A DNA stretch of 55,651 nt from Halioglobus sp. (lineage in GTDB: Bacteria > Pseudomonadota > Gammaproteobacteria > Pseudomonadales > Halieaceae): contig PABK01000010.1 of the NCBI GenBank assembly GCA_002699145.1, positions 1 through 55,651 on the forward strand, given 5' to 3'. The translations under genes were made by a program, and so were the position numbers. The notes under the pieces were generated by a model. The model saw nothing but the letters and a program-made list of their open reading frames with translations. It made no database searches and had not been told where the DNA came from. The first letter of the stretch is position 1, and the number at the start of each line of letters is the position of its first letter. Positions 1 through 55,651 of the stretch are shown piece after piece.

Positions 1-80
1 GCTTTTTCCCGCCGGGCGGCCGTGACCCAGCGAACCACTCCCGCAGACTTCTCTGCGAATATGCAGGCGCCAGCCAGGAC

Positions 81-145
81 TGGAGGGTCAACGGGTCCAG
101 AGCGAGTATCTCAGCCTTCCGAGCCCTGGACCCGTTGACCCTCCA
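81..145. repeat. Perfect 20-bp inverted repeat with 25-nt loop
   Basis: The arms at 81-100 and 126-145 are exact reverse complements (TGGAGGGTCA... against ...TGACCCTCCA). They enclose a loop at 101-125. The loop contains GAGTATCTCAG, and the same 11 bases recur at 245-255 over the stop codon of the PEP-CTERM gene. There is no T-run after the stem, so it is not a typical terminator. It may be a REP-like palindrome or the end of a structured RNA lying outside the window. Bases 1-80 show nothing I can assign. Confidence 0.6.
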
Positions 146-193
146 GGCCAGAGAACCCACCCGAACAAACAAAGTCGCACAAATCGGAGGCAC

Positions 194-223
194 AAAAAAA
201 CCCGCTCGAAAGCGGGTTTTTTT
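194..223 (-). terminator. Rho-independent terminator of the PEP-CTERM gene
   Basis: The stem is CCCGCT-CGAA-AGCGGG, flanked by seven A on one side and seven T on the other, so it can work in both directions. It lies 28 bases beyond the stop codon of the leftward PEP-CTERM gene, which is the obvious user. Confidence 0.85.
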
Positions 224-251
224 GCGTGGGCCCTCAGGCCCGGGGAGTATC

Positions 252-1262
252 TCAGGCCTTTTTGCGGCGGGAGAAGCCGGCACCGGCCAGCAGGCCTGCG
301 CCCATCAGCAGCAGGGTGGCCGGAGCCGGTACCTGCTGGGACACCAGGGACTGCGCGCTGGCGGCAAAGCCCAGTGAGTAGGTGCCGCTTTCCAGGCCGG
401 TCACGGTCAGGCTGAAGAAGCCGCTGCCGGACTCACCGTCGGGAGAACCGTTGGTGGCCGTGGTAGCCAGTACGTTCAGGTTGCCCGCCTCGACAGAGGA
501 GCAGTCGATGGCCGCGCCGCCGATACAGACCTCGACACCAGCCGCACCGTCGTCACCGTCAGGCGCCCAGCGGATGAAGGTACCGTTGTCGCTGGTGATC
601 GTGACGCTGGAAGAGATCACGCCCTGCGCCAGGCCGTCGGAGCTGCCATTGACGTCGGACAGCGCCGCCCAGTCGGCGGTGAAGGAGATGGCGATACCGC
701 CCGCGCCGTTGTCCTGGTCGTCGATCTCGAACTCGAAGCTCAACGCCGTGGTGGAGGCCACGTTGGACGAGGCGGAAGCGATGTTGCCGGTGTCGATGTT
801 GCTCTCGGCAACCACACCAGCGGCGGTGGCGGCATCGCCCACCAGCTGGGCGTCGATGATCACGGACTCCGCGTTGGAGTACTGGCCGGCACCGGTGCCG
901 AACAGGGTGGAGTCGTTCTCACCGCGCAACGGCGCGCCGCCGGGCGCGTTCTGCACCGGTCCGCTGAGGACGATACCCGCGCCGGCACCGCTGTCACAGC
1001 TGCCGCCAGTCACGTCGACACCGAAACCGCTACAGTTGCGGATGGAGCCACCGGAGCTGGCGCCGTTCAGGTTGGCGTTGGCGGAGGTGGTGAAGTTCCA
1101 CAGGCCCGGAGCGCCGGAGACGAGACCGTCGATTTCCGTGGACAGGCCTGAAACGATCAGGCGGCCGGCGCCGTATACATCGGCGGAGGCCTGGCTGGTT
1201 GCACCGAGAGCGGCCAGCGATACCAGCGCTACTCCCAATTGTTTTACTGCTACGTTTTTCAT
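252..1262 (-). CDS. Secreted PEP-CTERM sorting-domain protein
   Basis: This is a 336-residue exported protein. It begins with a Sec signal peptide (MKNVAVKQLGVALVSLAALG..., cut likely after ASA near residue 27). It ends with a PEP-CTERM sorting tag: VPAPATLLLMG, a short hydrophobic stretch, then SRRKKA. In this family the tag is read by an exosortase in the inner membrane, and the protein goes to the outer surface or the exopolysaccharide matrix. The middle is low in lysine and rich in Gly, Ala, Ser, Asn and Asp, with no enzyme motif, so a structural or adhesive role is inferred. I chose the ATG at 1262 because AGGGAGA lies about 8 bases upstream; an ATG 30 bases further up (1292) lacks such a site. 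A sigma-54 promoter lies upstream at 1375-1390. Confidence 0.9.
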   Translation of the reverse strand: MKNVAVKQLGVALVSLAALGATSQASADVYGAGRLIVSGLSTEIDGLVSGAPGLWNFTTSANANLNGASSGGSIRNCSGFGVDVTGGSCDSGAGAGIVLSGPVQNAPGGAPLRGENDSTLFGTGAGQYSNAESVIIDAQLVGDAATAAGVVAESNIDTGNIASASSNVASTTALSFEFEIDDQDNGAGGIAISFTADWAALSDVNGSSDGLAQGVISSSVTITSDNGTFIRWAPDGDDGAAGVEVCIGGAAIDCSSVEAGNLNVLATTATNGSPDGESGSGFFSLTVTGLESGTYSLGFAASAQSLVSQQVPAPATLLLMGAGLLAGAGFSRRKKA

Positions 1263-1374
1263 GGCTAGTCTCCCTAACTTGCCGTCTTTCAAAAGTTGCC
1301 GACCCTCTCCGATTTTGCCTGGGTGTTGCTGTCACCCGTGGAGCCTGGCTGGCGTTTTGTCTCACCCGAGTAAA

Positions 1375-1390
1375 AGCAAGCGCCGTACCA
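1375..1390 (-). promoter_or_regulatory. Sigma-54 (RpoN) promoter of the PEP-CTERM gene
   Basis: On the minus strand the sequence reads TGGTAC-GGCGC-TTGCT. This matches the -24/-12 consensus TGGYAC-N5-TTGCW at every conserved position. It lies about 113 bases upstream of the chosen ATG, leaving a leader of roughly 100 nt. In several proteobacteria PEP-CTERM genes are known to be driven by the PrsK/PrsR two-component system through sigma-54, which fits this gene. The regulator itself is not in the window. The rest of 1263-1504 shows no gene. Confidence 0.75.
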
Positions 1391-1504
1391 GTATTATTTA
1401 TTTTCTTATTATTCAGCAGGTTATGTACTTATCGCCAGATCCTGAACGCTTCCGCAGCCGGCATTTGTAAAAAATTCTGACGCATGCCGGCGCGCTCCGT
1501 GCGC

Positions 1505-4288
1505 TCAGTCGGCCGGCAGGGAGGACAGCAGTTCACGGGCCCGGCGTTGCACGGGCTCGGCACCCTCACCGTCCACCACCGCCTGCAACTGCCGGCGCGC
1601 CTCGCCGTTGCGGCCCTGGCGCAGCAACACATCGGCGTAGTTCAGACGGTACTGCAGGTTGCCAGGTTGAGCCTCTACCGCCTCGCGCAGCAGTTTGCCG
1701 CCGGCGACCAGCTTGCCGCTGTCCGCCAGCAACTGGCCGTAGGTATCCATGACCACCGGGTCCTCGGGCAGCAGTTCGTGGGCGCGCGCCGCGTAGGACA
1801 GCGCCTGCTCGAGGTCGCGCTCGCGCTCCAGCATGGCCAGGTTGTTCAGCGCCATGATGGAAGACGGCGCCACCTGCAGCATCTCCAGATAGAGCGCACG
1901 CGCCTGCTCCGGGTCGTCGCCCAGGGCGCCCTGGGCCTGCATGGCCAGCAGGCGCAGGTCGCGCGGGAAGGTCTGGCGCCACTGCGCCAGGGTCTGCCGC
2001 GCCGCCTCGCCGCGGCCGTCCGTGGACTGCGTCACCGCCAGCAGCAACGCGGTCTCCGCGTCCGGCTCGATCGCCAGGGCGCGACGGAACGCCTCTTCCG
2101 CCTGCGGGTAGCGCTGTTCCTGCACCGCGAGCCAGCCCGCGGTGCGCCAGACCTCCACCCGTTCTCCCTGGACGTCCGCCTGCAACTTGTCCATCAGCTG
2201 GCGCGCGCCCGCCAGGTCGCCGCCCAGGGCGGCCATGCGCACCTGGGCCACACGGCCCGGCAGGTAGGCGGGGTTGTTTGTCACGGCGCGATCCAGCGCC
2301 GCCCTGGCCGCGTCGAACTGCCCCTGCGCGGCCAGCCCGTCGGCGTAGTAGTAGTTGGCCAGGACCGAGTCCGGGGCCGCCTCAGCCCACTGTTTCCAGG
2401 TACCGAGGGCCATGTCCGCCTGCCCGAGATTGACAAAGGCCTTGCCGCGCAACTCGACCAGCGACGGCTGGGCGGCGATCCAGCCGCCCTTGAGCTGCTC
2501 GGTGAGCACGATCACCTGGTCGTACTCAGCGGCCTCGAAGCGCAACTTGACCAGGCGTCCGCGCACGCTGAGGTTGCCCGGTTCGGCGGCCAGCAGGTCC
2601 TCCAGTTCGGCGGCGGCGGTTTTCGGCGCCTCCGAGCGCGCCACCAGGCCCGCCAGGATGGCGCGGGCGAGGCTGTCATCGGGTTCGGCCTCAAGGTAGT
2701 TGCCGAGCAGGCTGCGCGCGCGTTCCTCCTCGCCGGTCGCCCCGTAGAGCTTGGCCAGGTTGCGCGTGGTGGACGGATCCAGCGGGTCGATGGCCAGCAC
2801 CGCCTCCATGGTCGCGCGGCCGGCCGCCAGGTCACCGGCTATCATCTGCGCCGCGGCGGCGACCTTCAGCGGGTCGCTGCGCTGCGGGTACTGGCGCTGC
2901 AGGCCCTGGGCGATGCGCAGCGCGTCATCGGTCCGGCCCTGCTTCAGCGCGGCGGCGGCGGACATCAGCACGTCCATGTACTGGCCCTCATCCACCGACT
3001 GCTGTACCGCCTGCAGGTCGCGCTCGATGAAGTCGCCGCGTACCGAGCGCGCCTCGCGCAGCGCCTGCTGCGCCTTCTCATTGTCAGGCTCCAGCGCCAG
3101 CACGCGCTCGTAGTACTGCACGGCGCTGTCCGCGTCGCCCTCGATCATCGCCACCGCGCCGAGCATGCCGAGCAGTTCCGGACTCTCTTCCCCGGACCCG
3201 GCCAGCACGCCCTGCAGGATATCCTGCGCGGCCTGCAGGTCGGCGGTCTGCACCGCCAGGTTCGCGCGCATACGCGCCACGTTGTAGGACCTGGGCACCT
3301 GGGCGTTGAGCCGGTCCAGTACGACCGCGGCCTGCTCGAAGCGCTCCTGCTGCAGCAGGCTCGCCGCGAGGTAGGCCTTCATGGGCACATTGCGCGGCGC
3401 CGCCTCCAGGCCTTTCTGCAATTCGATGCTGGCGTCCGCATAATTTTCCTGCAACAGCAGCAACAGGCCGCGCACCTGGTGTACATAGGCGAGCTTGCCC
3501 AGCCCGGCGCGGCGCAGCGCGCCGACATCCACCTGCGCCGCCGCGAGGTTGTCCAGGCGCAGGTTGGCCATGGCGCGCCGGGCATTGACCAGGGTGGGAT
3601 AACCGCGGTTGTCGATGGAGCGGGTATAGGCATCACGCGCTCCTTCCAGGTCGCCCTCGGCGGCCAGCAGGTCGCCCTGCAGCGCCAGCGCATCGGGTGA
3701 ATCGGGATCCGCCTGCAGCGCCTTTTCCACCCAGTGGCGCGCCCGGTCGGCATTGCCCGTGCGGGCCTCGTAGGACGCCGTCGCGGCCAGGGCGATAGCG
3801 GAGTCCGGGTCGAGCTTGAGCGCCGCCTCCAGCGTGCGCGCGGCGACCTCGAAGTCCTCCAGCTCGATCAGCGCCAGGCCGCGCCAGGCCAGCACCTCGC
3901 TCTGCACCTGCGGGCCGGACTCGGCGGCGAACTCGTCCGCTTCCGCCAGCAATTCCTCGAACTTGCCCTGCAGCATGAGCGCGCGCGTGATCAGCAGGGA
4001 CGCCTCCTCGTCCTGCATGCCCATTTCGCGGGCGCGGCGCGCCTCCTTCTCCGCATCCGCGCCCAGGCCCATGCCGAGGTAGGCATAGGCCATGCTGCGC
4101 CGCACCCGCATGTCGAAGGGCGCCTGCTGGGCGGCGTTCTTCAACTGGATCAGCGCGCCGTTGTAATCGCCGGACTCGACCAGCATCTCGGCGTTGGCCA
4201 GGTACTCCTCGGTGGTGACTTCCTCTGCACAGGAGGCGGACAACAAGGCGGCGCACAGCACCAGCGCGGCGGTAAACTTCTTCTGCAT
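1505..4288 (-). CDS. prsT: PEP-CTERM system TPR-repeat lipoprotein (PrsT-like)
   Basis: The product is 927 residues, the usual size for PrsT (TIGR02917). A hydrophobic leader (MQKKFTAALVLCAALLSASC) ends in a lipobox-like LSASC, so it is probably an outer-membrane or periplasmic lipoprotein. The rest is a long series of TPR units, seen as repeated A-x-x-x-Y...G and P-D-S-x-x-A patterns such as LKLDPDSAIALA, LALEPDNEKAQQAL and LAIEPDAETALLL. Family members occur beside exosortase and exopolysaccharide genes and are thought to scaffold export or assembly. The start at 4288 is preceded by GGAGA at 8-bp spacing; an in-frame ATG 15 bases upstream has a poorer site. It follows the hexapeptide acyltransferase on the same strand after a 75-base gap. 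Confidence 0.88.
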   Translation of the reverse strand: MQKKFTAALVLCAALLSASCAEEVTTEEYLANAEMLVESGDYNGALIQLKNAAQQAPFDMRVRRSMAYAYLGMGLGADAEKEARRAREMGMQDEEASLLITRALMLQGKFEELLAEADEFAAESGPQVQSEVLAWRGLALIELEDFEVAARTLEAALKLDPDSAIALAATASYEARTGNADRARHWVEKALQADPDSPDALALQGDLLAAEGDLEGARDAYTRSIDNRGYPTLVNARRAMANLRLDNLAAAQVDVGALRRAGLGKLAYVHQVRGLLLLLQENYADASIELQKGLEAAPRNVPMKAYLAASLLQQERFEQAAVVLDRLNAQVPRSYNVARMRANLAVQTADLQAAQDILQGVLAGSGEESPELLGMLGAVAMIEGDADSAVQYYERVLALEPDNEKAQQALREARSVRGDFIERDLQAVQQSVDEGQYMDVLMSAAAALKQGRTDDALRIAQGLQRQYPQRSDPLKVAAAAQMIAGDLAAGRATMEAVLAIDPLDPSTTRNLAKLYGATGEEERARSLLGNYLEAEPDDSLARAILAGLVARSEAPKTAAAELEDLLAAEPGNLSVRGRLVKLRFEAAEYDQVIVLTEQLKGGWIAAQPSLVELRGKAFVNLGQADMALGTWKQWAEAAPDSVLANYYYADGLAAQGQFDAARAALDRAVTNNPAYLPGRVAQVRMAALGGDLAGARQLMDKLQADVQGERVEVWRTAGWLAVQEQRYPQAEEAFRRALAIEPDAETALLLAVTQSTDGRGEAARQTLAQWRQTFPRDLRLLAMQAQGALGDDPEQARALYLEMLQVAPSSIMALNNLAMLERERDLEQALSYAARAHELLPEDPVVMDTYGQLLADSGKLVAGGKLLREAVEAQPGNLQYRLNYADVLLRQGRNGEARRQLQAVVDGEGAEPVQRRARELLSSLPAD

Positions 4289-4363
4289 GGAACAGGTCTC
4301 CATCCCGTAAACCGGCCCATTATGGACCGAGAGGGGTTGCCGCGTATACCGAGCGCGTCGCGC

Positions 4364-5062
4364 TCAGGCGTCGGGCGATGCCCCCTGTTCATCAGCGACA
4401 GTCGCGGGCGACAGGCGGCGGGCGGGCGTACCGCCCCAGGTCTCGCCCGGCCCGATCACCGTGCCCTTGGTCACCACCGCGCCGACGCTGACAATGGCGC
4501 CGTCGCCGACCTGCACACCCGCCATGACCGTCGCCTTGGCGCCTATGGTTACGTTGTCGCCGATGCGTATACGCTGCAGGGCCATGTGTTCACCCTCCAG
4601 CTCGTGACTGAACAGCACCGCGTCGTGGCCGATGATCGTGTTCGCACCCAGCTCGGTCAGGGCCGGGTCGAGAATGGCCCCGCCGCTGTAGGTGTTGTCG
4701 CCCATGCGCGCGCCCAGGGCCAGGTACACCAGGCGCATCAGCGGCGTGGGAATAAAGTAGGTGCGTATCAGTGGGTAGAACAGCACCAGGCGGAACAGCG
4801 TATCGACCTGGTAGGCGAACTCCCCGGGCGAGCCGGGCGGCAGTTCGCCCTCCACCAGGGGCAGGAAGCGGTGCGACAGGCGATAGGCCGCGATCGCCCA
4901 CAGGTAGAAGCTCAGAATGAACACCAGCAGCCAGGCCACGCCGTGGAAATTGCCGCTGCGCTGCGGCGTCACCAGCAGGCAGGCAGTGGCCAGCGCCAAC
5001 AGCGCGGCCGCGGTGAACAACCCGGCAAACACGGCGATCTGGGCGGGGGATATCTTACGCAT
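4364..5062 (-). CDS. Membrane-attached hexapeptide-repeat acyltransferase
   Basis: A 232-residue protein. Two N-terminal membrane segments (about residues 8-30 and 43-62) are followed by a left-handed beta-helix domain from about residue 115. The helix shows hexapeptide turns such as LGARMGDNTYSGG, IGDNVTIGAKATVMAGVQVGDGAIVSVGAVVTKG and the closing GGTPARRL, as in maltose/serine acetyltransferases. It most likely acetylates a sugar or small-molecule hydroxyl at the inner membrane. The ATG has AGGAG 8 bases upstream. It overlaps the end of the glycosyltransferase gene by 8 bases, so the two are probably translated together. The substrate is unknown. Confidence 0.8.
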   Translation of the reverse strand: MRKISPAQIAVFAGLFTAAALLALATACLLVTPQRSGNFHGVAWLLVFILSFYLWAIAAYRLSHRFLPLVEGELPPGSPGEFAYQVDTLFRLVLFYPLIRTYFIPTPLMRLVYLALGARMGDNTYSGGAILDPALTELGANTIIGHDAVLFSHELEGEHMALQRIRIGDNVTIGAKATVMAGVQVGDGAIVSVGAVVTKGTVIGPGETWGGTPARRLSPATVADEQGASPDA

Positions 5063-6308
5063 GGCGGGTGCTCCTGTCGGTCGTCAGTGGCCGCGACCAG
5101 GGCGCCGCGGGGTCGTCCATGAACTGGCAAAAACGCTGCGCCCCCTGGCATCGCGCCATGTCGGCGGCCAGTTGCGCCGCGCGCTCGCCGAAGCGCGGCT
5201 GCTCGAGCAGGCGCCGCAGGGAGGCCGCCACGGCGTGCGCGTCCAGGCGCTCGGCGCGCAGCGCCAGGCCGGCCCCGGCCCGGGTGAGAGTGCGCATGTT
5301 GAGATGCTGGTCGAGGTTGCCGGGTATCCCCAGCACCGGGCGGCCGCGCGCCAGCGCCTGGTGGGTGGTGGGACTGCCGCCGTTACAGACGACCACCGCG
5401 GCGCGGCGCGCGGCGTCCTCACCGGGCAGGAAGGGCGCCGCGAAGACGTTGCGCGGCAAGGTGTGCGGCAACGCCGCCCCCGCCGTGGCGACCAGTGCCA
5501 CCAGTGGCAGGTCCGCCAGCGCGGCGAGCACCGGCGGCAGCAGGTCGGCGGCGCCGGAACTGCCCGGGGTCACGTATACCGCGGGCAGGTCCGCCGGCAC
5601 CTCGTCCCACCAGCCCGGCTTCACGCCGGCGGGAGACCAGGCCACCGGCCCGATGAAGCGGTGCGTGTCGGGCAGCGGCGCCATGTCGTACAGGCCCGGC
5701 AGGTCGGCGTAGAGGGTGTAATCGCCGGCGCTGTAGACCCGGCGCAGGTCCAGGCCCGGCGCGGGCAAGCCATGGCGACGGCACAGTGCGCGCATGGGCA
5801 GGCAGTGCGCGGCGAAGGCCAGCGGCCGGCCGAGGCTGAACAACGGTTGCGCCAGGCGCGGCCCCAGCGCCCTGGACAGGGGCAGGTCGGGCACGGGGTA
5901 GCGCTGTCGCACGTAGGGCGACCAACAGGCGTTGGCCAGGGCGACGTGGGGCACGCCGGCGAGCCGCGCGCTGACCGCGAGGGACAGGCGGAAGTCGCCG
6001 ACCACGACGTCCGGGCGCAGCCGCTGCAGCAGCGCCCGGTCGGCCGCCACGTAGGCGTCCAGGGTGTCCAGGTCGTACAGGGGGGCGCCGCGCGCCAGCG
6101 CCGCGTTGAACTGCGCCGGCGAGATGGACTCGAGGGTGTGCTCCTGCCCCGGCAGCTGGCCGAGCAGGTCGCGATAGCGCGGGCAGTGGGCGAAATGCAG
6201 CTCGTAGCGGGCCGGGTCCAGCGCCGCCGCGAGGGCGGCGGGACGCGCCACGTGGGCCAGGGTCACCGCTTCGGCTATGAACAGGACACGGACCCGGCCG
6301 CCCGGCAT
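5055..6308 (-). CDS. GT1-family (UGT-like) glycosyltransferase
   Basis: A 417-residue GT-B enzyme. The N-terminal Rossmann half starts VRVLFIAEAVTLAHVARPAAL and carries the DVVVGDFRLSLAVSA acceptor region. The C-terminal half has the nucleotide-sugar motif VVVCNGGSPTTHQALARGRPVLGIPGNLDQHLN, like the GGxxT...P...DQ signature of MGT/UGT enzymes that glycosylate lipids, macrolides or other small hydrophobic acceptors. That makes a small-molecule acceptor more likely than polymer elongation. The ATG at 6308 has GGGGAG about 8 bases upstream; a GTG at 6317 overlaps the preceding stop and is an alternative. It sits between the ThiF/nitroreductase fusion and the hexapeptide acyltransferase with 4-8 base junctions. 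Confidence 0.82.
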   Translation of the reverse strand: MPGGRVRVLFIAEAVTLAHVARPAALAAALDPARYELHFAHCPRYRDLLGQLPGQEHTLESISPAQFNAALARGAPLYDLDTLDAYVAADRALLQRLRPDVVVGDFRLSLAVSARLAGVPHVALANACWSPYVRQRYPVPDLPLSRALGPRLAQPLFSLGRPLAFAAHCLPMRALCRRHGLPAPGLDLRRVYSAGDYTLYADLPGLYDMAPLPDTHRFIGPVAWSPAGVKPGWWDEVPADLPAVYVTPGSSGAADLLPPVLAALADLPLVALVATAGAALPHTLPRNVFAAPFLPGEDAARRAAVVVCNGGSPTTHQALARGRPVLGIPGNLDQHLNMRTLTRAGAGLALRAERLDAHAVAASLRRLLEQPRFGERAAQLAADMARCQGAQRFCQFMDDPAAPWSRPLTTDRSTRHA

Positions 6309-6313
6309 TGCCG

Positions 6314-8332
6314 TCACTCCCCGCCGTCGACCAACAGCGTCTCGAGAGGCGGGCGCACGGAGCGCGAGGTCGGCGTGGGACCGAAGCCGACACGCCCCAT
6401 GTAAACGCGACAGCGCGGGTCCGTGTCCGCGCCGAGCAGGCCGGCGAGGTCATTGGCCACGCGCCGCGCCAGTTCGCGCTCTTTCTCCACCACGGTGAAG
6501 TCGACCCCGGTGGCCGCGTAGCGGGCAAAGATCAGCGGCGTCATCTCCGGCTGGAACTGCAGGTTCTGGCGCGTCGCCTCCAGCCAGAAGCGCTGCATCG
6601 CGCGCCCGCCATCGACGCAGGCCTGCACCGAGTCCAGCGGCCGCTCGGCGACGATGACAAAATGCGCCGCGCAGCGCAGCCCGGTGAGCAGGTCCATCTG
6701 CAGGCGCGGCAGCCAGGTGCCGGCGGCGAAGCGGTTCAGGTTCTGCACCCGGCGCCAGCTGCCCAGCGCCCAGCGCATCACGCGCCGGGTCAGCCAGTCC
6801 ACGCCCAGCGCCAGTTCCGGCAGGCGGTCTTCGGAGAAGCGCGCGCCCCACTCGATGTTGCGCCGGTGCACCTCGTAGCCCTCGGGCGTGGTCAGGCGGA
6901 TGTGCGCGCTGCGAAACAGCAGGCCGGCCATGCTGCGCCGCTCGCCGCCCTCCAGCCACAGCACCCGGTAACCCTCCCCCACGGCCTCCTCCAGGGCGCG
7001 CTTCTGCGCGGCGGACAGCGGCCGGGTGGACAGCGGCCGCCGCTGGGTGGTGCGCGCGCGCACGAAAGGCAGCAGCGGATGCGCTTCGATCGCCGGGTCC
7101 GTGCGCAGGCGCAGGTCGAACTGCGGGGCGTTGTCCGGGGTGTCGGGGCGGCGCTCACAGCTGACCGCCATGCCCTCCGCGCTGGCCGCGATGGCCACGT
7201 TCTCCAGCAGTGCACCCACCGCGAGCTGGCTGGAACTGCCGTCCAGGTCGTAGACGCACCAGTCGCGGGTGTCGTGGGCATGCACCACCACGTGGTCGTC
7301 GGCGACGATCTGCAAGCGCCACGGCTGTTCGTTGTCGCCGCTGGGCGCCCAGCGCGCCAGGTCGAGGATGCGTTCCACGGCGCGCGCGCGCGGTGCGGCC
7401 GGCGGACTGGCGGCGGCCTTGGCCATGACCATGCGGCGCGCGACGAACAGGCCCAGGCGCTGCAGCGGGTTGTCGTTGCCGCCGGGGCGCCAGGTGGTGC
7501 TCAGGCGGTTGCGGTAGGCGTCGAAATGGATACCGCGTGGCGCCACCGGCACGGCGCCGCGCTGCAGCAGGATTTTCAGCGCATAGGTCCCGGCGAAGCC
7601 GGCGCACAGCTCACAGGCCATGGGTGTGGAGGGCCCCTTGCGCGCGTTGAAATCCACCCGCGTATCGTCGGCGAGATAGGACAGTTGCAGGCGCGCCGGA
7701 GCCAGGCCGAGCATAAAGCGCAGCGCCTGCTCCTCCTCGTCATGGCCGGCCATGCGGAAATACTCTTCGTAGGTCATGGCGCCCGGCATGAATACCAGCA
7801 GCGCGGCGCCCATGCCCAGCGGGGCGGCGGTCACCGCGGGAATGCCGCGCTGCGCGCAGGCCGCGAAAACCTTGTTGCGGATGTCCAGGGCGAAGAAATC
7901 CAGGCTGTCGACGTAGAGGTCGACGCCGTCGAGGAACTCGGCCAGGTTGTCCTCGTCCACCCCTGCCGGGAAGCAGCGCAGGTCGAGCTCGGGGTTGATG
8001 TCCCTGGCCATGGCCGACATCACCTCGACCTTGGGCTGGTCGATGTGGCTGAGGCCGGCGCCGGCCTGGCGATTGAAATTCTGGATCTCGAAGCGGTCAA
8101 AGTCGGCGAGGTTGAACGCGCCTATTCCCAGGCGTGTCAGGGTCAACAGGTGGCTGCCGCCGACACCGCCCATGCCGGCAATGGCGATGCGCTTGCCGCG
8201 CAGGATTGCCTGCTCTGCCTCGGTAACCCAGCCGATGTTGCGCGAGAACGCCGCGTCGTAGTCGAACATGTCCTGCCCTGGCCGTTGCATCTGCACCGTG
8301 TAGCGCGCCCCCCGATCAGCGGCTGCCGACAC
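6314..8332 (-). CDS. ThiF (E1-like)/nitroreductase fusion, MoeY/Rv1355c type
   Basis: A 672-residue two-domain protein. The N-terminal half is an E1-like adenylating domain: glycine loop GMGGVGG at 53-59, then FDRFEIQNFNRQ, SLDFFALDIRN and a lone CELC pair. The C-terminal half (about 320-660) is an FMN nitroreductase fold: ERILDLARWAPSGDNEQPWRL, SQLAVGALLENVAIAA, RRPLSTRPL and a long C-terminal tail. The same fusion is known as Rv1355c/MoeY in mycobacteria. The family's reaction is not established, and the MoeY name does not prove a molybdopterin role. The chemistry implied is ATP activation of a carboxylate plus a flavin redox step. An ATG at 8269 (MFDYDAAFSRN) with AGGG upstream may be the true start. 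It follows the acyltransferase stop within 6 bases. Confidence 0.82.
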   Translation of the reverse strand: MSAAADRGARYTVQMQRPGQDMFDYDAAFSRNIGWVTEAEQAILRGKRIAIAGMGGVGGSHLLTLTRLGIGAFNLADFDRFEIQNFNRQAGAGLSHIDQPKVEVMSAMARDINPELDLRCFPAGVDEDNLAEFLDGVDLYVDSLDFFALDIRNKVFAACAQRGIPAVTAAPLGMGAALLVFMPGAMTYEEYFRMAGHDEEEQALRFMLGLAPARLQLSYLADDTRVDFNARKGPSTPMACELCAGFAGTYALKILLQRGAVPVAPRGIHFDAYRNRLSTTWRPGGNDNPLQRLGLFVARRMVMAKAAASPPAAPRARAVERILDLARWAPSGDNEQPWRLQIVADDHVVVHAHDTRDWCVYDLDGSSSQLAVGALLENVAIAASAEGMAVSCERRPDTPDNAPQFDLRLRTDPAIEAHPLLPFVRARTTQRRPLSTRPLSAAQKRALEEAVGEGYRVLWLEGGERRSMAGLLFRSAHIRLTTPEGYEVHRRNIEWGARFSEDRLPELALGVDWLTRRVMRWALGSWRRVQNLNRFAAGTWLPRLQMDLLTGLRCAAHFVIVAERPLDSVQACVDGGRAMQRFWLEATRQNLQFQPEMTPLIFARYAATGVDFTVVEKERELARRVANDLAGLLGADTDPRCRVYMGRVGFGPTPTSRSVRPPLETLLVDGGE

Positions 8333-8337
8333 GCCCC

Positions 8338-9093
8338 TCAGCCATTGTAGCCTCGGCTTATCGCCCCGTGTACCTCGGTGTACAGCTCCTTCAGGTCAGG
8401 GCGCATCCCCTCCAGGGCCGACTGGGTAGTAATGAAGTACGGCGCGCGTATGCCGTGGTAGTCGGTATCCCGGCCGACCCGCTCGAACTCGATGCCCGAG
8501 CGCTGCAGCAGGCGCGGCAGGAACGGCTCCATCATGGCGAACACGTTGGTGCGCCGGGAAATATCGGTCAGCGCCGTGGCGGCCAGGAAACAGGTGACGG
8601 CGATCATGGAAAAGGTGCGCCGCTCCTGCTGCGAGCAGTCCAGGCCCTCGACCTCACCGTAGCGGGTGACGCGCTCCCCCTCGCGGCGCCTGAATGCACC
8701 GTCCACGGCCAGGCGCGAAATCTCACACACACTCTCGCGCCGCAGCGACTTGGTGTCGATGAGCGCCTGGTCCAGGCTGTCGCCGCAGTTCTGCTCGAAA
8801 GGTAGCGGGTCGGTATCCCGCTCCCCCGTGGGACTGACCATGCGCACGCAACCGGCGGACAGGCCCGAGGACTTGTGGCAGATCAGCGCATGCAGCGAGC
8901 GCTCGTCGAACTCGTCGGTCTCCATGCCGTCCGGGAAAGACTCGATAGGCTCGTAGCCGAACTCCTCACAGTAGACGCGATAACGAATACCGAAGACCTC
9001 GGCGCGCAGCTCCTGGGTGTCTGCGAAGCGCACGTCAAAGTAGCGCAGGAAATTCTCACTCAGTGGATAGCGCATGCTTCCCACGACCGTCAC
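8338..9093 (-). CDS. PEP-CTERM/exosortase-associated N-acyltransferase (FeeM/GNAT-like)
   Basis: A 251-residue protein of the TIGR03694-type acyltransferase family, related to FeeM N-acyl amino acid synthases and autoinducer synthases. Visible family marks are ELRAEVFGIRYRVYCEEFGYE near the N-terminus, the acidic FDERSLHALI, GCVRMVSP, and CEISRLAVDGAFRRR. Such enzymes join an acyl group from acyl-ACP to an amino acid or amine. It is the first gene of a closely packed leftward set of four. The GTG at 9093 is used; an ATG at 9075 (MRYPLSENF) is the alternative, and neither has a strong ribosome site. The name reflects co-occurrence with exosortase systems; the product here is unknown. Confidence 0.85.
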   Translation of the reverse strand: MTVVGSMRYPLSENFLRYFDVRFADTQELRAEVFGIRYRVYCEEFGYEPIESFPDGMETDEFDERSLHALICHKSSGLSAGCVRMVSPTGERDTDPLPFEQNCGDSLDQALIDTKSLRRESVCEISRLAVDGAFRRREGERVTRYGEVEGLDCSQQERRTFSMIAVTCFLAATALTDISRRTNVFAMMEPFLPRLLQRSGIEFERVGRDTDYHGIRAPYFITTQSALEGMRPDLKELYTEVHGAISRGYNG

Positions 9094-9224
9094 CCCGTTT
9101 ATCTGTCTGGCTCTTTAATGCCGGTTGCTGACAGTGTAGACGGTTGCAATAGCAAAAGCTTGGGAAAAGTCCAGAAGCGTGAGATTTCCGGCGCGTAGTT
9201 ACCGCGCCCTGCCAGCGCGAGCGC

Positions 9225-9728
9225 TCAGCCCGCGCTGGCCAGCTCCTCCAGCAGTGCCGGCAGGAAGCCCTGCATCGCCGCGTGCAACCTGGACATGACC
9301 TGTTCAAAACCGGCGAGGGTGCCGTAATAAGGATCGGGGATCTCGCCGACAGCCTCGTCGGGCGCCCAGGAACCCAGCAGCGAAAGCCCCCCACTCCAGC
9401 CGGCGGGACAGCGCTCCTGCAACCACTGCAGGTTGCGCTGGTCCATGGCCAGGATGAAATCGAAGCGCGAGAAATCCTGGGATACCACCTGGCGCGCGCG
9501 GCTGCGGCGCAGGTCAATGCCCTCGCGCGCGCAGACCTGCAGCGCGCGACCGTCCGCCGGGTGTCCAGGCTGTGTGGCATTGGTGCCCGCCGATTCCACC
9601 AGCACCTGGCGCTGCAACCCGCGCAGTTTCAGCTCTTCCCGCAACAGGCCTTCGGCCATGGGGGAGCGGCAGATATTGGCCGTGCACACCAGCAGCACCG
9701 CGACCGAATGACGGCTGGAAAAAATCAT
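9225..9728 (-). CDS. Low-molecular-weight protein-tyrosine phosphatase (Wzb/Etp-like)
   Basis: A 167-residue enzyme with the phosphatase loop C-T-A-N-I-C-R-S at residues 15-22 (C-X5-R-S) and the general-acid segment DPYYG near residue 135. In exopolysaccharide loci such phosphatases dephosphorylate the tyrosine kinase that controls chain length and export. No matching Wzc kinase is in the window. The ATG at 9728 is preceded by CCGGGG at a good distance; a GTG 18 bases upstream is possible. Confidence 0.87.
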   Translation of the reverse strand: MIFSSRHSVAVLLVCTANICRSPMAEGLLREELKLRGLQRQVLVESAGTNATQPGHPADGRALQVCAREGIDLRRSRARQVVSQDFSRFDFILAMDQRNLQWLQERCPAGWSGGLSLLGSWAPDEAVGEIPDPYYGTLAGFEQVMSRLHAAMQGFLPALLEELASAG

Positions 9729-9794
9729 CTGTTGCCCCGGGAACACACCGCGCCAGTATACCCGCGCAACTCGCGCCTGCCACCGCCTCCCGGC

Positions 9795-10946
9795 TCAGCC
9801 GTGCAGCGCCCCCCGACTGGGCAGGGTCAGCAGCCAGGCCAGCACCAGGAACAACAACGGGTCGGTCAGCGCGGGCGTGCCGTGACCGATATAGCGCTGG
9901 GCCACCTCCAGCAGCGCCAGGCAGGCTGCGAGCAACAGCGCGCCGCGCTGCGGCCGCTCCAGCGCCGGCAGGAGCAGCAGCGCCAAGGCACCGAAGACGA
10001 ACAGCTTGCGACACAGGGCCACCGCGTTGACCAGCATGGAGCCCTGCAGGTAGCCGACAAACGGCAGCCAGCCGAAGTCGCGCGGCGCGGCGCGTGCGCT
10101 CAGCGGCGCCAGGCCGTCGATACAGAAGGCGGCGAACAGCAGCAGCGCCAGCGTGCGCCCGCGCAGGCGACGCCCCACCCGGTACCACAGGGGAATCGCC
10201 GCCACGGCGGCCAGCACAGCCTCAGGGGTGAGGCGGTTTTGCAGGATCAACACCTTCAGCCCCAGCAGCAGGGTCACACCGCCCAGCACGACCGGGAGGC
10301 GCAGCCGCAGCTGCGCACGGCAGGCCAGCAAATGGTAGAACACCAGCCAGGAGGCCGTCGCGACCAGCCAGGCTGGCCAGGACCAGCGCCGCGGGTACAG
10401 CAGCGGCGCCAGCGCTTCGCGCCAGGCGTGCATATCGACCGCGGGCAAGAACGGCAACAGCAGGCTGGCCAGCCAGCAGCCGCACAGCAGCAGCGGCAGG
10501 GGGTGGGCGCCGGCAGTCGCGCCGGGCGCGGCGCCAGACCCCAGCGGCAGCAGACGCGCCAGGCACCAGCCCAGCGCGCCGCCGAGCAGGTTCAGGTAGA
10601 GGTCGGCGATGGACGGGTCGCGCAGGGGCGTGAACAACTGAGCCAACTGGCACAGCAACGCCAGCGCCACGCCCGCCACCGCCAGCCGCAGCGCCCCGGC
10701 CCAGCGCAGCGCCAGCAGGCAGGCGAGGTAGCCATAGGGGATGAACAGCGCGACGTTGCCGAGAATGTCGCTGATGCTGTTGACGTCGCGCCAGGAGGCG
10801 AGGAAGCCCGCAAACCCCCGGGCCGGCCAGTCGACCCGAAAATGGAAGGGAAACAGCGAGCCGTAGAGAATACCCAGGCACACCAGGTAATAGGCGGCGA
10901 GAATGGCGGACAGTCGCGGCGGCAGGGGCGGGGTCGCTGTGGTCAT
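9795..10946 (-). CDS. VanZ-like multi-spanning membrane protein
   Basis: A 383-residue protein with about nine hydrophobic helices. The first part matches the VanZ pattern: LYGSLFPFHFRVDW, then DILGNVALFIPYGYLACL, QLAQLFTPLRDPSIADLYLNLLGGALG. VanZ-like proteins are common in polysaccharide and exosortase loci, where their role is undefined. The gene ends 67 bases before the phosphatase and probably shares its transcript. A divergent 626-base region separates it from the sugar transferase. No clear ribosome site was found. Confidence 0.75.
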   Translation of the reverse strand: MTTATPPLPPRLSAILAAYYLVCLGILYGSLFPFHFRVDWPARGFAGFLASWRDVNSISDILGNVALFIPYGYLACLLALRWAGALRLAVAGVALALLCQLAQLFTPLRDPSIADLYLNLLGGALGWCLARLLPLGSGAAPGATAGAHPLPLLLCGCWLASLLLPFLPAVDMHAWREALAPLLYPRRWSWPAWLVATASWLVFYHLLACRAQLRLRLPVVLGGVTLLLGLKVLILQNRLTPEAVLAAVAAIPLWYRVGRRLRGRTLALLLFAAFCIDGLAPLSARAAPRDFGWLPFVGYLQGSMLVNAVALCRKLFVFGALALLLLPALERPQRGALLLAACLALLEVAQRYIGHGTPALTDPLLFLVLAWLLTLPSRGALHG

Positions 10947-11572
10947 GGTGTCGGGTTACTCGCGCCCGGTGCGAACCGCCCTACCATAGACGCTTTCGCG
11001 CACAAAACCCACCGCCGGCAACGCTGGCAATTGTTCGCAGGATTGCGCCATTGACGCTGTGTCCGCGTCTCCTATACTACGCTCTCCCCGGCGCCGGCAG
11101 GAACCGCCCCGGGGTGGCCGGGAGGGGCCGCGGGAGCGGCTGCTGCGCAGTGCGGACAGGCCGTCGCCAACAGCAGACAACAAGAACAATAATGGTCGTG
11201 GACAGGATATCGCAGGCGCTCTGTACCTGTATGATTCTTATGCAAAAACCAGGCAAGAACGCGACGTGGCCGCGGCGCCCTGGACGGCCGTGGACGGCGC
11301 CCCTGTCACCGCCGTGTCACCGCGCTGTGCGATCCTCGGAACCGCTTCACATTTTGGGCACTAATCCGGGCAGGATCTGCCGGGCCGTGCTACTTTGAGA
11401 GGTGCGCGTCAAGGTATGTGGATAAGCTCGGCAAAGCCTGTGCATAACTCTGTCCGGCGGCCATCCGAGGCTGCCGGCGCATCAGGACAAGGGAACCATC
11501 CGGGATGACAACGCAACTCGCCGAGCGGTGCGGCGCACGCACTGCTCTCAACCGGCAACTTGGGGACAAATA
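10947..11572. other. Long leader/intergenic region between VanZ and sugar transferase
   Basis: I see no convincing gene in these 626 bases; open frames here lack family resemblance and a ribosome site. The region is divergent, so it should hold promoters for both neighbours. It carries G/C-rich inverted stretches (for example CCGGGCAG...CTGCCGGG near 11,366) and two DnaA-box sequences annotated separately. Confidence 0.6.
11417..11447 (-). promoter_or_regulatory. Pair of DnaA boxes upstream of the sugar transferase
   Basis: TGTGGATAA at 11417-11425 and TGTGCATAA at 11439-11447 both match the reverse complement of TTATNCACA. They face the same way and start 22 bp apart, about two helical turns. 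A one-mismatch version (TTATGCAAA, opposite orientation) lies at 11238-11246. The pair is 126-156 bases before the ATG of the sugar transferase. Binding by DnaA is inferred from the sequence only. Confidence 0.45.
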
Positions 11573-12985
11573 ATGGCCACGGTCAGGGTGTTCAATCACC
11601 ACGTTCACACCTCCTTCTACTGGCTGGCGCTGATCGACGCCGCCCTCTTCGCCATATGCTTCTACGCCGGCACCTACCTGTTTTGCACACTGCAACTTGA
11701 AGCGGGCAGCTTCCACCAGTTCGCCACGCAGGTACCCGGCCGCGCCATCATGTACGGCCTGGTGGCGATAGTGTGCCTGTCGGCGATGGGCCTGTACGAA
11801 CCGCGCATGCGCGAGGGCCGCGCCGGCATCCTCATCCGCGCCCTCGGCGGCTTCGGCAGCGCGTCGCTGCTCATGGGCACCGTCTTCTACCTGCTGCCGG
11901 ACTTCATCACCTGGCGCGGCTCACTGTTCTACGCGGTACTGCTGTCCTTCACCGCCAGCCTGATCAGCCGCACCGCATTCACCAACCTGGCCGACCTGGA
12001 CCAGTTCAAGAGCCGTGTGCTGATCTACGGCTCCGGTTTTGCCGCCTCGACCATCACCAGTTCGATGCGCCGCAAGACCGATCGCCAGGGCTTCAATATC
12101 GTCGGCTTCGTGCGTGTGGACGGGGAGGAACCGCGGGTGACCGGCGAGCGCATCATCAACCTGCGCCAGCCGCTGGCGGAATACGCCCAGCAGACGGAAA
12201 TCGACCAGATCGTGGTCGCCCTCGACAACCAGCGGGAGCAGACGCCCAAGGACGAGTTGTTCAAGTGCCGGCTGCAGGGTGTGAAAGTGCTCAACCTGGT
12301 GAATTTTTTCGAGCGCGAGGCGGGCAAGATCCTGGTCGACTTCGCCAGTCCCGCCTGGATGACGCTCACCGAGGATATGCGCTCGGGCTCAGCCACCAGC
12401 CTGACCAAGCGCGCCTTCGATATCCTCGCCAGTTTTATCCTGCTGATGGGCACCTGGCCCGTGATGCTCGTTACCGCCGTGGCCATCTGGTTTGAGGACG
12501 GCTTCGGCGCGCCGATCTTTTTCAGCCAGGAACGCGTCGGGCTCAACGGCAAGGCGTTCCGCGTACTCAAATTCCGCAGCATGACTGTCGACGCCGAGGG
12601 CGACGGCAAGGCGCGCTGGGCGACCAAGAATGACAGCAGGGTCACCCGGGTAGGCAGTTTCATCCGCCGCACCCGTATCGATGAACTGCCGCAGATCTTC
12701 AACGTTCTGGCGGGCGACATGGCATTTATCGGCCCGCGGCCGGAACGCCCGGAATTCGTCCAGCAACTGGCCGAACAAATCCCGTTCTACGACTCCCGCC
12801 ACGCGGTCAAGCCCGGCATCACCGGCTGGGCGCAACTGTGCTACCCCTACGGCGCCTCCACGGACGATGCGCGGCAGAAACTGCAGTTCGACCTGTACTA
12901 CGTGAAGAACCACAGCCTGTTCCTGGACTTCATGATCACCCTCAGCACCGTCGAAGTGGTCCTGTTCGGCAAGGGTGCCCGCTAA
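11573..12985 (+). CDS. PEP-CTERM-associated undecaprenyl-phosphate sugar transferase (EpsB-like)
   Basis: A 470-residue polyprenol-phosphate sugar-1-phosphate transferase (PHPT) that starts exopolysaccharide repeat units at the inner membrane. Four N-terminal helices are followed by a CoA-binding-like domain (RVLIYGSGFAASTI... near 150), a further helix near 300, and the catalytic C-terminus with KRAFDILAS, FFSQERVGLNGKAFRVLKFRSM, RRTRIDELPQIFNVLAGDM and the GPRPERPEF loop. The layout fits TIGR03013/TIGR03025 enzymes found with exosortases. The ATG at 11573 has GGGGA 7-8 bases upstream; an earlier in-frame start at 11528 is less likely. It is the first rightward gene after the leftward polysaccharide genes. 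Confidence 0.9.
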   Translation: MATVRVFNHHVHTSFYWLALIDAALFAICFYAGTYLFCTLQLEAGSFHQFATQVPGRAIMYGLVAIVCLSAMGLYEPRMREGRAGILIRALGGFGSASLLMGTVFYLLPDFITWRGSLFYAVLLSFTASLISRTAFTNLADLDQFKSRVLIYGSGFAASTITSSMRRKTDRQGFNIVGFVRVDGEEPRVTGERIINLRQPLAEYAQQTEIDQIVVALDNQREQTPKDELFKCRLQGVKVLNLVNFFEREAGKILVDFASPAWMTLTEDMRSGSATSLTKRAFDILASFILLMGTWPVMLVTAVAIWFEDGFGAPIFFSQERVGLNGKAFRVLKFRSMTVDAEGDGKARWATKNDSRVTRVGSFIRRTRIDELPQIFNVLAGDMAFIGPRPERPEFVQQLAEQIPFYDSRHAVKPGITGWAQLCYPYGASTDDARQKLQFDLYYVKNHSLFLDFMITLSTVEVVLFGKGAR

Positions 12986-13146
12986 CCCAAATTCGTCAGG
13001 TTTTTATACACCGCACTGTTGTTGCCCCCCCGCCCTGGCGCTAACATACTGAAAGCGGCTGTATAAAAAACCAGGCGGCATGTCGGCGCGGAATTTGCAT
13101 ATCCCGTAATATCTCCGCGAACGCCACACACGGGACTGTAGCAATA

Positions 13147-13413
13147 ATGGATGTGGTACTGATCACCCTGGGAGTTCTGGGCATTGGTGCGATCATCGTC
13201 TCCGCCTACGTTTTCATGGTGGCCGCACGCAACTACGTGTCCGACGAAACGGCTCCCCGCGGTCCCGACGGACACCCGCTGCGCCAAAGGGTCGAGCGCG
13301 GCGGCGATCGCCGCAGCGGTGAAGCGGTGAGCTTTCCCCTCATGGTCAACGGCATACTGATCGAGAAAGATCGTCGCGTACTCCCCGACCGCCGCCAGGG
13401 CTCCCCGGCCTGA
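13147..13413 (+). CDS. Small single-pass membrane protein of unknown function
   Basis: An 88-residue protein with one N-terminal membrane helix (VVLITLGVLGIGAIIVSAYVFMVA, about 3-26). A charged cytoplasmic tail holds two arginine motifs, ERGGDRRSG and EKDRRVLPDRRQG. I do not recognise a named family. It lies 161 bases after the sugar transferase and 182 bases before the GGDEF-EAL gene, on the same strand. The ribosome site is weak. It could link polymer synthesis and c-di-GMP signalling, but that is only a position-based guess. Confidence 0.6.
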   Translation: MDVVLITLGVLGIGAIIVSAYVFMVAARNYVSDETAPRGPDGHPLRQRVERGGDRRSGEAVSFPLMVNGILIEKDRRVLPDRRQGSPA

Positions 13414-13595
13414 CCACCCGCCGGGCACCGGCACGCAGCGGCATTTTGCACAATTGCGCCGTTTCGAACACTCATGCTACTTTGCCGCAAGGGACGGGTT
13501 CCAGGCCCGCAATCGGCCCGCCAGAGGCCGCCGCGGGAACGGGGTAACAAAGCAATGGCGACACCGTGTGCTGACAGGCAAACCGCGCAGGGGGT

Positions 13596-15938
13596 GTGCA
13601 GCCCTTGACCGTCGCGGGGAAAATCAACGCTGTCACCATTACCCTGGCGACGCTGGCGGGCGTATTGCTGGCGGGGCTGCGTATCCATGACGCCTACACG
13701 TTCGCACGCGAACGCCTCGTCGAGCGCAGCTATCACCGGGTGCAGGCACAACCGGGGCTGCAGGTGGCCATCTACCTCGATGACACCGCGCAAATGCGCG
13801 ACAGCCTGCGCGAGGTACTGCAGGAATCGCCGGCGTTGCGCTTTGCACAGGTGCTGGACCCGGCCGGCGACCTGGTGGCAGAGCTGCGCCAGGCCGGCGC
13901 CCCACCCTACCCACAGGCCCACTTCCCCACCCTGCGCGGCGACGCCGGCGTACTCGAGAGCGGCCTGACCGCGCGCGCCAGCCAGATTTTGCCACCGGGA
14001 CAACGCCTGCTGGCAACCCTCGGTGGCGGCGAGCTCATCTGGGACCTCACCATTCCCGTCTTCTCCGTGGTCAACCCGGTTCGCGACGACCTCGGCCGGC
14101 TGGATTTCGGCGCCGCACTGGCCAGCGCCGGCGATAGCGGCAGCCGCTACGTCATCGGCTACGTGCACGTGGGCATCAGTCGCACGATGCTGCGCCGCGA
14201 AATCCTGCCCGAGGCCAGGCTGGCGCTGGGAGCGGCGCTGGCCTTCGTGCTGTTCTGCGCCCTGGCCAGCCTGGTGGCGACGCGCCGCATTACCGCACCC
14301 TTCGCCACCATCGTGACCATGGCGGACGACATCGCCGCGGGCCGAGCGGTGCAGACGCGGGGACTGGAGAACAACGCCGAGTTCCGCGAACTGGTCGCCC
14401 TGATCAACGGCATGGTCGGGCAACTGCGCAGCCGGCATACGCAGATGGAGGTCGATCACCAGTTGCTGAGCATGAAAGTCGAGGAGCGCACCTCGCAGCT
14501 GTCGCGGCGCAATGAGGAACTCAACGCCGCGGTGAAGGAGGTCACCGAGACCAAGGACCGCCTGCGCAAAATGGCCTACTACGACAGTCTCACCGCCCTG
14601 CCCAACCGGCGCCTGTTCACCGAGCAGCTGGACCTGCTGTTGCGCCTGGCTCATCGCAACAAGGAAATGATCGCCCTGCTGTTTCTCGACCTGGACAACT
14701 TCAAGCGCATCAACGACTCGCTGGGGCACAGCGCGGGCGACCTGCTGTTGCGGGAAGTGGCCAAGCGCCTGGCGCGCTGCGTACGCGACAGCGACCTGGT
14801 CGGTCATAACGTCGAACCCAACTCCGCCATCGACGTGTCGCGCCTGGGCGGCGACGAATTCACCGTGGTGCTCAACCAGCTTGCCGAACCCGAATCCCCG
14901 GGTGTGGTAGCGCGGCGCATCCTGGACGCCCTGGCGCAGCCGATGACCATCGAAGGCCACGAAATGGTGGTGACGCCCAGCATCGGCATCGCCGTGGCGC
15001 CGCAGGACGCCGACACCGTGGAGGGCCTGCTCAAGGCGGCGGACACGGCCATGTACCACGCAAAAAAGGTGGGCAAGAACAACTTCACGTTCTACTCGAC
15101 GGAAATGGACGATGCCGGGGTGGAGCGCCTGACCCTGGAAAACGACCTGCGCAAGGCCATAGACAACGGCGAACTGGTGCTGCACTACCAGCCGCAGCTC
15201 GACACCATGAGCGGCAAGGTGGTGGGCGCCGAAGCCCTGATGCGCTGGGAGCACCCGGAGCGCGGACTGGTGCCGCCGTTCAGGTTCATACCGCTGGCCG
15301 AGGAAATGGGGCTGATCGGGGCCATTGGCGAGTGGGGCCTGGAAGAGGCCTGCCGCCAGCTGGTGGAACTGCAGGCCGAGGGGCTGGACCTGCCCAAGGT
15401 ATCGGTCAACGTCTCTGCACTGCAGTTCAACCGCTCCTTCATCGAGCGCGTCACCACCGTGCTGGGCACGACGGGCCTGCGTCCCTCGCGCCTGGAACTG
15501 GAGCTCACCGAGGGCATCATGATGGACGGCGCCGAGTCCACCGTCGAGGCGCTGAACGGGTTCAAAAAGCTGGGCGTCAAGCTGTCCATCGACGATTTCG
15601 GCACCGGGTACTCGTCACTGAGCTACCTGTCGCGCTTCCCGCTGGACGAGCTGAAAATCGACCGCAGCTTCGTGGTGGCGATGGACAAGAGCTCCAACGA
15701 CGCCACCCTGGTCAGGGCCATCATCGCCATGGCGCGCAGCATGGACCTGGACCTCGTCGCCGAGGGGGTGGAGGACCGTGAGCAGTACCGCTTCCTGCGC
15801 CAGCACGGGGCCAGCGTCATCCAGGGCTACCTGTTCAGCAAGCCGCTGCCCATGGAGGAATTGAAACCGCTGCTGGCGCCCGACTACTTTCTCCCACAGC
15901 TGCGCGAGCTGGACGGCCAGGGCGAAGGCGCCGACTGA
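13596..15938 (+). CDS. Membrane GGDEF-EAL protein with periplasmic sensor and HAMP
   Basis: A 780-residue c-di-GMP enzyme. A membrane helix (about 8-28) is followed by a periplasmic sensor of about 170 residues, a second helix (about 208-228), HAMP (about 230-285), a coiled-coil linker, GGDEF (325-490) and EAL (510-765). The cyclase signature is intact: RLGGDEF with GGDEF at 418-422. The phosphodiesterase signature is also intact: EAL at 546-548, DDFGTG at 666-671, and EGVED. Both activities are therefore possible; in many such proteins the phosphodiesterase dominates. The start used is GTG at 13596; TTG at 13605 with AGGGGG upstream is an alternative. Its place beside polysaccharide genes suggests control of the matrix. 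Confidence 0.92.
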   Translation: MQPLTVAGKINAVTITLATLAGVLLAGLRIHDAYTFARERLVERSYHRVQAQPGLQVAIYLDDTAQMRDSLREVLQESPALRFAQVLDPAGDLVAELRQAGAPPYPQAHFPTLRGDAGVLESGLTARASQILPPGQRLLATLGGGELIWDLTIPVFSVVNPVRDDLGRLDFGAALASAGDSGSRYVIGYVHVGISRTMLRREILPEARLALGAALAFVLFCALASLVATRRITAPFATIVTMADDIAAGRAVQTRGLENNAEFRELVALINGMVGQLRSRHTQMEVDHQLLSMKVEERTSQLSRRNEELNAAVKEVTETKDRLRKMAYYDSLTALPNRRLFTEQLDLLLRLAHRNKEMIALLFLDLDNFKRINDSLGHSAGDLLLREVAKRLARCVRDSDLVGHNVEPNSAIDVSRLGGDEFTVVLNQLAEPESPGVVARRILDALAQPMTIEGHEMVVTPSIGIAVAPQDADTVEGLLKAADTAMYHAKKVGKNNFTFYSTEMDDAGVERLTLENDLRKAIDNGELVLHYQPQLDTMSGKVVGAEALMRWEHPERGLVPPFRFIPLAEEMGLIGAIGEWGLEEACRQLVELQAEGLDLPKVSVNVSALQFNRSFIERVTTVLGTTGLRPSRLELELTEGIMMDGAESTVEALNGFKKLGVKLSIDDFGTGYSSLSYLSRFPLDELKIDRSFVVAMDKSSNDATLVRAIIAMARSMDLDLVAEGVEDREQYRFLRQHGASVIQGYLFSKPLPMEELKPLLAPDYFLPQLRELDGQGEGAD

Positions 15939-16193
15939 CTAGCCGGCCGCCTCCTTTTTCACGGCCTGGATACGCGCCAGTTCCTTGCGGTAGACCTCGG
16001 TGACCTTGTCCACGCCGGACTCGGTCAGGCCGCCGTCGTTGCCGCCCACCACGTAGCTGGTGTAAAGAGCCGAGGCCGTCATCAGGCTGGCGGAGACGAT
16101 ATTGACATCGATGCCCTCGTCCTTCATCTCGTTGGCCAGGGCGATAAAACGATTGACGCTCTGGCGGTGGGTATCCTTGTCGTTGCTGGCCAT
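15939..16193 (-). CDS. Small DUF3144-like protein
   Basis: An 84-residue soluble, mostly helical protein. The segment VNRFIALANEMKDEGIDVNIVSASLMTASALYTSYVV resembles DUF3144 proteins (FI-x-LAN... followed by a helical A-rich segment). No function is known for the family. It ends directly against the stop codon of the GGDEF-EAL gene in convergent orientation, with no space for a terminator. Confidence 0.65.
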   Translation of the reverse strand: MASNDKDTHRQSVNRFIALANEMKDEGIDVNIVSASLMTASALYTSYVVGGNDGGLTESGVDKVTEVYRKELARIQAVKKEAAG

Positions 16194-16270
16194 GTGATTA
16201 TCCCGTGGTGTCGCGAGCGGCGCAGTTTACCACCAAACGCACCGATGACGGAGCGCACCGGCGCATTGGC

Positions 16271-17395
16271 TTACGAGGCGCCGCGGTCATCCACGGACAC
16301 CCACTGGTCGGAGCCGTCGAGCATGTAGCCCACCCAGTCCATCAGGTTGACCCCGCCGCTGACCTTGTCCGGCTCGAGTTGCAGAAAAGTGTGGCTGTCG
16401 CCATCGGGAAGGAAGGTCTGGGTGCGGCCGGGGTGCGCCTCACGCTGCTGGCGCATCTCCCCGAACAGCGCCTGCTCGAAGGCGGGACCGCCGATGCGCA
16501 GGAAGGTGTCGGCGAAAACCGAGTCCTGCGTGTAACTGAGCATGGCGCGGTGTACCGTGGTGTCCTGGTCCATCTGCCAGACCAGGTATTCCGTCAGGTG
16601 ACCGTCCTCGCCGATACAGTCATTCGCACAGCTATGCGGCAGGAAGGCGCCGATGTTCCACTCCGCGACCAGTTGTTGCAGAAAGTCCGGCTCGCCCGGC
16701 CGCGACACACCCACCCCGGAGTCGTTGATGACGTCGATCTGAACGTCCGGGTAGAGGTAGCGCACCAGCGGCAGGGCGAAGATCGTACCCAGTCCGCCGC
16801 CGCTGTTGCCGGCCAGGAGGATGCGCCGCGGCGCCGGAAAGGTGCGCGCGGCCACATCCAGAGCGGCGGACAGGTTGTGCAGGCCGCGGTGAAAACGGTC
16901 GTCGCTGCCGTTGTTATCGGTATCCACATCCTGGTCGCCGGCGTGCAGCGAACCGTCACAGTACGGTACGTAGACCTGGTTCCAGTCGCGCACGGGGTTG
17001 TTGGGTTTGTCCGGGTTGTTGATGCCGGCGGGCGGAATGATCGGGGTCGCTTCGCTGACCGCGACACACAGGTCGGACCAGCAGGCGCCGCCGCCTTCGA
17101 GGAAGATCAGCAGGTCCTCGGCGCCCTTGTCCCGTGTGGCCATCGCGTAGGGGGCCCCTTCCAGGCACAGGGGTCCGTCACCGGTGCCGAAGGTGTGCAC
17201 CACGGTATCGCCGGCCGGCTCGGACAGCATCGGCGTATAGGCGCCCACGTAGCGGGTGATGCCCTGGTCGTAGAGCTCGGCGAACGGGCGCGTCCACGCG
17301 CTGCTGTTGTCATTGCCATCGGCGCAGGCTGCCACCAGCAGTATCGCGGCGGCGCAGGCTGCTGTGCGCAGCACGTGAAAGTCCCGGTCCATCAT
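16271..17395 (-). CDS. Pectinacetylesterase-family lipoprotein (alpha/beta hydrolase)
   Basis: A 374-residue protein with a lipoprotein leader ending LLVAAC near residue 24. The hydrolase core shows the family marks of pectinacetylesterase/Notum (PF03283): FLEGGGACWSD for the oxyanion side, LLAGNSGGGLGT as the nucleophile elbow (Ser), VYVPYCDGSLHAG, and VINDSGVG. DGDSHTF near the C-terminus supplies a likely catalytic His. It probably removes acetyl or acyl esters from polysaccharide outside the cell. The start has GAGGTGA upstream, within an A-rich run. It precedes the broken sulfatase gene on the complementary side of a 93-base gap, and both suit breakdown of marine polysaccharide. Confidence 0.8.
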   Translation of the reverse strand: MMDRDFHVLRTAACAAAILLVAACADGNDNSSAWTRPFAELYDQGITRYVGAYTPMLSEPAGDTVVHTFGTGDGPLCLEGAPYAMATRDKGAEDLLIFLEGGGACWSDLCVAVSEATPIIPPAGINNPDKPNNPVRDWNQVYVPYCDGSLHAGDQDVDTDNNGSDDRFHRGLHNLSAALDVAARTFPAPRRILLAGNSGGGLGTIFALPLVRYLYPDVQIDVINDSGVGVSRPGEPDFLQQLVAEWNIGAFLPHSCANDCIGEDGHLTEYLVWQMDQDTTVHRAMLSYTQDSVFADTFLRIGGPAFEQALFGEMRQQREAHPGRTQTFLPDGDSHTFLQLEPDKVSGGVNLMDWVGYMLDGSDQWVSVDDRGAS

Positions 17396-17488
17396 TCTTT
17401 TTCACCTCTTTTTTTTTCGAGGCGTGATTCTGACGCAGGCGGGGTGTGCATTTCAAGGCAGCTGTCCGGGCATTATTCCGCACCGCGC

Positions 17489-19098
17489 CTACTTGCACAG
17501 CCCGCCGCCGAGCGCGCGGTAGGGCTGGCAATCGTAGATCAACCGCCCCGCCTCGCCGTGCTGCCAGTCCAGGGCGGGCAGCGCGAATGCGGGCGGCATC
17601 CCGGGCGCCGGGCTGTCCTGGGTTGCGTCCAGCGTGCGCGGGTAACTCGCCCAGTCCCTGGGCGCGCGCCAGCCCGGCGGCGGCACCAGTTCGTGGCGCG
17701 TGCCCGCTACCGGGTACAACATGCGCCAGTGGTGTATCTCCTCGGCCAGGCGGGCGACCACCCCGGGATAGCGGGGGGCGAGGTTGTTGCGCTCGTAGGG
17801 GTCCTCGCCAATACGAAACAGGTAGTTGCTCACCTGCGCCGACAACAGGCCCTGCTCCACTTCCTGTACCAGCTTCCAGTGATCGTTGAACGCTGTGAAC
17901 ATGAAGGAGCCGCGGATAGGCGTCTCCGAGGCGAAGAACACCAGCTCCTCGCGCGGCATGCGCTGCCGCTCGTCCAGGGCCGGCCACAGGCTGCGCCCGT
18001 CCAGTTCGAAGCGCTCGTTGCCGGGCGTCACCGCAGCCGCCTCGGCCAGGGTGGGGAAGACATCCATGGCGGTCATGATCTGTTCCATCTGCGCGCCCGC
18101 GGCGAGGCGGCGCGGCCAGCGCAACAGCGCGACCACACGGATCCCCCCTCCCAGGTCTCACCCTTGCCGCCGCGCAGCGGCACGTTGTCGGCGCCCCCGG
18201 TGGCATAGGCCGCGCCGCCGTTGTCGGAGAAAAACAGCACGATGGTGTCATCGGCTATGCCCTCCTCGTCCAGCGTGTCGAGCACCCTGCCGATGGCCTG
18301 GTCCATGGCGTCGACCACCGCCGCGTACATGGGGCGGGCACTGGGCTGGCGCAGCAACCGGGCGATCTGCCGCGACTGGTCGGTGTTCTTGCTGCGCGCC
18401 GGCTGGCGCCGGTCCTCGAGGTCTGCGTACTTCTGCTGCAGGTCCCGGGGCGCGTCCAGCGGCGTGTGGGGGGCAATAAACGGCATGTAGAGAAAGAACG
18501 GCCGCTCCCTGTCGCGCGCGCGGATAAACCGCGTGACCTCGTCGGCGAGGATGAACGTCTCGTAGCCGTCGCGTTCGATGGATTGCCCGTTGCGCTGGAA
18601 ATCCCGGCCACCCTGGTTGCTGAATGGCGGGAAGTAGCCCACCTCCGCGTGCAGGTGACCGAAGAAGTGCTCGAATCCGCGCTCATTCGGGTGATAGGCC
18701 TGCAGGGCGTGGCCAAGGTGCCACTTGCCGACCATGGCCGTCTGGTAACCGGCGGCGCGGAAGCTCTGCGGCATGAAGTGCTCGGCCGGGTGGATGCCGA
18801 TATTCATCCACGGCATGATCACGCCGTAGGCCACGCCCAGGCGCATGGGGTCGCGCCCGGTCATCAGGGCGGCGCGGGTGGGAGAGCAGATCGGCGTGGT
18901 GTAGAAGCGCGTCAGTTCCACGCCCTCCGCGGCGAGACGATCCAGGGACGGGGTATCGATGTCGCCGCCGTGAAAGCCGACATCACTCCAGCCCAGGTCG
19001 TCCACCAGCATGATGATGATATTGGGACGCCCGGCGGCGCCCGCCCCCTGCCAGGCGATGGCCAGGGCCAGGCCGAGTACGAGTTGTATCAGGCGCAT
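17489..19098 (-). pseudogene. Exported sulfatase interrupted by a one-base frameshift
   Basis: The N-terminal part starts at 19098 (AGGAG 8 bases upstream) with a signal peptide (MRLIQLVLGLALAIAWQG...), then RPNIIIMLVDDLGWSD. It carries the formylglycine site C71-S-P-T-R and continues to NVPLRGGKGETWEGG. Translation then leaves frame at a run of six G near 18143-18148. The rest of the protein (RVVALLRWPRRLAAG... to ALGGGLCK) is in another frame ending at 17489. Seven G would restore TWEGGIRVVALLRWP, the normal sulfatase sequence. Metal ligands DD at 33-34 are intact. So this is either a very recent mutation, a phase-variable tract, or a sequence error. The family removes sulfate from glycans or lipids in the periplasm. 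Confidence 0.85.
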
Positions 19099-19221
19099 GT
19101 GACGCTCCTCCCGGGATATGCGTCTGCATATAGTATGTCGAACTGCCCGGGCGCGCCCGTATTCTGTTGTACCCGGAACAAAGCCTGTGCATGTACGTCG
19201 CGGCACACCTACAATGTCGCC

Positions 19222-19641
19222 ATGACCATCACGATCTCCAGTACTGTGGAACTCCCCCTCGAGGAGGTCCAGTTCAGCGCGGTGCGCGCCCAGGGCGCCG
19301 GGGGGCAAAACGTCAACAAGGTCGCCTCCGCCATCCACCTGCGCTTTGACATTCGCGCCTCCTCCCTGCCGGACAGCTACAAGGAACGTCTGCTGCAGCT
19401 GCGCGATTCGCGCATCAGCGGCGACGGTGTGGTGGTCATCAAGGCCCAGCGCTTCCGCAGCCAGGAGAAGAACCGCGCGGATGCGCTGGAACGGCTGCGC
19501 CAGATGCTGCGCGGCGCCATGGTCACCCGGCGGGCGCGCAAGCCCACGCGCCCCAGCAACGCGAGCCGCAAGCGGCGCACCGACGACAAGACGCGCCGCG
19601 GCCAGGTGAAAAACCTGCGCGGCAAGGTCGACGACTACTGA
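19222..19641 (+). CDS. arfB: Peptidyl-tRNA hydrolase ArfB (ribosome rescue)
   Basis: A 139-residue protein, the normal size for ArfB/YaeJ. The catalytic GGQ motif is in AQGAGGQNVNKVASAIHLRF near residue 25-30, and a basic C-terminal tail (RRARKPTRPSNASRKRRTDDKTRRGQVKNLRGK) enters the mRNA channel of stalled ribosomes. It hydrolyses peptidyl-tRNA on ribosomes lacking a stop codon. It is divergent from the sulfatase with a 123-base gap and appears to be a single-gene unit. Confidence 0.92.
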   Translation: MTITISSTVELPLEEVQFSAVRAQGAGGQNVNKVASAIHLRFDIRASSLPDSYKERLLQLRDSRISGDGVVVIKAQRFRSQEKNRADALERLRQMLRGAMVTRRARKPTRPSNASRKRRTDDKTRRGQVKNLRGKVDDY

Positions 19642-19792
19642 AACACGTCCTGCACCAGCAATTTGAACCGCGACAGGCAAATTGGCCACCACGGCTGCGC
19701 GGGCATACTTATCTATACCCGGTGACTGGCGCGAGCTTTCGCGCCTACTAAGATTGGGCTGTCATCAACACCTCCAGCGACGGGAGCATGTC

Positions 19793-20218
19793 ATGAGCGA
19801 CGACCAGGCAGAAGCCAACAAGGCCCTCGTCCGGAAGTTCTTCCAGGCGATGAACAGCGGCGACGTCGACCGGATCGTCGCCGCCTACACCGCGGACGGC
19901 TGCCTGCAAACCATGGGCAATACACTGATCTCCGGTACCTTCGGGCGCGACGAGATCCAGGCTTCCGCGGGCCGCATCTTCGAGGTCTTCCCCGATGGCC
20001 TGCGCTTCGACATCCTCGCCATGACCGCCGAGGGCGAGCGCGTCGCCGTGGAGGCCAGCAGCGAAGGCGAGCATGTCTCCGGCCAGACCTACAGCAACGA
20101 GTACCATTTCCTGTTCGAATTCAGCGGCGGCAAACTGCGCCGCCTGAAGGAGTACATGGATACCGAGCGGGTGACCGACGTACTGTGTGGCGGACAACGC
20201 CCGCCTTTCGACAACTAG
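19793..20218 (+). CDS. SnoaL-like (NTF2-fold) protein
   Basis: A 141-residue protein of the NTF2 fold: ANKALVRKFFQAMNSGDVDRIVAAYTADGCLQTMG at the start and a C-terminal YHFLFEFSGGKLRRLKEYMDTERV typical of SnoaL-like proteins. Members are small isomerases, hydrolases or ligand-binding proteins, so the reaction cannot be told from sequence. GGGAG lies 8 bases before the ATG. It precedes the DUF1214 gene by 45 bases on the same strand and may be cotranscribed. Confidence 0.78.
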   Translation: MSDDQAEANKALVRKFFQAMNSGDVDRIVAAYTADGCLQTMGNTLISGTFGRDEIQASAGRIFEVFPDGLRFDILAMTAEGERVAVEASSEGEHVSGQTYSNEYHFLFEFSGGKLRRLKEYMDTERVTDVLCGGQRPPFDN

Positions 20219-20263
20219 CCGGGGCATTGCCAGGCTATCGACAGAGCATGAAAGGAGAGGCCA

Positions 20264-21448
20264 ATGGATCGACGGGATATACTCAAGGGCGCGGCGCTGG
20301 GCGGGCTGGCCGGTTCGCTGCTGTCGTCGCAGGTGCTGGCCGCCACGGGGAGCTCCCCGGACAGCGAGGCCGCGGCGGCGCTGGCCGAGTTGCAACAGAC
20401 GCTCGATGAACTGGAGCGGGATTTCGCCAGCGCCGGGTGGAAGCTGCGCACGCCCCAGGACTTCGCCGAGGCGCGCCGGGTCCTGTTACACACGCTGATG
20501 CACGGCCTGCAGGCCTGGCTGGAAGCCGACCCGCAGCGCCCCTTTTTCACGCCGTTCATCAACCGCCACAAGAAACTGCTCGGCGACAACCCCGATGCGC
20601 GCTACTTCTCCGCGGTCATCGACTCATCGCAGCGCTACCGTATTCGCGGCAACATCGCCGGGGCCACCTATACCAGTTTCACGGTGGAACTGGGGGCCGG
20701 CACCGACGGCGACGGCATCGGCGCCACACTCAACGACACGGAGTTCGAGACGGACGCCAACGGCGACTACGAAATCATCGTCAGCGCAGACAAGGTCAAG
20801 GGCAACTGGCTGCGCCTGCCACCCGGGGCCACCAGTATCACCACGCGCCACTACTATGAGCGCAAGCGGAGCATCAACAACGACCCGCTGCACCAGATAC
20901 CCATCAGCATCGAGAACATGCGCGGCGTCGACCCCCGGCAGCCGCCCAGCGATGCGAGCATCGCCGCGGGCATCCGGCGTGTCACCACCTTCATGCGCGG
21001 CAACGTCATCGCCATGAACACCGACAGCAGCCCGGCCTGGGTGTCACGCGTGCCCAACGAGTTCGCAGCGCCGGTGGCGGATGACAGCAACCAGGCGCAG
21101 ACCTACGCGGCCAAGGACAACGTCTACGCCATGGCGCCCTTCGTACTGGGCCCGGACCAGGCGCTGATCATCCGCGGGCGCTTCCCCAAATGCCGCTTTT
21201 CCAACGTGGTGCTGTTCAATCGTTTCCTGCAGACGCTGGACTACGAGACGCGGCAGGTCTCGCTGAACCGGGCGCAGGCGCAACAGGAGGCGGACGGCAG
21301 CTTCGAGATGGTCGTGGCGCACCGCAACCCGGGCCACCCCAACTGGCTGGACACCGAGGGACGTCCCTACGGCATCATGTTCTGGCGCTTCCAGTTACCT
21401 GAGGAAGAGATCGCGCCGCTACAGACAAACGTGGTTACCCTGCCCTAG
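20264..21448 (+). CDS. Tat-exported DUF1214 domain protein
   Basis: A 394-residue protein starting with a twin-arginine leader, MDRRDILKGAALGGLAGSLL, cut probably after VLA near residue 26. The C-terminal part has the DUF1214 pattern (DNVYAMAPFVLGPDQALIIRGRFPKCRFSNVVLFN...). The middle is a beta-rich domain (YRIRGNIAGATYTSFTVELGAG). DUF1214/DUF1254 proteins are abundant in marine Halieaceae and mycobacteria with no proven activity. AAAGGAGAGG lies just upstream of the ATG. The 3' end overlaps the convergent ThuA-like gene by 14 bases. Confidence 0.8.
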   Translation: MDRRDILKGAALGGLAGSLLSSQVLAATGSSPDSEAAAALAELQQTLDELERDFASAGWKLRTPQDFAEARRVLLHTLMHGLQAWLEADPQRPFFTPFINRHKKLLGDNPDARYFSAVIDSSQRYRIRGNIAGATYTSFTVELGAGTDGDGIGATLNDTEFETDANGDYEIIVSADKVKGNWLRLPPGATSITTRHYYERKRSINNDPLHQIPISIENMRGVDPRQPPSDASIAAGIRRVTTFMRGNVIAMNTDSSPAWVSRVPNEFAAPVADDSNQAQTYAAKDNVYAMAPFVLGPDQALIIRGRFPKCRFSNVVLFNRFLQTLDYETRQVSLNRAQAQQEADGSFEMVVAHRNPGHPNWLDTEGRPYGIMFWRFQLPEEEIAPLQTNVVTLP

Positions 21449-22343
21449 CGGCGGCGGTTTCCGCCGGCGGCCAGGGGCAGCCGCCGGCGTCGGCGGCGGT
21501 CAACCAGAGCAGTGCGTTCTCCAGCAGCCGCCGCACCTGGGGCTGCTCGAAGGCCTGGGCCCGGTGGCCCATGGCCGTGTACAGCGTGCGACCGGCACCG
21601 ACACAGTTGGCCCATACCACCGGGTGGTCGCCCATGCGCAGGTCCACCTCGCTGCGCCAGAGTTTCTGCACGGGGTTGTAGGACTCCTCGTCCAGCGTCG
21701 CCAGGATGATAAAGCCCTCCGCGCGCGGGCTGCGCTCCCAGGAATACCATTCCTCCTCGTGCTGCCACAGGTCCGGCAGGTCACGCAGCGCCGGGTGGGC
21801 CTGGTTTTCCAGCACGACGGTGGCGCGCTGGAACTGCGGCCCCATGATGTGGGCGGTGAAGTCCGCGCCGATGAGATTGTCCCGGTACCACTGCCAGCCG
21901 CTGTGCGAATCGTCACCGGCGGCGTGAATACCCAGCCAGGCGCCGCCGCCTTCCAGCCACGCCTGAAAGGCCTGCTCCTGGCCGGCGTCGAGCATGTCGC
22001 CGGAGGCGTTGTTGAACACCACCACGTCGAAACGCGCCAGGTCGTCGCGGTTGAACACCGCGCCGTTCTCGGTGTTGAACAGGCCCCAGCCGTGTTTGTC
22101 GGCCATGGCCTGGATCGCCCTGGCCCCGCCCTCGATACCGTCCTTGTGGCGGAACCCGTTGGTCTTGCTGAACAGCAGCACCGCGGGCGAGGCGAGATCC
22201 GCGGGCAGCTCCGGGGCCACCGTGTCGTGGCTGTGATTGGGAAAGAGCAGGTTCCAGGCGCCCACCTGCCACACCAGCAACAGGCCGGCGGCGGCGAGCA
22301 ACAGCGCCAGCAGCAGCACCCACCTGAGTAGTTTCATCGCCAT
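21435..22343 (-). CDS. ThuA-like domain protein with N-terminal membrane anchor
   Basis: A 302-residue protein with one N-terminal membrane helix (LLRWVLLLALLLAAAGLLLVWQV). A glutamine-amidotransferase-like ThuA domain follows: VLLFSKTNGFRHKDGIEGG, FDVVVFNNASGDMLDAGQEQAFQAWLEGGGAWLGIHAAGD, HPVVWANCVGAGRTLYTAMGH. ThuA is tied to sugar catabolism, with disputed enzyme activity. The anchor places the domain on the periplasmic side. GGAGG lies 7 bases before the ATG. Confidence 0.8.
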   Translation of the reverse strand: MAMKLLRWVLLLALLLAAAGLLLVWQVGAWNLLFPNHSHDTVAPELPADLASPAVLLFSKTNGFRHKDGIEGGARAIQAMADKHGWGLFNTENGAVFNRDDLARFDVVVFNNASGDMLDAGQEQAFQAWLEGGGAWLGIHAAGDDSHSGWQWYRDNLIGADFTAHIMGPQFQRATVVLENQAHPALRDLPDLWQHEEEWYSWERSPRAEGFIILATLDEESYNPVQKLWRSEVDLRMGDHPVVWANCVGAGRTLYTAMGHRAQAFEQPQVRRLLENALLWLTAADAGGCPWPPAETAAARAG

Positions 22344-22384
22344 GCCGCTGCCTCCAGGGAAGATGGTAAGCGCCGATTATAGGG

Positions 22385-23512
22385 TCACGGGGCGCCGTCG
22401 AACCAGTCCTTGAAGCCCAGGCTGGAGGATGGCCCGATGTGCATCTGCTCGAGCACGCCGTGCCCGACCCGGTCACCGCAGGTGGCCTTCACCACCTGCT
22501 GGATATGGATGTTTTCCAGCGCCAGCGGGTCCAGGTCGCTGTCCTTCCAGCTCTCCCCGGCGATGGCCAGTTCGCCGTGCCACTTGCCGTGACCCCACTC
22601 CGGGTGCTGGTAACCCAGGCCCTTCATGCGGTGCACCAGCACCGGCTCCAGTTCGATCTGCAGGCGCTCACCGGAGCGGTCATTCATGGCGATGGTCGCC
22701 GCGCGGGCGCGGCGGGTGCCCGGAATCATGTCCAGCTCGCGCTCCACCTGGCCCTGCCAGACGCGGGCCGCGGGGTCGTTCGTGCCGGGAATGGCGTCCA
22801 TGTCCGGGTACAGTGGCAGGAATGCCTGGTCCGTGTGCCACTGGTGGCCGGTTTCGTCCTCGAACAACGCGGCGAGACTGCACTCGTCCTCCCAGTGAAT
22901 GGGCACCCAGTTGAAATGCAGGGCCTGGAACTCGGACAGTGGCGCGCCGCCGCTGTAGGGGTCGCCCACCGGGCGAATACCCCAGGAGCGGTCTTTCAGG
23001 CCAAACGTGCTGGCCCCGTCCACCTGCAATTCCCTGCCGTCGTAGCGGATCCAGCCGGACCAGAAGCCGAACTGGTCCAGCCGCGTCGCATCCATGACCA
23101 CGTGGCGCTCGTTGCGCAGGGTCTGGCGCCCTTCCTCGATACACGCGGTGCGCGGCGTGAACAGCAGGTCGCACTCGATGCCGGTCTCGTTGGCTTCGAT
23201 CACCACGCGGTGGCGGCCCATGGGCTCCAGTATCTGCAGGGAAAACGGCCCCACCGAGGTATCGGTCGGTTCGTGCGGCGCGCGGCGCGAGCCGTGAAAG
23301 GCGTACTGGTGGCCGTCGATCGCCAGGCTGAGGCTACAGTCGAGAATGCCGAGATTGGCGTAGCGGCACAGGGCGACGCCGAAATAGAAACTGCCGTCGC
23401 GCGCGTGGGCGTTGTACCAGTAGCGATCGTAGACGAAACGGTCGCTGGAGGCGGTATGGAACAGCGGCTCGGCGGTCTGGTGGATCGGGTAGTCATCGAA
23501 GCGTGACAGCAT
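22385..23512 (-). CDS. Uncharacterised protein, possibly AttH/CrtC-like (DUF7064 type)
   Basis: A 375-residue soluble protein rich in Trp, Asp and His, predicted beta-rich. Features include SFYFGVALCRYANLGILDCSLSL, LDQFGFWSGWIRYDGRELQVDG and DRSWGIRPVGDP; the last resembles the DRSWG box of lipocalin-like AttH/CrtC-related proteins common in steroid- or terpenoid-degrading bacteria. I am not sure of the family and give no reaction. The ATG at 23512 has AAGGAA 9 bases upstream; an in-frame start 114 bases earlier lacks one. It is divergent from the transporter gene. Confidence 0.65.
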   Translation of the reverse strand: MLSRFDDYPIHQTAEPLFHTASSDRFVYDRYWYNAHARDGSFYFGVALCRYANLGILDCSLSLAIDGHQYAFHGSRRAPHEPTDTSVGPFSLQILEPMGRHRVVIEANETGIECDLLFTPRTACIEEGRQTLRNERHVVMDATRLDQFGFWSGWIRYDGRELQVDGASTFGLKDRSWGIRPVGDPYSGGAPLSEFQALHFNWVPIHWEDECSLAALFEDETGHQWHTDQAFLPLYPDMDAIPGTNDPAARVWQGQVERELDMIPGTRRARAATIAMNDRSGERLQIELEPVLVHRMKGLGYQHPEWGHGKWHGELAIAGESWKDSDLDPLALENIHIQQVVKATCGDRVGHGVLEQMHIGPSSSLGFKDWFDGAP

Positions 23513-23695
23513 GGGGGATTCCTTTGCGCGAGGGTGCGCGCCAAATATGGACCACGGCGCTGGCCGCAACAAGCCGCGCCGGACAATGAATACGTCCATG
23601 TATAGTAAATCAAACTCGGCGCGCAAGGCGCCGCAGTGGACTTTAGCGCGCCCCTGCTCTACCGTCAGCCCTTCTTCCCCCGCAGGAGCGCTGGC

Positions 23696-24931
23696 ATGTC
23701 ACAGGCCTGGCTGGGCCTGCCGGTCATCGTGCTGCTGGCCTGGCTGAGCAGCAGCGACCGCAGCCGTTTTCCACTGCGCCTGGTGGCTGCCGGACTGGCC
23801 GCGCAGTTCCTCCTGGCGCTGCTGCTACTGCGGCTGCCGGTGCTGCAGGAGGCGCTGCTGCTGGTGAACCGCGCGGTGCTGGCGGTGGAGGCCGCGACGA
23901 CCCAGGGCACGTCCATGGTGTTCGGCTTCCTCGGTGGCGGCGAGCCGCCCTACACGGTCGCCGCGCCGGTGAACCAGTTCGTGCTGGCGTTCCGCGCCCT
24001 GCCCATCGTCATCGTGTTCGCCGCGCTGAGCGCGCTGCTTTGGCACTGGCGGGTAATCCCGCTGGCCATCCGCGGACTGGCGCGGCTACTGGAGAAATCC
24101 ATGGGGCTGTCCGGCGCGTTGAGCGTCGGCGCCACCGCCTCGGTGTTTATCGGCATGGTCGAGGCGCCATTGCTGATCAAACCCCACCTGCGGCGCATGG
24201 GCGACAGCGAGCTGTTCATGCTGATGAGCTGCGGCATGGCGACGGTCGCCGGCACGGTACTGGGCCTGTACGCGGGCATCCTGGCGACGACCATTCCCGA
24301 CGCCCTGAGCCACATCATCATCGCCTCGCTGATCAGTGCGCCCGCCGCCCTGCTGCTGGCGGCGGTGATGTTGCCGCCACAGCCGGGACCGGCCGGCGCG
24401 GCGACGGACCTGGGCTCGCCCTACCACGGCAGCCTGGACGCCATCACCAGCGGCACCATGGAGGGGCTGCGACTGCTCGCCGGCATCATCGGCATGCTCA
24501 TCGTATTCGTCGCCCTGGTGCACCTGGTCGACCTGTGCCTGGCGCTGCTGCCGCACAGTGGCGAGCCGCTGACCCTGGTGGGCCTGGGCGGCCGGTTGCT
24601 GGCGCCGCTGGCCTGGCTGCTCGGCATCCCCTGGGAAGAGGCGCGCATCGCCGGCGAACTGCTCGCCAGCAAGGTGTTCATCAACGAGCTGGTCGCCTAC
24701 CTGCAACTGGCGGCGCTGGCGCCGGACACCCTGCAGCCGCACAGCCGCCTGATCCTCACCTACGCCCTGTGCGGCTTTGCCAATTTCGGCAGCCTGGGCA
24801 TCATGCTCGGCGGCATGACCGCCCTGTGCCCCGAGCGCAGCGCGGACATCCTGCGTCTGGCGCCGCGCTCCATCTGGTCCGGGCTGCTCGCCACCTGCAT
24901 GACCGGCTGCGTGGTCGGCCTGCTCGCCTGA
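23696..24931 (+). CDS. Concentrative nucleoside transporter (NupC/CNT family)
   Basis: A 411-residue inner-membrane protein with about ten hydrophobic segments. Family marks are GTSMVFGFLGGG, FRALPIVIVFAALSALLWHWRVI, SVFIGMVEAPLLIKPHL, LMSCGMATVAGTVLGLYAG, and ELLASKVFINELVAYLQL followed by YALCGFANFGSLGIMLGG. These are the core helices of sodium- or proton-coupled nucleoside importers. AGGAG lies 9 bases before the ATG at 23696. The next gene begins 12 bases after the stop, so they likely share a transcript. Confidence 0.9.
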   Translation: MSQAWLGLPVIVLLAWLSSSDRSRFPLRLVAAGLAAQFLLALLLLRLPVLQEALLLVNRAVLAVEAATTQGTSMVFGFLGGGEPPYTVAAPVNQFVLAFRALPIVIVFAALSALLWHWRVIPLAIRGLARLLEKSMGLSGALSVGATASVFIGMVEAPLLIKPHLRRMGDSELFMLMSCGMATVAGTVLGLYAGILATTIPDALSHIIIASLISAPAALLLAAVMLPPQPGPAGAATDLGSPYHGSLDAITSGTMEGLRLLAGIIGMLIVFVALVHLVDLCLALLPHSGEPLTLVGLGGRLLAPLAWLLGIPWEEARIAGELLASKVFINELVAYLQLAALAPDTLQPHSRLILTYALCGFANFGSLGIMLGGMTALCPERSADILRLAPRSIWSGLLATCMTGCVVGLLA

Positions 24932-24942
24932 GGCGCGCCGCC

Positions 24943-25827
24943 GTGCTGCCCGACAACGCGACACCGCCCTACCTGCCGCACCTGCGCCAGCCCGGGGTGC
25001 TCGCCATGGGCCTGGCGCCGCTGGGCGAGCGCCCGTGGATAGAGACCGATACCCAGTTGCCGCGCTACCACGCGCACAAACTGCGCCAACGCCGCGCGCT
25101 GGGGGAGCGTGTCTACCGCGCCCTGCCCACCTCGCGGGATGCGCAGCTCGAGCTGTCGGCGCTGCTGCGCTCACACCTGTGCGACGCGCAGGCCCGGGTC
25201 TACGCGCGCGCCGGCGACGGTGTGCGCTACCTGCCCACGGCACTGGCGCTGCCCGGCGGCGATGACGAACCCCTGTGGCGCTGCAGCCTGTGGGTCGCCG
25301 ATGACCTGCTCATCCTGCAGGCGGTCGACGACCGCTACCTGCTCACCGCGGCCAGCCTGTGCAGTCCCAGCGAGTGGCTGCTGGAAGAGAAGTTCGGCCG
25401 GCCGCTGGCGCAGATTCACGCGCCCATTCCCGGCTTCGACCGCGCCCTGACGCCGCAGGTGGAGCGATTTTTCCGCCACCTGAAAGTGGCGCACCCGGTG
25501 CTGCGCTACAACTGGTCGCTGCAGGCGGGCGACCACCTGTGCCAGCGTCCGCGGGAGGCGGCGGAACAGCGGCCGCTGACGGCCGGCACGCCCCTGTACT
25601 ACCGCGTCGAGCGCCAGTCCCTGCGCCGCCTGCCGCATAGCGGCGCGGTGGTGTTCACCATCCGCGTCTACCTGCACCCGCTGGAGTCACTGCGCGACAC
25701 GAGCGGGGCGCTGCCCGCCCTGTGGCGGGCGATCGATGCGACGCCGCCGGCGCTGGCGCGCTACAAGGGCTTCGAGCGGCTCGCGCCGGCGCTGCGCCGC
25801 TACCGCGACGACCCGCGCAATCGCTAG
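24943..25827 (+). CDS. DUF3445 protein (haem-dependent oxidative N-demethylase-like)
   Basis: A 294-residue protein of the DUF3445 family (PF11927), related to the alpha subunit of haem-dependent oxidative N-demethylase. Marks are [71 protein letters not shown] and [15 protein letters not shown]. The characterised enzyme demethylates dimethylamine using haem and oxygen; many relatives have no tested substrate. The start is GTG at 24943, 12 bases after the transporter stop. The 3' end overlaps the convergent aldehyde dehydrogenase by 4 bases. Confidence 0.8.
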
Positions 25828-27344
25828 AAGAAACCCAGTGGACTGCTGCTGTAGCTGACCAGCATGTTCTTGGTCTGCTGGTAGTGCTCCAGCGCCATCT
25901 TGTGGGTCTCGCGGCCGATGCCGGATTTCTTGTAGCCGCCGAAGGCGGCGTGGGCCGGGTAGGCGTGGTAACAGTTCATCCACACGCGTCCCGCCTTGAT
26001 GCCGCGCCCCATGCGAAAGGCGCGGTTGGTATCGCGCGTCCACACCCCCGCGCCGAGGCCATATTCCGTGGCATTGGCGATCGCCAGCGCCTCCGCCTCG
26101 TCGCGGAAAGTGGTCACCCCCAGGGTCGGTCCGAAAATCTCCTCCTGGAACACGCGCATGTCGTTGCTGCCCTTGAGCAGGGTGGGCTGCACGTAATAGC
26201 CGCCGGCGATATCGCTGCCCACGGTCGCCTTGCCGCCGCCGAGCAGGAACTCGGCGCCGTCCTCGCGCGCCACGTCCATGTAACTCATGATCTTGTCGAA
26301 CTGCTCCCTGGACGCCTGGGCGCCGACCATGGTGTCCGTGTCGAACGGGTTGCCCTGGGTGATCTTCTTCGCACGCTCCAGGACCCGCTCGATGAAATCG
26401 CCGTAGATGCTCTCCTGCACCAGGGCGCGGGAGGGACAGGTGCACACCTCGCCCTGGTTGAAAAAGCCCAGCAGCAGACCCTCTACACACTTGCTGACGA
26501 AGTCGTCCTCCTGCGCCATGACGTCCTCGAAATAGATGTTCGGCGACTTGCCGCCCAGCTCCACCGTGGAGGGAATCAGCGTTTTCGCCGCGTTGGCCAG
26601 GATGGTGTGCCCGACCGCGGTGGAGCCGGTGAAGGCGATCTTGGCGATACGCTCAGAGCTGGCCAGGGCCTGGCCGATCTCCGCACCGAAGCCGTTGAGG
26701 ATGTTGACCACGCCGGGGGGCAGGAGGCCGTCGATCATCTCCATCAGCACCAGGATCGACACCGGCGTTTGTTCCGCGGGCTTGAGCACCACGCAGTTGC
26801 CCGCGGCCAGCGCCGGCGCGAGTTTCCAGCCGGCCATGAGCAGCGGGAAGTTCCAGGGAATGATCTGTCCAACCACGCCCAACGGTTCGTGGAAATGGTA
26901 ACTGACGGTGTCCGCATCGATCTCGGCGGCGCTGCCCTCCTGGGCGCGGATGCAGCCGGCGAAATAGCGGAAGTGGTCCGCCAACAGGGGGATATCCGCA
27001 TTGAGCGTCTCGCGGATGCCCTTGCCGTTCTCCCAGGTTTCCACCCAGGCGAGGGTCTCCAGGTTTTCCTCGATACGGTCGGCGATCTTCAGCAGGATAT
27101 TGGCGCGCTCCGCCACCGCCGTGCGCCCCCAGTCCTCCGCCGCGGCGTGCGCCGCGTCCAGGGCGAGCCTCAGGTCCGCCGGGGTCGAGCGCGCCACCTC
27201 GCACCAGGCCTCGCCGGTAACCGGCGAGACATTCTCGAAATACTCGCCCTCCAGCGGGGCGACCCACTCACCGCCGATGTAGTTGTGGTAACGGGTCTGG
27301 AACGTGAACAGGGCATCATCGGACCCCGGCATGGCATACAACAT
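25824..27344 (-). CDS. NAD-dependent aldehyde dehydrogenase (ExaC/AcoD-like)
   Basis: A 506-residue ALDH. The cofactor region has [27 protein letters not shown] and FTGSTAVG. The catalytic Glu is in VELGGKSPN, and the nucleophile Cys is in [15 protein letters not shown], the paired-cysteine form typical of ExaC acetaldehyde dehydrogenases. The C-terminus [34 protein letters not shown] is also ExaC-like. It should oxidise short aldehydes such as acetaldehyde to acids. GAGGAAG precedes the ATG at good spacing. Confidence 0.9.
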
Positions 27345-27452
27345 GATCGCTTCCTCGCGCTGTGACAGTCTACGGAACCGGCTTCGTCCCGGCTCCCGCC
27401 GCTAAGTGTAGACGCCACAGGCGGTTTTGCCCGCCGTGCGCCGCGCCCCTGC

Positions 27453-28388
27453 TCAAAGCGCCGCGACCGCCTGCAGCACCGCCTCGGCACTGCGCAGTTG
27501 TCGTAACTCATCCAGCCCCTCCAGCCCGCCGCGCAGGATGAGGTGGCTGACGCCCAGGCGCGCCACGTGTTCGGCGATGCGCTCGCGCACGTAATGGCTG
27601 TCGCCGACGATGGCCCAGTCGTCGACGGCGGCGGCCTTGTCGCGCATGCGCGCCGGCACGCTGCGCGCCAGGGCCTCGCGCAACTCCCGCGCCGCGGCCG
27701 GCTTTTCCGCCACGAACACGCAGCGCATCAGCGGCACCGTCGGCACCGGCGGCAGGCCCGCCGCGGCGACCGCCTCGCGGTACAGGGCATAGTTGTCCTG
27801 CAGTACCTGCAGGGATTCCACCGGCGAGGCCAGGTAGGGCAGGCCCAGCTCCGCCACCTGGCGCAGCGCCAGGGGCCCGAACGCGGCCACCCAGAGCGGC
27901 GGCGCGGGCTGCTGCAGCGGCAGCGGCGCCAGGACCACGGGCCGTCCGTCCTCCCCCCGCGCCAGCGGCTCGCCGCGCCAGGCGTCGCGCATGATCTGCA
28001 GGTTGCGCGCGAACAGCTTGCGCTTGTGCGCCGCGTCGACGCCGAAGGCGGCAAACATGCCAGGCTGCATACCCCGCCCCAGACCGAGAATCAGCCGCCC
28101 CTCGCTGAGCCGGTCCAGCACCGCCACCTCCTCCGCCGCCTGCAGCGGGTTGCGGATGGGCAGCAGGTAGGAGGTACAACCCAGTCGCAGGTGCGAGGTG
28201 CGCGCGGCCACGGCGGCCAGCAGGGTCAGCGGCGAGGGTATGGCGCGCGCGCCGCCGAAATGATTCTCCGGCAGCCAGAAGGAGTGAAAGCCCATCGCCT
28301 CGGCGCGCTCGGCCTGGCGGCACAAGCCCGCGGCGCTGCCGAGGTCGTCCCAGGCCCAGGCGGTCGTGGCGACCTCGATACCGCTCAT
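27453..28388 (-). CDS. LLM-class (luciferase-like) flavin oxidoreductase
   Basis: A 311-residue TIM-barrel flavoprotein: RAEAMGFHSFWLPENHFGG at the start, LLAAVAARTSHLRLGCTSYLLPIRNPLQAAEEVAVLDRLSEGRLILGLGRGMQ in the core and a C-terminal VSHLILRGGLEGLDEL. The family transfers hydride between reduced flavin and a substrate, or performs monooxygenation. It begins 11 bases after the stop of the CurA-like reductase, so the two form an operon. The ATG has no clear ribosome site, consistent with coupling. Confidence 0.82.
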   Translation of the reverse strand: MSGIEVATTAWAWDDLGSAAGLCRQAERAEAMGFHSFWLPENHFGGARAIPSPLTLLAAVAARTSHLRLGCTSYLLPIRNPLQAAEEVAVLDRLSEGRLILGLGRGMQPGMFAAFGVDAAHKRKLFARNLQIMRDAWRGEPLARGEDGRPVVLAPLPLQQPAPPLWVAAFGPLALRQVAELGLPYLASPVESLQVLQDNYALYREAVAAAGLPPVPTVPLMRCVFVAEKPAAARELREALARSVPARMRDKAAAVDDWAIVGDSHYVRERIAEHVARLGVSHLILRGGLEGLDELRQLRSAEAVLQAVAAL

Positions 28389-28399
28389 ACCGCGCCGGG

Positions 28400-29497
28400 T
28401 CAGCTGACTTTCACCACCAGCTTGCCGAAATTGGCGCCGCTGAACAGGCCGAGGAAGGCCTCGGGGGCGTTCTCCAGGCCCTCGACGACATCCTCGCGGT
28501 AACGGATCCGGCCCTGTGCCAGCCAGCCGCTCATGTCGGCGATGAAGTCCGGCACACGGTGATAGTAGTTACTGACGAGAAAGCCCTGCATCTTGATGCT
28601 GCGCCGGAGAATCAGGCCCTGCAGGACGCTCATGCGGTCCGGCCCCGGCAGCGGTTGCGTCTGGTTGTAGTGGGCGATCAGGCCACACACGGGCACGCGG
28701 GCGAAGTTGTTGAGCAGGGGCATCACCGCCTCCCAGGAACTGCCGCCGACGTTTTCGAAGTACACATCGACGCCGTCCGGGCAGGCCGCGGCCAACTGCG
28801 CGGCCATATCCTCGTCGTAATGGCTGACACAGGCGTCGTAGCCCAGCTCCTTCACCGCGTACGCGCACTTCTCCTTAGCCCCGGCGATGCCGACCACGCG
28901 GCAGCCCTTCAGTTTGGCGATTTGCCCGACCACCGAGCCGACCGCCCCGGTGGACGCCGCCAGCACGACGGTCTCCCCCGCTTTCGGCTCGCCGATGTCC
29001 AGCAGGCCCACGTAGGCGGTGAGCCCGGGCATGCCCAGCACGCCCAGCGCGTAGGAGGGCCGCGGGATGCGCGGGTCCACCTTCATCAGGTCGTCGCCGG
29101 CCGACACGGCGTAGTCCTGCCAGCCGGCGAAGGCGGTGACCAGCTCGCCGCTGGCGAAACGCGGGTTGTTCGAGGCCACCACCTCGCTCACCGTCCCGCC
29201 GACCATCACGTCGTCCACCGCCATGGGCTCGGCGTAGCTGCGCGCCGCGCTCATGCGCCCGCGCATGTAGGGATCCAGCGACAGCCAGCGGGTTCGCAGC
29301 AGCACCTCGCCCTCCCCCGCGACCGGCACAGCCGTCTTCTCCAGGCGGAAGTTGTCCAGGCTCGGCTTGCCGACCGGGCGCGAGGCCATGACGATACGGC
29401 GGTTGACGTCTGCCTGCGCCCCGGTCGCGGGCAGGGCCCCGACGGCGCCGAGGGCGGCCAGGGAGGTCAGGGTGAATTCGCGGCGGCTCATGCTCAT
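28400..29497 (-). CDS. CurA-like NADP-dependent MDR reductase with Tat-like leader
   Basis: A 365-residue zinc-free medium-chain reductase of the CurA/YncB/leukotriene-B4 reductase type: LSLDPYMRGRM, PSYALGVLGMPGLTAYVGLLDIGEPKAGETVVLAASTGAVGSVVGQIAKLKG (dinucleotide fold), VDVYFENVGGSSWEAV, and QGFLVSNYYHR. The first about 29 residues are unusual: MSMSRREFTLTSLAALGAVG ends in ATGAQA and looks like a twin-arginine signal peptide. AGGA lies 8 bases before the ATG at 29497, so the leader is translated. Known relatives are cytosolic and use NADPH to reduce enones. See the finding on this leader. Confidence 0.85.
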   Translation of the reverse strand: MSMSRREFTLTSLAALGAVGALPATGAQADVNRRIVMASRPVGKPSLDNFRLEKTAVPVAGEGEVLLRTRWLSLDPYMRGRMSAARSYAEPMAVDDVMVGGTVSEVVASNNPRFASGELVTAFAGWQDYAVSAGDDLMKVDPRIPRPSYALGVLGMPGLTAYVGLLDIGEPKAGETVVLAASTGAVGSVVGQIAKLKGCRVVGIAGAKEKCAYAVKELGYDACVSHYDEDMAAQLAAACPDGVDVYFENVGGSSWEAVMPLLNNFARVPVCGLIAHYNQTQPLPGPDRMSVLQGLILRRSIKMQGFLVSNYYHRVPDFIADMSGWLAQGRIRYREDVVEGLENAPEAFLGLFSGANFGKLVVKVS

Positions 29498-29716
29498 GGG
29501 CTGGTCCTGTTCAGCGGCTGGGAAAAAAGACTGTCAACAACCATAGACCATCGCGGGCGAGCTGTCCGCGTCGCCAGCGCCAGGCGGAAGGCGGCGTGCT
29601 GGCCGCGGCAACGGACCATCTGGTTGAACCAGGGCCGTGCATCGCACCCGCCCCGGATACCCCGGCGGAGTGACATTGACTACACTGACACGGTGATATT
29701 TGAGGAGGTACGGGAT

Positions 29717-31465
29717 ATGTACGACCTGGTGATTCGCAACGCGACCATCGTCGACGGCACCGGCGGAGACGCCTTCAGCGGCGATCTCGCGGTGCGCGAC
29801 GGCAAGATCGCCGCCGTGGGCGAGGTGCCCGAAAGCGGCCGGCGGGAAATCGACGCCGGCGGCAAGCTGCTCACCCCCGGCTGGGTGGATGTACACTCGC
29901 ACATGGACGGCCAGGCGACCTGGGACCCGCTGTGCTCCCCCGCCGCCAACCACGGCATCACCACCCTGGTGATGGGCAACTGCGGCGTTGGCTTCGCGCC
30001 CTGCGAACCCAGCGACGAGGCCCACGACCGGCTCATCGCCGTCATGGAAGACGTCGAGGATATTCCCGGCGCGGCCCTGCACGAAGGCATCGCGTGGAAC
30101 TGGGAGTCCTTCGCCGAATACCTGGACGCGGTGGAGGCCTCCCCCCGGGCCATCGACGTCGGCGCCCAGGTGCCGCACTGCGCGGTGCGCACCTACGTCA
30201 TGGGCGACCGCGGCACGCACAACGAGAAAGCCACCGGGGAGGACATCGCCAGGATGGCGGCGATCGTCCGCGACGGCATCGAGGCCGGCGCCCTGGGCTT
30301 CACCACCTCGCGCACCGAGTTGCACACCACGCGCGAGGACGAGGCAATGCCCGGCACCTACGCCGACGAGGCGGAGCTGCTGGGCATCGGCAGGGCCATC
30401 GGCGAACTCGGCGGGCGCGGCATCTACGGCGTGGTCTCCGACTGGAACAACTGGGAACAGGAGATGGACTGGATGAAGCGCCTGTCCATCGAGAACAACT
30501 GCCAGATCAACTTCGTGCTGTTTTTCCGCGAGAGCAGCGACTGGCCGCGGGTGAAGGCGCAGCTGGAGTACGTGCGCGAGGCGGCGAAGGAAGGCGCGCG
30601 GCTGATTCCCCACGTGGGCGCGCGGCCGGTCAACATCCTGCTGTCCTGGGACGGCACCATCCACCCGTTCAGCTTCTACGCCAATTACGGGCCGCTGTCG
30701 CTGCTGTCCCACGAGGAGCGCCTGGCCGAGCTGCGCAAGCCCGAGGTGCGCGCGGCCATCCTCGCCGAGGAGCCGCCGCTGACCGGCGACGACTTCATGG
30801 ACACCATCGTCGACGGCTTCGACAAGCTGTACGAACTGGGCGATCCGCCGAACTACGAGCCCGGGCCGCAGGACAGCATCGCCGCGCGCGCCGCCGCGGC
30901 CGGGGTGACTCCCCGCGAGTACTGCTACGACCTCATGCTGGGCAACGACGGCAAGGGTGTCGTGTACTTCCCCTGCTTCGGCTACGGCGCCGGCGACCTC
31001 AGCCGCCAGGTGGAGCTGTTGCAGGACGACAGCACGGTACTCTCCCTGGCGGACACCGGGGCGCACTGCGGCGTGCTCTGTGACGCCAGCGTGCCGACGC
31101 AGATGCTCAGCTATTTCGTGCGCGACCGCGAGCGCGGCCAGCGCCTGCGCCTGGAAGACGTGGTAAAAATGCAGACCATGGACACCGCGCGCTGCGTCGG
31201 CCTGGAAGACCGCGGCACCCTGCAGCCCGGCATGAAGGCGGATCTCAACATCATCGACTTCGACGCACTGCAACTGGAGGCGCCGCAGATCATTTTCGAC
31301 CTGCCCGCCGGCGGCCGACGCATGTTCCAGGGCGCGCGGGGCTACGTCGCCACGATCGTCAGCGGCGAGGTCATCATGGAAAACGGCGAGTACACCGGGG
31401 CGGTTCCCGGCGCCCTGATCCGCGGCCCGCAAGCGGCGCCCCTGGCGGCAACCGAGGCGGCCTGA
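29717..31465 (+). CDS. N-acyl-D-amino-acid deacylase-family amidohydrolase
   Basis: A 582-residue amidohydrolase of the D-aminoacylase group (COG3653). Metal ligands are in TPGWVDVHSHMDGQ, and NHGITTLVMGNCGVGFAPC is a family block including the Cys that binds zinc in D-aminoacylase. VPHCAVRTYVMGDRG, ALGFTTSRTELH and the C-terminal LQPGMKADLNIIDFDAL also fit. It should hydrolyse an amide or cyclic imide; the substrate is unknown. GAGGAGGT lies 8 bases before the ATG, one of the strongest ribosome sites here. It is first in a three-gene operon with the flavin oxidoreductase and the thiamine-binding protein. Confidence 0.87.
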   Translation: MYDLVIRNATIVDGTGGDAFSGDLAVRDGKIAAVGEVPESGRREIDAGGKLLTPGWVDVHSHMDGQATWDPLCSPAANHGITTLVMGNCGVGFAPCEPSDEAHDRLIAVMEDVEDIPGAALHEGIAWNWESFAEYLDAVEASPRAIDVGAQVPHCAVRTYVMGDRGTHNEKATGEDIARMAAIVRDGIEAGALGFTTSRTELHTTREDEAMPGTYADEAELLGIGRAIGELGGRGIYGVVSDWNNWEQEMDWMKRLSIENNCQINFVLFFRESSDWPRVKAQLEYVREAAKEGARLIPHVGARPVNILLSWDGTIHPFSFYANYGPLSLLSHEERLAELRKPEVRAAILAEEPPLTGDDFMDTIVDGFDKLYELGDPPNYEPGPQDSIAARAAAAGVTPREYCYDLMLGNDGKGVVYFPCFGYGAGDLSRQVELLQDDSTVLSLADTGAHCGVLCDASVPTQMLSYFVRDRERGQRLRLEDVVKMQTMDTARCVGLEDRGTLQPGMKADLNIIDFDALQLEAPQIIFDLPAGGRRMFQGARGYVATIVSGEVIMENGEYTGAVPGALIRGPQAAPLAATEAA

Positions 31466-31471
31466 GCGGCG

Positions 31472-32482
31472 TTGACCGCGGTCAACGCCAACCTGCGCCT
31501 CAACCTGACCGGGGCGGAAACGGCGCCGGCGGCGCGCGCCGCGCGTTACCAGGCGGCCATCGACATGGCCGCCTTCGCCGATGCCAGGGGTTTCGCCAGC
31601 GTCAACGTGGAGGAACACCATGTCGCCGACAACGGCTGGCTGCCCTCCCCCCTGACCATGGCGGCGGCGATCGCCGCGCGCACCGAGCACTGCGCCATCG
31701 GCGTCATGGCCCTGCTGGTCACCCTCTACGACCCGGTGCGGCTGGCCGAGGACATCGCCGTGGTGGACCTGCTCAGCAGCGGCCGCCTGACTTTCATCGC
31801 CGGCATGGGCTACCGCGATATCGAATTTCACATCGCCAACAAGCCCTTCGCAGAGCGCGGCGCCTGGATGGACCACGTGCTGGAGACGCTGCTGCAGGCC
31901 TGGGGTGACGAACCCTTCGAGTACCGGGGCAGGACGGTCAACGTGACGCCCAAGCCCTTCACCCGCCCGCACCCGTTCTTCCTCGTCGGCGGTATGAGCA
32001 GGGCCGCCGCGCGCCGGGCGGCGCGCCTGGGATTGCCCTTCGCACCACCGGTGGCCGACCCGGAACTGGAGGCGTACTACCACGCACAGTGCGCGGCGCA
32101 CGGCACGCAGGGGTTCACTCACGCGCCGCCCGCGGATTTCTCCGTGCTGTTTATCCACGAGGACCCGGATGAAGCCTGGACCACCCTCGGCGACCACTTT
32201 CTCAACGAGGCGCTGGAGTACGCCAGCTGGAAAACCGCGGGCGTGAAGCGGCCACTGGAATTCTGCAGCAACTCCGTGGCGGCCTTGCGGCGGGAGCAGC
32301 GCTACGAGATCATAACCCCCGCGGAATGCGCGCGCCGCCACCGCGAACGCGACGATTTTTTCGCCGCCATTCACCCGCTGATTGGCGGCATGCCACTGGA
32401 CGAGGCCTGGCGCTGCCTGCAGCTGTACGCCGACGCGGTGCTGCAACCACTGCTGGCCGGCCAGGCCACCGGAGGACCCTGA
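31472..32482 (+). CDS. LLM-class flavin oxidoreductase/monooxygenase
   Basis: A 336-residue luciferase-like TIM barrel: FADARGFASVNVEEHHVADNGWLPSPLTMAAAIAARTEHCAIGVMALLVTLYDPVRLAEDIAVVDLLSSGRLTFIAGMGY, then PHPFFLVGGMSRAAARRAARLGLPF. The EHH segment is typical of bacterial luciferase relatives that act as FMN-dependent monooxygenases. It begins 6 bases after the amidohydrolase stop and is followed after 1 base by the thiamine-binding protein. The start codon used is TTG at 31472; I see no better one. Confidence 0.84.
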   Translation: MTAVNANLRLNLTGAETAPAARAARYQAAIDMAAFADARGFASVNVEEHHVADNGWLPSPLTMAAAIAARTEHCAIGVMALLVTLYDPVRLAEDIAVVDLLSSGRLTFIAGMGYRDIEFHIANKPFAERGAWMDHVLETLLQAWGDEPFEYRGRTVNVTPKPFTRPHPFFLVGGMSRAAARRAARLGLPFAPPVADPELEAYYHAQCAAHGTQGFTHAPPADFSVLFIHEDPDEAWTTLGDHFLNEALEYASWKTAGVKRPLEFCSNSVAALRREQRYEIITPAECARRHRERDDFFAAIHPLIGGMPLDEAWRCLQLYADAVLQPLLAGQATGGP

Positions 32483-32483
32483 C

Positions 32484-32735
32484 GTGTTGATGACTGCCGA
32501 ACTGAGCCTGTACCCCTTCGACGAGGACTACATCCCGCCGATCAAGGCGTTTATCGACTTTCTCAACGCGGTGCCCGGGCTGTGCGTCGAGACCCACGCC
32601 ACCTGCACCATCATCAGCGGTGAGGATCAACTGGTATTCGACACCCTGCGCGACGCCCTGCGCTGGAGCCGCGAACGCGGCAAGGTGGTGCTGGTGAGCA
32701 AGATGCTGCCCGGGTACACGCCCCCCGGGCAATAG
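32484..32735 (+). CDS. YkoF-like thiamine-binding domain protein
   Basis: An 83-residue single-domain protein of the MTH1187/YkoF family (PF01910): ELSLYPFDEDYIPPIKAFIDFLNAVPGLCVETHATCTIISGEDQLVFDTLRDALRWSRERGKVVLVSKMLPGY. Relatives bind thiamine or its pyrimidine part. GGAGG is 8 bases before GTG at 32484 and 14 before the ATG at 32490, favouring GTG. It closes the amidohydrolase operon. A DsbA-fold remnant follows in the same frame after the TAG stop. Confidence 0.82.
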   Translation: MLMTAELSLYPFDEDYIPPIKAFIDFLNAVPGLCVETHATCTIISGEDQLVFDTLRDALRWSRERGKVVLVSKMLPGYTPPGQ

Positions 32736-32936
32736 CCTGTCGCCGACGGATTCGCCCTGAGCGGGACGCTGGCATGCTGGTTCGATGTCGGCAGTCCCAC
32801 GGCCTACCTCGCACACCAGCGCCTGGGGCAGTGGCAACGACAGTACGCGCCGCCGCCGGAGCAGCGCTCCCTGTTGCCGGGCGGCGTGTTCGGCGCGCCG
32901 CCGTCGCCCGTCGTTCCCGCTACCGTGTCAGCGTAA
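32736..32936 (+). pseudogene. N-terminal remnant of a DsbA-fold 2-hydroxychromene-2-carboxylate isomerase
   Basis: In the frame directly after the thiamine-binding stop codon, 66 codons read ...LACWFDVGSPTAYLAHQRL... and ...LLPGGVFGAPPSPVVPAT... up to TAA at 32934-32936. This matches the first about 55 residues of kappa-class GST/HCCA isomerases (F-D-x-x-SP-x-x-YLA, then LLGGVF-x-x-x-x-x-SP-x-x-VPAK). The remaining about 140 residues are absent, because the VWA gene's 3' end lies there. There is no good start codon; a CTG at 32757 is the nearest candidate. I read it as a decayed gene from the same operon. Confidence 0.6.
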
Positions 32937-34821
32937 CCCGCACACGCTCACCGGACACCACCTGTACCGGTTGGCGCTGGCCGGCCGACTCCACGACATA
33001 GTTCCCAGGTTGCAGCGTCAGTACCTCGCCGCCGGCTATACCGCGGGCGATGGCGGCGCCCTGCGCGTCGAACAGGCGGTATTCGGGGTTCACCGCGCTG
33101 GCCAGGGCAGCGGCCAGCGCAGCGGCGTTGTCGGCGCGGAAATACTCGCCACCGCCCAGTTCGGCCCAGCGCGCGAAGGTCGCCGCCAAAGCCGCGTCAT
33201 CGATGGCGAAACCGACGATGTTCAGGCGCAGGTCCAGGCCCGCGGCCTGCAGCGCGGCGATCTCCGCCGCCGGGTCGCCATCACAGGTCTCCTCGCCGTC
33301 GGTGACGAGAATGATCACGCGCTGCCCGCGCACCCCCTGCAGGTCGCCGGCGGTAGCGCGCAGGGACTCCGCGATCGGCGTTTTCGCCAGGTTCATGGCA
33401 TCCACCGCCCCGATGCTGCGCTGCGCCGCCGCCGGCTCCAGCGGGGCCAGCGGAATCTCCAGCTCTGTATGGCAGGCGCCCGCCTCGCGGTGGCCGAAAA
33501 TGCGCAGGGCGAAAGGCGTTCCGGCGGGGATGGTGTCCGCGACCAGCGCCTGCAAGGTGCGTCGCGCAATAGCGACCCTGCGCTCGCCGTCCAGGCGCTG
33601 CAGCATGCTGCCGGAGGCGTCCAGCACCAGTTCCACCGCATCATCCGCCGCGAACGCGGAACTGCCCGCAGCCTCCACCAGCAGGCTCCCCGGCGGCTGC
33701 GGCGGCGGGGTTACCTGCAGCGGTCGCGTGGCCAGCACACGTCCGCCGTGGCTGAGGTAGCGCAGTTCGTACTGCCCCGGCGCGGCGGGCGCAAACACCC
33801 TGACCACCTCGCCCCGGGCGGGATCGATATAGCTGTAGGCGACGTCGTCGTCGCTGCCCGGCGGCACCACCTGCACCCGGTCGCCGCGGTTGCCCGGCCC
33901 TTCCCAGGTCACCGGGAAATAGGCGGCGCCGGGTACCGCGTCCGCCGCCTGCAGGGCGGCGCTCACCGCGACCACGCTGAACGCCGTCTCGCCAATGACC
34001 TGTCCGCCGGTGAGGTAGACCACCGAGTAGTCGCCCGGCTCCTCGGGTGCGCGCAGGGTGACCGCGCCCGGGTTGTGTCCGGTGTATGAGTAACTGCCGG
34101 CGGCCGCTCCCGCGGCGTTCATCACCCGCAGCATATCGCCGCGATTGTCCGGCCCGCTCCAGTCAACGGAAAAATGCGCGCCGGCGGCCACCTCGGCGGG
34201 GGCGCGTAGCTGCGCCTGCACCCCGCCCACGCGAATGTCCACGGCGCCGATTTCGCGCTTGCCGCTGAAATAGGCCACCCGGTAGTCGCCCGGCGACGTG
34301 GGGGCGCGCAGGGTCAGGACATCGCCCTTCGCGATGCCGACATAGGCGTACAGGCCACTCAGCGGTTTACCCGCGGCGTCGGTAAACTGGATGTAATCGC
34401 CCTTGTTCAGGGGGCCTTCGAACGCCACTTCCACCGCGGCGTTCATTTCGACCTCCGGCGCCACCTCCAGGCGCGCGCTGATGGGCGTGACCGTCAACGG
34501 GTAGCTGGCGACCACCTCCCGCTGCGCGAGGTAGACCACCGCGTACTCGCCCGGCTCCACCGGTGCGGTGAGCCTGATGACCCCGTTTTTGGCGTTGCCG
34601 ACGTAGGCGTAGCTGCCCCCCAGCACCGTGCCCTGGGCATCGCTGAAACGCAGCATATCGCCGCTGCCGCCGGGGCCCGAGACGCGCACGTCGAAGGTCT
34701 CGTAGGCCTTTACCACCTGCGGCAGCAGCAGGGTCGGCGTCTCTGCCGGCGTCTGCGCCAGCGCGGCGGCGCACAGGCAGGCCAACAACAGTGGCAGTGC
34801 GGCTTTACGAATCAGTGACAT
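32920..34821 (-). CDS. Exported Ig-like repeat protein with C-terminal VWA domain
   Basis: A 633-residue secreted protein with a signal peptide (MSLIRKAALPLLLACLCAAALA). Four Ig-like repeats of about 90 residues follow, each with a GP-x-x-x-GD...G-x-Y-x-YV...V-x-L-x-AP...PG-x-Y-x-V-x-Y pattern. The VWA domain (about 395-580) has an intact MIDAS start DASGSM, LAKTPIAESL and VTDGEETCDGDP. A short C-terminal beta domain (GEVLTLQPGNYVVES) ends it. VWA domains bind metal and protein partners, so an adhesive or sensor role at the cell surface is inferred. GGAGG lies 7 bases before the ATG at 34821. The 3' end overlaps the isomerase remnant by 17 bases. The gene lies immediately outside the left repeat of the island. 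Confidence 0.85.
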   Translation of the reverse strand: MSLIRKAALPLLLACLCAAALAQTPAETPTLLLPQVVKAYETFDVRVSGPGGSGDMLRFSDAQGTVLGGSYAYVGNAKNGVIRLTAPVEPGEYAVVYLAQREVVASYPLTVTPISARLEVAPEVEMNAAVEVAFEGPLNKGDYIQFTDAAGKPLSGLYAYVGIAKGDVLTLRAPTSPGDYRVAYFSGKREIGAVDIRVGGVQAQLRAPAEVAAGAHFSVDWSGPDNRGDMLRVMNAAGAAAGSYSYTGHNPGAVTLRAPEEPGDYSVVYLTGGQVIGETAFSVVAVSAALQAADAVPGAAYFPVTWEGPGNRGDRVQVVPPGSDDDVAYSYIDPARGEVVRVFAPAAPGQYELRYLSHGGRVLATRPLQVTPPPQPPGSLLVEAAGSSAFAADDAVELVLDASGSMLQRLDGERRVAIARRTLQALVADTIPAGTPFALRIFGHREAGACHTELEIPLAPLEPAAAQRSIGAVDAMNLAKTPIAESLRATAGDLQGVRGQRVIILVTDGEETCDGDPAAEIAALQAAGLDLRLNIVGFAIDDAALAATFARWAELGGGEYFRADNAAALAAALASAVNPEYRLFDAQGAAIARGIAGGEVLTLQPGNYVVESAGQRQPVQVVSGERVRVTLTR

Positions 34822-34870
34822 GGGCGACCTCCGACATTCTCGATGTGTCAAAGGTAGGGAGGGAATCAGG

Positions 34871-34892
34871 ATTGGTCAATCAATCGCGCAAC
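34871..34892 (+). repeat. Left direct repeat of the recX island (candidate attL)
   Basis: A 22-bp sequence beginning ATTGGTCAATC and ending GCGCAAC, identical to 40271-40292. It lies 50 bases upstream of the start of the VWA gene. Confidence 0.7.
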
Positions 34893-34943
34893 CGCTACCG
34901 GCATTGACCCGCATTGCACCCAGGGCGATGTGGAACGAGCGAG

Positions 34944-35075
34944 CTAATCCGCGGATCGGGAATCATCTCGTTCAGCGCCAAGCGAACTGCAAAATGTACG
35001 CGAAATAGTCTTGTGTAAGAGCCCCTGCCTGTGCGGGCGCCCCGGCCAGAGATACGTTTTCAGCACCTTGCTCAT
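34944..35075 (-). other. Short open frame with strong ribosome site at the island's left end
   Basis: A 43-codon frame (MSKVLKTYLWPGRPHRQGLL...) starts at 35075, preceded by AGGAG at 7-bp spacing. Just upstream another frame ends at 35086-35088 with ...RGRKLSRRTSRRSMIEAA, a basic C-terminus. The arrangement looks like the junction of two genes of a degraded mobility module, but I recognise neither product. The rest of 34893-35273 shows no gene and should contain the regulator's promoter. Confidence 0.3.
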
Positions 35076-35273
35076 TGAAAAGCTCCTATGCGGCCTCGAT
35101 CATACTGCGGCGGGAGGTTCGGCGCGACAGCTTCCTGCCACGTTCATCGGCACTCGCTATGACCACTTGAACTCCTGATTGATACAGGTGTTTACCTCTA
35201 AATTGTCTACTGATAACGTGTGCTTCGTGCAATCCAATGCTTTGGATCCGGCAAATCGACAGAATACACAGCC

Positions 35274-35888
35274 ATGGCTCGCCCAAGTACACCACTCATC
35301 GACAAAGACAAGACCCTCGAGGTAGCCCTGGAGATTGTCGACAATGAGGGCCTTGCAGCGCTTAGTATCCGGCGTTTGGGTAAGGAACTGAATGTCGCCG
35401 GATATTCCCTCTATCATCACTTCAAAAACAAAGAAGGCATTCTAGTAGCCCTTTGCAAATACGTACTGGACCAGATCGAGTATAAAGAGCCAGCGGGTCA
35501 GTCGTGGCAGGCTACGACCCTCGATTCACAGATGCGCGCCTACGAAATCCTGAGCAATCACCCCAACATCGTCCCTGCAATCATCGAACACAACTTACTC
35601 GGCGTACGCAGGTACGAATCTGAACAGGTCGCCAGGTACCTGGCAGACAAGGGACTGCCCGCAGAGGCCATCCTCGCACTCATCGAATGCCAGGCTATAC
35701 TTGTCGCCGGTTTTCTCAGTCTCGAGTCTCTGGAAGAAAATTTCTCCCGGGATGCCTCACTGGAAGTCGATGCGCCCTATCTTTTTGAGCTCGGCAAAAA
35801 CGCCGAGTTCCTGTCCCGAGCGCAACTCCTGAAACTCGTCACTCTCTCCCTGATCGATGGCATCGAGAAAAAATACTCCCTGTCGTAA
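35274..35888 (+). CDS. TetR-family transcriptional regulator
   Basis: A 204-residue regulator. The N-terminal helix-turn-helix reads ALEIVDNEGLAALSIRRLGKELNVAGYSLYHHFKNKEGILVAL, matching TetR proteins, though the usual PSALY is GYSLY. The C-terminal part is helical and probably binds a ligand. The start at 35274 (MARPSTP) is typical; an earlier ATG at 35220 is not needed. It faces the P450 gene tail-to-tail and most likely represses the island's P450, ligase and SDR genes. Confidence 0.88.
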   Translation: MARPSTPLIDKDKTLEVALEIVDNEGLAALSIRRLGKELNVAGYSLYHHFKNKEGILVALCKYVLDQIEYKEPAGQSWQATTLDSQMRAYEILSNHPNIVPAIIEHNLLGVRRYESEQVARYLADKGLPAEAILALIECQAILVAGFLSLESLEENFSRDASLEVDAPYLFELGKNAEFLSRAQLLKLVTLSLIDGIEKKYSLS

Positions 35889-35996
35889 CAGGTCCGAATC
35901 TGGAATTTCTGCAGCAGCATTTATGATTTCCTGAGCCATTGGGCACACCGCTGGCTCGACAACAGCGCCAAAGTTGTGGTGCGGAATTCACGAGCA

Positions 35997-37232
35997 CTAC
36001 CTGAACCTGAACCTGACAGGCAGATTTTTCAGACCACTGACAAGGTTTGAAGCAAGATACCTGGGCTCCCCAGCCAGCTCCAACATCTCAAGCCTGGGCA
36101 GCAGTTCCTTGAGATAGGCCGCGATCTCCATTTTTGCCAGATGCTGACCAAGGCACATATGGGGACCATAACCGAAAGCCACATGCTTGCTGTTCTCGCG
36201 TTCGATCTGGAACTGATCAGCATCAGGGATAACCGTTTCGTCTCTGGCGCCAGATGCAAACAGCAGCATGACAGTATCGCCCCTGGCGATCCTCTGCCCA
36301 CCGATTTCAACATCTTCCACAGCGGTACGCGCAAAATGCTTGACCGGCGAAACCCAGCGAATCATCTCATTCGCCGCAGCCGGAATGAGATCAGGTTTTT
36401 CACGTAGTTTTTGCATTTGCTGCGGGTGCTCAACAAGTGCAAGGAGACCACCAGCTAGTGACGCGCTGGTAGTGTCGTGCCCTGCAGTTACTACAATCAA
36501 TAAATAGCCAAGAATAGAGACAAGGTCCATGGGCTCACCGTCAATCTCGGCATTGACGATAAGGCTTACCAGGTCGCTCCCCGGATTGGCCTTACGCTCT
36601 TCTATCAGGGGCGAGAGGTACTCATAGAATCTTGTGAGAGCTTCAGCCTGCGTCAGTTTTTCGTCACTGAGCAGGTTATCGTCATCGTAGCCGAACAACT
36701 GCTGGGTCAGGGTAATGATCTTGACATCATCTTCTTTGGGTATGTCAGCCAGGCCAAGTATCACCCGCAACGGATACCAGAATGCGACATCCGTGGCGAA
36801 ATCGCAGGCTGGCGCTTGTCTCTCCATCAAATCCACATACGCCTTCGCAGCTTCGGCCACCATGCTCTCACGTCCCCTGAGGTTACGTGGCATAAACCAG
36901 TCCCTGGTCACGTCGCGGAATTTGCGATGTAAATCTCCATCCATGGAAACCAGCCCCTGCCCGGTTTCGCCCAGGTCGAACTCCTTGATCGCTTCTTCAT
37001 TTTCGATTGGCATGATTGTTGAGCGCGGCGCAGCGAGGAACTTGTCCGTGTTGCTTTCGATGAATTTGATATCGTTCGCCCTGCTAATAAGCCACATGGG
37101 ACGATATCCCTCTGGCTCTACCCAACAGACCGGCTGCTCACGACGCAGCCGGGCCATGAGTTTATGCACCTCAACAGGGTTGCTGTAGCTCCCTGCATCC
37201 GCCAGTACCGCCGCCTCTTGCTGAATCGACAT
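35997..37232 (-). CDS. Soluble bacterial cytochrome P450
   Basis: A 411-residue class I-type P450 without a membrane anchor. The I-helix reads VVTAGHDTTSASLAGG (oxygen activation), the ExxR motif is NEMIRW, and the haem loop is FGYGPHMCLGQHLA with the thiolate ligand Cys360. It needs a ferredoxin and reductase, which are not in the window. The neighbouring acyl-CoA synthetase and SDR suggest oxidation of a terpenoid, steroid or alicyclic compound that is then oxidised and CoA-activated. GAGGAGGT lies 6-7 bases before the ATG. It is divergent from the ligase-SDR pair. Confidence 0.93.
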   Translation of the reverse strand: MSIQQEAAVLADAGSYSNPVEVHKLMARLRREQPVCWVEPEGYRPMWLISRANDIKFIESNTDKFLAAPRSTIMPIENEEAIKEFDLGETGQGLVSMDGDLHRKFRDVTRDWFMPRNLRGRESMVAEAAKAYVDLMERQAPACDFATDVAFWYPLRVILGLADIPKEDDVKIITLTQQLFGYDDDNLLSDEKLTQAEALTRFYEYLSPLIEERKANPGSDLVSLIVNAEIDGEPMDLVSILGYLLIVVTAGHDTTSASLAGGLLALVEHPQQMQKLREKPDLIPAAANEMIRWVSPVKHFARTAVEDVEIGGQRIARGDTVMLLFASGARDETVIPDADQFQIERENSKHVAFGYGPHMCLGQHLAKMEIAAYLKELLPRLEMLELAGEPRYLASNLVSGLKNLPVRFRFR

Positions 37233-37669
37233 TTCGTAACCTCCTCGCTAGTGGCGCCCGCCAACCTGGAACTCGATAAGGCAGGAAGAAGCCACGCTCA
37301 ATTATTCTTACGCCATAAGGTTTACAATCCTTACACTGTCTGATTAAATAATCAAGCAGATTCGCCATATCCGCTCCGATATCGAGATCACAGCATTGCA
37401 AACGGTAATAAAGCCTTGCACCCCACTTGCCCGGGAGGATGCTTCCCTTATTCACACGCCAGGGACGACCTGTACAGGACATTGTCGCTTGCGCCAGGCC
37501 TGAACGGGCACGGTGGGTTGAGACGCTTACGACGGGGACAACGGCGATGCACCGTGGCGACAAAATTGTCGCTCGATGGCACAGAACAAATCTTTTCTAT
37601 CGGCGCTGCAACTTCCGAATACCAGGCTGACCGAATGACAGCCATAGAAAATATAGGTGAATAACTACT
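37233..37669. other. Divergent P450/ligase intergenic region
   Basis: These 437 bases contain no gene I can support. They are AT-rich near the P450 start and must hold the divergent promoters. A 14-bp palindrome at 37341-37354 and an AAGG...CCTT inverted element near 37,317-37,332 are visible. Confidence 0.5.
37341..37354. promoter_or_regulatory. Candidate TetR operator palindrome
   Basis: TGATTA-AA-TAATCA is a perfect inverted repeat about 110 bases upstream of the P450 start. Size and symmetry suit a TetR-family operator, and the regulator gene is in the same island. Only symmetry and position support it. Confidence 0.35.
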
Positions 37670-39217
37670 GTGTACCCTGGAAAACACGTGGCACTAAATC
37701 CCGGGCGCCCGGCGCTCGTTATGGCTTCAACTGGTGAAACTGTCACCTACAGAGAGTACGAATCACGCTGTAACAAGCTAGCTCACCTACTGCGTGATGC
37801 AGGACTCCTGGAGGGCGATCACTATGCAATCTTCATGGAGAATAATTCACGCTATATAGAGGCATGTGGCGCGGGCGAACGAGCGGGCCTCTACTACACG
37901 CCAATCAATTCGTATCTGAAAGCCGAAGAACTCGCGTATATCATCAACAATTGTGACGCCAAAGTGCTGATCACATCTGCCAAAAAGCTGGATGTAGTTC
38001 ACGAAGCCCTGGGTGGGTGTCCCAATATTGAGCTGATACTGGTCGTGAACGCCGCGCGCCTCAGCCAGGTTACAGACTACGATGCTGCAATAGCGGATTT
38101 TCCAGACACGCCGATCGGCGACGAATCCCTGGGCAGCGCGATGCTGTACTCATCAGGAACAACTGGCCGACCCAAAGGTATACTGCGCCCACTGACGGGC
38201 ACACGGCCCGGTGAGAATCCGCCGCTTTGCGAGATATACGCGCAATTGTTCAAGTTCCGTGAAGACATGGTCTACCTGTCTCCCGCACCTCTTTACCACG
38301 CTGCACCGCAGGCATCCGTCAACGCCAGCATCCGGCACGGCGGGACCGTGGTCATCATGGAACGCTTCGATCCCGAGCAATATCTACAACTGGTTGAGAA
38401 ATACCAGGTCACGCACAGCCAACTCGTTCCCACGATGTTCAGCCGCATGTTGAAACTGCCCGATGAAGTGCGCAATACCTATGATGTTTCCTCGCTGGAA
38501 AGTGCTGCCCACGCAGCAGCGCCCTGTCCCATTCCGGTGAAAGAACAGATGATTGAGTGGTGGGGCCCTGTTATCTACGAATACTACAGTTCATCAGAAG
38601 GGCTTGGGCTTGCCTACTGCACCAGTGATGAATGGCTACAACACAAAGGCACGGTCGGCCGAATTGTCGCGGGCAAGCTACACGTACTTGACCCGAACCA
38701 CGATCCCGTACCGAGCGGTTGCTCGGGGGAACTATGGTTTGAACGGGCAAGCGATTTCGAATACTACCAGGACGAACAAAGGACGCGGGATGCATCATCC
38801 AGCGATGGGTCTTTATCTACCGTGGGCGATATTGGCTACATGGACGAGGACGGCTACCTGTACCTGACAGACCGCTCCACGTTTATGATCATTTCTGGCG
38901 GCGTGAACATTTATCCCCAGGAATGTGAAAATCTACTAATCACACATCCCAAGGTAGCCGACGCCGCGGTGTTTGGTGTACCCAATTCCGACCTGGGCGA
39001 AGAGGTCAAAGCTGTCGTGCAGGCAATGCCAGGTGTGCACCCCGATGACGAACTCGCGGAGGAGCTGATCGACTTTTGCCAGCGACACCTCTCGATACAG
39101 AAGTCGCCACGCTCAATCGATTTCGAAGCGGAACTTCCGCGACTACCCACAGGAAAGCTTTACAAACAGGAGCTGCGCGAGCGGTACTGGCAAAATCACA
39201 AGGGACGAATAGTTTAA
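37670..39217 (+). CDS. Acyl-CoA synthetase (AMP-forming, FadD-like)
   Basis: A 515-residue class I adenylate-forming enzyme. Motifs in order are the P-loop YSSGTTGRPKGILRP (about 163-177), YEYYSSSEGLG (A5), the hinge region GDIGYMDEDGYLYLTDRSTFMIISGGVNIYPQE (A7-A8) and the C-terminal lysine motif LPTGKLYKQELR. It activates a carboxylic acid to its CoA ester, probably the product of P450 and SDR oxidation. The start is GTG with AGGTGA about 10 bases upstream. The SDR begins 33 bases downstream. Confidence 0.9.
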   Translation: MYPGKHVALNPGRPALVMASTGETVTYREYESRCNKLAHLLRDAGLLEGDHYAIFMENNSRYIEACGAGERAGLYYTPINSYLKAEELAYIINNCDAKVLITSAKKLDVVHEALGGCPNIELILVVNAARLSQVTDYDAAIADFPDTPIGDESLGSAMLYSSGTTGRPKGILRPLTGTRPGENPPLCEIYAQLFKFREDMVYLSPAPLYHAAPQASVNASIRHGGTVVIMERFDPEQYLQLVEKYQVTHSQLVPTMFSRMLKLPDEVRNTYDVSSLESAAHAAAPCPIPVKEQMIEWWGPVIYEYYSSSEGLGLAYCTSDEWLQHKGTVGRIVAGKLHVLDPNHDPVPSGCSGELWFERASDFEYYQDEQRTRDASSSDGSLSTVGDIGYMDEDGYLYLTDRSTFMIISGGVNIYPQECENLLITHPKVADAAVFGVPNSDLGEEVKAVVQAMPGVHPDDELAEELIDFCQRHLSIQKSPRSIDFEAELPRLPTGKLYKQELRERYWQNHKGRIV

Positions 39218-39250
39218 GCCCGTCCGTCCAATACGAACAAGGACTAGTGA

Positions 39251-40084
39251 GTGAGCAATATAGCAAATCGAGTAATCCTGATTACTGGCGCAGCCAGAGG
39301 AATCGGTCAACTGCTGGCGAGCAGAGCTGCCGCGCGTGGCGCCCTCGTAGTGGCCTGCGATATCAATGAGTCGGAACTGCAAGACGTGGTCGGCTCGATT
39401 ATCGGCGGTGGCGGCAAGGCAGTGAGCGTACGCGCAGATGTAACCAAGGCCGACGACATGTACTCCGCTGCCAGGTTCGCCGTTAAGGAATTCGGTCAAC
39501 TGGATGTTCTCGTGAACAATGCCGGCATTATGCCACTGGCCTACTTTTCCGATCATGCGAAGGCAGGAAACGCCTGGAGCCGCTGTATAGACATCAACCT
39601 GAAGGGCGTGATCAACGGGGTTTCAGCGGTATACGACCAAATGTTCGAACAAGGTAGAGGCCATGTCGTCAACATATCCTCAATTTTCGCGAACTACCCA
39701 ACCAAAGGCGGCACCGTGTACGGCGCAACCAAAGCTGCGATTAACTATTTGAGCGAATCGCTGCGTCAGGAAACCCAGGGCAAAATCAAAGTGACCACTG
39801 TACGCCCCACGGCGATACCCAGTACAAGCTTGAACGAATCGGTTATCAATGAAGCTGCGCCCATGGGCCTGATGGGGAATAATGCGGGCGAGATGCTCGA
39901 GCGCCTGACCACGCTCACCGCCGGACAAGCTCAGCCCGCCTGGCTGGATAGCGAGAGTATCGAGTACCTGATGATGGAGCCAGAACCTCTGGTAGACCAG
40001 ATTCTCTATGCAATCGATCAGCCCTGGGGCGTTTCGATTAGCGACTTGACGGTTCGCGCAAGTGGTGACTTGTTCGTCGTTTAG
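39251..40084 (+). CDS. Short-chain dehydrogenase/reductase
   Basis: A 277-residue classical SDR: cofactor loop TGAARGIG near the N-terminus with an acidic residue after the second strand (VACDINE), which favours NAD. NNAG, Ser in NISSIFANYP and YGATK provide the catalytic set. It probably oxidises an alcohol made by the P450. The start is GTG at 39251. It is the last gene of the island cargo. Confidence 0.9.
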   Translation: MSNIANRVILITGAARGIGQLLASRAAARGALVVACDINESELQDVVGSIIGGGGKAVSVRADVTKADDMYSAARFAVKEFGQLDVLVNNAGIMPLAYFSDHAKAGNAWSRCIDINLKGVINGVSAVYDQMFEQGRGHVVNISSIFANYPTKGGTVYGATKAAINYLSESLRQETQGKIKVTTVRPTAIPSTSLNESVINEAAPMGLMGNNAGEMLERLTTLTAGQAQPAWLDSESIEYLMMEPEPLVDQILYAIDQPWGVSISDLTVRASGDLFVV

Positions 40085-40270
40085 GCGAGAGAGCCTGCGC
40101 TCGCGGTCTTTCTTTCATCGCTTTTCCCAACCCCGTCAGGGGCAAGTATCAGGCAGCAAATATTGCCTGGCTCGCTTTTAGCTGCCCAGCCTTTCGCCGC
40201 CGCAGCCTTCGCGATTCCTCAAGGCGACATTGCACGCTACACCTGCGGCGAAGCCAGGGAGGGATTGCGA
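40085..40270. other. Non-coding right end of the island
   Basis: No gene is visible in these 186 bases. There is a short hairpin AGGCA...TGCCT at 40151-40168 and a longer imperfect inverted pair CGCCGCCGCAG/CTGCGGCG around 40195-40250. They could end transcription of the SDR gene or form part of the recombination site. Confidence 0.4.
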
Positions 40271-40292
40271 ATTGGTCAATCAATCGCGCAAC
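40271..40292 (+). repeat. Right direct repeat, overlapping the recX stop (candidate attR)
   Basis: Identical over 22 bases to 34871-34892. It contains the recX stop codon at 40280-40282 and the codons for the last four residues (LLRD). Confidence 0.7.
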
Positions 40293-40792
40293 AGGTGCTG
40301 GTAGTGTTCCGCGCTGAAACCGCGGTACTGCAGGAAACGCGCGCGGCGCGCGCGCTCGCGCACATCCGCGGCGGGTTCCTGGCCGAACTTGCGCTGCATC
40401 ACCTCCTGCGCCAGCGCCGCCCAGTCGACCGGCTCCTCGGCCATGGCCGCGTCCACCAGGTCCGCGGACACGCCGCGCTGGCGCATCTCCTGGCGGATAC
40501 GCAATGGCCCCTGCCCGCGGCTGATGCGCTGGCGCAGCAGGCTGCCGGCGTAGCGTGCGTCCGACTGCAGGTTGTCATCCACCAGTTGTTGCAGCTGCGC
40601 CTCCACCAGCTCTGCGTCGGCAAAGCGGCGCGAGAGCTTGGCGCGCAGTTCGTCCAGGGAGTGCTCCCTGCGGGCGAGCAGGTTCATCGCCGCCAGGCGG
40701 ATCTCCGCCGGGTTGAGCGCGCGTTCCGCTGCCGGGACGCCATCGCTGTCCAGGTCGGGGGCGGGATCGGGATATGGGTCCGGGTTACGCAT
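40280..40792 (-). CDS. recX: RecX regulatory protein
   Basis: A 170-residue RecX, which binds RecA filaments and limits their activity. Typical segments are NLLARREHSLDELRAKLSRRFADAELVEAQLQQLVDDNLQSDARYAGSLLRQRISRGQGPLRIRQEMRQRGVS and the C-terminal ARRARFLQYRGFSAEHYQHLL. It follows recA by 69 bases, the usual order. Its last codons form one copy of the island repeat, and the protein is complete. Confidence 0.92.
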   Translation of the reverse strand: MRNPDPYPDPAPDLDSDGVPAAERALNPAEIRLAAMNLLARREHSLDELRAKLSRRFADAELVEAQLQQLVDDNLQSDARYAGSLLRQRISRGQGPLRIRQEMRQRGVSADLVDAAMAEEPVDWAALAQEVMQRKFGQEPAADVRERARRARFLQYRGFSAEHYQHLLRD

Positions 40793-40861
40793 GGCGAAAA
40801 AAGGCGCCGGGGGTCAGAGTGGGGTTGGTGTGCCCCCGGCGCCAGTGAGGAAGCCTCGGGC

Positions 40862-41908
<1,047 letters not shown>

Positions 41909-41969
41909 GGTGTTCTCCCCTGTATGCGGTTGTGTTGGCCGCGCTTCCCGGAACTGCGACCCTGCTGAC

Positions 41970-41989
41970 TACTGTATATATACTCAGTG
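41970..41989 (-). promoter_or_regulatory. LexA (SOS) box of recA
   Basis: On the minus strand the core reads CTGA-GTATATAT-ACAG, one base off the gammaproteobacterial consensus CTGT-N8-ACAG. It overlaps an AT-rich promoter region about 65 bases upstream of the recA ATG. Confidence 0.75.
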
Positions 41990-42159
41990 TTTAAAAAGCG
42001 GATTGCAAGCCCCGAAAGCCATTAAATTCGACCGGCGGAAAAACCCGCCTGAAATAGCGACGGGTACCCGTCCGCGCCCATCCGCGCAATCTGTCATACA
42101 CTGTGGACAGGCGGGCGCGGCCAGCGCTATACCCACAATCACCACCAGCGGGACCAGGC

Positions 42160-43713
42160 ATGGAACAACTGACTGAAATGGACGCCAATTTCCTGCAGCA
42201 GGAAAGCGCGCGCACACCGATGCATATCAGCCCGGTCATCGTCTACGACCAGTCCCACCGGCCCGGCGGCAAGGTGCGCTACAAGGACATCCTCACCGTG
42301 TTCGAGCGCAACCTGCACAAGTCGGCCATCTTCCGCCGCAAGCTCGCCGGCGGCGCCTGGGGGCTGGACGCGCCCTACTGGGTCGAGGACCCGGACTTCG
42401 ACCTGGAATTCCACGTGCGCCACCTGGCCCTGCCCAAACCGGGAGACTGGCGCCAGTTCTGCATCCTGCTGTCGCGGCTGCAGGCGCGCGGCCTGGACAT
42501 GAAGCGGCCGCTATGGGAGGCCTACGTCATCGAGGGCCTGTCCGGCGTGGAGGGCCTGCCGGAGAACAGCTTCGCCATCATGCTGAAAATCCACCACGCC
42601 GCGATCGACGGCGTCTCCGGCGCCGAGATCATCGCCGCCATCCACAGCCTGTCCGACGAGGTGGAGCCGCCGCCGGCGCAGGACGACTGGCGCGGCGAGC
42701 GCGAGCCGGGCAGCTGGTACGTGTGGTCGCGGGCCTACCTGCACAACCTCAAGCGCCCGGTGAAGTTCTTCGAGACCGTGGGCCACCTGGTCCCCGCGGT
42801 GATCCGCGCCAACCGCGAGAGCGCGGCGCGGCAACGCGCGCCGCGCAAGCCGCTGGTCGAGAAGACGCGCTTCAACGGCCGCGTCAGCTCCACGCGCGTC
42901 ACCGACGCGCTGGTCATGGAACTGGACGAGGTCAAGGCCATCCGCAAGGCGCTGGACGGCGCGGTCACCATCAACGACATCGTGGTGTCCATCGTCGGCG
43001 GCGCTATGCGCCGCTACCTGCAGGACAAGGGCGAGTTGCCCGCGGACAGCCTCAGCTGCGGCGCGCCGATCAGCGTGCGCAGCGAGCGCTCCAGCAGCTC
43101 CAAGGGCAACCAGGTGAGTATCATGATGATCGGCATGGCCACCGACATCGAGGACCCGGTCGAGCGGCTGCGCGCGGTGCACGACAACGCGGAGGTGTCC
43201 AAGGCCGTGTCCGGCACGCTGGGCAACCACGTGATGATGGACCTGACCGAGATGTTCATCCCGCAGGTCATGGGCTGGGGCCTGCAGGCCGCCACCAGCG
43301 CCGCGGCGCGGGCGCACATCCCGCTGCCCTTCCACACCATCGTGTCCAACGTGCCCGGCCCGCAGTTTCCCCTCTACCTGGCCGGCGCCAGGGTCAGCCT
43401 GATGATGGGCATGGGGCCACTGCTGCACATGATGGGCCTGTTCCACGCGGTGATCTCCGGCGCCGGCAAGATCAGCATCAATTTCGTCTCCTGCCGCGAG
43501 ATGCTGCCCGACCCCGAGGCCTACCGGCAGTGCCTGCAGCAGGCCTACGAGGACCTGCGCGCGGGCGCGACGGCCCTGGGCGGGGGTAAAGCGGCGCGCG
43601 GCCGAGCGGCGCGCGGCAAGGCGGCGCGCGGTAAAGCGAGCGCGCGGACGCGCAAAAAGCACGGCGGCAAGGGCGGGAAAGCCGGCGTCGGGGAGACACG
43701 CGCCGCGCGCTGA
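42160..43713 (+). CDS. Wax ester synthase/diacylglycerol acyltransferase (WS/DGAT)
   Basis: A 517-residue acyltransferase making wax esters or triacylglycerol from acyl-CoA. The catalytic HHAAIDG is at 145-151. The N-terminal MEQLTEMDANFLQQESARTPMHI is characteristic, as are TINDIVVSIVGGAMRRYL, GNHVMMDL and VSNVPGPQFPLYLAGA. The last about 44 residues are extra: repeated AARG(K/R) units followed by a Lys/Arg/Gly-rich stretch. Marine gammaproteobacteria commonly carry several such genes for storage lipid. The ATG at 42160 is preceded by GGGACCAGG. It is divergent from recA with a 251-base gap. Confidence 0.92.
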   Translation: MEQLTEMDANFLQQESARTPMHISPVIVYDQSHRPGGKVRYKDILTVFERNLHKSAIFRRKLAGGAWGLDAPYWVEDPDFDLEFHVRHLALPKPGDWRQFCILLSRLQARGLDMKRPLWEAYVIEGLSGVEGLPENSFAIMLKIHHAAIDGVSGAEIIAAIHSLSDEVEPPPAQDDWRGEREPGSWYVWSRAYLHNLKRPVKFFETVGHLVPAVIRANRESAARQRAPRKPLVEKTRFNGRVSSTRVTDALVMELDEVKAIRKALDGAVTINDIVVSIVGGAMRRYLQDKGELPADSLSCGAPISVRSERSSSSKGNQVSIMMIGMATDIEDPVERLRAVHDNAEVSKAVSGTLGNHVMMDLTEMFIPQVMGWGLQAATSAAARAHIPLPFHTIVSNVPGPQFPLYLAGARVSLMMGMGPLLHMMGLFHAVISGAGKISINFVSCREMLPDPEAYRQCLQQAYEDLRAGATALGGGKAARGRAARGKAARGKASARTRKKHGGKGGKAGVGETRAAR

Positions 43714-43821
43714 ACGGCGCACGGGGCGGTTGCCGGCAGGGCTGGCATTGTCCCGCGCGTGCCGCGACAATGGCCACCGGCCCGGCGCCTGCCGCAACAC
43801 ACGCGAATAAAGGAACCCCAC

Positions 43822-44949
43822 CTGAAAACCCTGTACCTGCACCTGGGCACGCACAAGGCGGCCTCGACCGCGATCCAGCTCTTCCTGGCCCACAACCGCG
43901 CGCAATTGGCCAAACACGGCATCTGCTACCCCACGCCGCCGCCGCCGACCCGCTTTGCGCATCACGGCCTGGCCTGGCACTTCATCCGGCAGTACAAGGA
44001 TATCGATCAGCGTCCAGGCAACTACAGCCTGCCGGCCGCCCTGGCCGACTTCGCGGCCAGCGGCTGCCATACGCTGATCCTGTCCTCCGAGGACTTCCTC
44101 ACCTGCACGCCCTTCCCCGACTTCCTCGAGGAATTTTTCCGGGCACTGCGCCGGGTATTCTCACGCATCGTGGTGTGCGCCTACGTGCGCGATCGCAAGG
44201 GCTTCTTCCGCTCCTCCTACAACCAGTGGGTGAAGAGCCTGGTCTACGCCGGCGACTTCGACAGCTATCTGGCGCGGGTGCTGCGCGGCAACCAGGCGCC
44301 GATGCACTACACCCGCTCACTGGCGAGCTGGGCCGAGCACGCGGACGCGGCGGTGTACCTGCCGTTCCTGCCGCGCGCCGGCGGCGAGGCGGTGGAGCGG
44401 CACTTCCTGCGCGCGCTGGACATCGAAGCCTGCCCGGAAGCGCAGCTGCAGGCGTTTTCCAGCGAGGCGGTCAACGCCAGCGTCGGCCCGCTGTCCGTGC
44501 TCGCCCACCGACGCATCTGCGCGCAACTGAACACAACCGACTGGTTCCAGCCCTACGACCTGCACCGAAGAACGAACCTGACCGATCACATCCTGTCCCT
44601 GAGTACCGCGCGCGGCTGGGAAGCCGAGCGCTTCAGGGTCTTCGACTCCCAACGGTTGAGCAGGGTACGCGAAGTTTTCCACGGTGAGGACGGCAGTTTC
44701 GCGCGCCGGCACTTCGGGCGCGACTGGGATGAGGTCTTTCCAGAGGAAGCGAGCGAGGAACAGGCAAACGAACGCGTCTATGAAGACCTGTCCCGCAGCG
44801 AAAGGAGTGCCGTCGACCAGGTCGTCACCCAGGGCACGCGACGCGCGCGCGCGATCTACGTCGACCATCCCCGAATTTCCACCTATCGTGCAAACCTGAG
44901 ACGCTCTATCCGGTGGCTCTCTAGGCGTGTTCTCCAACTGCGGCGGTGA
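43822..44949 (+). CDS. Sulfotransferase-like protein
   Basis: About 375 residues. The N-terminal LYLHLGTHKAASTAIQLFLAHNR is the PAPS-binding loop form seen in bacterial sulfotransferase-like proteins (HxGTxKTGSTxxQ). SRIVVCAYVRDRKGFFRSSYNQWVKS matches the 3'-phosphate-binding R...S motif. The acceptor is unknown; a surface polysaccharide is possible. No ATG, GTG or TTG fits the family's N-terminus. CTG at 43822 follows AAAGGA at 8-bp spacing and gives LKTLYLHLGTHK, so I place the start there. The nearest standard alternative is GTG at 43759. Confidence 0.7.
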   Translation: MKTLYLHLGTHKAASTAIQLFLAHNRAQLAKHGICYPTPPPPTRFAHHGLAWHFIRQYKDIDQRPGNYSLPAALADFAASGCHTLILSSEDFLTCTPFPDFLEEFFRALRRVFSRIVVCAYVRDRKGFFRSSYNQWVKSLVYAGDFDSYLARVLRGNQAPMHYTRSLASWAEHADAAVYLPFLPRAGGEAVERHFLRALDIEACPEAQLQAFSSEAVNASVGPLSVLAHRRICAQLNTTDWFQPYDLHRRTNLTDHILSLSTARGWEAERFRVFDSQRLSRVREVFHGEDGSFARRHFGRDWDEVFPEEASEEQANERVYEDLSRSERSAVDQVVTQGTRRARAIYVDHPRISTYRANLRRSIRWLSRRVLQLRR

Positions 44950-44991
44950 CAGGCGCGTCGCCGTACCCACGGCTGGGAGTGGTGCCGTTCC

Positions 44992-45906
44992 CTACCGTAA
45001 AACCTGAGCTGACTTGAGGCGCCGGTAAATGCTGCGCGCCACCGCCGGGTCGCTCCCCGTGGCGGCTGCCTGCAGCGGCGGCGCCGGCAGGCTGTACAGG
45101 GCCTGCCGGCGCAGTTCCGTCTCCTGCAACACCCGCGCCTCGCGGTCGCGCGTCTGCTGGGGTCCGGCGGACGCCTGCGCCGTGCCCAGAACCGTCGGGC
45201 CTGCGCTGGTGCGGAAGGCCAGGGTGCGGTAACAGTAGCTGAACTCGAACGTCAGGGGGTCTACCTGGAAGTTACAGCCCGCGGCGAAGTCGCTATCGAG
45301 AAAGTTGAATACGTAGAGCTGGTCGAACAGGATGCCGAGGTCCAACAAGGCGTAACTGTCGAATTCCTCGTCGTAGCCGGCTAGGACATCGGGGTCGCCG
45401 AAAGTGTCGGTACCGTGTACCTGCCAGAGTCCCGGCACCTCGGGGTTTTCCGCGGCCGGGCCAAACAGCGAGTACTCGTCATAAAACTCCGAGATGATGA
45501 TGAAGCTGAACTCCCACTCGCCGATCAGGCGCTCGCTTTTCTGCCGATTGGTGGGCCCGCTCGACCCGGTGGCGTTGGCCCGTGTCAGCACCACGGTCTG
45601 GTGGCCGAACTCGCTGAGTTTCACCACAAACGGGAAGTGGCCGCGCGCGTACACCTGCAGGTTGATCGTGCCGTCGCGCTCCAGGGGAAGGTCGACAAAG
45701 GAAAACTGCCCGACCGGTTCGCTGCAGGTAAACATCGAGCGCCCGCTGGCGATGGCCAGGGCGCAGACAGGCGCGCCGTCGACCCCCTGCACCTCGCCCT
45801 TGAGATTGGCCGCGACAACTGCGCGCGGCAGCAGGGTCGATGCGAGCGCCAGCGCTGCCAGGATGAGAAAACGACTGATAAACGGTCGACCCGCTGCTGC
45901 ATCCAT
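44992..45906 (-). CDS. Exported protein of unknown function
   Basis: A 304-residue protein with an N-terminal signal (FLILAALALASTLLPRAVVA). The first domain resembles a carboxypeptidase-regulatory-like beta sandwich (LKGEVQGVDGAPVCALAIAS... VGQFSFVDLPLERDGTINLQVYARGHFPFVVKL). A second part (ERLIGEWEFSFIIIS... LYVFNFLDSDFAAGCNFQVDPLTFEFSYCYRTLAF) contains two cysteines that may form a disulfide. I do not recognise a named family for the whole. It is convergent with the sulfotransferase-like gene. Confidence 0.7.
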   Translation of the reverse strand: MDAAAGRPFISRFLILAALALASTLLPRAVVAANLKGEVQGVDGAPVCALAIASGRSMFTCSEPVGQFSFVDLPLERDGTINLQVYARGHFPFVVKLSEFGHQTVVLTRANATGSSGPTNRQKSERLIGEWEFSFIIISEFYDEYSLFGPAAENPEVPGLWQVHGTDTFGDPDVLAGYDEEFDSYALLDLGILFDQLYVFNFLDSDFAAGCNFQVDPLTFEFSYCYRTLAFRTSAGPTVLGTAQASAGPQQTRDREARVLQETELRRQALYSLPAPPLQAAATGSDPAVARSIYRRLKSAQVLR

Positions 45907-45991
45907 GCTGTGTCCTCTCCCTGAACAACTCCGTTTGCGTACAAGGCCGGGCTAGCGCCCGGGGCAATTCATAAACTAGTCATCACTTTAT

Positions 45992-46018
45992 AAAAAAGCA
46001 AGTAGGGCCATGCCCTAC
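45992..46018 (-). terminator. Rho-independent terminator after the DUF4124 gene
   Basis: The perfect 7-bp stem GTAGGGC/GCCCTAC with a 3-nt loop (46002-46018) is followed on the minus strand by TTGCTTTTTT. It lies 15 bases after the stop codon of the DUF4124 gene and would end its transcript. Confidence 0.75.
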
Positions 46019-46032
46019 ACTCGACGGCCCGC

Positions 46033-46533
46033 TCAACAGCCCAGCCGCTGCATCTGTGCCCTGCGCTCGGCAACCATTTCACGCTGGCGCTCGGAACTGA
46101 CCGACTTGCCGTCCTCGGTGACGTAGTAGTAGAACGGGCGGCCGTTGGCGTCGTAACTCATGCCCGACAGTTCGGCGACCTCGCGGCGCAGGCGTTCGCA
46201 GGCCTGCGCCTCCTGCTGCCGGCGCTGCGCCTGCGCCTCGTCGCGCGCCGCCTGTTCCTCGCGCATGCGCTCGCTATTGTCGCGCCACTGCTGCTGGCGC
46301 TCGCGCTCCAGCTCACGCAGTTCCTCGGCGCTGCGCTCGGGGGGCTTGTAGGCCTCGTCGATAGCCACCGCGCGCGCCTTCTCCGCGCCCGCGCCTGCGC
46401 GGGGTTTGTCGCCGAAGTGCACGTTGCCGTCCTCGTCCACCCAGCGGTAGACCTCGGCGGCAGCCAGGGGAACACTAACCATGGCCCAGGCCAGGAGCAG
46501 CAGGCAGGTTGCGCTGAGCTTGCGCCGCGTCAT
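46033..46533 (-). CDS. Exported DUF4124 protein with charged coiled coil
   Basis: A 166-residue protein with a signal peptide (LSATCLLLLAWAMVSVPLAAA), a DUF4124 start (VYRWVDEDGNVHFGDKPRAG) and a long Arg/Glu/Gln-rich predicted coiled coil (about 70-125). The C-terminus has GRPFYYYVTEDGKSVSSERQREM. The family is periplasmic with no known function. GGAGG lies 8 bases before the ATG. It overlaps the stop of the upstream hotdog gene by 4 bases, so it is translated in the same operon. Confidence 0.85.
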   Translation of the reverse strand: MTRRKLSATCLLLLAWAMVSVPLAAAEVYRWVDEDGNVHFGDKPRAGAGAEKARAVAIDEAYKPPERSAEELRELERERQQQWRDNSERMREEQAARDEAQAQRRQQEAQACERLRREVAELSGMSYDANGRPFYYYVTEDGKSVSSERQREMVAERRAQMQRLGC

Positions 46534-47384
46534 GCGCACGCCTCCCGCGCCTGGCCGGCCCCGCGCAGGCGGTAGATCGCGCGCAGCGCGATGCTGCACA
46601 GGCAGCCGCGGTCCGCCGCGTCGAACAGGTTGACGCGGGTGTCGACAAAGCCGTGCCCGCCGCGGTCGAACACGTCGGCCACCTCCATCTCGGCGAGAAT
46701 GTCCGTACCGGCGCACACGGGGCGATAGTGCTGCGCCCGGGTTTCCAGGTGTACCCAGGGATTCATGGCCGCGTTGGCGGCGGTAATCCAGTTGGAGATG
46801 CCGAGCAGGAAGGCGGCGTTGGCGCGGGCGTCGGGGCCGCGCAACAGCGCCGGCATGGCCTGTTCGTCGCGCAGGTATGTGCCCATACGCCCGCGGGGCC
46901 GCCACTGGAAACGCTGCGCCCTGCAACCGTGCTGCGCCAGTTCCATCCAGTACTCGCGCGTGGCCGCGGGCCCCTGGTAATCGAGTTCGACGACGGTGTC
47001 GCCGCGCGGGACCGGCGCCGCAGCGGGGGCGTCCTCCAGGCGCACCTGGGCGTGTGCACTGACCGTGCCGTCAGGGCGCAGCAGGCGCGCCGTGTAGGCG
47101 TCGGCGGCGGCATTCTCCACCTCCACAGTGAAGTGTTCGCGGTCGTACAGGGGCGAGACCACCCGCACGTGCGACCAGCCGCGGCGCAGGAAATCCTCGC
47201 CCCAGGCCTGCACCGCCGGGTGCAGCAGGTAGGCGGAGATGGTGACGCCGGGCACCAGGCCGCCGCTGAAGCCGTACTGCCGCGCCAGCGCGTCGCCGTG
47301 AATCTCGTTTGCCGAGTCAGGTTCCTGGTTGAAGGCCTCGCCACGCCAGGACAGCGCGGCGGCCTCGGGGGGCTGCCGGGTCAT
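46530..47384 (-). CDS. Hotdog-fold (MaoC-like) protein
   Basis: A 284-residue protein. The N-terminal half has FNQEPDSANEIHGDALARQYGFSGGLVPGVTISAYLLHPAVQAWG, the central helix and loop of MaoC-like hotdog domains. The C-terminal half has NPWVHLETRAQHYRPVCAGTDILAEMEVADVFDRGGHGFVDTRV, a second hotdog-like unit. Double-hotdog proteins are hydratases, dehydratases or thioesterases on CoA esters. The classic D-x(4)-H hydratase motif is not clearly preserved, so activity is uncertain. GGGAGA lies upstream of the ATG. Confidence 0.72.
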   Translation of the reverse strand: MTRQPPEAAALSWRGEAFNQEPDSANEIHGDALARQYGFSGGLVPGVTISAYLLHPAVQAWGEDFLRRGWSHVRVVSPLYDREHFTVEVENAAADAYTARLLRPDGTVSAHAQVRLEDAPAAAPVPRGDTVVELDYQGPAATREYWMELAQHGCRAQRFQWRPRGRMGTYLRDEQAMPALLRGPDARANAAFLLGISNWITAANAAMNPWVHLETRAQHYRPVCAGTDILAEMEVADVFDRGGHGFVDTRVNLFDAADRGCLCSIALRAIYRLRGAGQAREACA

Positions 47385-47470
47385 CTGCGGTTCTCCCGTG
47401 TGACGCCTTGCCGTCTTTGTACTGCCTCGCGTGGAGAAACTCAACCGCTCGCTGCCGCTGCCGCGCCGGC

Positions 47471-48385
47471 TCAGCCTTGCAGTTCGGACTGCAGCAGGTC
47501 CAGGAGCGGCTCGACGCCCCCGCCCTGCGCGGGAATCACCGCGGCGTTGAAGTCGGTGACACCCGCGTCGCGCAGGCGCGCGATCTGCGCGCGCAATTCC
47601 GCCTCGTCGCCGACGATGGCCAGTTGCGCCGGCCCCTCCACGCCCTCGCGATCGAGCATGGCGCGGTAGGACGGCAGCATGCCGTACACCTGCAGCGCTT
47701 TGGCGATGTACTCGCGGGCGCCGTCCACGTCGTCGGTCAGGCAGATGGGCATGCCGCAGACGATGCGCGGCGCCGGGCGCCCTGCCGCCTGCGCCGCGGC
47801 GGTGATTGCGGGCACGATGTGCGACTCCACGGTCTTCGGCCCGGTCATCCACAGGGAGGTGCCCTGGGCGTGTTGCCCGGCGAGTTTGAGCATCGCCGGC
47901 CCCAGCGCCGCCACCAGCAGGGGCACCGGCGGGCCGGACACCTCGAGCTGCAGCTTGCCGGTGAGCTGTTCGCCCTCGAAGTCCGCCGCCTCGCCGCGCA
48001 GCAGGGGTGCAAGAATTTGCAGGTACTCCTGCATGTGCCTCGCAGGCTTGTCGTAGGACAGGCCGAACATGCCCTCGATGACCAGCTGGTGCGACAGGCC
48101 GATGCCCAGGGCGAAGCGGCCATCGCAGGCCTGCTGCGTGGTCACCGCCTGCTGCGCCAGCGCCCCGGGGTGCCTGGGATAGGTCGGCGTCACGGCGGTG
48201 CCCAGCTCGATGCGGCTGGTCTCCCAGCCGGCGATGGCGCAGGCGCCCACGCCGTCCAGGCCGAAGATGTTGGGCAGCCACAGGCTGTCGAAGCCGCGCG
48301 CCTCGACGTCGCGGGCGAAGGGAACCAGTTCTTGCAGGCCAAAACTGGTCTCGGCGGTAGTGCCGGCGAAGATTCCTATGCGCAT
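47471..48385 (-). CDS. LLM-class oxidoreductase, TIGR03564-like
   Basis: A 304-residue luciferase-like TIM barrel: MRIGIFAGTTAETSFGLQELVPFARDVEARGFDSLWLPNIFGLDGV, ELGTAVTPTYPRHPGALAQQAVTT, and GPPVPLLVAALGPAMLKLAGQHAQGTSLWMTGP. It resembles the TIGR03564 group, named F420-dependent from actinobacterial members. Cofactor use here is unproven. The ATG at 48385 has GGGAG upstream. A repeat cluster lies directly upstream. Confidence 0.82.
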   Translation of the reverse strand: MRIGIFAGTTAETSFGLQELVPFARDVEARGFDSLWLPNIFGLDGVGACAIAGWETSRIELGTAVTPTYPRHPGALAQQAVTTQQACDGRFALGIGLSHQLVIEGMFGLSYDKPARHMQEYLQILAPLLRGEAADFEGEQLTGKLQLEVSGPPVPLLVAALGPAMLKLAGQHAQGTSLWMTGPKTVESHIVPAITAAAQAAGRPAPRIVCGMPICLTDDVDGAREYIAKALQVYGMLPSYRAMLDREGVEGPAQLAIVGDEAELRAQIARLRDAGVTDFNAAVIPAQGGGVEPLLDLLQSELQG

Positions 48386-48479
48386 CCAGATGCTCCCGAT
48401 TTTTGGCGAGCCGCTATTCTGCACGGCGCTGTGCGGGGCTGTCGAGGGTTGTGTCTGCACGGCGGTGTGCAGACCTGTC

Positions 48480-48904
48480 GTCATCCCCGCGCAAGCGGGG
48501 ATCCATTCGTGGGGAAGAGCGTTAGGTGTAAATGGATTCCCGCTTGCGCGGGAATGACGGGGGCGCGGGAATGACAGGGGTGCGGGAATGACAGGGGTGC
48601 GGGAATGACGGGGGTCCGCTGCGTAGGTCACCAGGACTACCGTCATCCCCGCGCAAGCGGGGATCCAGTGTGGAGGCCAGCGCAAGACAAGACTGGATTC
48701 CCGCTTTCGCGGGAGTGACGGAGGTGGGGGAGTGACGGGGGCGCGGGAATGACGGGGCGCGGAAATGACGGGGCGCGGGAATGACCGGGGTCAGCTGCGT
48801 AGGTCACCAGGACTACCGTCATCCCCGCGCAAGCGGGGATCCAGTGTGGAGGCCAGCGCAAGACAAGACTGGATTCCCGCTTTCGCGGGAATGACGGAGG
48901 TGGG
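48480..48904. repeat. Cluster of dRS3-like palindromes including a 111-bp duplication
   Basis: Six full 26-bp copies in both orientations lie at 48480-48505, 48533-48558, 48642-48667, 48694-48719, 48818-48843 and 48870-48895. The core is the form ATYCCC-N8-GGGRAT. Many half copies (GCGGGAATGAC) lie between. A 111-bp block holding two copies in opposite orientation is present twice, 48618-48728 and 48794-48904, with one visible mismatch. The region 48386-48975 has no gene. Confidence 0.85.
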
Positions 48905-48975
48905 CGGGAATGACGGGGGTGGGTGGGAATAAGGAGCTGCGCGGTAAGACGGGAGCGGGCGCGGACGAATTGGGC

Positions 48976-50007
48976 TCAATCGATTGCTTTGCCGTCATCG
49001 GCGACGGCGTAAAACAGGCAGTCGGTGCTGGCGATTTCCGGATTGTTGGTGATCATGAACAGTTTCAGCGCCTGGGCCGGGTACAACTGGCCGTCGCACA
49101 CCCTGACCAGCCGGCTCACCGCGCAGCGCCCGCCCTGGTCGCTGGCGACGAACAGGTCGCGCTCCGCCGCAGCGGTCCAGCCCAGTGGCGTCTGTGGCGT
49201 CACGCTGCCGAAGTTCAGGTGCTCGATATCGGTGCGCAGGGTGATATCGTGGTCGGCGCAGGGCGTCTCGGCGTAGGTGAGCGTCACGTTGTCGCGCAAC
49301 TCGAGGCGGATCGGGTCGCGCAGCAACTCCAGCCCCCAGTCGGTCTGTTCCGGGCTCAGCACGTCCTTGGCCGTGAAATAGCGGCACAGCCCGTCGAAGG
49401 CGAGTTCGTGCGCCGCTTCGTCCAGCCTGCCGCCCACCTCCACGGTCACCGTGGGATAGCTGTGCTCGCTGATATCCATGAGCGCGCCCAGGCGCAGGTT
49501 GGAGACGATCAGGCGCTGGGTGAACAGCGACACCAGCGCGTCGTGCTGACGGTCCACGAACGTGCACACGCCGAAGGACGGCCCGGAGCCGGAGGTATTG
49601 TGCATGTCGACCACGGCCTCGGGCTGGTGCATGTGCAGGATTTCCAGGATTTCCTCGGCCAGGGCCCCCTGCGCATCGTCGAAGGGCGGGCGGAAGCAGC
49701 GGTTCAGGTCGCGCGCCCGCGGCAGCATGCGGTGGCTGAACAGCGGCGCCTCCAGCGCGGCCGCCACCGAGGCGACGATACACACGACGTTGACCGCCGG
49801 GCGCTGTGCCGACTTCAGCCAGCGCCACAGGGCCATGGTCCCGGAGGGCTCGTTGCCGTGCAGCAGCGTAACCAGGGCGCGGGTGCGCGCGCTGTCCTCG
49901 CCCTCGAGGAACAGGCACGCGGGACCGCCCAGGTCGCGCAGGAACTGCTCCACGTTGTCGCCGCAGTCCGTGGCCAGCGGGTTGCGCATGAACTGGAAGC
50001 GTCTCAC
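48976..50007 (-). CDS. Aspartoacylase/succinylglutamate desuccinylase-family zinc hydrolase
   Basis: A 343-residue M14-like hydrolase (PF04952). Zinc ligands are in LLHGNEPSGTMALW (H-x-x-E) and VVDMHNTSGSGPSFG (His), with EVGG as the likely catalytic Glu region. The family removes an acyl group from an N-acyl amino acid. The start is GTG at 50007, which overlaps the stop of the upstream ligase as GTGA and has GGAG 8 bases upstream; ATG at 49989 is the alternative. The coupling to the ligase suggests related substrates. Confidence 0.83.
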   Translation of the reverse strand: MRRFQFMRNPLATDCGDNVEQFLRDLGGPACLFLEGEDSARTRALVTLLHGNEPSGTMALWRWLKSAQRPAVNVVCIVASVAAALEAPLFSHRMLPRARDLNRCFRPPFDDAQGALAEEILEILHMHQPEAVVDMHNTSGSGPSFGVCTFVDRQHDALVSLFTQRLIVSNLRLGALMDISEHSYPTVTVEVGGRLDEAAHELAFDGLCRYFTAKDVLSPEQTDWGLELLRDPIRLELRDNVTLTYAETPCADHDITLRTDIEHLNFGSVTPQTPLGWTAAAERDLFVASDQGGRCAVSRLVRVCDGQLYPAQALKLFMITNNPEIASTDCLFYAVADDGKAID

Positions 50008-51473
50008 AGGGGCCACTCCGACACCGGCGCGTTGCCTGTACTGTAGTCGATGAATTCCTCCAGCATGGTATGCAGGGCCTCCTCCTGTGCCATCTCGCGG
50101 CGCAGGGCGCTGAGCCGCGAGCGCTGCCAGATGGCGCCGGTGCGGCAGGTTTCCAGGCGCCGCTCGATCACGCCCAGGTAGCGCTGCGCCTCGGCGGCGT
50201 CGATACCCAGGGCCGCCAGCCCCGCGGCGGCCAGCGGCAGCAGGTTGCGGATCACCGACCCCACGGGCTGCTCGCGATAGCCGGACTGCCCCGCCTCCGG
50301 CCAGACCACGCGGGCGAACAGGCCGTGCTGGGCGGCGCGGTAGAAATTGTACTCGGCGATGCCAAAGGGAATGGCCGGGAGGATGTCGTCGATGCGACCG
50401 CGCAGCCCCTCGGCGAGGCCGATCAGCAGCGCCGCGTTGGCGACCATATCGATGGCGCTGGGGCCGGCCGGCAGCGCGCGCATCTCGATGCGCAGGTGCC
50501 CGTCGCCCGTGTCGTCGTACACCGGCCGGTTCCACAGCCACACCGTGCTCTGGTGCAGGCGCAGCTCGGACAGCGCGGGCGCACCCGCCGCGGGCTCGCG
50601 CGCGCCGCTGCAGACGGGCAACAGCGGCGGGTAGATACGCACCACCTCGGCGAACAGCTCCAGCGCGCCGCGCCGCACCCAGCCCTGGCCGAAGTTGACC
50701 CGCGGCGGCTCGTTCCAGGAGTAGCGATCGATATAGCGCGTGTCGATGGACTGCTTGAACAGCGGCACGCGGGTCTCGTGCCACAGGTTGTGCCCGAACA
50801 GGGTCGGCGAGTTGGCGGCCACCGCCACCGCCAGGGGCGTGACCAGCTGGATGGCGTTGAAGGTGGCGGCGAAGTCCTCCGGCGCCACGCGATAGTGCAC
50901 CTGGAAGGAGGTGTTGGCACCCTCCAGGGTGATGTCCGCCATTTCCAGTTCCAGCGGCTGTTCGCCGTGGATATCGACGCGGAACTGCCCTCCCCGGCGC
51001 AGCAGCAACTGCTGTACCAGAGCGTGGAAACGCTTGCGGTCGGTGATGCAGTGGGCGCCGAAGTCGGACTGGCGCAGGGTCGGCAGGATGCCGATGGGCA
51101 CGATGCGGCCACCGAAGTCCGCGGCGACGCCGCGCAGGTAGGCCAGGCGCTCGAGTATCTCCCGTTCCAGGGCGGCGAAGGGGGCCGCGTCCAGAGCGCG
51201 TGGGGTGAGGTTGTACTCCAGGTTGTAGCGGTTCAGCTCCAGCGCGAGCTGCGCATCGCCCGCGGCGTCGAGGATCTCCTGGTTGGCGTGCAGGGGACGG
51301 CCGTCGGCGTCGACGATATACATCTCGAGTTCGGCGCCGACGGAGCCCGGCCCGGCGCCGAAACCGGGCCGCGCCAACAACGCGCGCAACGCGTCGAGGT
51401 CGCCCTCCAGGGCCTGGCGAAACGCAGCGTAGTCGTCGGGCGCGAATTTCGTCCTGTCGATTTCTATGCCCAT
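50004..51473 (-). CDS. Glutamate-cysteine ligase-type (GCS2) carboxylate-amine ligase
   Basis: A 489-residue ATP-grasp-like ligase of the GCS2 family (PF04107): SVGAELEMYIVDADGRPL (substrate and metal site), ELNRYNLEYNLTPRAL, DITLEGANTSFQVHYRV, NSPTLFGHNLWHETRVPLFKQS, and GHLRIEMRALPAGPSAIDMVAN. Members join the gamma- or alpha-carboxylate of an amino acid to an amine; the YbdK group has weak glutamate-cysteine activity. The exact product here is unknown. It is translationally coupled to the downstream aspartoacylase-like gene. The ATG at 51473 has a weak GGCGGAA site. Confidence 0.83.
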   Translation of the reverse strand: MGIEIDRTKFAPDDYAAFRQALEGDLDALRALLARPGFGAGPGSVGAELEMYIVDADGRPLHANQEILDAAGDAQLALELNRYNLEYNLTPRALDAAPFAALEREILERLAYLRGVAADFGGRIVPIGILPTLRQSDFGAHCITDRKRFHALVQQLLLRRGGQFRVDIHGEQPLELEMADITLEGANTSFQVHYRVAPEDFAATFNAIQLVTPLAVAVAANSPTLFGHNLWHETRVPLFKQSIDTRYIDRYSWNEPPRVNFGQGWVRRGALELFAEVVRIYPPLLPVCSGAREPAAGAPALSELRLHQSTVWLWNRPVYDDTGDGHLRIEMRALPAGPSAIDMVANAALLIGLAEGLRGRIDDILPAIPFGIAEYNFYRAAQHGLFARVVWPEAGQSGYREQPVGSVIRNLLPLAAAGLAALGIDAAEAQRYLGVIERRLETCRTGAIWQRSRLSALRREMAQEEALHTMLEEFIDYSTGNAPVSEWPL

Positions 51474-51577
51474 ACGGGTTCCGCCTGGCGCACGCAGCGA
51501 TGCGCGGTGTTTACGGGGCGTGTCCTTCGCGCTGCGGATTGGACGGCGATGGAGCGCCTGGTACAGGTCGACAATAC

Positions 51578-51674
51578 TGGATTCCCGCTTGCGCGGGAAT
51601 GACCTTGCGCAAGCTTGTGACACGCTTGCGCGGGGATGGCGTGGCTGCTGGATTCCCGCTTGCGCGGGAATGAC
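51578..51674. repeat. Two dRS3-like palindromes
   Basis: Copies at 51578-51603 and 51649-51674, both in the orientation TGGATTCCC...GGGAATGAC, with degenerate TTGCGC-rich sequence between. They occupy the gap between the SIMPL gene and the GCS2 gene, near the start of the latter. Confidence 0.85.
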
Positions 51675-51701
51675 GGGGTTCAGGGGCCGGCGGCGCGGGG
51701 C

Positions 51702-52424
51702 TTACTCTGCTATGGCGAAGGTCATCTCCACGGTCACCTGGTAGCTGTTTTCGCCGCTGGCCACGGGTACGCTGGCGTCGCTCATGGCCATCTCGGCGCG
51801 GGCGAAGGGCAGCGGCTGGGACTGACGCGAGCGCTCGGCGATCTCCAGGATCGACCCCAGCCTGACGCCGGCGGCATCCGCCAGCGTGCGCGCCTTGCCC
51901 ATGGCGGCCTTGACCGCCCGCCGTCGCGCCTTGTCGAGCAGCGGTGCCGGGTCCTGGTTGGCGAAGGCGATATTGCCGCCCTCGTTTACGCCAAGGCGCA
52001 CCGCGGCGTCCAGCGCCTCGCCGACGCGCCCGACGTCGCGCAGCCGCACGGTGAGGGAGTTGCGCACCGTGTAGCCGGTAAAGCGGCGCGCCTGCCCATC
52101 GGCGCCGGGCACGCGTTGCAGGTGGGCGTAGTTGGGGTGGATGGAAAAGCCGCTGGTCTGCAGGTCGCGGTCGGCCACGCCCAGGGAACGCATGGCGTTG
52201 AGCACCTGCGCCATGGCCGCGGAGCTGGCGTCAACCGCCTCTCCCGCTGTGGGCGCCTCGCGGTTCACGGTCAGCGTCAGCACCGCCATGTCCGGCGCCC
52301 CGGCCGCGCTGCCGGTAGCGCTGACCTCGATCTGCGCATCGTCCGCCTGCGCGGCCAGCGGGAACACTGCGGTGAGCAGCACGAGGACGCAACGGCACAG
52401 AAAACTTTTCACATCGATCTCCAT
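51702..52424 (-). CDS. SIMPL (DUF541) domain periplasmic protein
   Basis: A 240-residue exported protein: signal peptide FLCRCVLVLLTAVFPLAAQA, then a SIMPL domain (IEVSATGSAAGAPDMAVLTLTVNREAPTAGEAVDAS..., LQTSGFSIHPNYAH, YTVRNSLTVRLRDVGRVGEALDAAVRLG, ARRRAVKAAMGKARTLADAAGVRLGSILEI). The family includes YggE, linked to oxidative stress, without a known enzyme role. The ATG at 52424 overlaps the fdsD stop (TGATG). A GTG at 52412 with GGAG 7 bases upstream gives a shorter, more usual signal peptide. Confidence 0.85.
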   Translation of the reverse strand: MEIDVKSFLCRCVLVLLTAVFPLAAQADDAQIEVSATGSAAGAPDMAVLTLTVNREAPTAGEAVDASSAAMAQVLNAMRSLGVADRDLQTSGFSIHPNYAHLQRVPGADGQARRFTGYTVRNSLTVRLRDVGRVGEALDAAVRLGVNEGGNIAFANQDPAPLLDKARRRAVKAAMGKARTLADAAGVRLGSILEIAERSRQSQPLPFARAEMAMSDASVPVASGENSYQVTVEMTFAIAE

Positions 52425-52651
52425 CAGGTGGTGGCGGGGTCGGCGGCCAGCGCGCGCCGCACTGCCGGTAACAGGGGCGCATCGGGGTCGTGCGCGGTAG
52501 CGGCCAGCTGTGCGCGCATGGCCGGTGTCCAGAAACGGCGCAGGTGATCGGCGACCTTTGCCGCGACGACGGCCTCGTCGCCCCAGGCGGCCAGGTTGCG
52601 CGCGATATCGTTGGCCATCTTCACCAGGTGGTCCGGCTGCGTCGCGCTCAC
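52424..52651 (-). CDS. fdsD: Formate dehydrogenase delta subunit
   Basis: A 75-residue FdsD protein (PF11390): HLVKMANDIARNLAAWGDEAVVAAKVADHLRRFWTPAMRAQLAA matches the family closely. FdsD is needed for assembly or maturation of NAD-dependent molybdenum formate dehydrogenases. It overlaps the fdsA stop by 4 bases. Confidence 0.9.
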   Translation of the reverse strand: MSATQPDHLVKMANDIARNLAAWGDEAVVAAKVADHLRRFWTPAMRAQLAATAHDPDAPLLPAVRRALAADPATT

Positions 52652-55497
52652 GACTTGCCGGCCTCCGCCAGCAGTTCACGCTGGCGCGCGTCGAAACTGC
52701 GCTGTCGCTGTTGCCAGGCCGAGGGCTCGCTGACCTTCGTCGCCTGCACGGCGGTCACCTTGTACTCGGGGCAGTTGGTGGCCCAGTCGGAGTTGTCGGT
52801 GGTTATCACGTTGGCGCCGGACACCGGGTGATGGAAGGTGGTGTACACCACACCGGGCTTGACGCGCTGCGACAGCCGCGCGCGCAACACCGTGTTGCCC
52901 ACGCGCGACGCCAGCCCGACCCAGTCGCCGTCATTGATACCGCGATCCTCGGCGTCGAAGGGGTGGATCTCCAGCAGGTCCTCGGCGTGCCAGGCGGTGT
53001 TTTCCGTGCGCCGGGTCTGCGCGCCGACGTTGTACTGGGTAAGGATGCGCCCGGTGGTGAGCAGCAGCGGGAAGCGGCGATTGGCGCGCTCGGCCGTGGG
53101 CACGTACTCGGTCAGGGCGAAAAAGCCCTCGCCGCGCACAAAGCTGTCGACATGCATGGTCTCGGTGCCCTGCTGCGCCGCGTCGTTGCAGGGCCACTGC
53201 ACACTGCCCAGCGCGTCCAGCTTGGCGTAGCTGACCCCCGCGAACGTCGGCGTCAGCCGCGCGATCTCGTCCATGATCTCGGACGGGTGGCGGTAGTCCA
53301 TCGCGCATCCCATGGCATTGGCCAGGTCGACGGTCACCTCCCAGTCCTCCTTGCCGGACAGTGGCGGCATGACCCGACGCACCGGCGAGATACGCCGTTC
53401 GGCGTTGGTGAAGGTGCCGTTTTTTTCCAGGAAGGAGGCGCCGGGCAGGAACACGTGGGCGAACTTGGCGGTCTCGTTGAGGAACAGGTCCTGCACCACC
53501 AGGCACTCCAGGGAGGACAGGGCCGCCTCGATGTGCTGGGTGTTCGGGTCTGACTGGGCGACGTCCTCGCCCTGGCAGTACAGGCCGCGAAAGCCCCCGT
53601 CGATGGCCGCGTCGAACATATTGGGAATGCGCATGCCCGGCTCCGGGTCCAGGGTCACGCCCCAGTCCTGTTCGAACTGCGCGCGCGTGGCGGCGTCGGA
53701 CAGGTGGCGGTAGCCGGGCAACTCGTGGGGGAAGGAGCCCATGTCGCAGGAACCCTGCACGTTGTTCTGCCCGCGCATGGGGTTCACGCCCACCCCCTCG
53801 CGGCCGAGGTTGCCGGTGAGCATGGCGAGGTTGGCGATGGCCATGACGGCGGTGGAGCCCTGGCTGTGCTCGGTCACGCCCAGGCCGTAATAGATGGCGC
53901 CGTTGCCGGCGCCGGCGTACAGTCGCGCCGCCGCGCGCACCTGCGCCGCGGGCACGCCGATAGCCTCCTCCAGGGCTTCCGGCGACTGGTGCGTATCGCC
54001 GATGAACGCGCGCCAGCACTCGAAGGCCTCGTGCTCGCAACGCGCGCGGATGAAGGCCTCGTCGTGCAGGCCCTCACTGAGGATGGTGTGGGCCATTGCG
54101 TTGAGTATGGCGACATTGGCCCCGGGGTTCACCGCCAGGTGAAAGTCCGCGCGCACGTGCGGCGCGTCCACCAGCTCGATGCCGCGCGGGTCGATGACCA
54201 CGAGCCGCGCGCCCTGGCGCAAGCGCCGTTTCAGGCGCGAGCCGAACACCGGGTGCGCCTCGGTCGGGTTGGAGCCGATGACGACGACCACGTCCGCCTT
54301 CTCCACCGAGGCGAAGGTCTGCGTGCCGGCGGACTCGCCCAGGGTAGTTTTCAGGCCGTAGCCCGTGGGCGAGTGACAAACGCGGGCGCAGGTGTCCACG
54401 TTGTTGTTGCCGAAGCCCGAGCGCACCAGTTTCTGGATCAGGTAGACCTCCTCGTTGGTGCAGCGCGAGGAGGTGATGGCGCCGATACTGTTGCGCCCGT
54501 GACGCGCCTGTATGTCGCGCAGGCGGCGCGCGGTAAAGCCGATCGCCTCTTCCCAGGACACCGTGCGCCAGGCCTGGTCGATACTGTCGCGGATCATCGG
54601 CCGCGTGATGCGGTCGGCGTGGGTGGCGTAGCCGAAGGCGAAACGCCCCTTGACGCAGGCGTGGCCGGCGTTCGCGCGGCCGCCCTTGTCCGGCACCATG
54701 CGCACCACCTCGTTGCCGCGCAACTCGGCGCGGAACGCGCAGCCCACGCCGCAATAGGCGCAGGTGGTGGTCACCGTGTGCTCGGGCACGCCCTGCTCGA
54801 TGACGCTGTTCTCGGTGAGCGTGGCGGTGGGACAGGCATTCACGCAGGCGCCGCAGGACACGCACTCGGACTGCATGAACGGCTCGCCCTGCCCGGCGCT
54901 GACCACGGAGTCGAAACCGCGGCCGGCGATAGTCAGGGCAAACGTGCCCTGGGTCTCCTCGCAGGCGCGTACGCAGCGCGAGCAGACGATGCACTTGGCC
55001 GGGTCGAAGGTGAAATAGGGATTGGAGGTGTCTTTTTCGGCGTCGAGGTGTCCGGCGCCGTCGAAACCGTAGCGCACCTCGCGCAGGCCCACCTCGCCGG
55101 CGGTGTCCTGCAACTCGCAGTCGCCGTTGACCGCGCAGGTCAGGCAGTCCAGCGGGTGGTCGGAGATGTACAGCTCCATGACGTTGCGCCGCAGGCGCGC
55201 CAGTTCCGGCGACTGCGTGCGCACGCGCATGCCTGGACTCACCGGCGTGGTGCAGGAGGCGGGAAAGCCTTTCATGCCCTCGACCGCCACCAGGCACACG
55301 CGGCAGGAACCGAAAGCCTGCAGCGAGTCGGTGGCGCAGAGTTTCGGCACCTTGATGCCGGCCTCGGCGGCGGCGCGCATCACCGAGGTGCCGGCGGGGA
55401 CGGTGACATCCACGCCGTCGATGCTCAGCGAGACGGGCTCGCCCCCGGTGGCCGGCGGCGTGCCGTAATCGCGTTCGGGTTCGTAAAACTGCATCAT
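52648..55497 (-). CDS. fdsA: Formate dehydrogenase alpha subunit (molybdopterin, FdsA)
   Basis: A 949-residue enzyme oxidising formate to CO2. The N-terminal [2Fe-2S] domain has Cys54, Cys65, Cys68 and Cys82; a His/Cys cluster (LDCLTCAVNGDCELQ) and two ferredoxin-type clusters (CIVCSRCVRACEETQG and CVSCGACVNACPTATL) follow. The Mo-binding part starts with CAYCGVGC for another [4Fe-4S]. The active-site Cys is in TCARVCHSPTGYG, in place of selenocysteine. The bis-MGD C-terminal domain ends in GVVYTTFHHPVSGANVIT. The NADH-handling partners FdsB and FdsG would be expected upstream, beyond the window edge. The start is ATG at 55497, with only a weak ribosome site and a repeat array directly before it. 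Confidence 0.94.
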   Translation of the reverse strand: MMQFYEPERDYGTPPATGGEPVSLSIDGVDVTVPAGTSVMRAAAEAGIKVPKLCATDSLQAFGSCRVCLVAVEGMKGFPASCTTPVSPGMRVRTQSPELARLRRNVMELYISDHPLDCLTCAVNGDCELQDTAGEVGLREVRYGFDGAGHLDAEKDTSNPYFTFDPAKCIVCSRCVRACEETQGTFALTIAGRGFDSVVSAGQGEPFMQSECVSCGACVNACPTATLTENSVIEQGVPEHTVTTTCAYCGVGCAFRAELRGNEVVRMVPDKGGRANAGHACVKGRFAFGYATHADRITRPMIRDSIDQAWRTVSWEEAIGFTARRLRDIQARHGRNSIGAITSSRCTNEEVYLIQKLVRSGFGNNNVDTCARVCHSPTGYGLKTTLGESAGTQTFASVEKADVVVVIGSNPTEAHPVFGSRLKRRLRQGARLVVIDPRGIELVDAPHVRADFHLAVNPGANVAILNAMAHTILSEGLHDEAFIRARCEHEAFECWRAFIGDTHQSPEALEEAIGVPAAQVRAAARLYAGAGNGAIYYGLGVTEHSQGSTAVMAIANLAMLTGNLGREGVGVNPMRGQNNVQGSCDMGSFPHELPGYRHLSDAATRAQFEQDWGVTLDPEPGMRIPNMFDAAIDGGFRGLYCQGEDVAQSDPNTQHIEAALSSLECLVVQDLFLNETAKFAHVFLPGASFLEKNGTFTNAERRISPVRRVMPPLSGKEDWEVTVDLANAMGCAMDYRHPSEIMDEIARLTPTFAGVSYAKLDALGSVQWPCNDAAQQGTETMHVDSFVRGEGFFALTEYVPTAERANRRFPLLLTTGRILTQYNVGAQTRRTENTAWHAEDLLEIHPFDAEDRGINDGDWVGLASRVGNTVLRARLSQRVKPGVVYTTFHHPVSGANVITTDNSDWATNCPEYKVTAVQATKVSEPSAWQQRQRSFDARQRELLAEAGKS

Positions 55498-55500
55498 AGC

Positions 55501-55651
55501 GCCAGCCCCGTCATTCCCGCGCAAGCGGGAGTCCGGGGTCCTCCTTTGTGGGTCGCGCCAGCCCCGTCACTCCCGCGCAAGCGGGAATCCAGGGCCCTCC
55601 TTTCTTTGTAGGTCGCGCCAGCCCCGTCATTCCCGCGCAAGCGGGAATCCA
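55501..55651. repeat. Tandem dRS3-like repeat array upstream of fdsA
   Basis: Three units of about 57-60 bp, each starting near GCGCCAGCCCCGTCA and holding a 26-bp palindrome at 55510-55535, 55566-55591 and 55626-55651. The last unit is cut by the window end. Units differ by a few bases and small length changes. Confidence 0.85.

Follow-up and report, generated by a model that had tools for sequence, protein, structure and literature searches.

A candidate integrase-less genomic island at the 3′ end of recX in Halioglobus sp.

The window analysed here, a 55,651-nucleotide stretch of contig PABK01000010.1, holds a 5.4-kb block of foreign-looking metabolic genes located at the end of recX. This block is probably a non-autonomous, integrase-less genomic island, similar to a CIME or to the microcin H47 island and brought in by recombination at a short site where recX has its 3′ end. 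This reading is favoured because the repeat bounding the block is unique in the genome and improbable against background, because GC and GC3 shift at or near the repeats, and because in-register similarity extends outward on both sides. It is favoured also because the cargo is absent after recX in 62 of 62 relatives and has distant homologues in its own family, and because the recX flank in the genus accepts other inserts. The island is ordinary in kind and unusual in its site. If confirmed, it would add a protein-coding, DNA-repair-linked target to the insertion sites of islands and offer a clean, small test case for the entry and exit of integrase-less islands. It would also be a case of a high-GC bacterium gaining a metabolic gene set (P450 and CoA ligase) as a single unit.

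The repeat pair and the block between

The repeat, ATTGGTCAATCAATCGCGCAAC, is an exact 22-bp direct repeat found in the same orientation at 34871-34892 and 40271-40292 (forward strand). The left, attL-like copy is distal to recX, and the right, attR-like copy overlaps its end, supplying the final 10 coding nucleotides and the TGA (13 nt of recX). Allowing up to 3 mismatches, no further copy occurs in the 5.2-Mb genome, and a genome-wide search with the reversed 22-mer as control pattern gave 0 matches. Exact direct repeats of at least 18 bp at a spacing of 1.5-20 kb were seen once, at 18 bp, in 63 comparison sequences (1.06 Mb), so a 22-bp pair is unlikely by chance. Elsewhere in the window three other pairs fit this length and spacing: one repeat sequence accounts for a 30-bp and a 26-bp pair at 48.5-51.7 kb, and the third pair is of 19 bp.

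Similarity between the two sites continues past the core. The outer arm of the left copy (34856-34870, forward strand) consists of AGGGAGGGA and then 6 nt of which 2 agree, with its in-register counterpart at 40256-40270 beside the right copy. The two sites therefore share identity blocks of 22 bp and 9 bp, plus about 60 nt of in-register similarity on each side (29/60 and 30/60 nt), a level that no more than about 0.1% of random segments attain and that is expected if the sites are related. Against the island reading, a gapped alignment of the outer arms is not significant (P 0.90 and 0.11), and the outer similarity shows no bias towards conserved recX columns (13/28 vs 17/32). The idea that the left arm preserves a decayed, foreign recX end was set aside as suggestive only, since 148 of the 111,242 positions scored in the window do equally well against a profile of 55 relatives. 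Also against the island reading, inverted recombinase-binding arms around a short overlap, typical of a tyrosine-recombinase core, are not significant: the joined flanks reach 6/8 at best (shuffle P 0.43), with P 0.44-0.69 for the other three sites. A third copy of the core beyond the neighbouring VWA gene, sought as a trace of tandem accretion, gave 12/22 at best.

In other genomes, matches to the core with 3 mismatches, and none closer, occur in 24 of 389 sampled order relatives, compared with 5 genomes for the reversed-pattern control. All ten of the 24 that were examined fall within open frames longer than 120 codons, three of them reading VNQWRK in one frame, and the excess over the control is put down to what appear to be coding motifs. 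A tRNA fragment as the source of the core was rejected, as tRNA is absent from the window and from these ten matches. For the 17-mer inner core, viral_contigs contains 5 exact matches, which on a rough estimate is about chance level for a collection of that size.

Composition changes across the same interval. The island body (34893-40270) has about 54% GC in surroundings of 66-70%, and the GC3 of its four cargo genes is 0.59-0.64, versus 0.86-0.92 for six flanking genes. A two-change-point fit places the block at 34780-40180, with GC of 69.5%, 53.7% and 66.4% to the left, within and to the right. The 3-log-unit interval of the fit takes in the right repeat but misses the left by about 31 bp, and forcing the edges to the repeats costs 7.6 log units; the left GC edge, about 90 bp outside its repeat, counts against the island reading.

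The initial annotation, made from the letters alone, had described a repeat-bounded, AT-richer block that carries TetR, P450, CoA ligase and SDR genes, lacks an integrase and leaves recX whole up to its stop, and each of these statements was borne out by the repeat search, the GC measurements across the region and the Pfam scan. None of 15 island ORFs scanned has a mobility domain (integrase, relaxase, conjugation or transposase), which counts against the island reading. The contig of the window has no tyrosine integrase (PF00589, with 19 matches elsewhere in the genome) and no serine recombinase; genome-wide, PF07508 has 0 matches and PF00239 one, on contig C31. A composite transposon does not fit, as these ORFs include no transposase and the flanking recX and VWA genes are not IS. 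The annotation had also suggested a search for other cargo at the same site and for an integrase using the 22-bp core, and this came back empty: no second element with the core was found in the genome, and in 17 stretches around the genome's integrase genes the best copy is 17/22. Both results weigh against the island reading.

Cargo genes and their origin

All four cargo genes are intact and their domains score above Pfam cut-offs. They encode a TetR-family regulator (PF00440; 35220-35888, forward strand, with a possible ATG start at 35274), a cytochrome P450 (PF00067; 35997-37232, reverse strand), an acyl-CoA ligase (PF00501 and PF13193; 37670-39217, forward strand), for which the best NCBIfam model is FadD4, below cut-off, and a short-chain dehydrogenase/reductase (PF00106; 39251-40084, forward strand). 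Judging from these families, the cargo probably hydroxylates a hydrophobic compound, oxidises the product and activates it with CoA, under TetR control. The label 'catabolic' is plausible from family membership. A 7-2-7 inverted repeat at 37557-37572, in the divergent P450/ligase intergenic region, is a weak candidate for the TetR operator, because as many such repeats arise in 101 of 500 shuffles. The solved relatives scoring best against the island P450 are P450terp and P450tol (PDB 1cpt and 7v40; also 3tkt); 1cpt and 3tkt belong to family CYP108. The terp operon carries redox partner genes, whereas these are missing from the island.

The cargo was probably acquired horizontally, because its relatives in the organism's own family are distant. 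For instance, the island P450 reaches at most 47% identity in 139 family relatives, and the ligase has 66% identity in another family but no more than 51% in its own. The SDR has matches beyond E 1e-75 in a single family (f40); in these order and class searches of sampled genomes, 3 to 6 candidates were scored per genome. The genes do not appear to travel as a cluster: in none of 8 ligase neighbourhoods does an SDR or a TetR gene score more than 70 bits, and one has a 30%-identical P450. A scan of genome_contigs for P450 loci, limited to those with exact peptide words in common and to the 80 best, yielded 79 loci. In five of them the stretch also contains ligase-like and SDR-like genes (26-48% identity), while TetR is missing from all; in the best, from Sphingobium (L045), a 48%-identical ligase lies about 1.2 kb from the P450. 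A viral origin found no support, with no match to an SDR pattern in viral_contigs and none between phage records and the island DNA. Among plasmids, 52 records match the island in part, and among the 10 matches listed it is the ligase only that is matched, at 68-70%.

The recX flank and routes of entry

The target gene is intact. On the reverse strand, recX (40280-40792) has three RecX domains above Pfam cut-offs, and recA lies at 40862-41908. On the other side of the island, the first gene is a VWA gene (32920-34851, reverse strand; a weak match just under Pfam cut-offs), followed by a remnant of the dsbA N-terminus (32766-32924, forward strand; about 55 residues aligned, E 8e-10). To judge from this remnant, the VWA gene may have taken the place of most of dsbA, which would make the recX-VWA junction itself derived. 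In genus mates, dsbA follows recX within 53 bp in 6 of 16, lies 16.3 kb off in one and was not found within the stretch in nine. The recX flank is variable across the genus, with other inserts present, which is a new observation. The closest VWA homologue (64%) is in a genus mate, on another contig than recX, and the stretch upstream of it has no copy of the core (11/22 at best).

The comparison set comprised 62 recX-downstream stretches, each up to 20 kb long and 52 of them no shorter than 10 kb, drawn from a collection with one genome per species. These relatives are distant, with recX identity of 65% at the highest, and at the corresponding place their best core is 14/22. None has the cargo after recX; 13 have only paralogues of at most 33% identity. 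Nor does any have a direct repeat of at least 14 nt between the recX end (60 nt either side of the stop) and the downstream stretch, and 13-nt repeats occur in three. The initial annotation had named two patterns that would speak against an island, P450 genes at this place in relatives lacking the repeat and family-wide, vertically inherited cargo; what was found instead is cargo at the site in 0 of 62 relatives and distant homologues in the family.

In the island reading, circular or transferred DNA bearing the TetR-P450-ligase-SDR genes, together with a site that matches the 3′ end of recX, would have exchanged with the chromosome inside the 22-bp core, leaving one copy at each end and giving recX identical last three codons and stop. 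The exchange would be site-specific, through a recombinase active in trans or since lost, as in CIMEs or the H47 island. It is doubtful, if conceivable, that the recX 3′ end is the true attachment site of an undescribed recombination system and the downstream region in the genus a hotspot fed by it, whose elements would be reduced over time to bare cargo flanked by recX-like att sites, with the recX stop rebuilt each time. A hotspot working by the same repeat mechanism was rejected: the spot is variable, yet when set beside the 62 relatives the repeat signature is in the present genome only.

The same geometry is predicted by a Campbell-type single crossover without a site-specific recombinase, in which a circle with a diverged recX 3′ end would recombine through the 22-bp identity by RecA or by a RecA-independent short-repeat pathway; the in-register similarity of both arms speaks for it. 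This is a possible route, if an unlikely one. A 22-bp identity is short for RecA, and the recX-side arm, which contains an in-frame stop and does not favour conserved recX columns, fails to establish a genuine foreign recX end. The H47 island bears on both sides of this question: its excision, detected by PCR, proceeds via imperfect 144-148 bp repeats and is unaffected by mutants of the 16 E. coli K12 site-specific recombinases or by lack of RecA, but the deleted form was not recovered as a clone in that study (PMC5426353). A stepwise series of illegitimate insertions into a tolerant spot behind the recA-recX operon, the repeat having arisen secondarily through end joining or local duplication, would suit a flank that has clearly been rebuilt, with a dsbA remnant and VWA in place of dsbA, a varying distance from recX to dsbA in the 16 genus mates, and relatives without flanking repeats of at least 14 nt. 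That rebuilding without repeats also means that insertion here needs no such site, a point against the island reading. However, neither a perfect 22-bp repeat over the recX stop nor in-register similarity beyond the core is predicted by stepwise insertion, which we regard as improbable. Foreign-looking DNA between identical direct repeats could also come from transposition in which the target-site duplication, at 22 bp, was unusually long, but the 15 ORFs scanned include no transposase, a duplicated target would leave no similarity outside the core, and known target-site duplications are mostly far shorter; this explanation is very improbable.

Comparison with known elements

Returning to the island reading, the view that the recX end is an unusual target holds as regards the gene, but mobile DNA in the recA region was already known in Vibrio and Pseudomonas fluorescens. 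The Vibrio recA islands (RME) likewise place mobile DNA in the recA/recX region; they are inserted inside recA and bring an integrase gene and a second recA, whereas in the present case both recA and recX are whole and no mobile component was found (PMC4334540). Prophage 01 of P. fluorescens also uses the recA region as an insertion locus, but it is phage-derived and lies on the other side of recA-recX, between mutS and cinA in the order mutS, cinA-recA-recX (PMC2647930). The 13-kb microcin H47 island of E. coli differs in cargo and in site, and its excision was seen by PCR whereas the recX island is known from sequence alone; both are small and integrase-less, and the imperfect direct repeats of H47, with their short identity blocks, may have a counterpart in the 22-bp and 9-bp blocks here (PMC5426353). 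CIMEs are cis-mobilizable elements of 1.2-13 kb, decayed ICE or IME remnants that retain only their att sites (PMC7563491). An ICE or IME sharing the island's att site was not found in the genome or in the 389 sampled order relatives, and recX is not among the target genes named for CIMEs in the excerpted text of that source. Like CIMEs, the island has att-like repeats at both ends, consists of cargo only, with recombination and conjugation genes absent, sits at the 3′ end of a housekeeping gene and falls inside their size range (PMC7563491).

An island at the 3' end of recX

The 5.4-kb block next to recX (40280..40792, minus strand) is a small but real island, adjoining the 3' end of that gene and lacking an integrase. 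It is bounded by exact 22-bp copies in direct orientation (34871-34892 and 40271-40292), one carrying the recX end as described in the initial annotation, and a whole-genome search confirmed these as the only two copies at up to 3 mismatches. As background, 63 comparison sequences (~1.06 Mb) held one exact direct repeat of at least 18 bp at 1.5-20 kb spacing, itself 18 bp long. The right copy runs from 10 nt ahead of the recX stop codon to 9 nt beyond, and the gene looks intact because the RecX C-terminus, HYQHLLRD, resembles the ending in several relatives. Elsewhere in the window (48533, 51578 and 51649) are copies of a REP-like 26-30-bp repeat with TGGATTCCCGCTTGCGCGGGAATGAC and an inner inverted repeat.

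The AT-richer composition proposed for the island was borne out, with a two-change-point fit giving 69.5, 53.7 and 66.4% GC and placing the boundaries at 34780 and 40180. Of the two repeats, the right one falls within the support interval of its edge and the left one 31 bp outside; forcing both edges onto the repeats costs 7.6 log units. The left mismatch probably reflects a higher AT content upstream of the VWA gene (32920..34851, minus strand). GC3 is 0.59-0.64 in the four cargo genes vs 0.86-0.92 in six flanking genes.

The predicted cargo also held up, with domains above their own Pfam cut-offs for TetR (35220..35888, plus), P450 (35997..37232, minus), acyl-CoA ligase (37670..39217, plus) and SDR (39251..40084, plus). 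The top NCBIfam model for the ligase is FadD4, at a score below its cut-off, and the solved relatives scoring best for the P450 are P450tol and P450terp. No Pfam family matched ten smaller or overlapping island ORFs or a 130-aa ORF (37171-37563). Between the divergent P450 and ligase genes, a 7-2-7 inverted repeat, GCGACAA-AA-TTGTCGC (37557-37572), is a weak candidate for a TetR operator; 101 of 500 shuffles had as many such inverted repeats.

Origin of the cargo and the variable recX flank

The distribution of P450, ligase and SDR matches makes horizontal acquisition the most likely origin of the cargo. In a family set of 140 genomes that includes its own, the P450 finds no match above 47% elsewhere; leading matches in other family genomes are mostly 41-45%, some only ~33%, and none of 368 sampled class relatives passed E 1e-118. 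The ligase reaches 66% in G092, from another family of the order, vs at most 51% within its own family (17 relatives in the order sample, where 36 of 390 genomes, own included, passed E 1e-160). The SDR passed E 1e-75 in 2/389 order relatives, both from family f40. No complete TetR-P450-ligase-SDR cluster occurred in the examined P450 and ligase loci; P450, ligase-like and SDR-like genes came together, at 26-48% identity, in 5 of 79 P450 loci.

Comparison of the recX 3' flank extended to 62 relatives, and for 52 of these the sequence reached 10 kb or more beyond the gene. The cargo was absent after recX in all 62, as was any repeat of at least 14 nt at the recX end, so none of these relatives carries the P450 genes here without the repeat. 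Paralogues of the cargo at 33% identity or less lie downstream in 13. One single-contig genome, G051, has two recX-like matches ~35 kb apart (C1:2882269-2882709 and 2916957-2917373).

The locus was obtained from 16 of 17 genus mates. In six of them (G005, G006, G007, G011, G012 and G013) dsbA comes next after recX, at a distance of at most 53 bp; in G010 the distance is 16.3 kb, and nine showed no dsbA in the stretch downstream of recX. The ~16-kb insert in G010 (contig C26, locus L173) includes a nitrite-reductase-type gene and a molybdopterin-enzyme-related gene, with no flanking repeat of at least 13 nt. In others the gap holds fatty acid hydroxylase, ceramidase, molybdopterin enzyme or subtilase genes (ten proteins scanned). 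Given these differing distances and gene contents, the recX 3' flank is a variable spot. The search for other cargo at this site, suggested in the initial annotation, turned up other genes, none of them with a repeat of at least 14 nt.

A decayed N-terminal piece of dsbA (32766-32924, plus strand) lies directly against the VWA gene, which occupies the place of the missing part; dsbA follows recX in the six genus mates. Of the 17 genus mates, 5 have a VWA match; the nearest homologue (64%, in G012) is on a different contig from recX. The remnant and this homologue suggest that the VWA gene is a newcomer, which probably arrived at the recX flank separately from the P450 island, removing most of dsbA.

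Possible modes of insertion and known systems

Tyrosine-recombinase matches number 19 in the genome, and the window's contig has none of them; there is also one resolvase-type match (contig C31) and no large serine recombinase. The reported lack of an integrase thus stands for the contig. Searching with the 22-bp core gave no copy better than 17/22 near tyrosine-recombinase matches (17 stretches). Searches with the 19 proteins gave no hit at E 1e-4 either downstream of recX in the relatives or within the window, and inverted arms in the core did not exceed shuffles. In view of these negative searches, the agent could be a lost integrase, an integrase acting in trans, or short-repeat recombination.

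Aligned in core register, the surroundings of the two copies match at 29/60 nt on the recX side and 30/60 on the other, a level that ~0.1% or fewer of segments from the window, the island or relatives attain, and share a 9-bp block, AGGGAGGGA. This similarity speaks for related att sites or a patch of homology rather than a target-site duplication. Against related sites or a patch, however, gapped local alignment of the arms gave no significant similarity. Scored on a recX profile built from 55 relatives, the arm is equalled by 148 of 111,242 positions, with no bias to conserved columns.

The initial annotation of a P450 island here therefore stands as to its reality, its missing integrase and its unusual site, with horizontal origin most likely and integration as the proposed mechanism. 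The literature searched, which covered few subscription papers, gave no description of insertion at the 3' end of recX, and one paper lists recX only as an SOS gene (PMC2669165). The kind of island is known already. CIMEs (cis-mobilizable elements) of 1.2-13 kb retain att sites and cargo at 3' ends of housekeeping genes (PMC7563491), and the microcin H47 island of E. coli is excised between imperfect repeats without its own integrase, as detected by PCR (PMC5426353). Mobile DNA has also been described in the recA region: in Vibrio it lies within recA itself (PMC4334540), and in Pseudomonas fluorescens it separates mutS from cinA-recA-recX (PMC2647930). The P450 island shares the recA region with both, but lies at the 3' end of recX.
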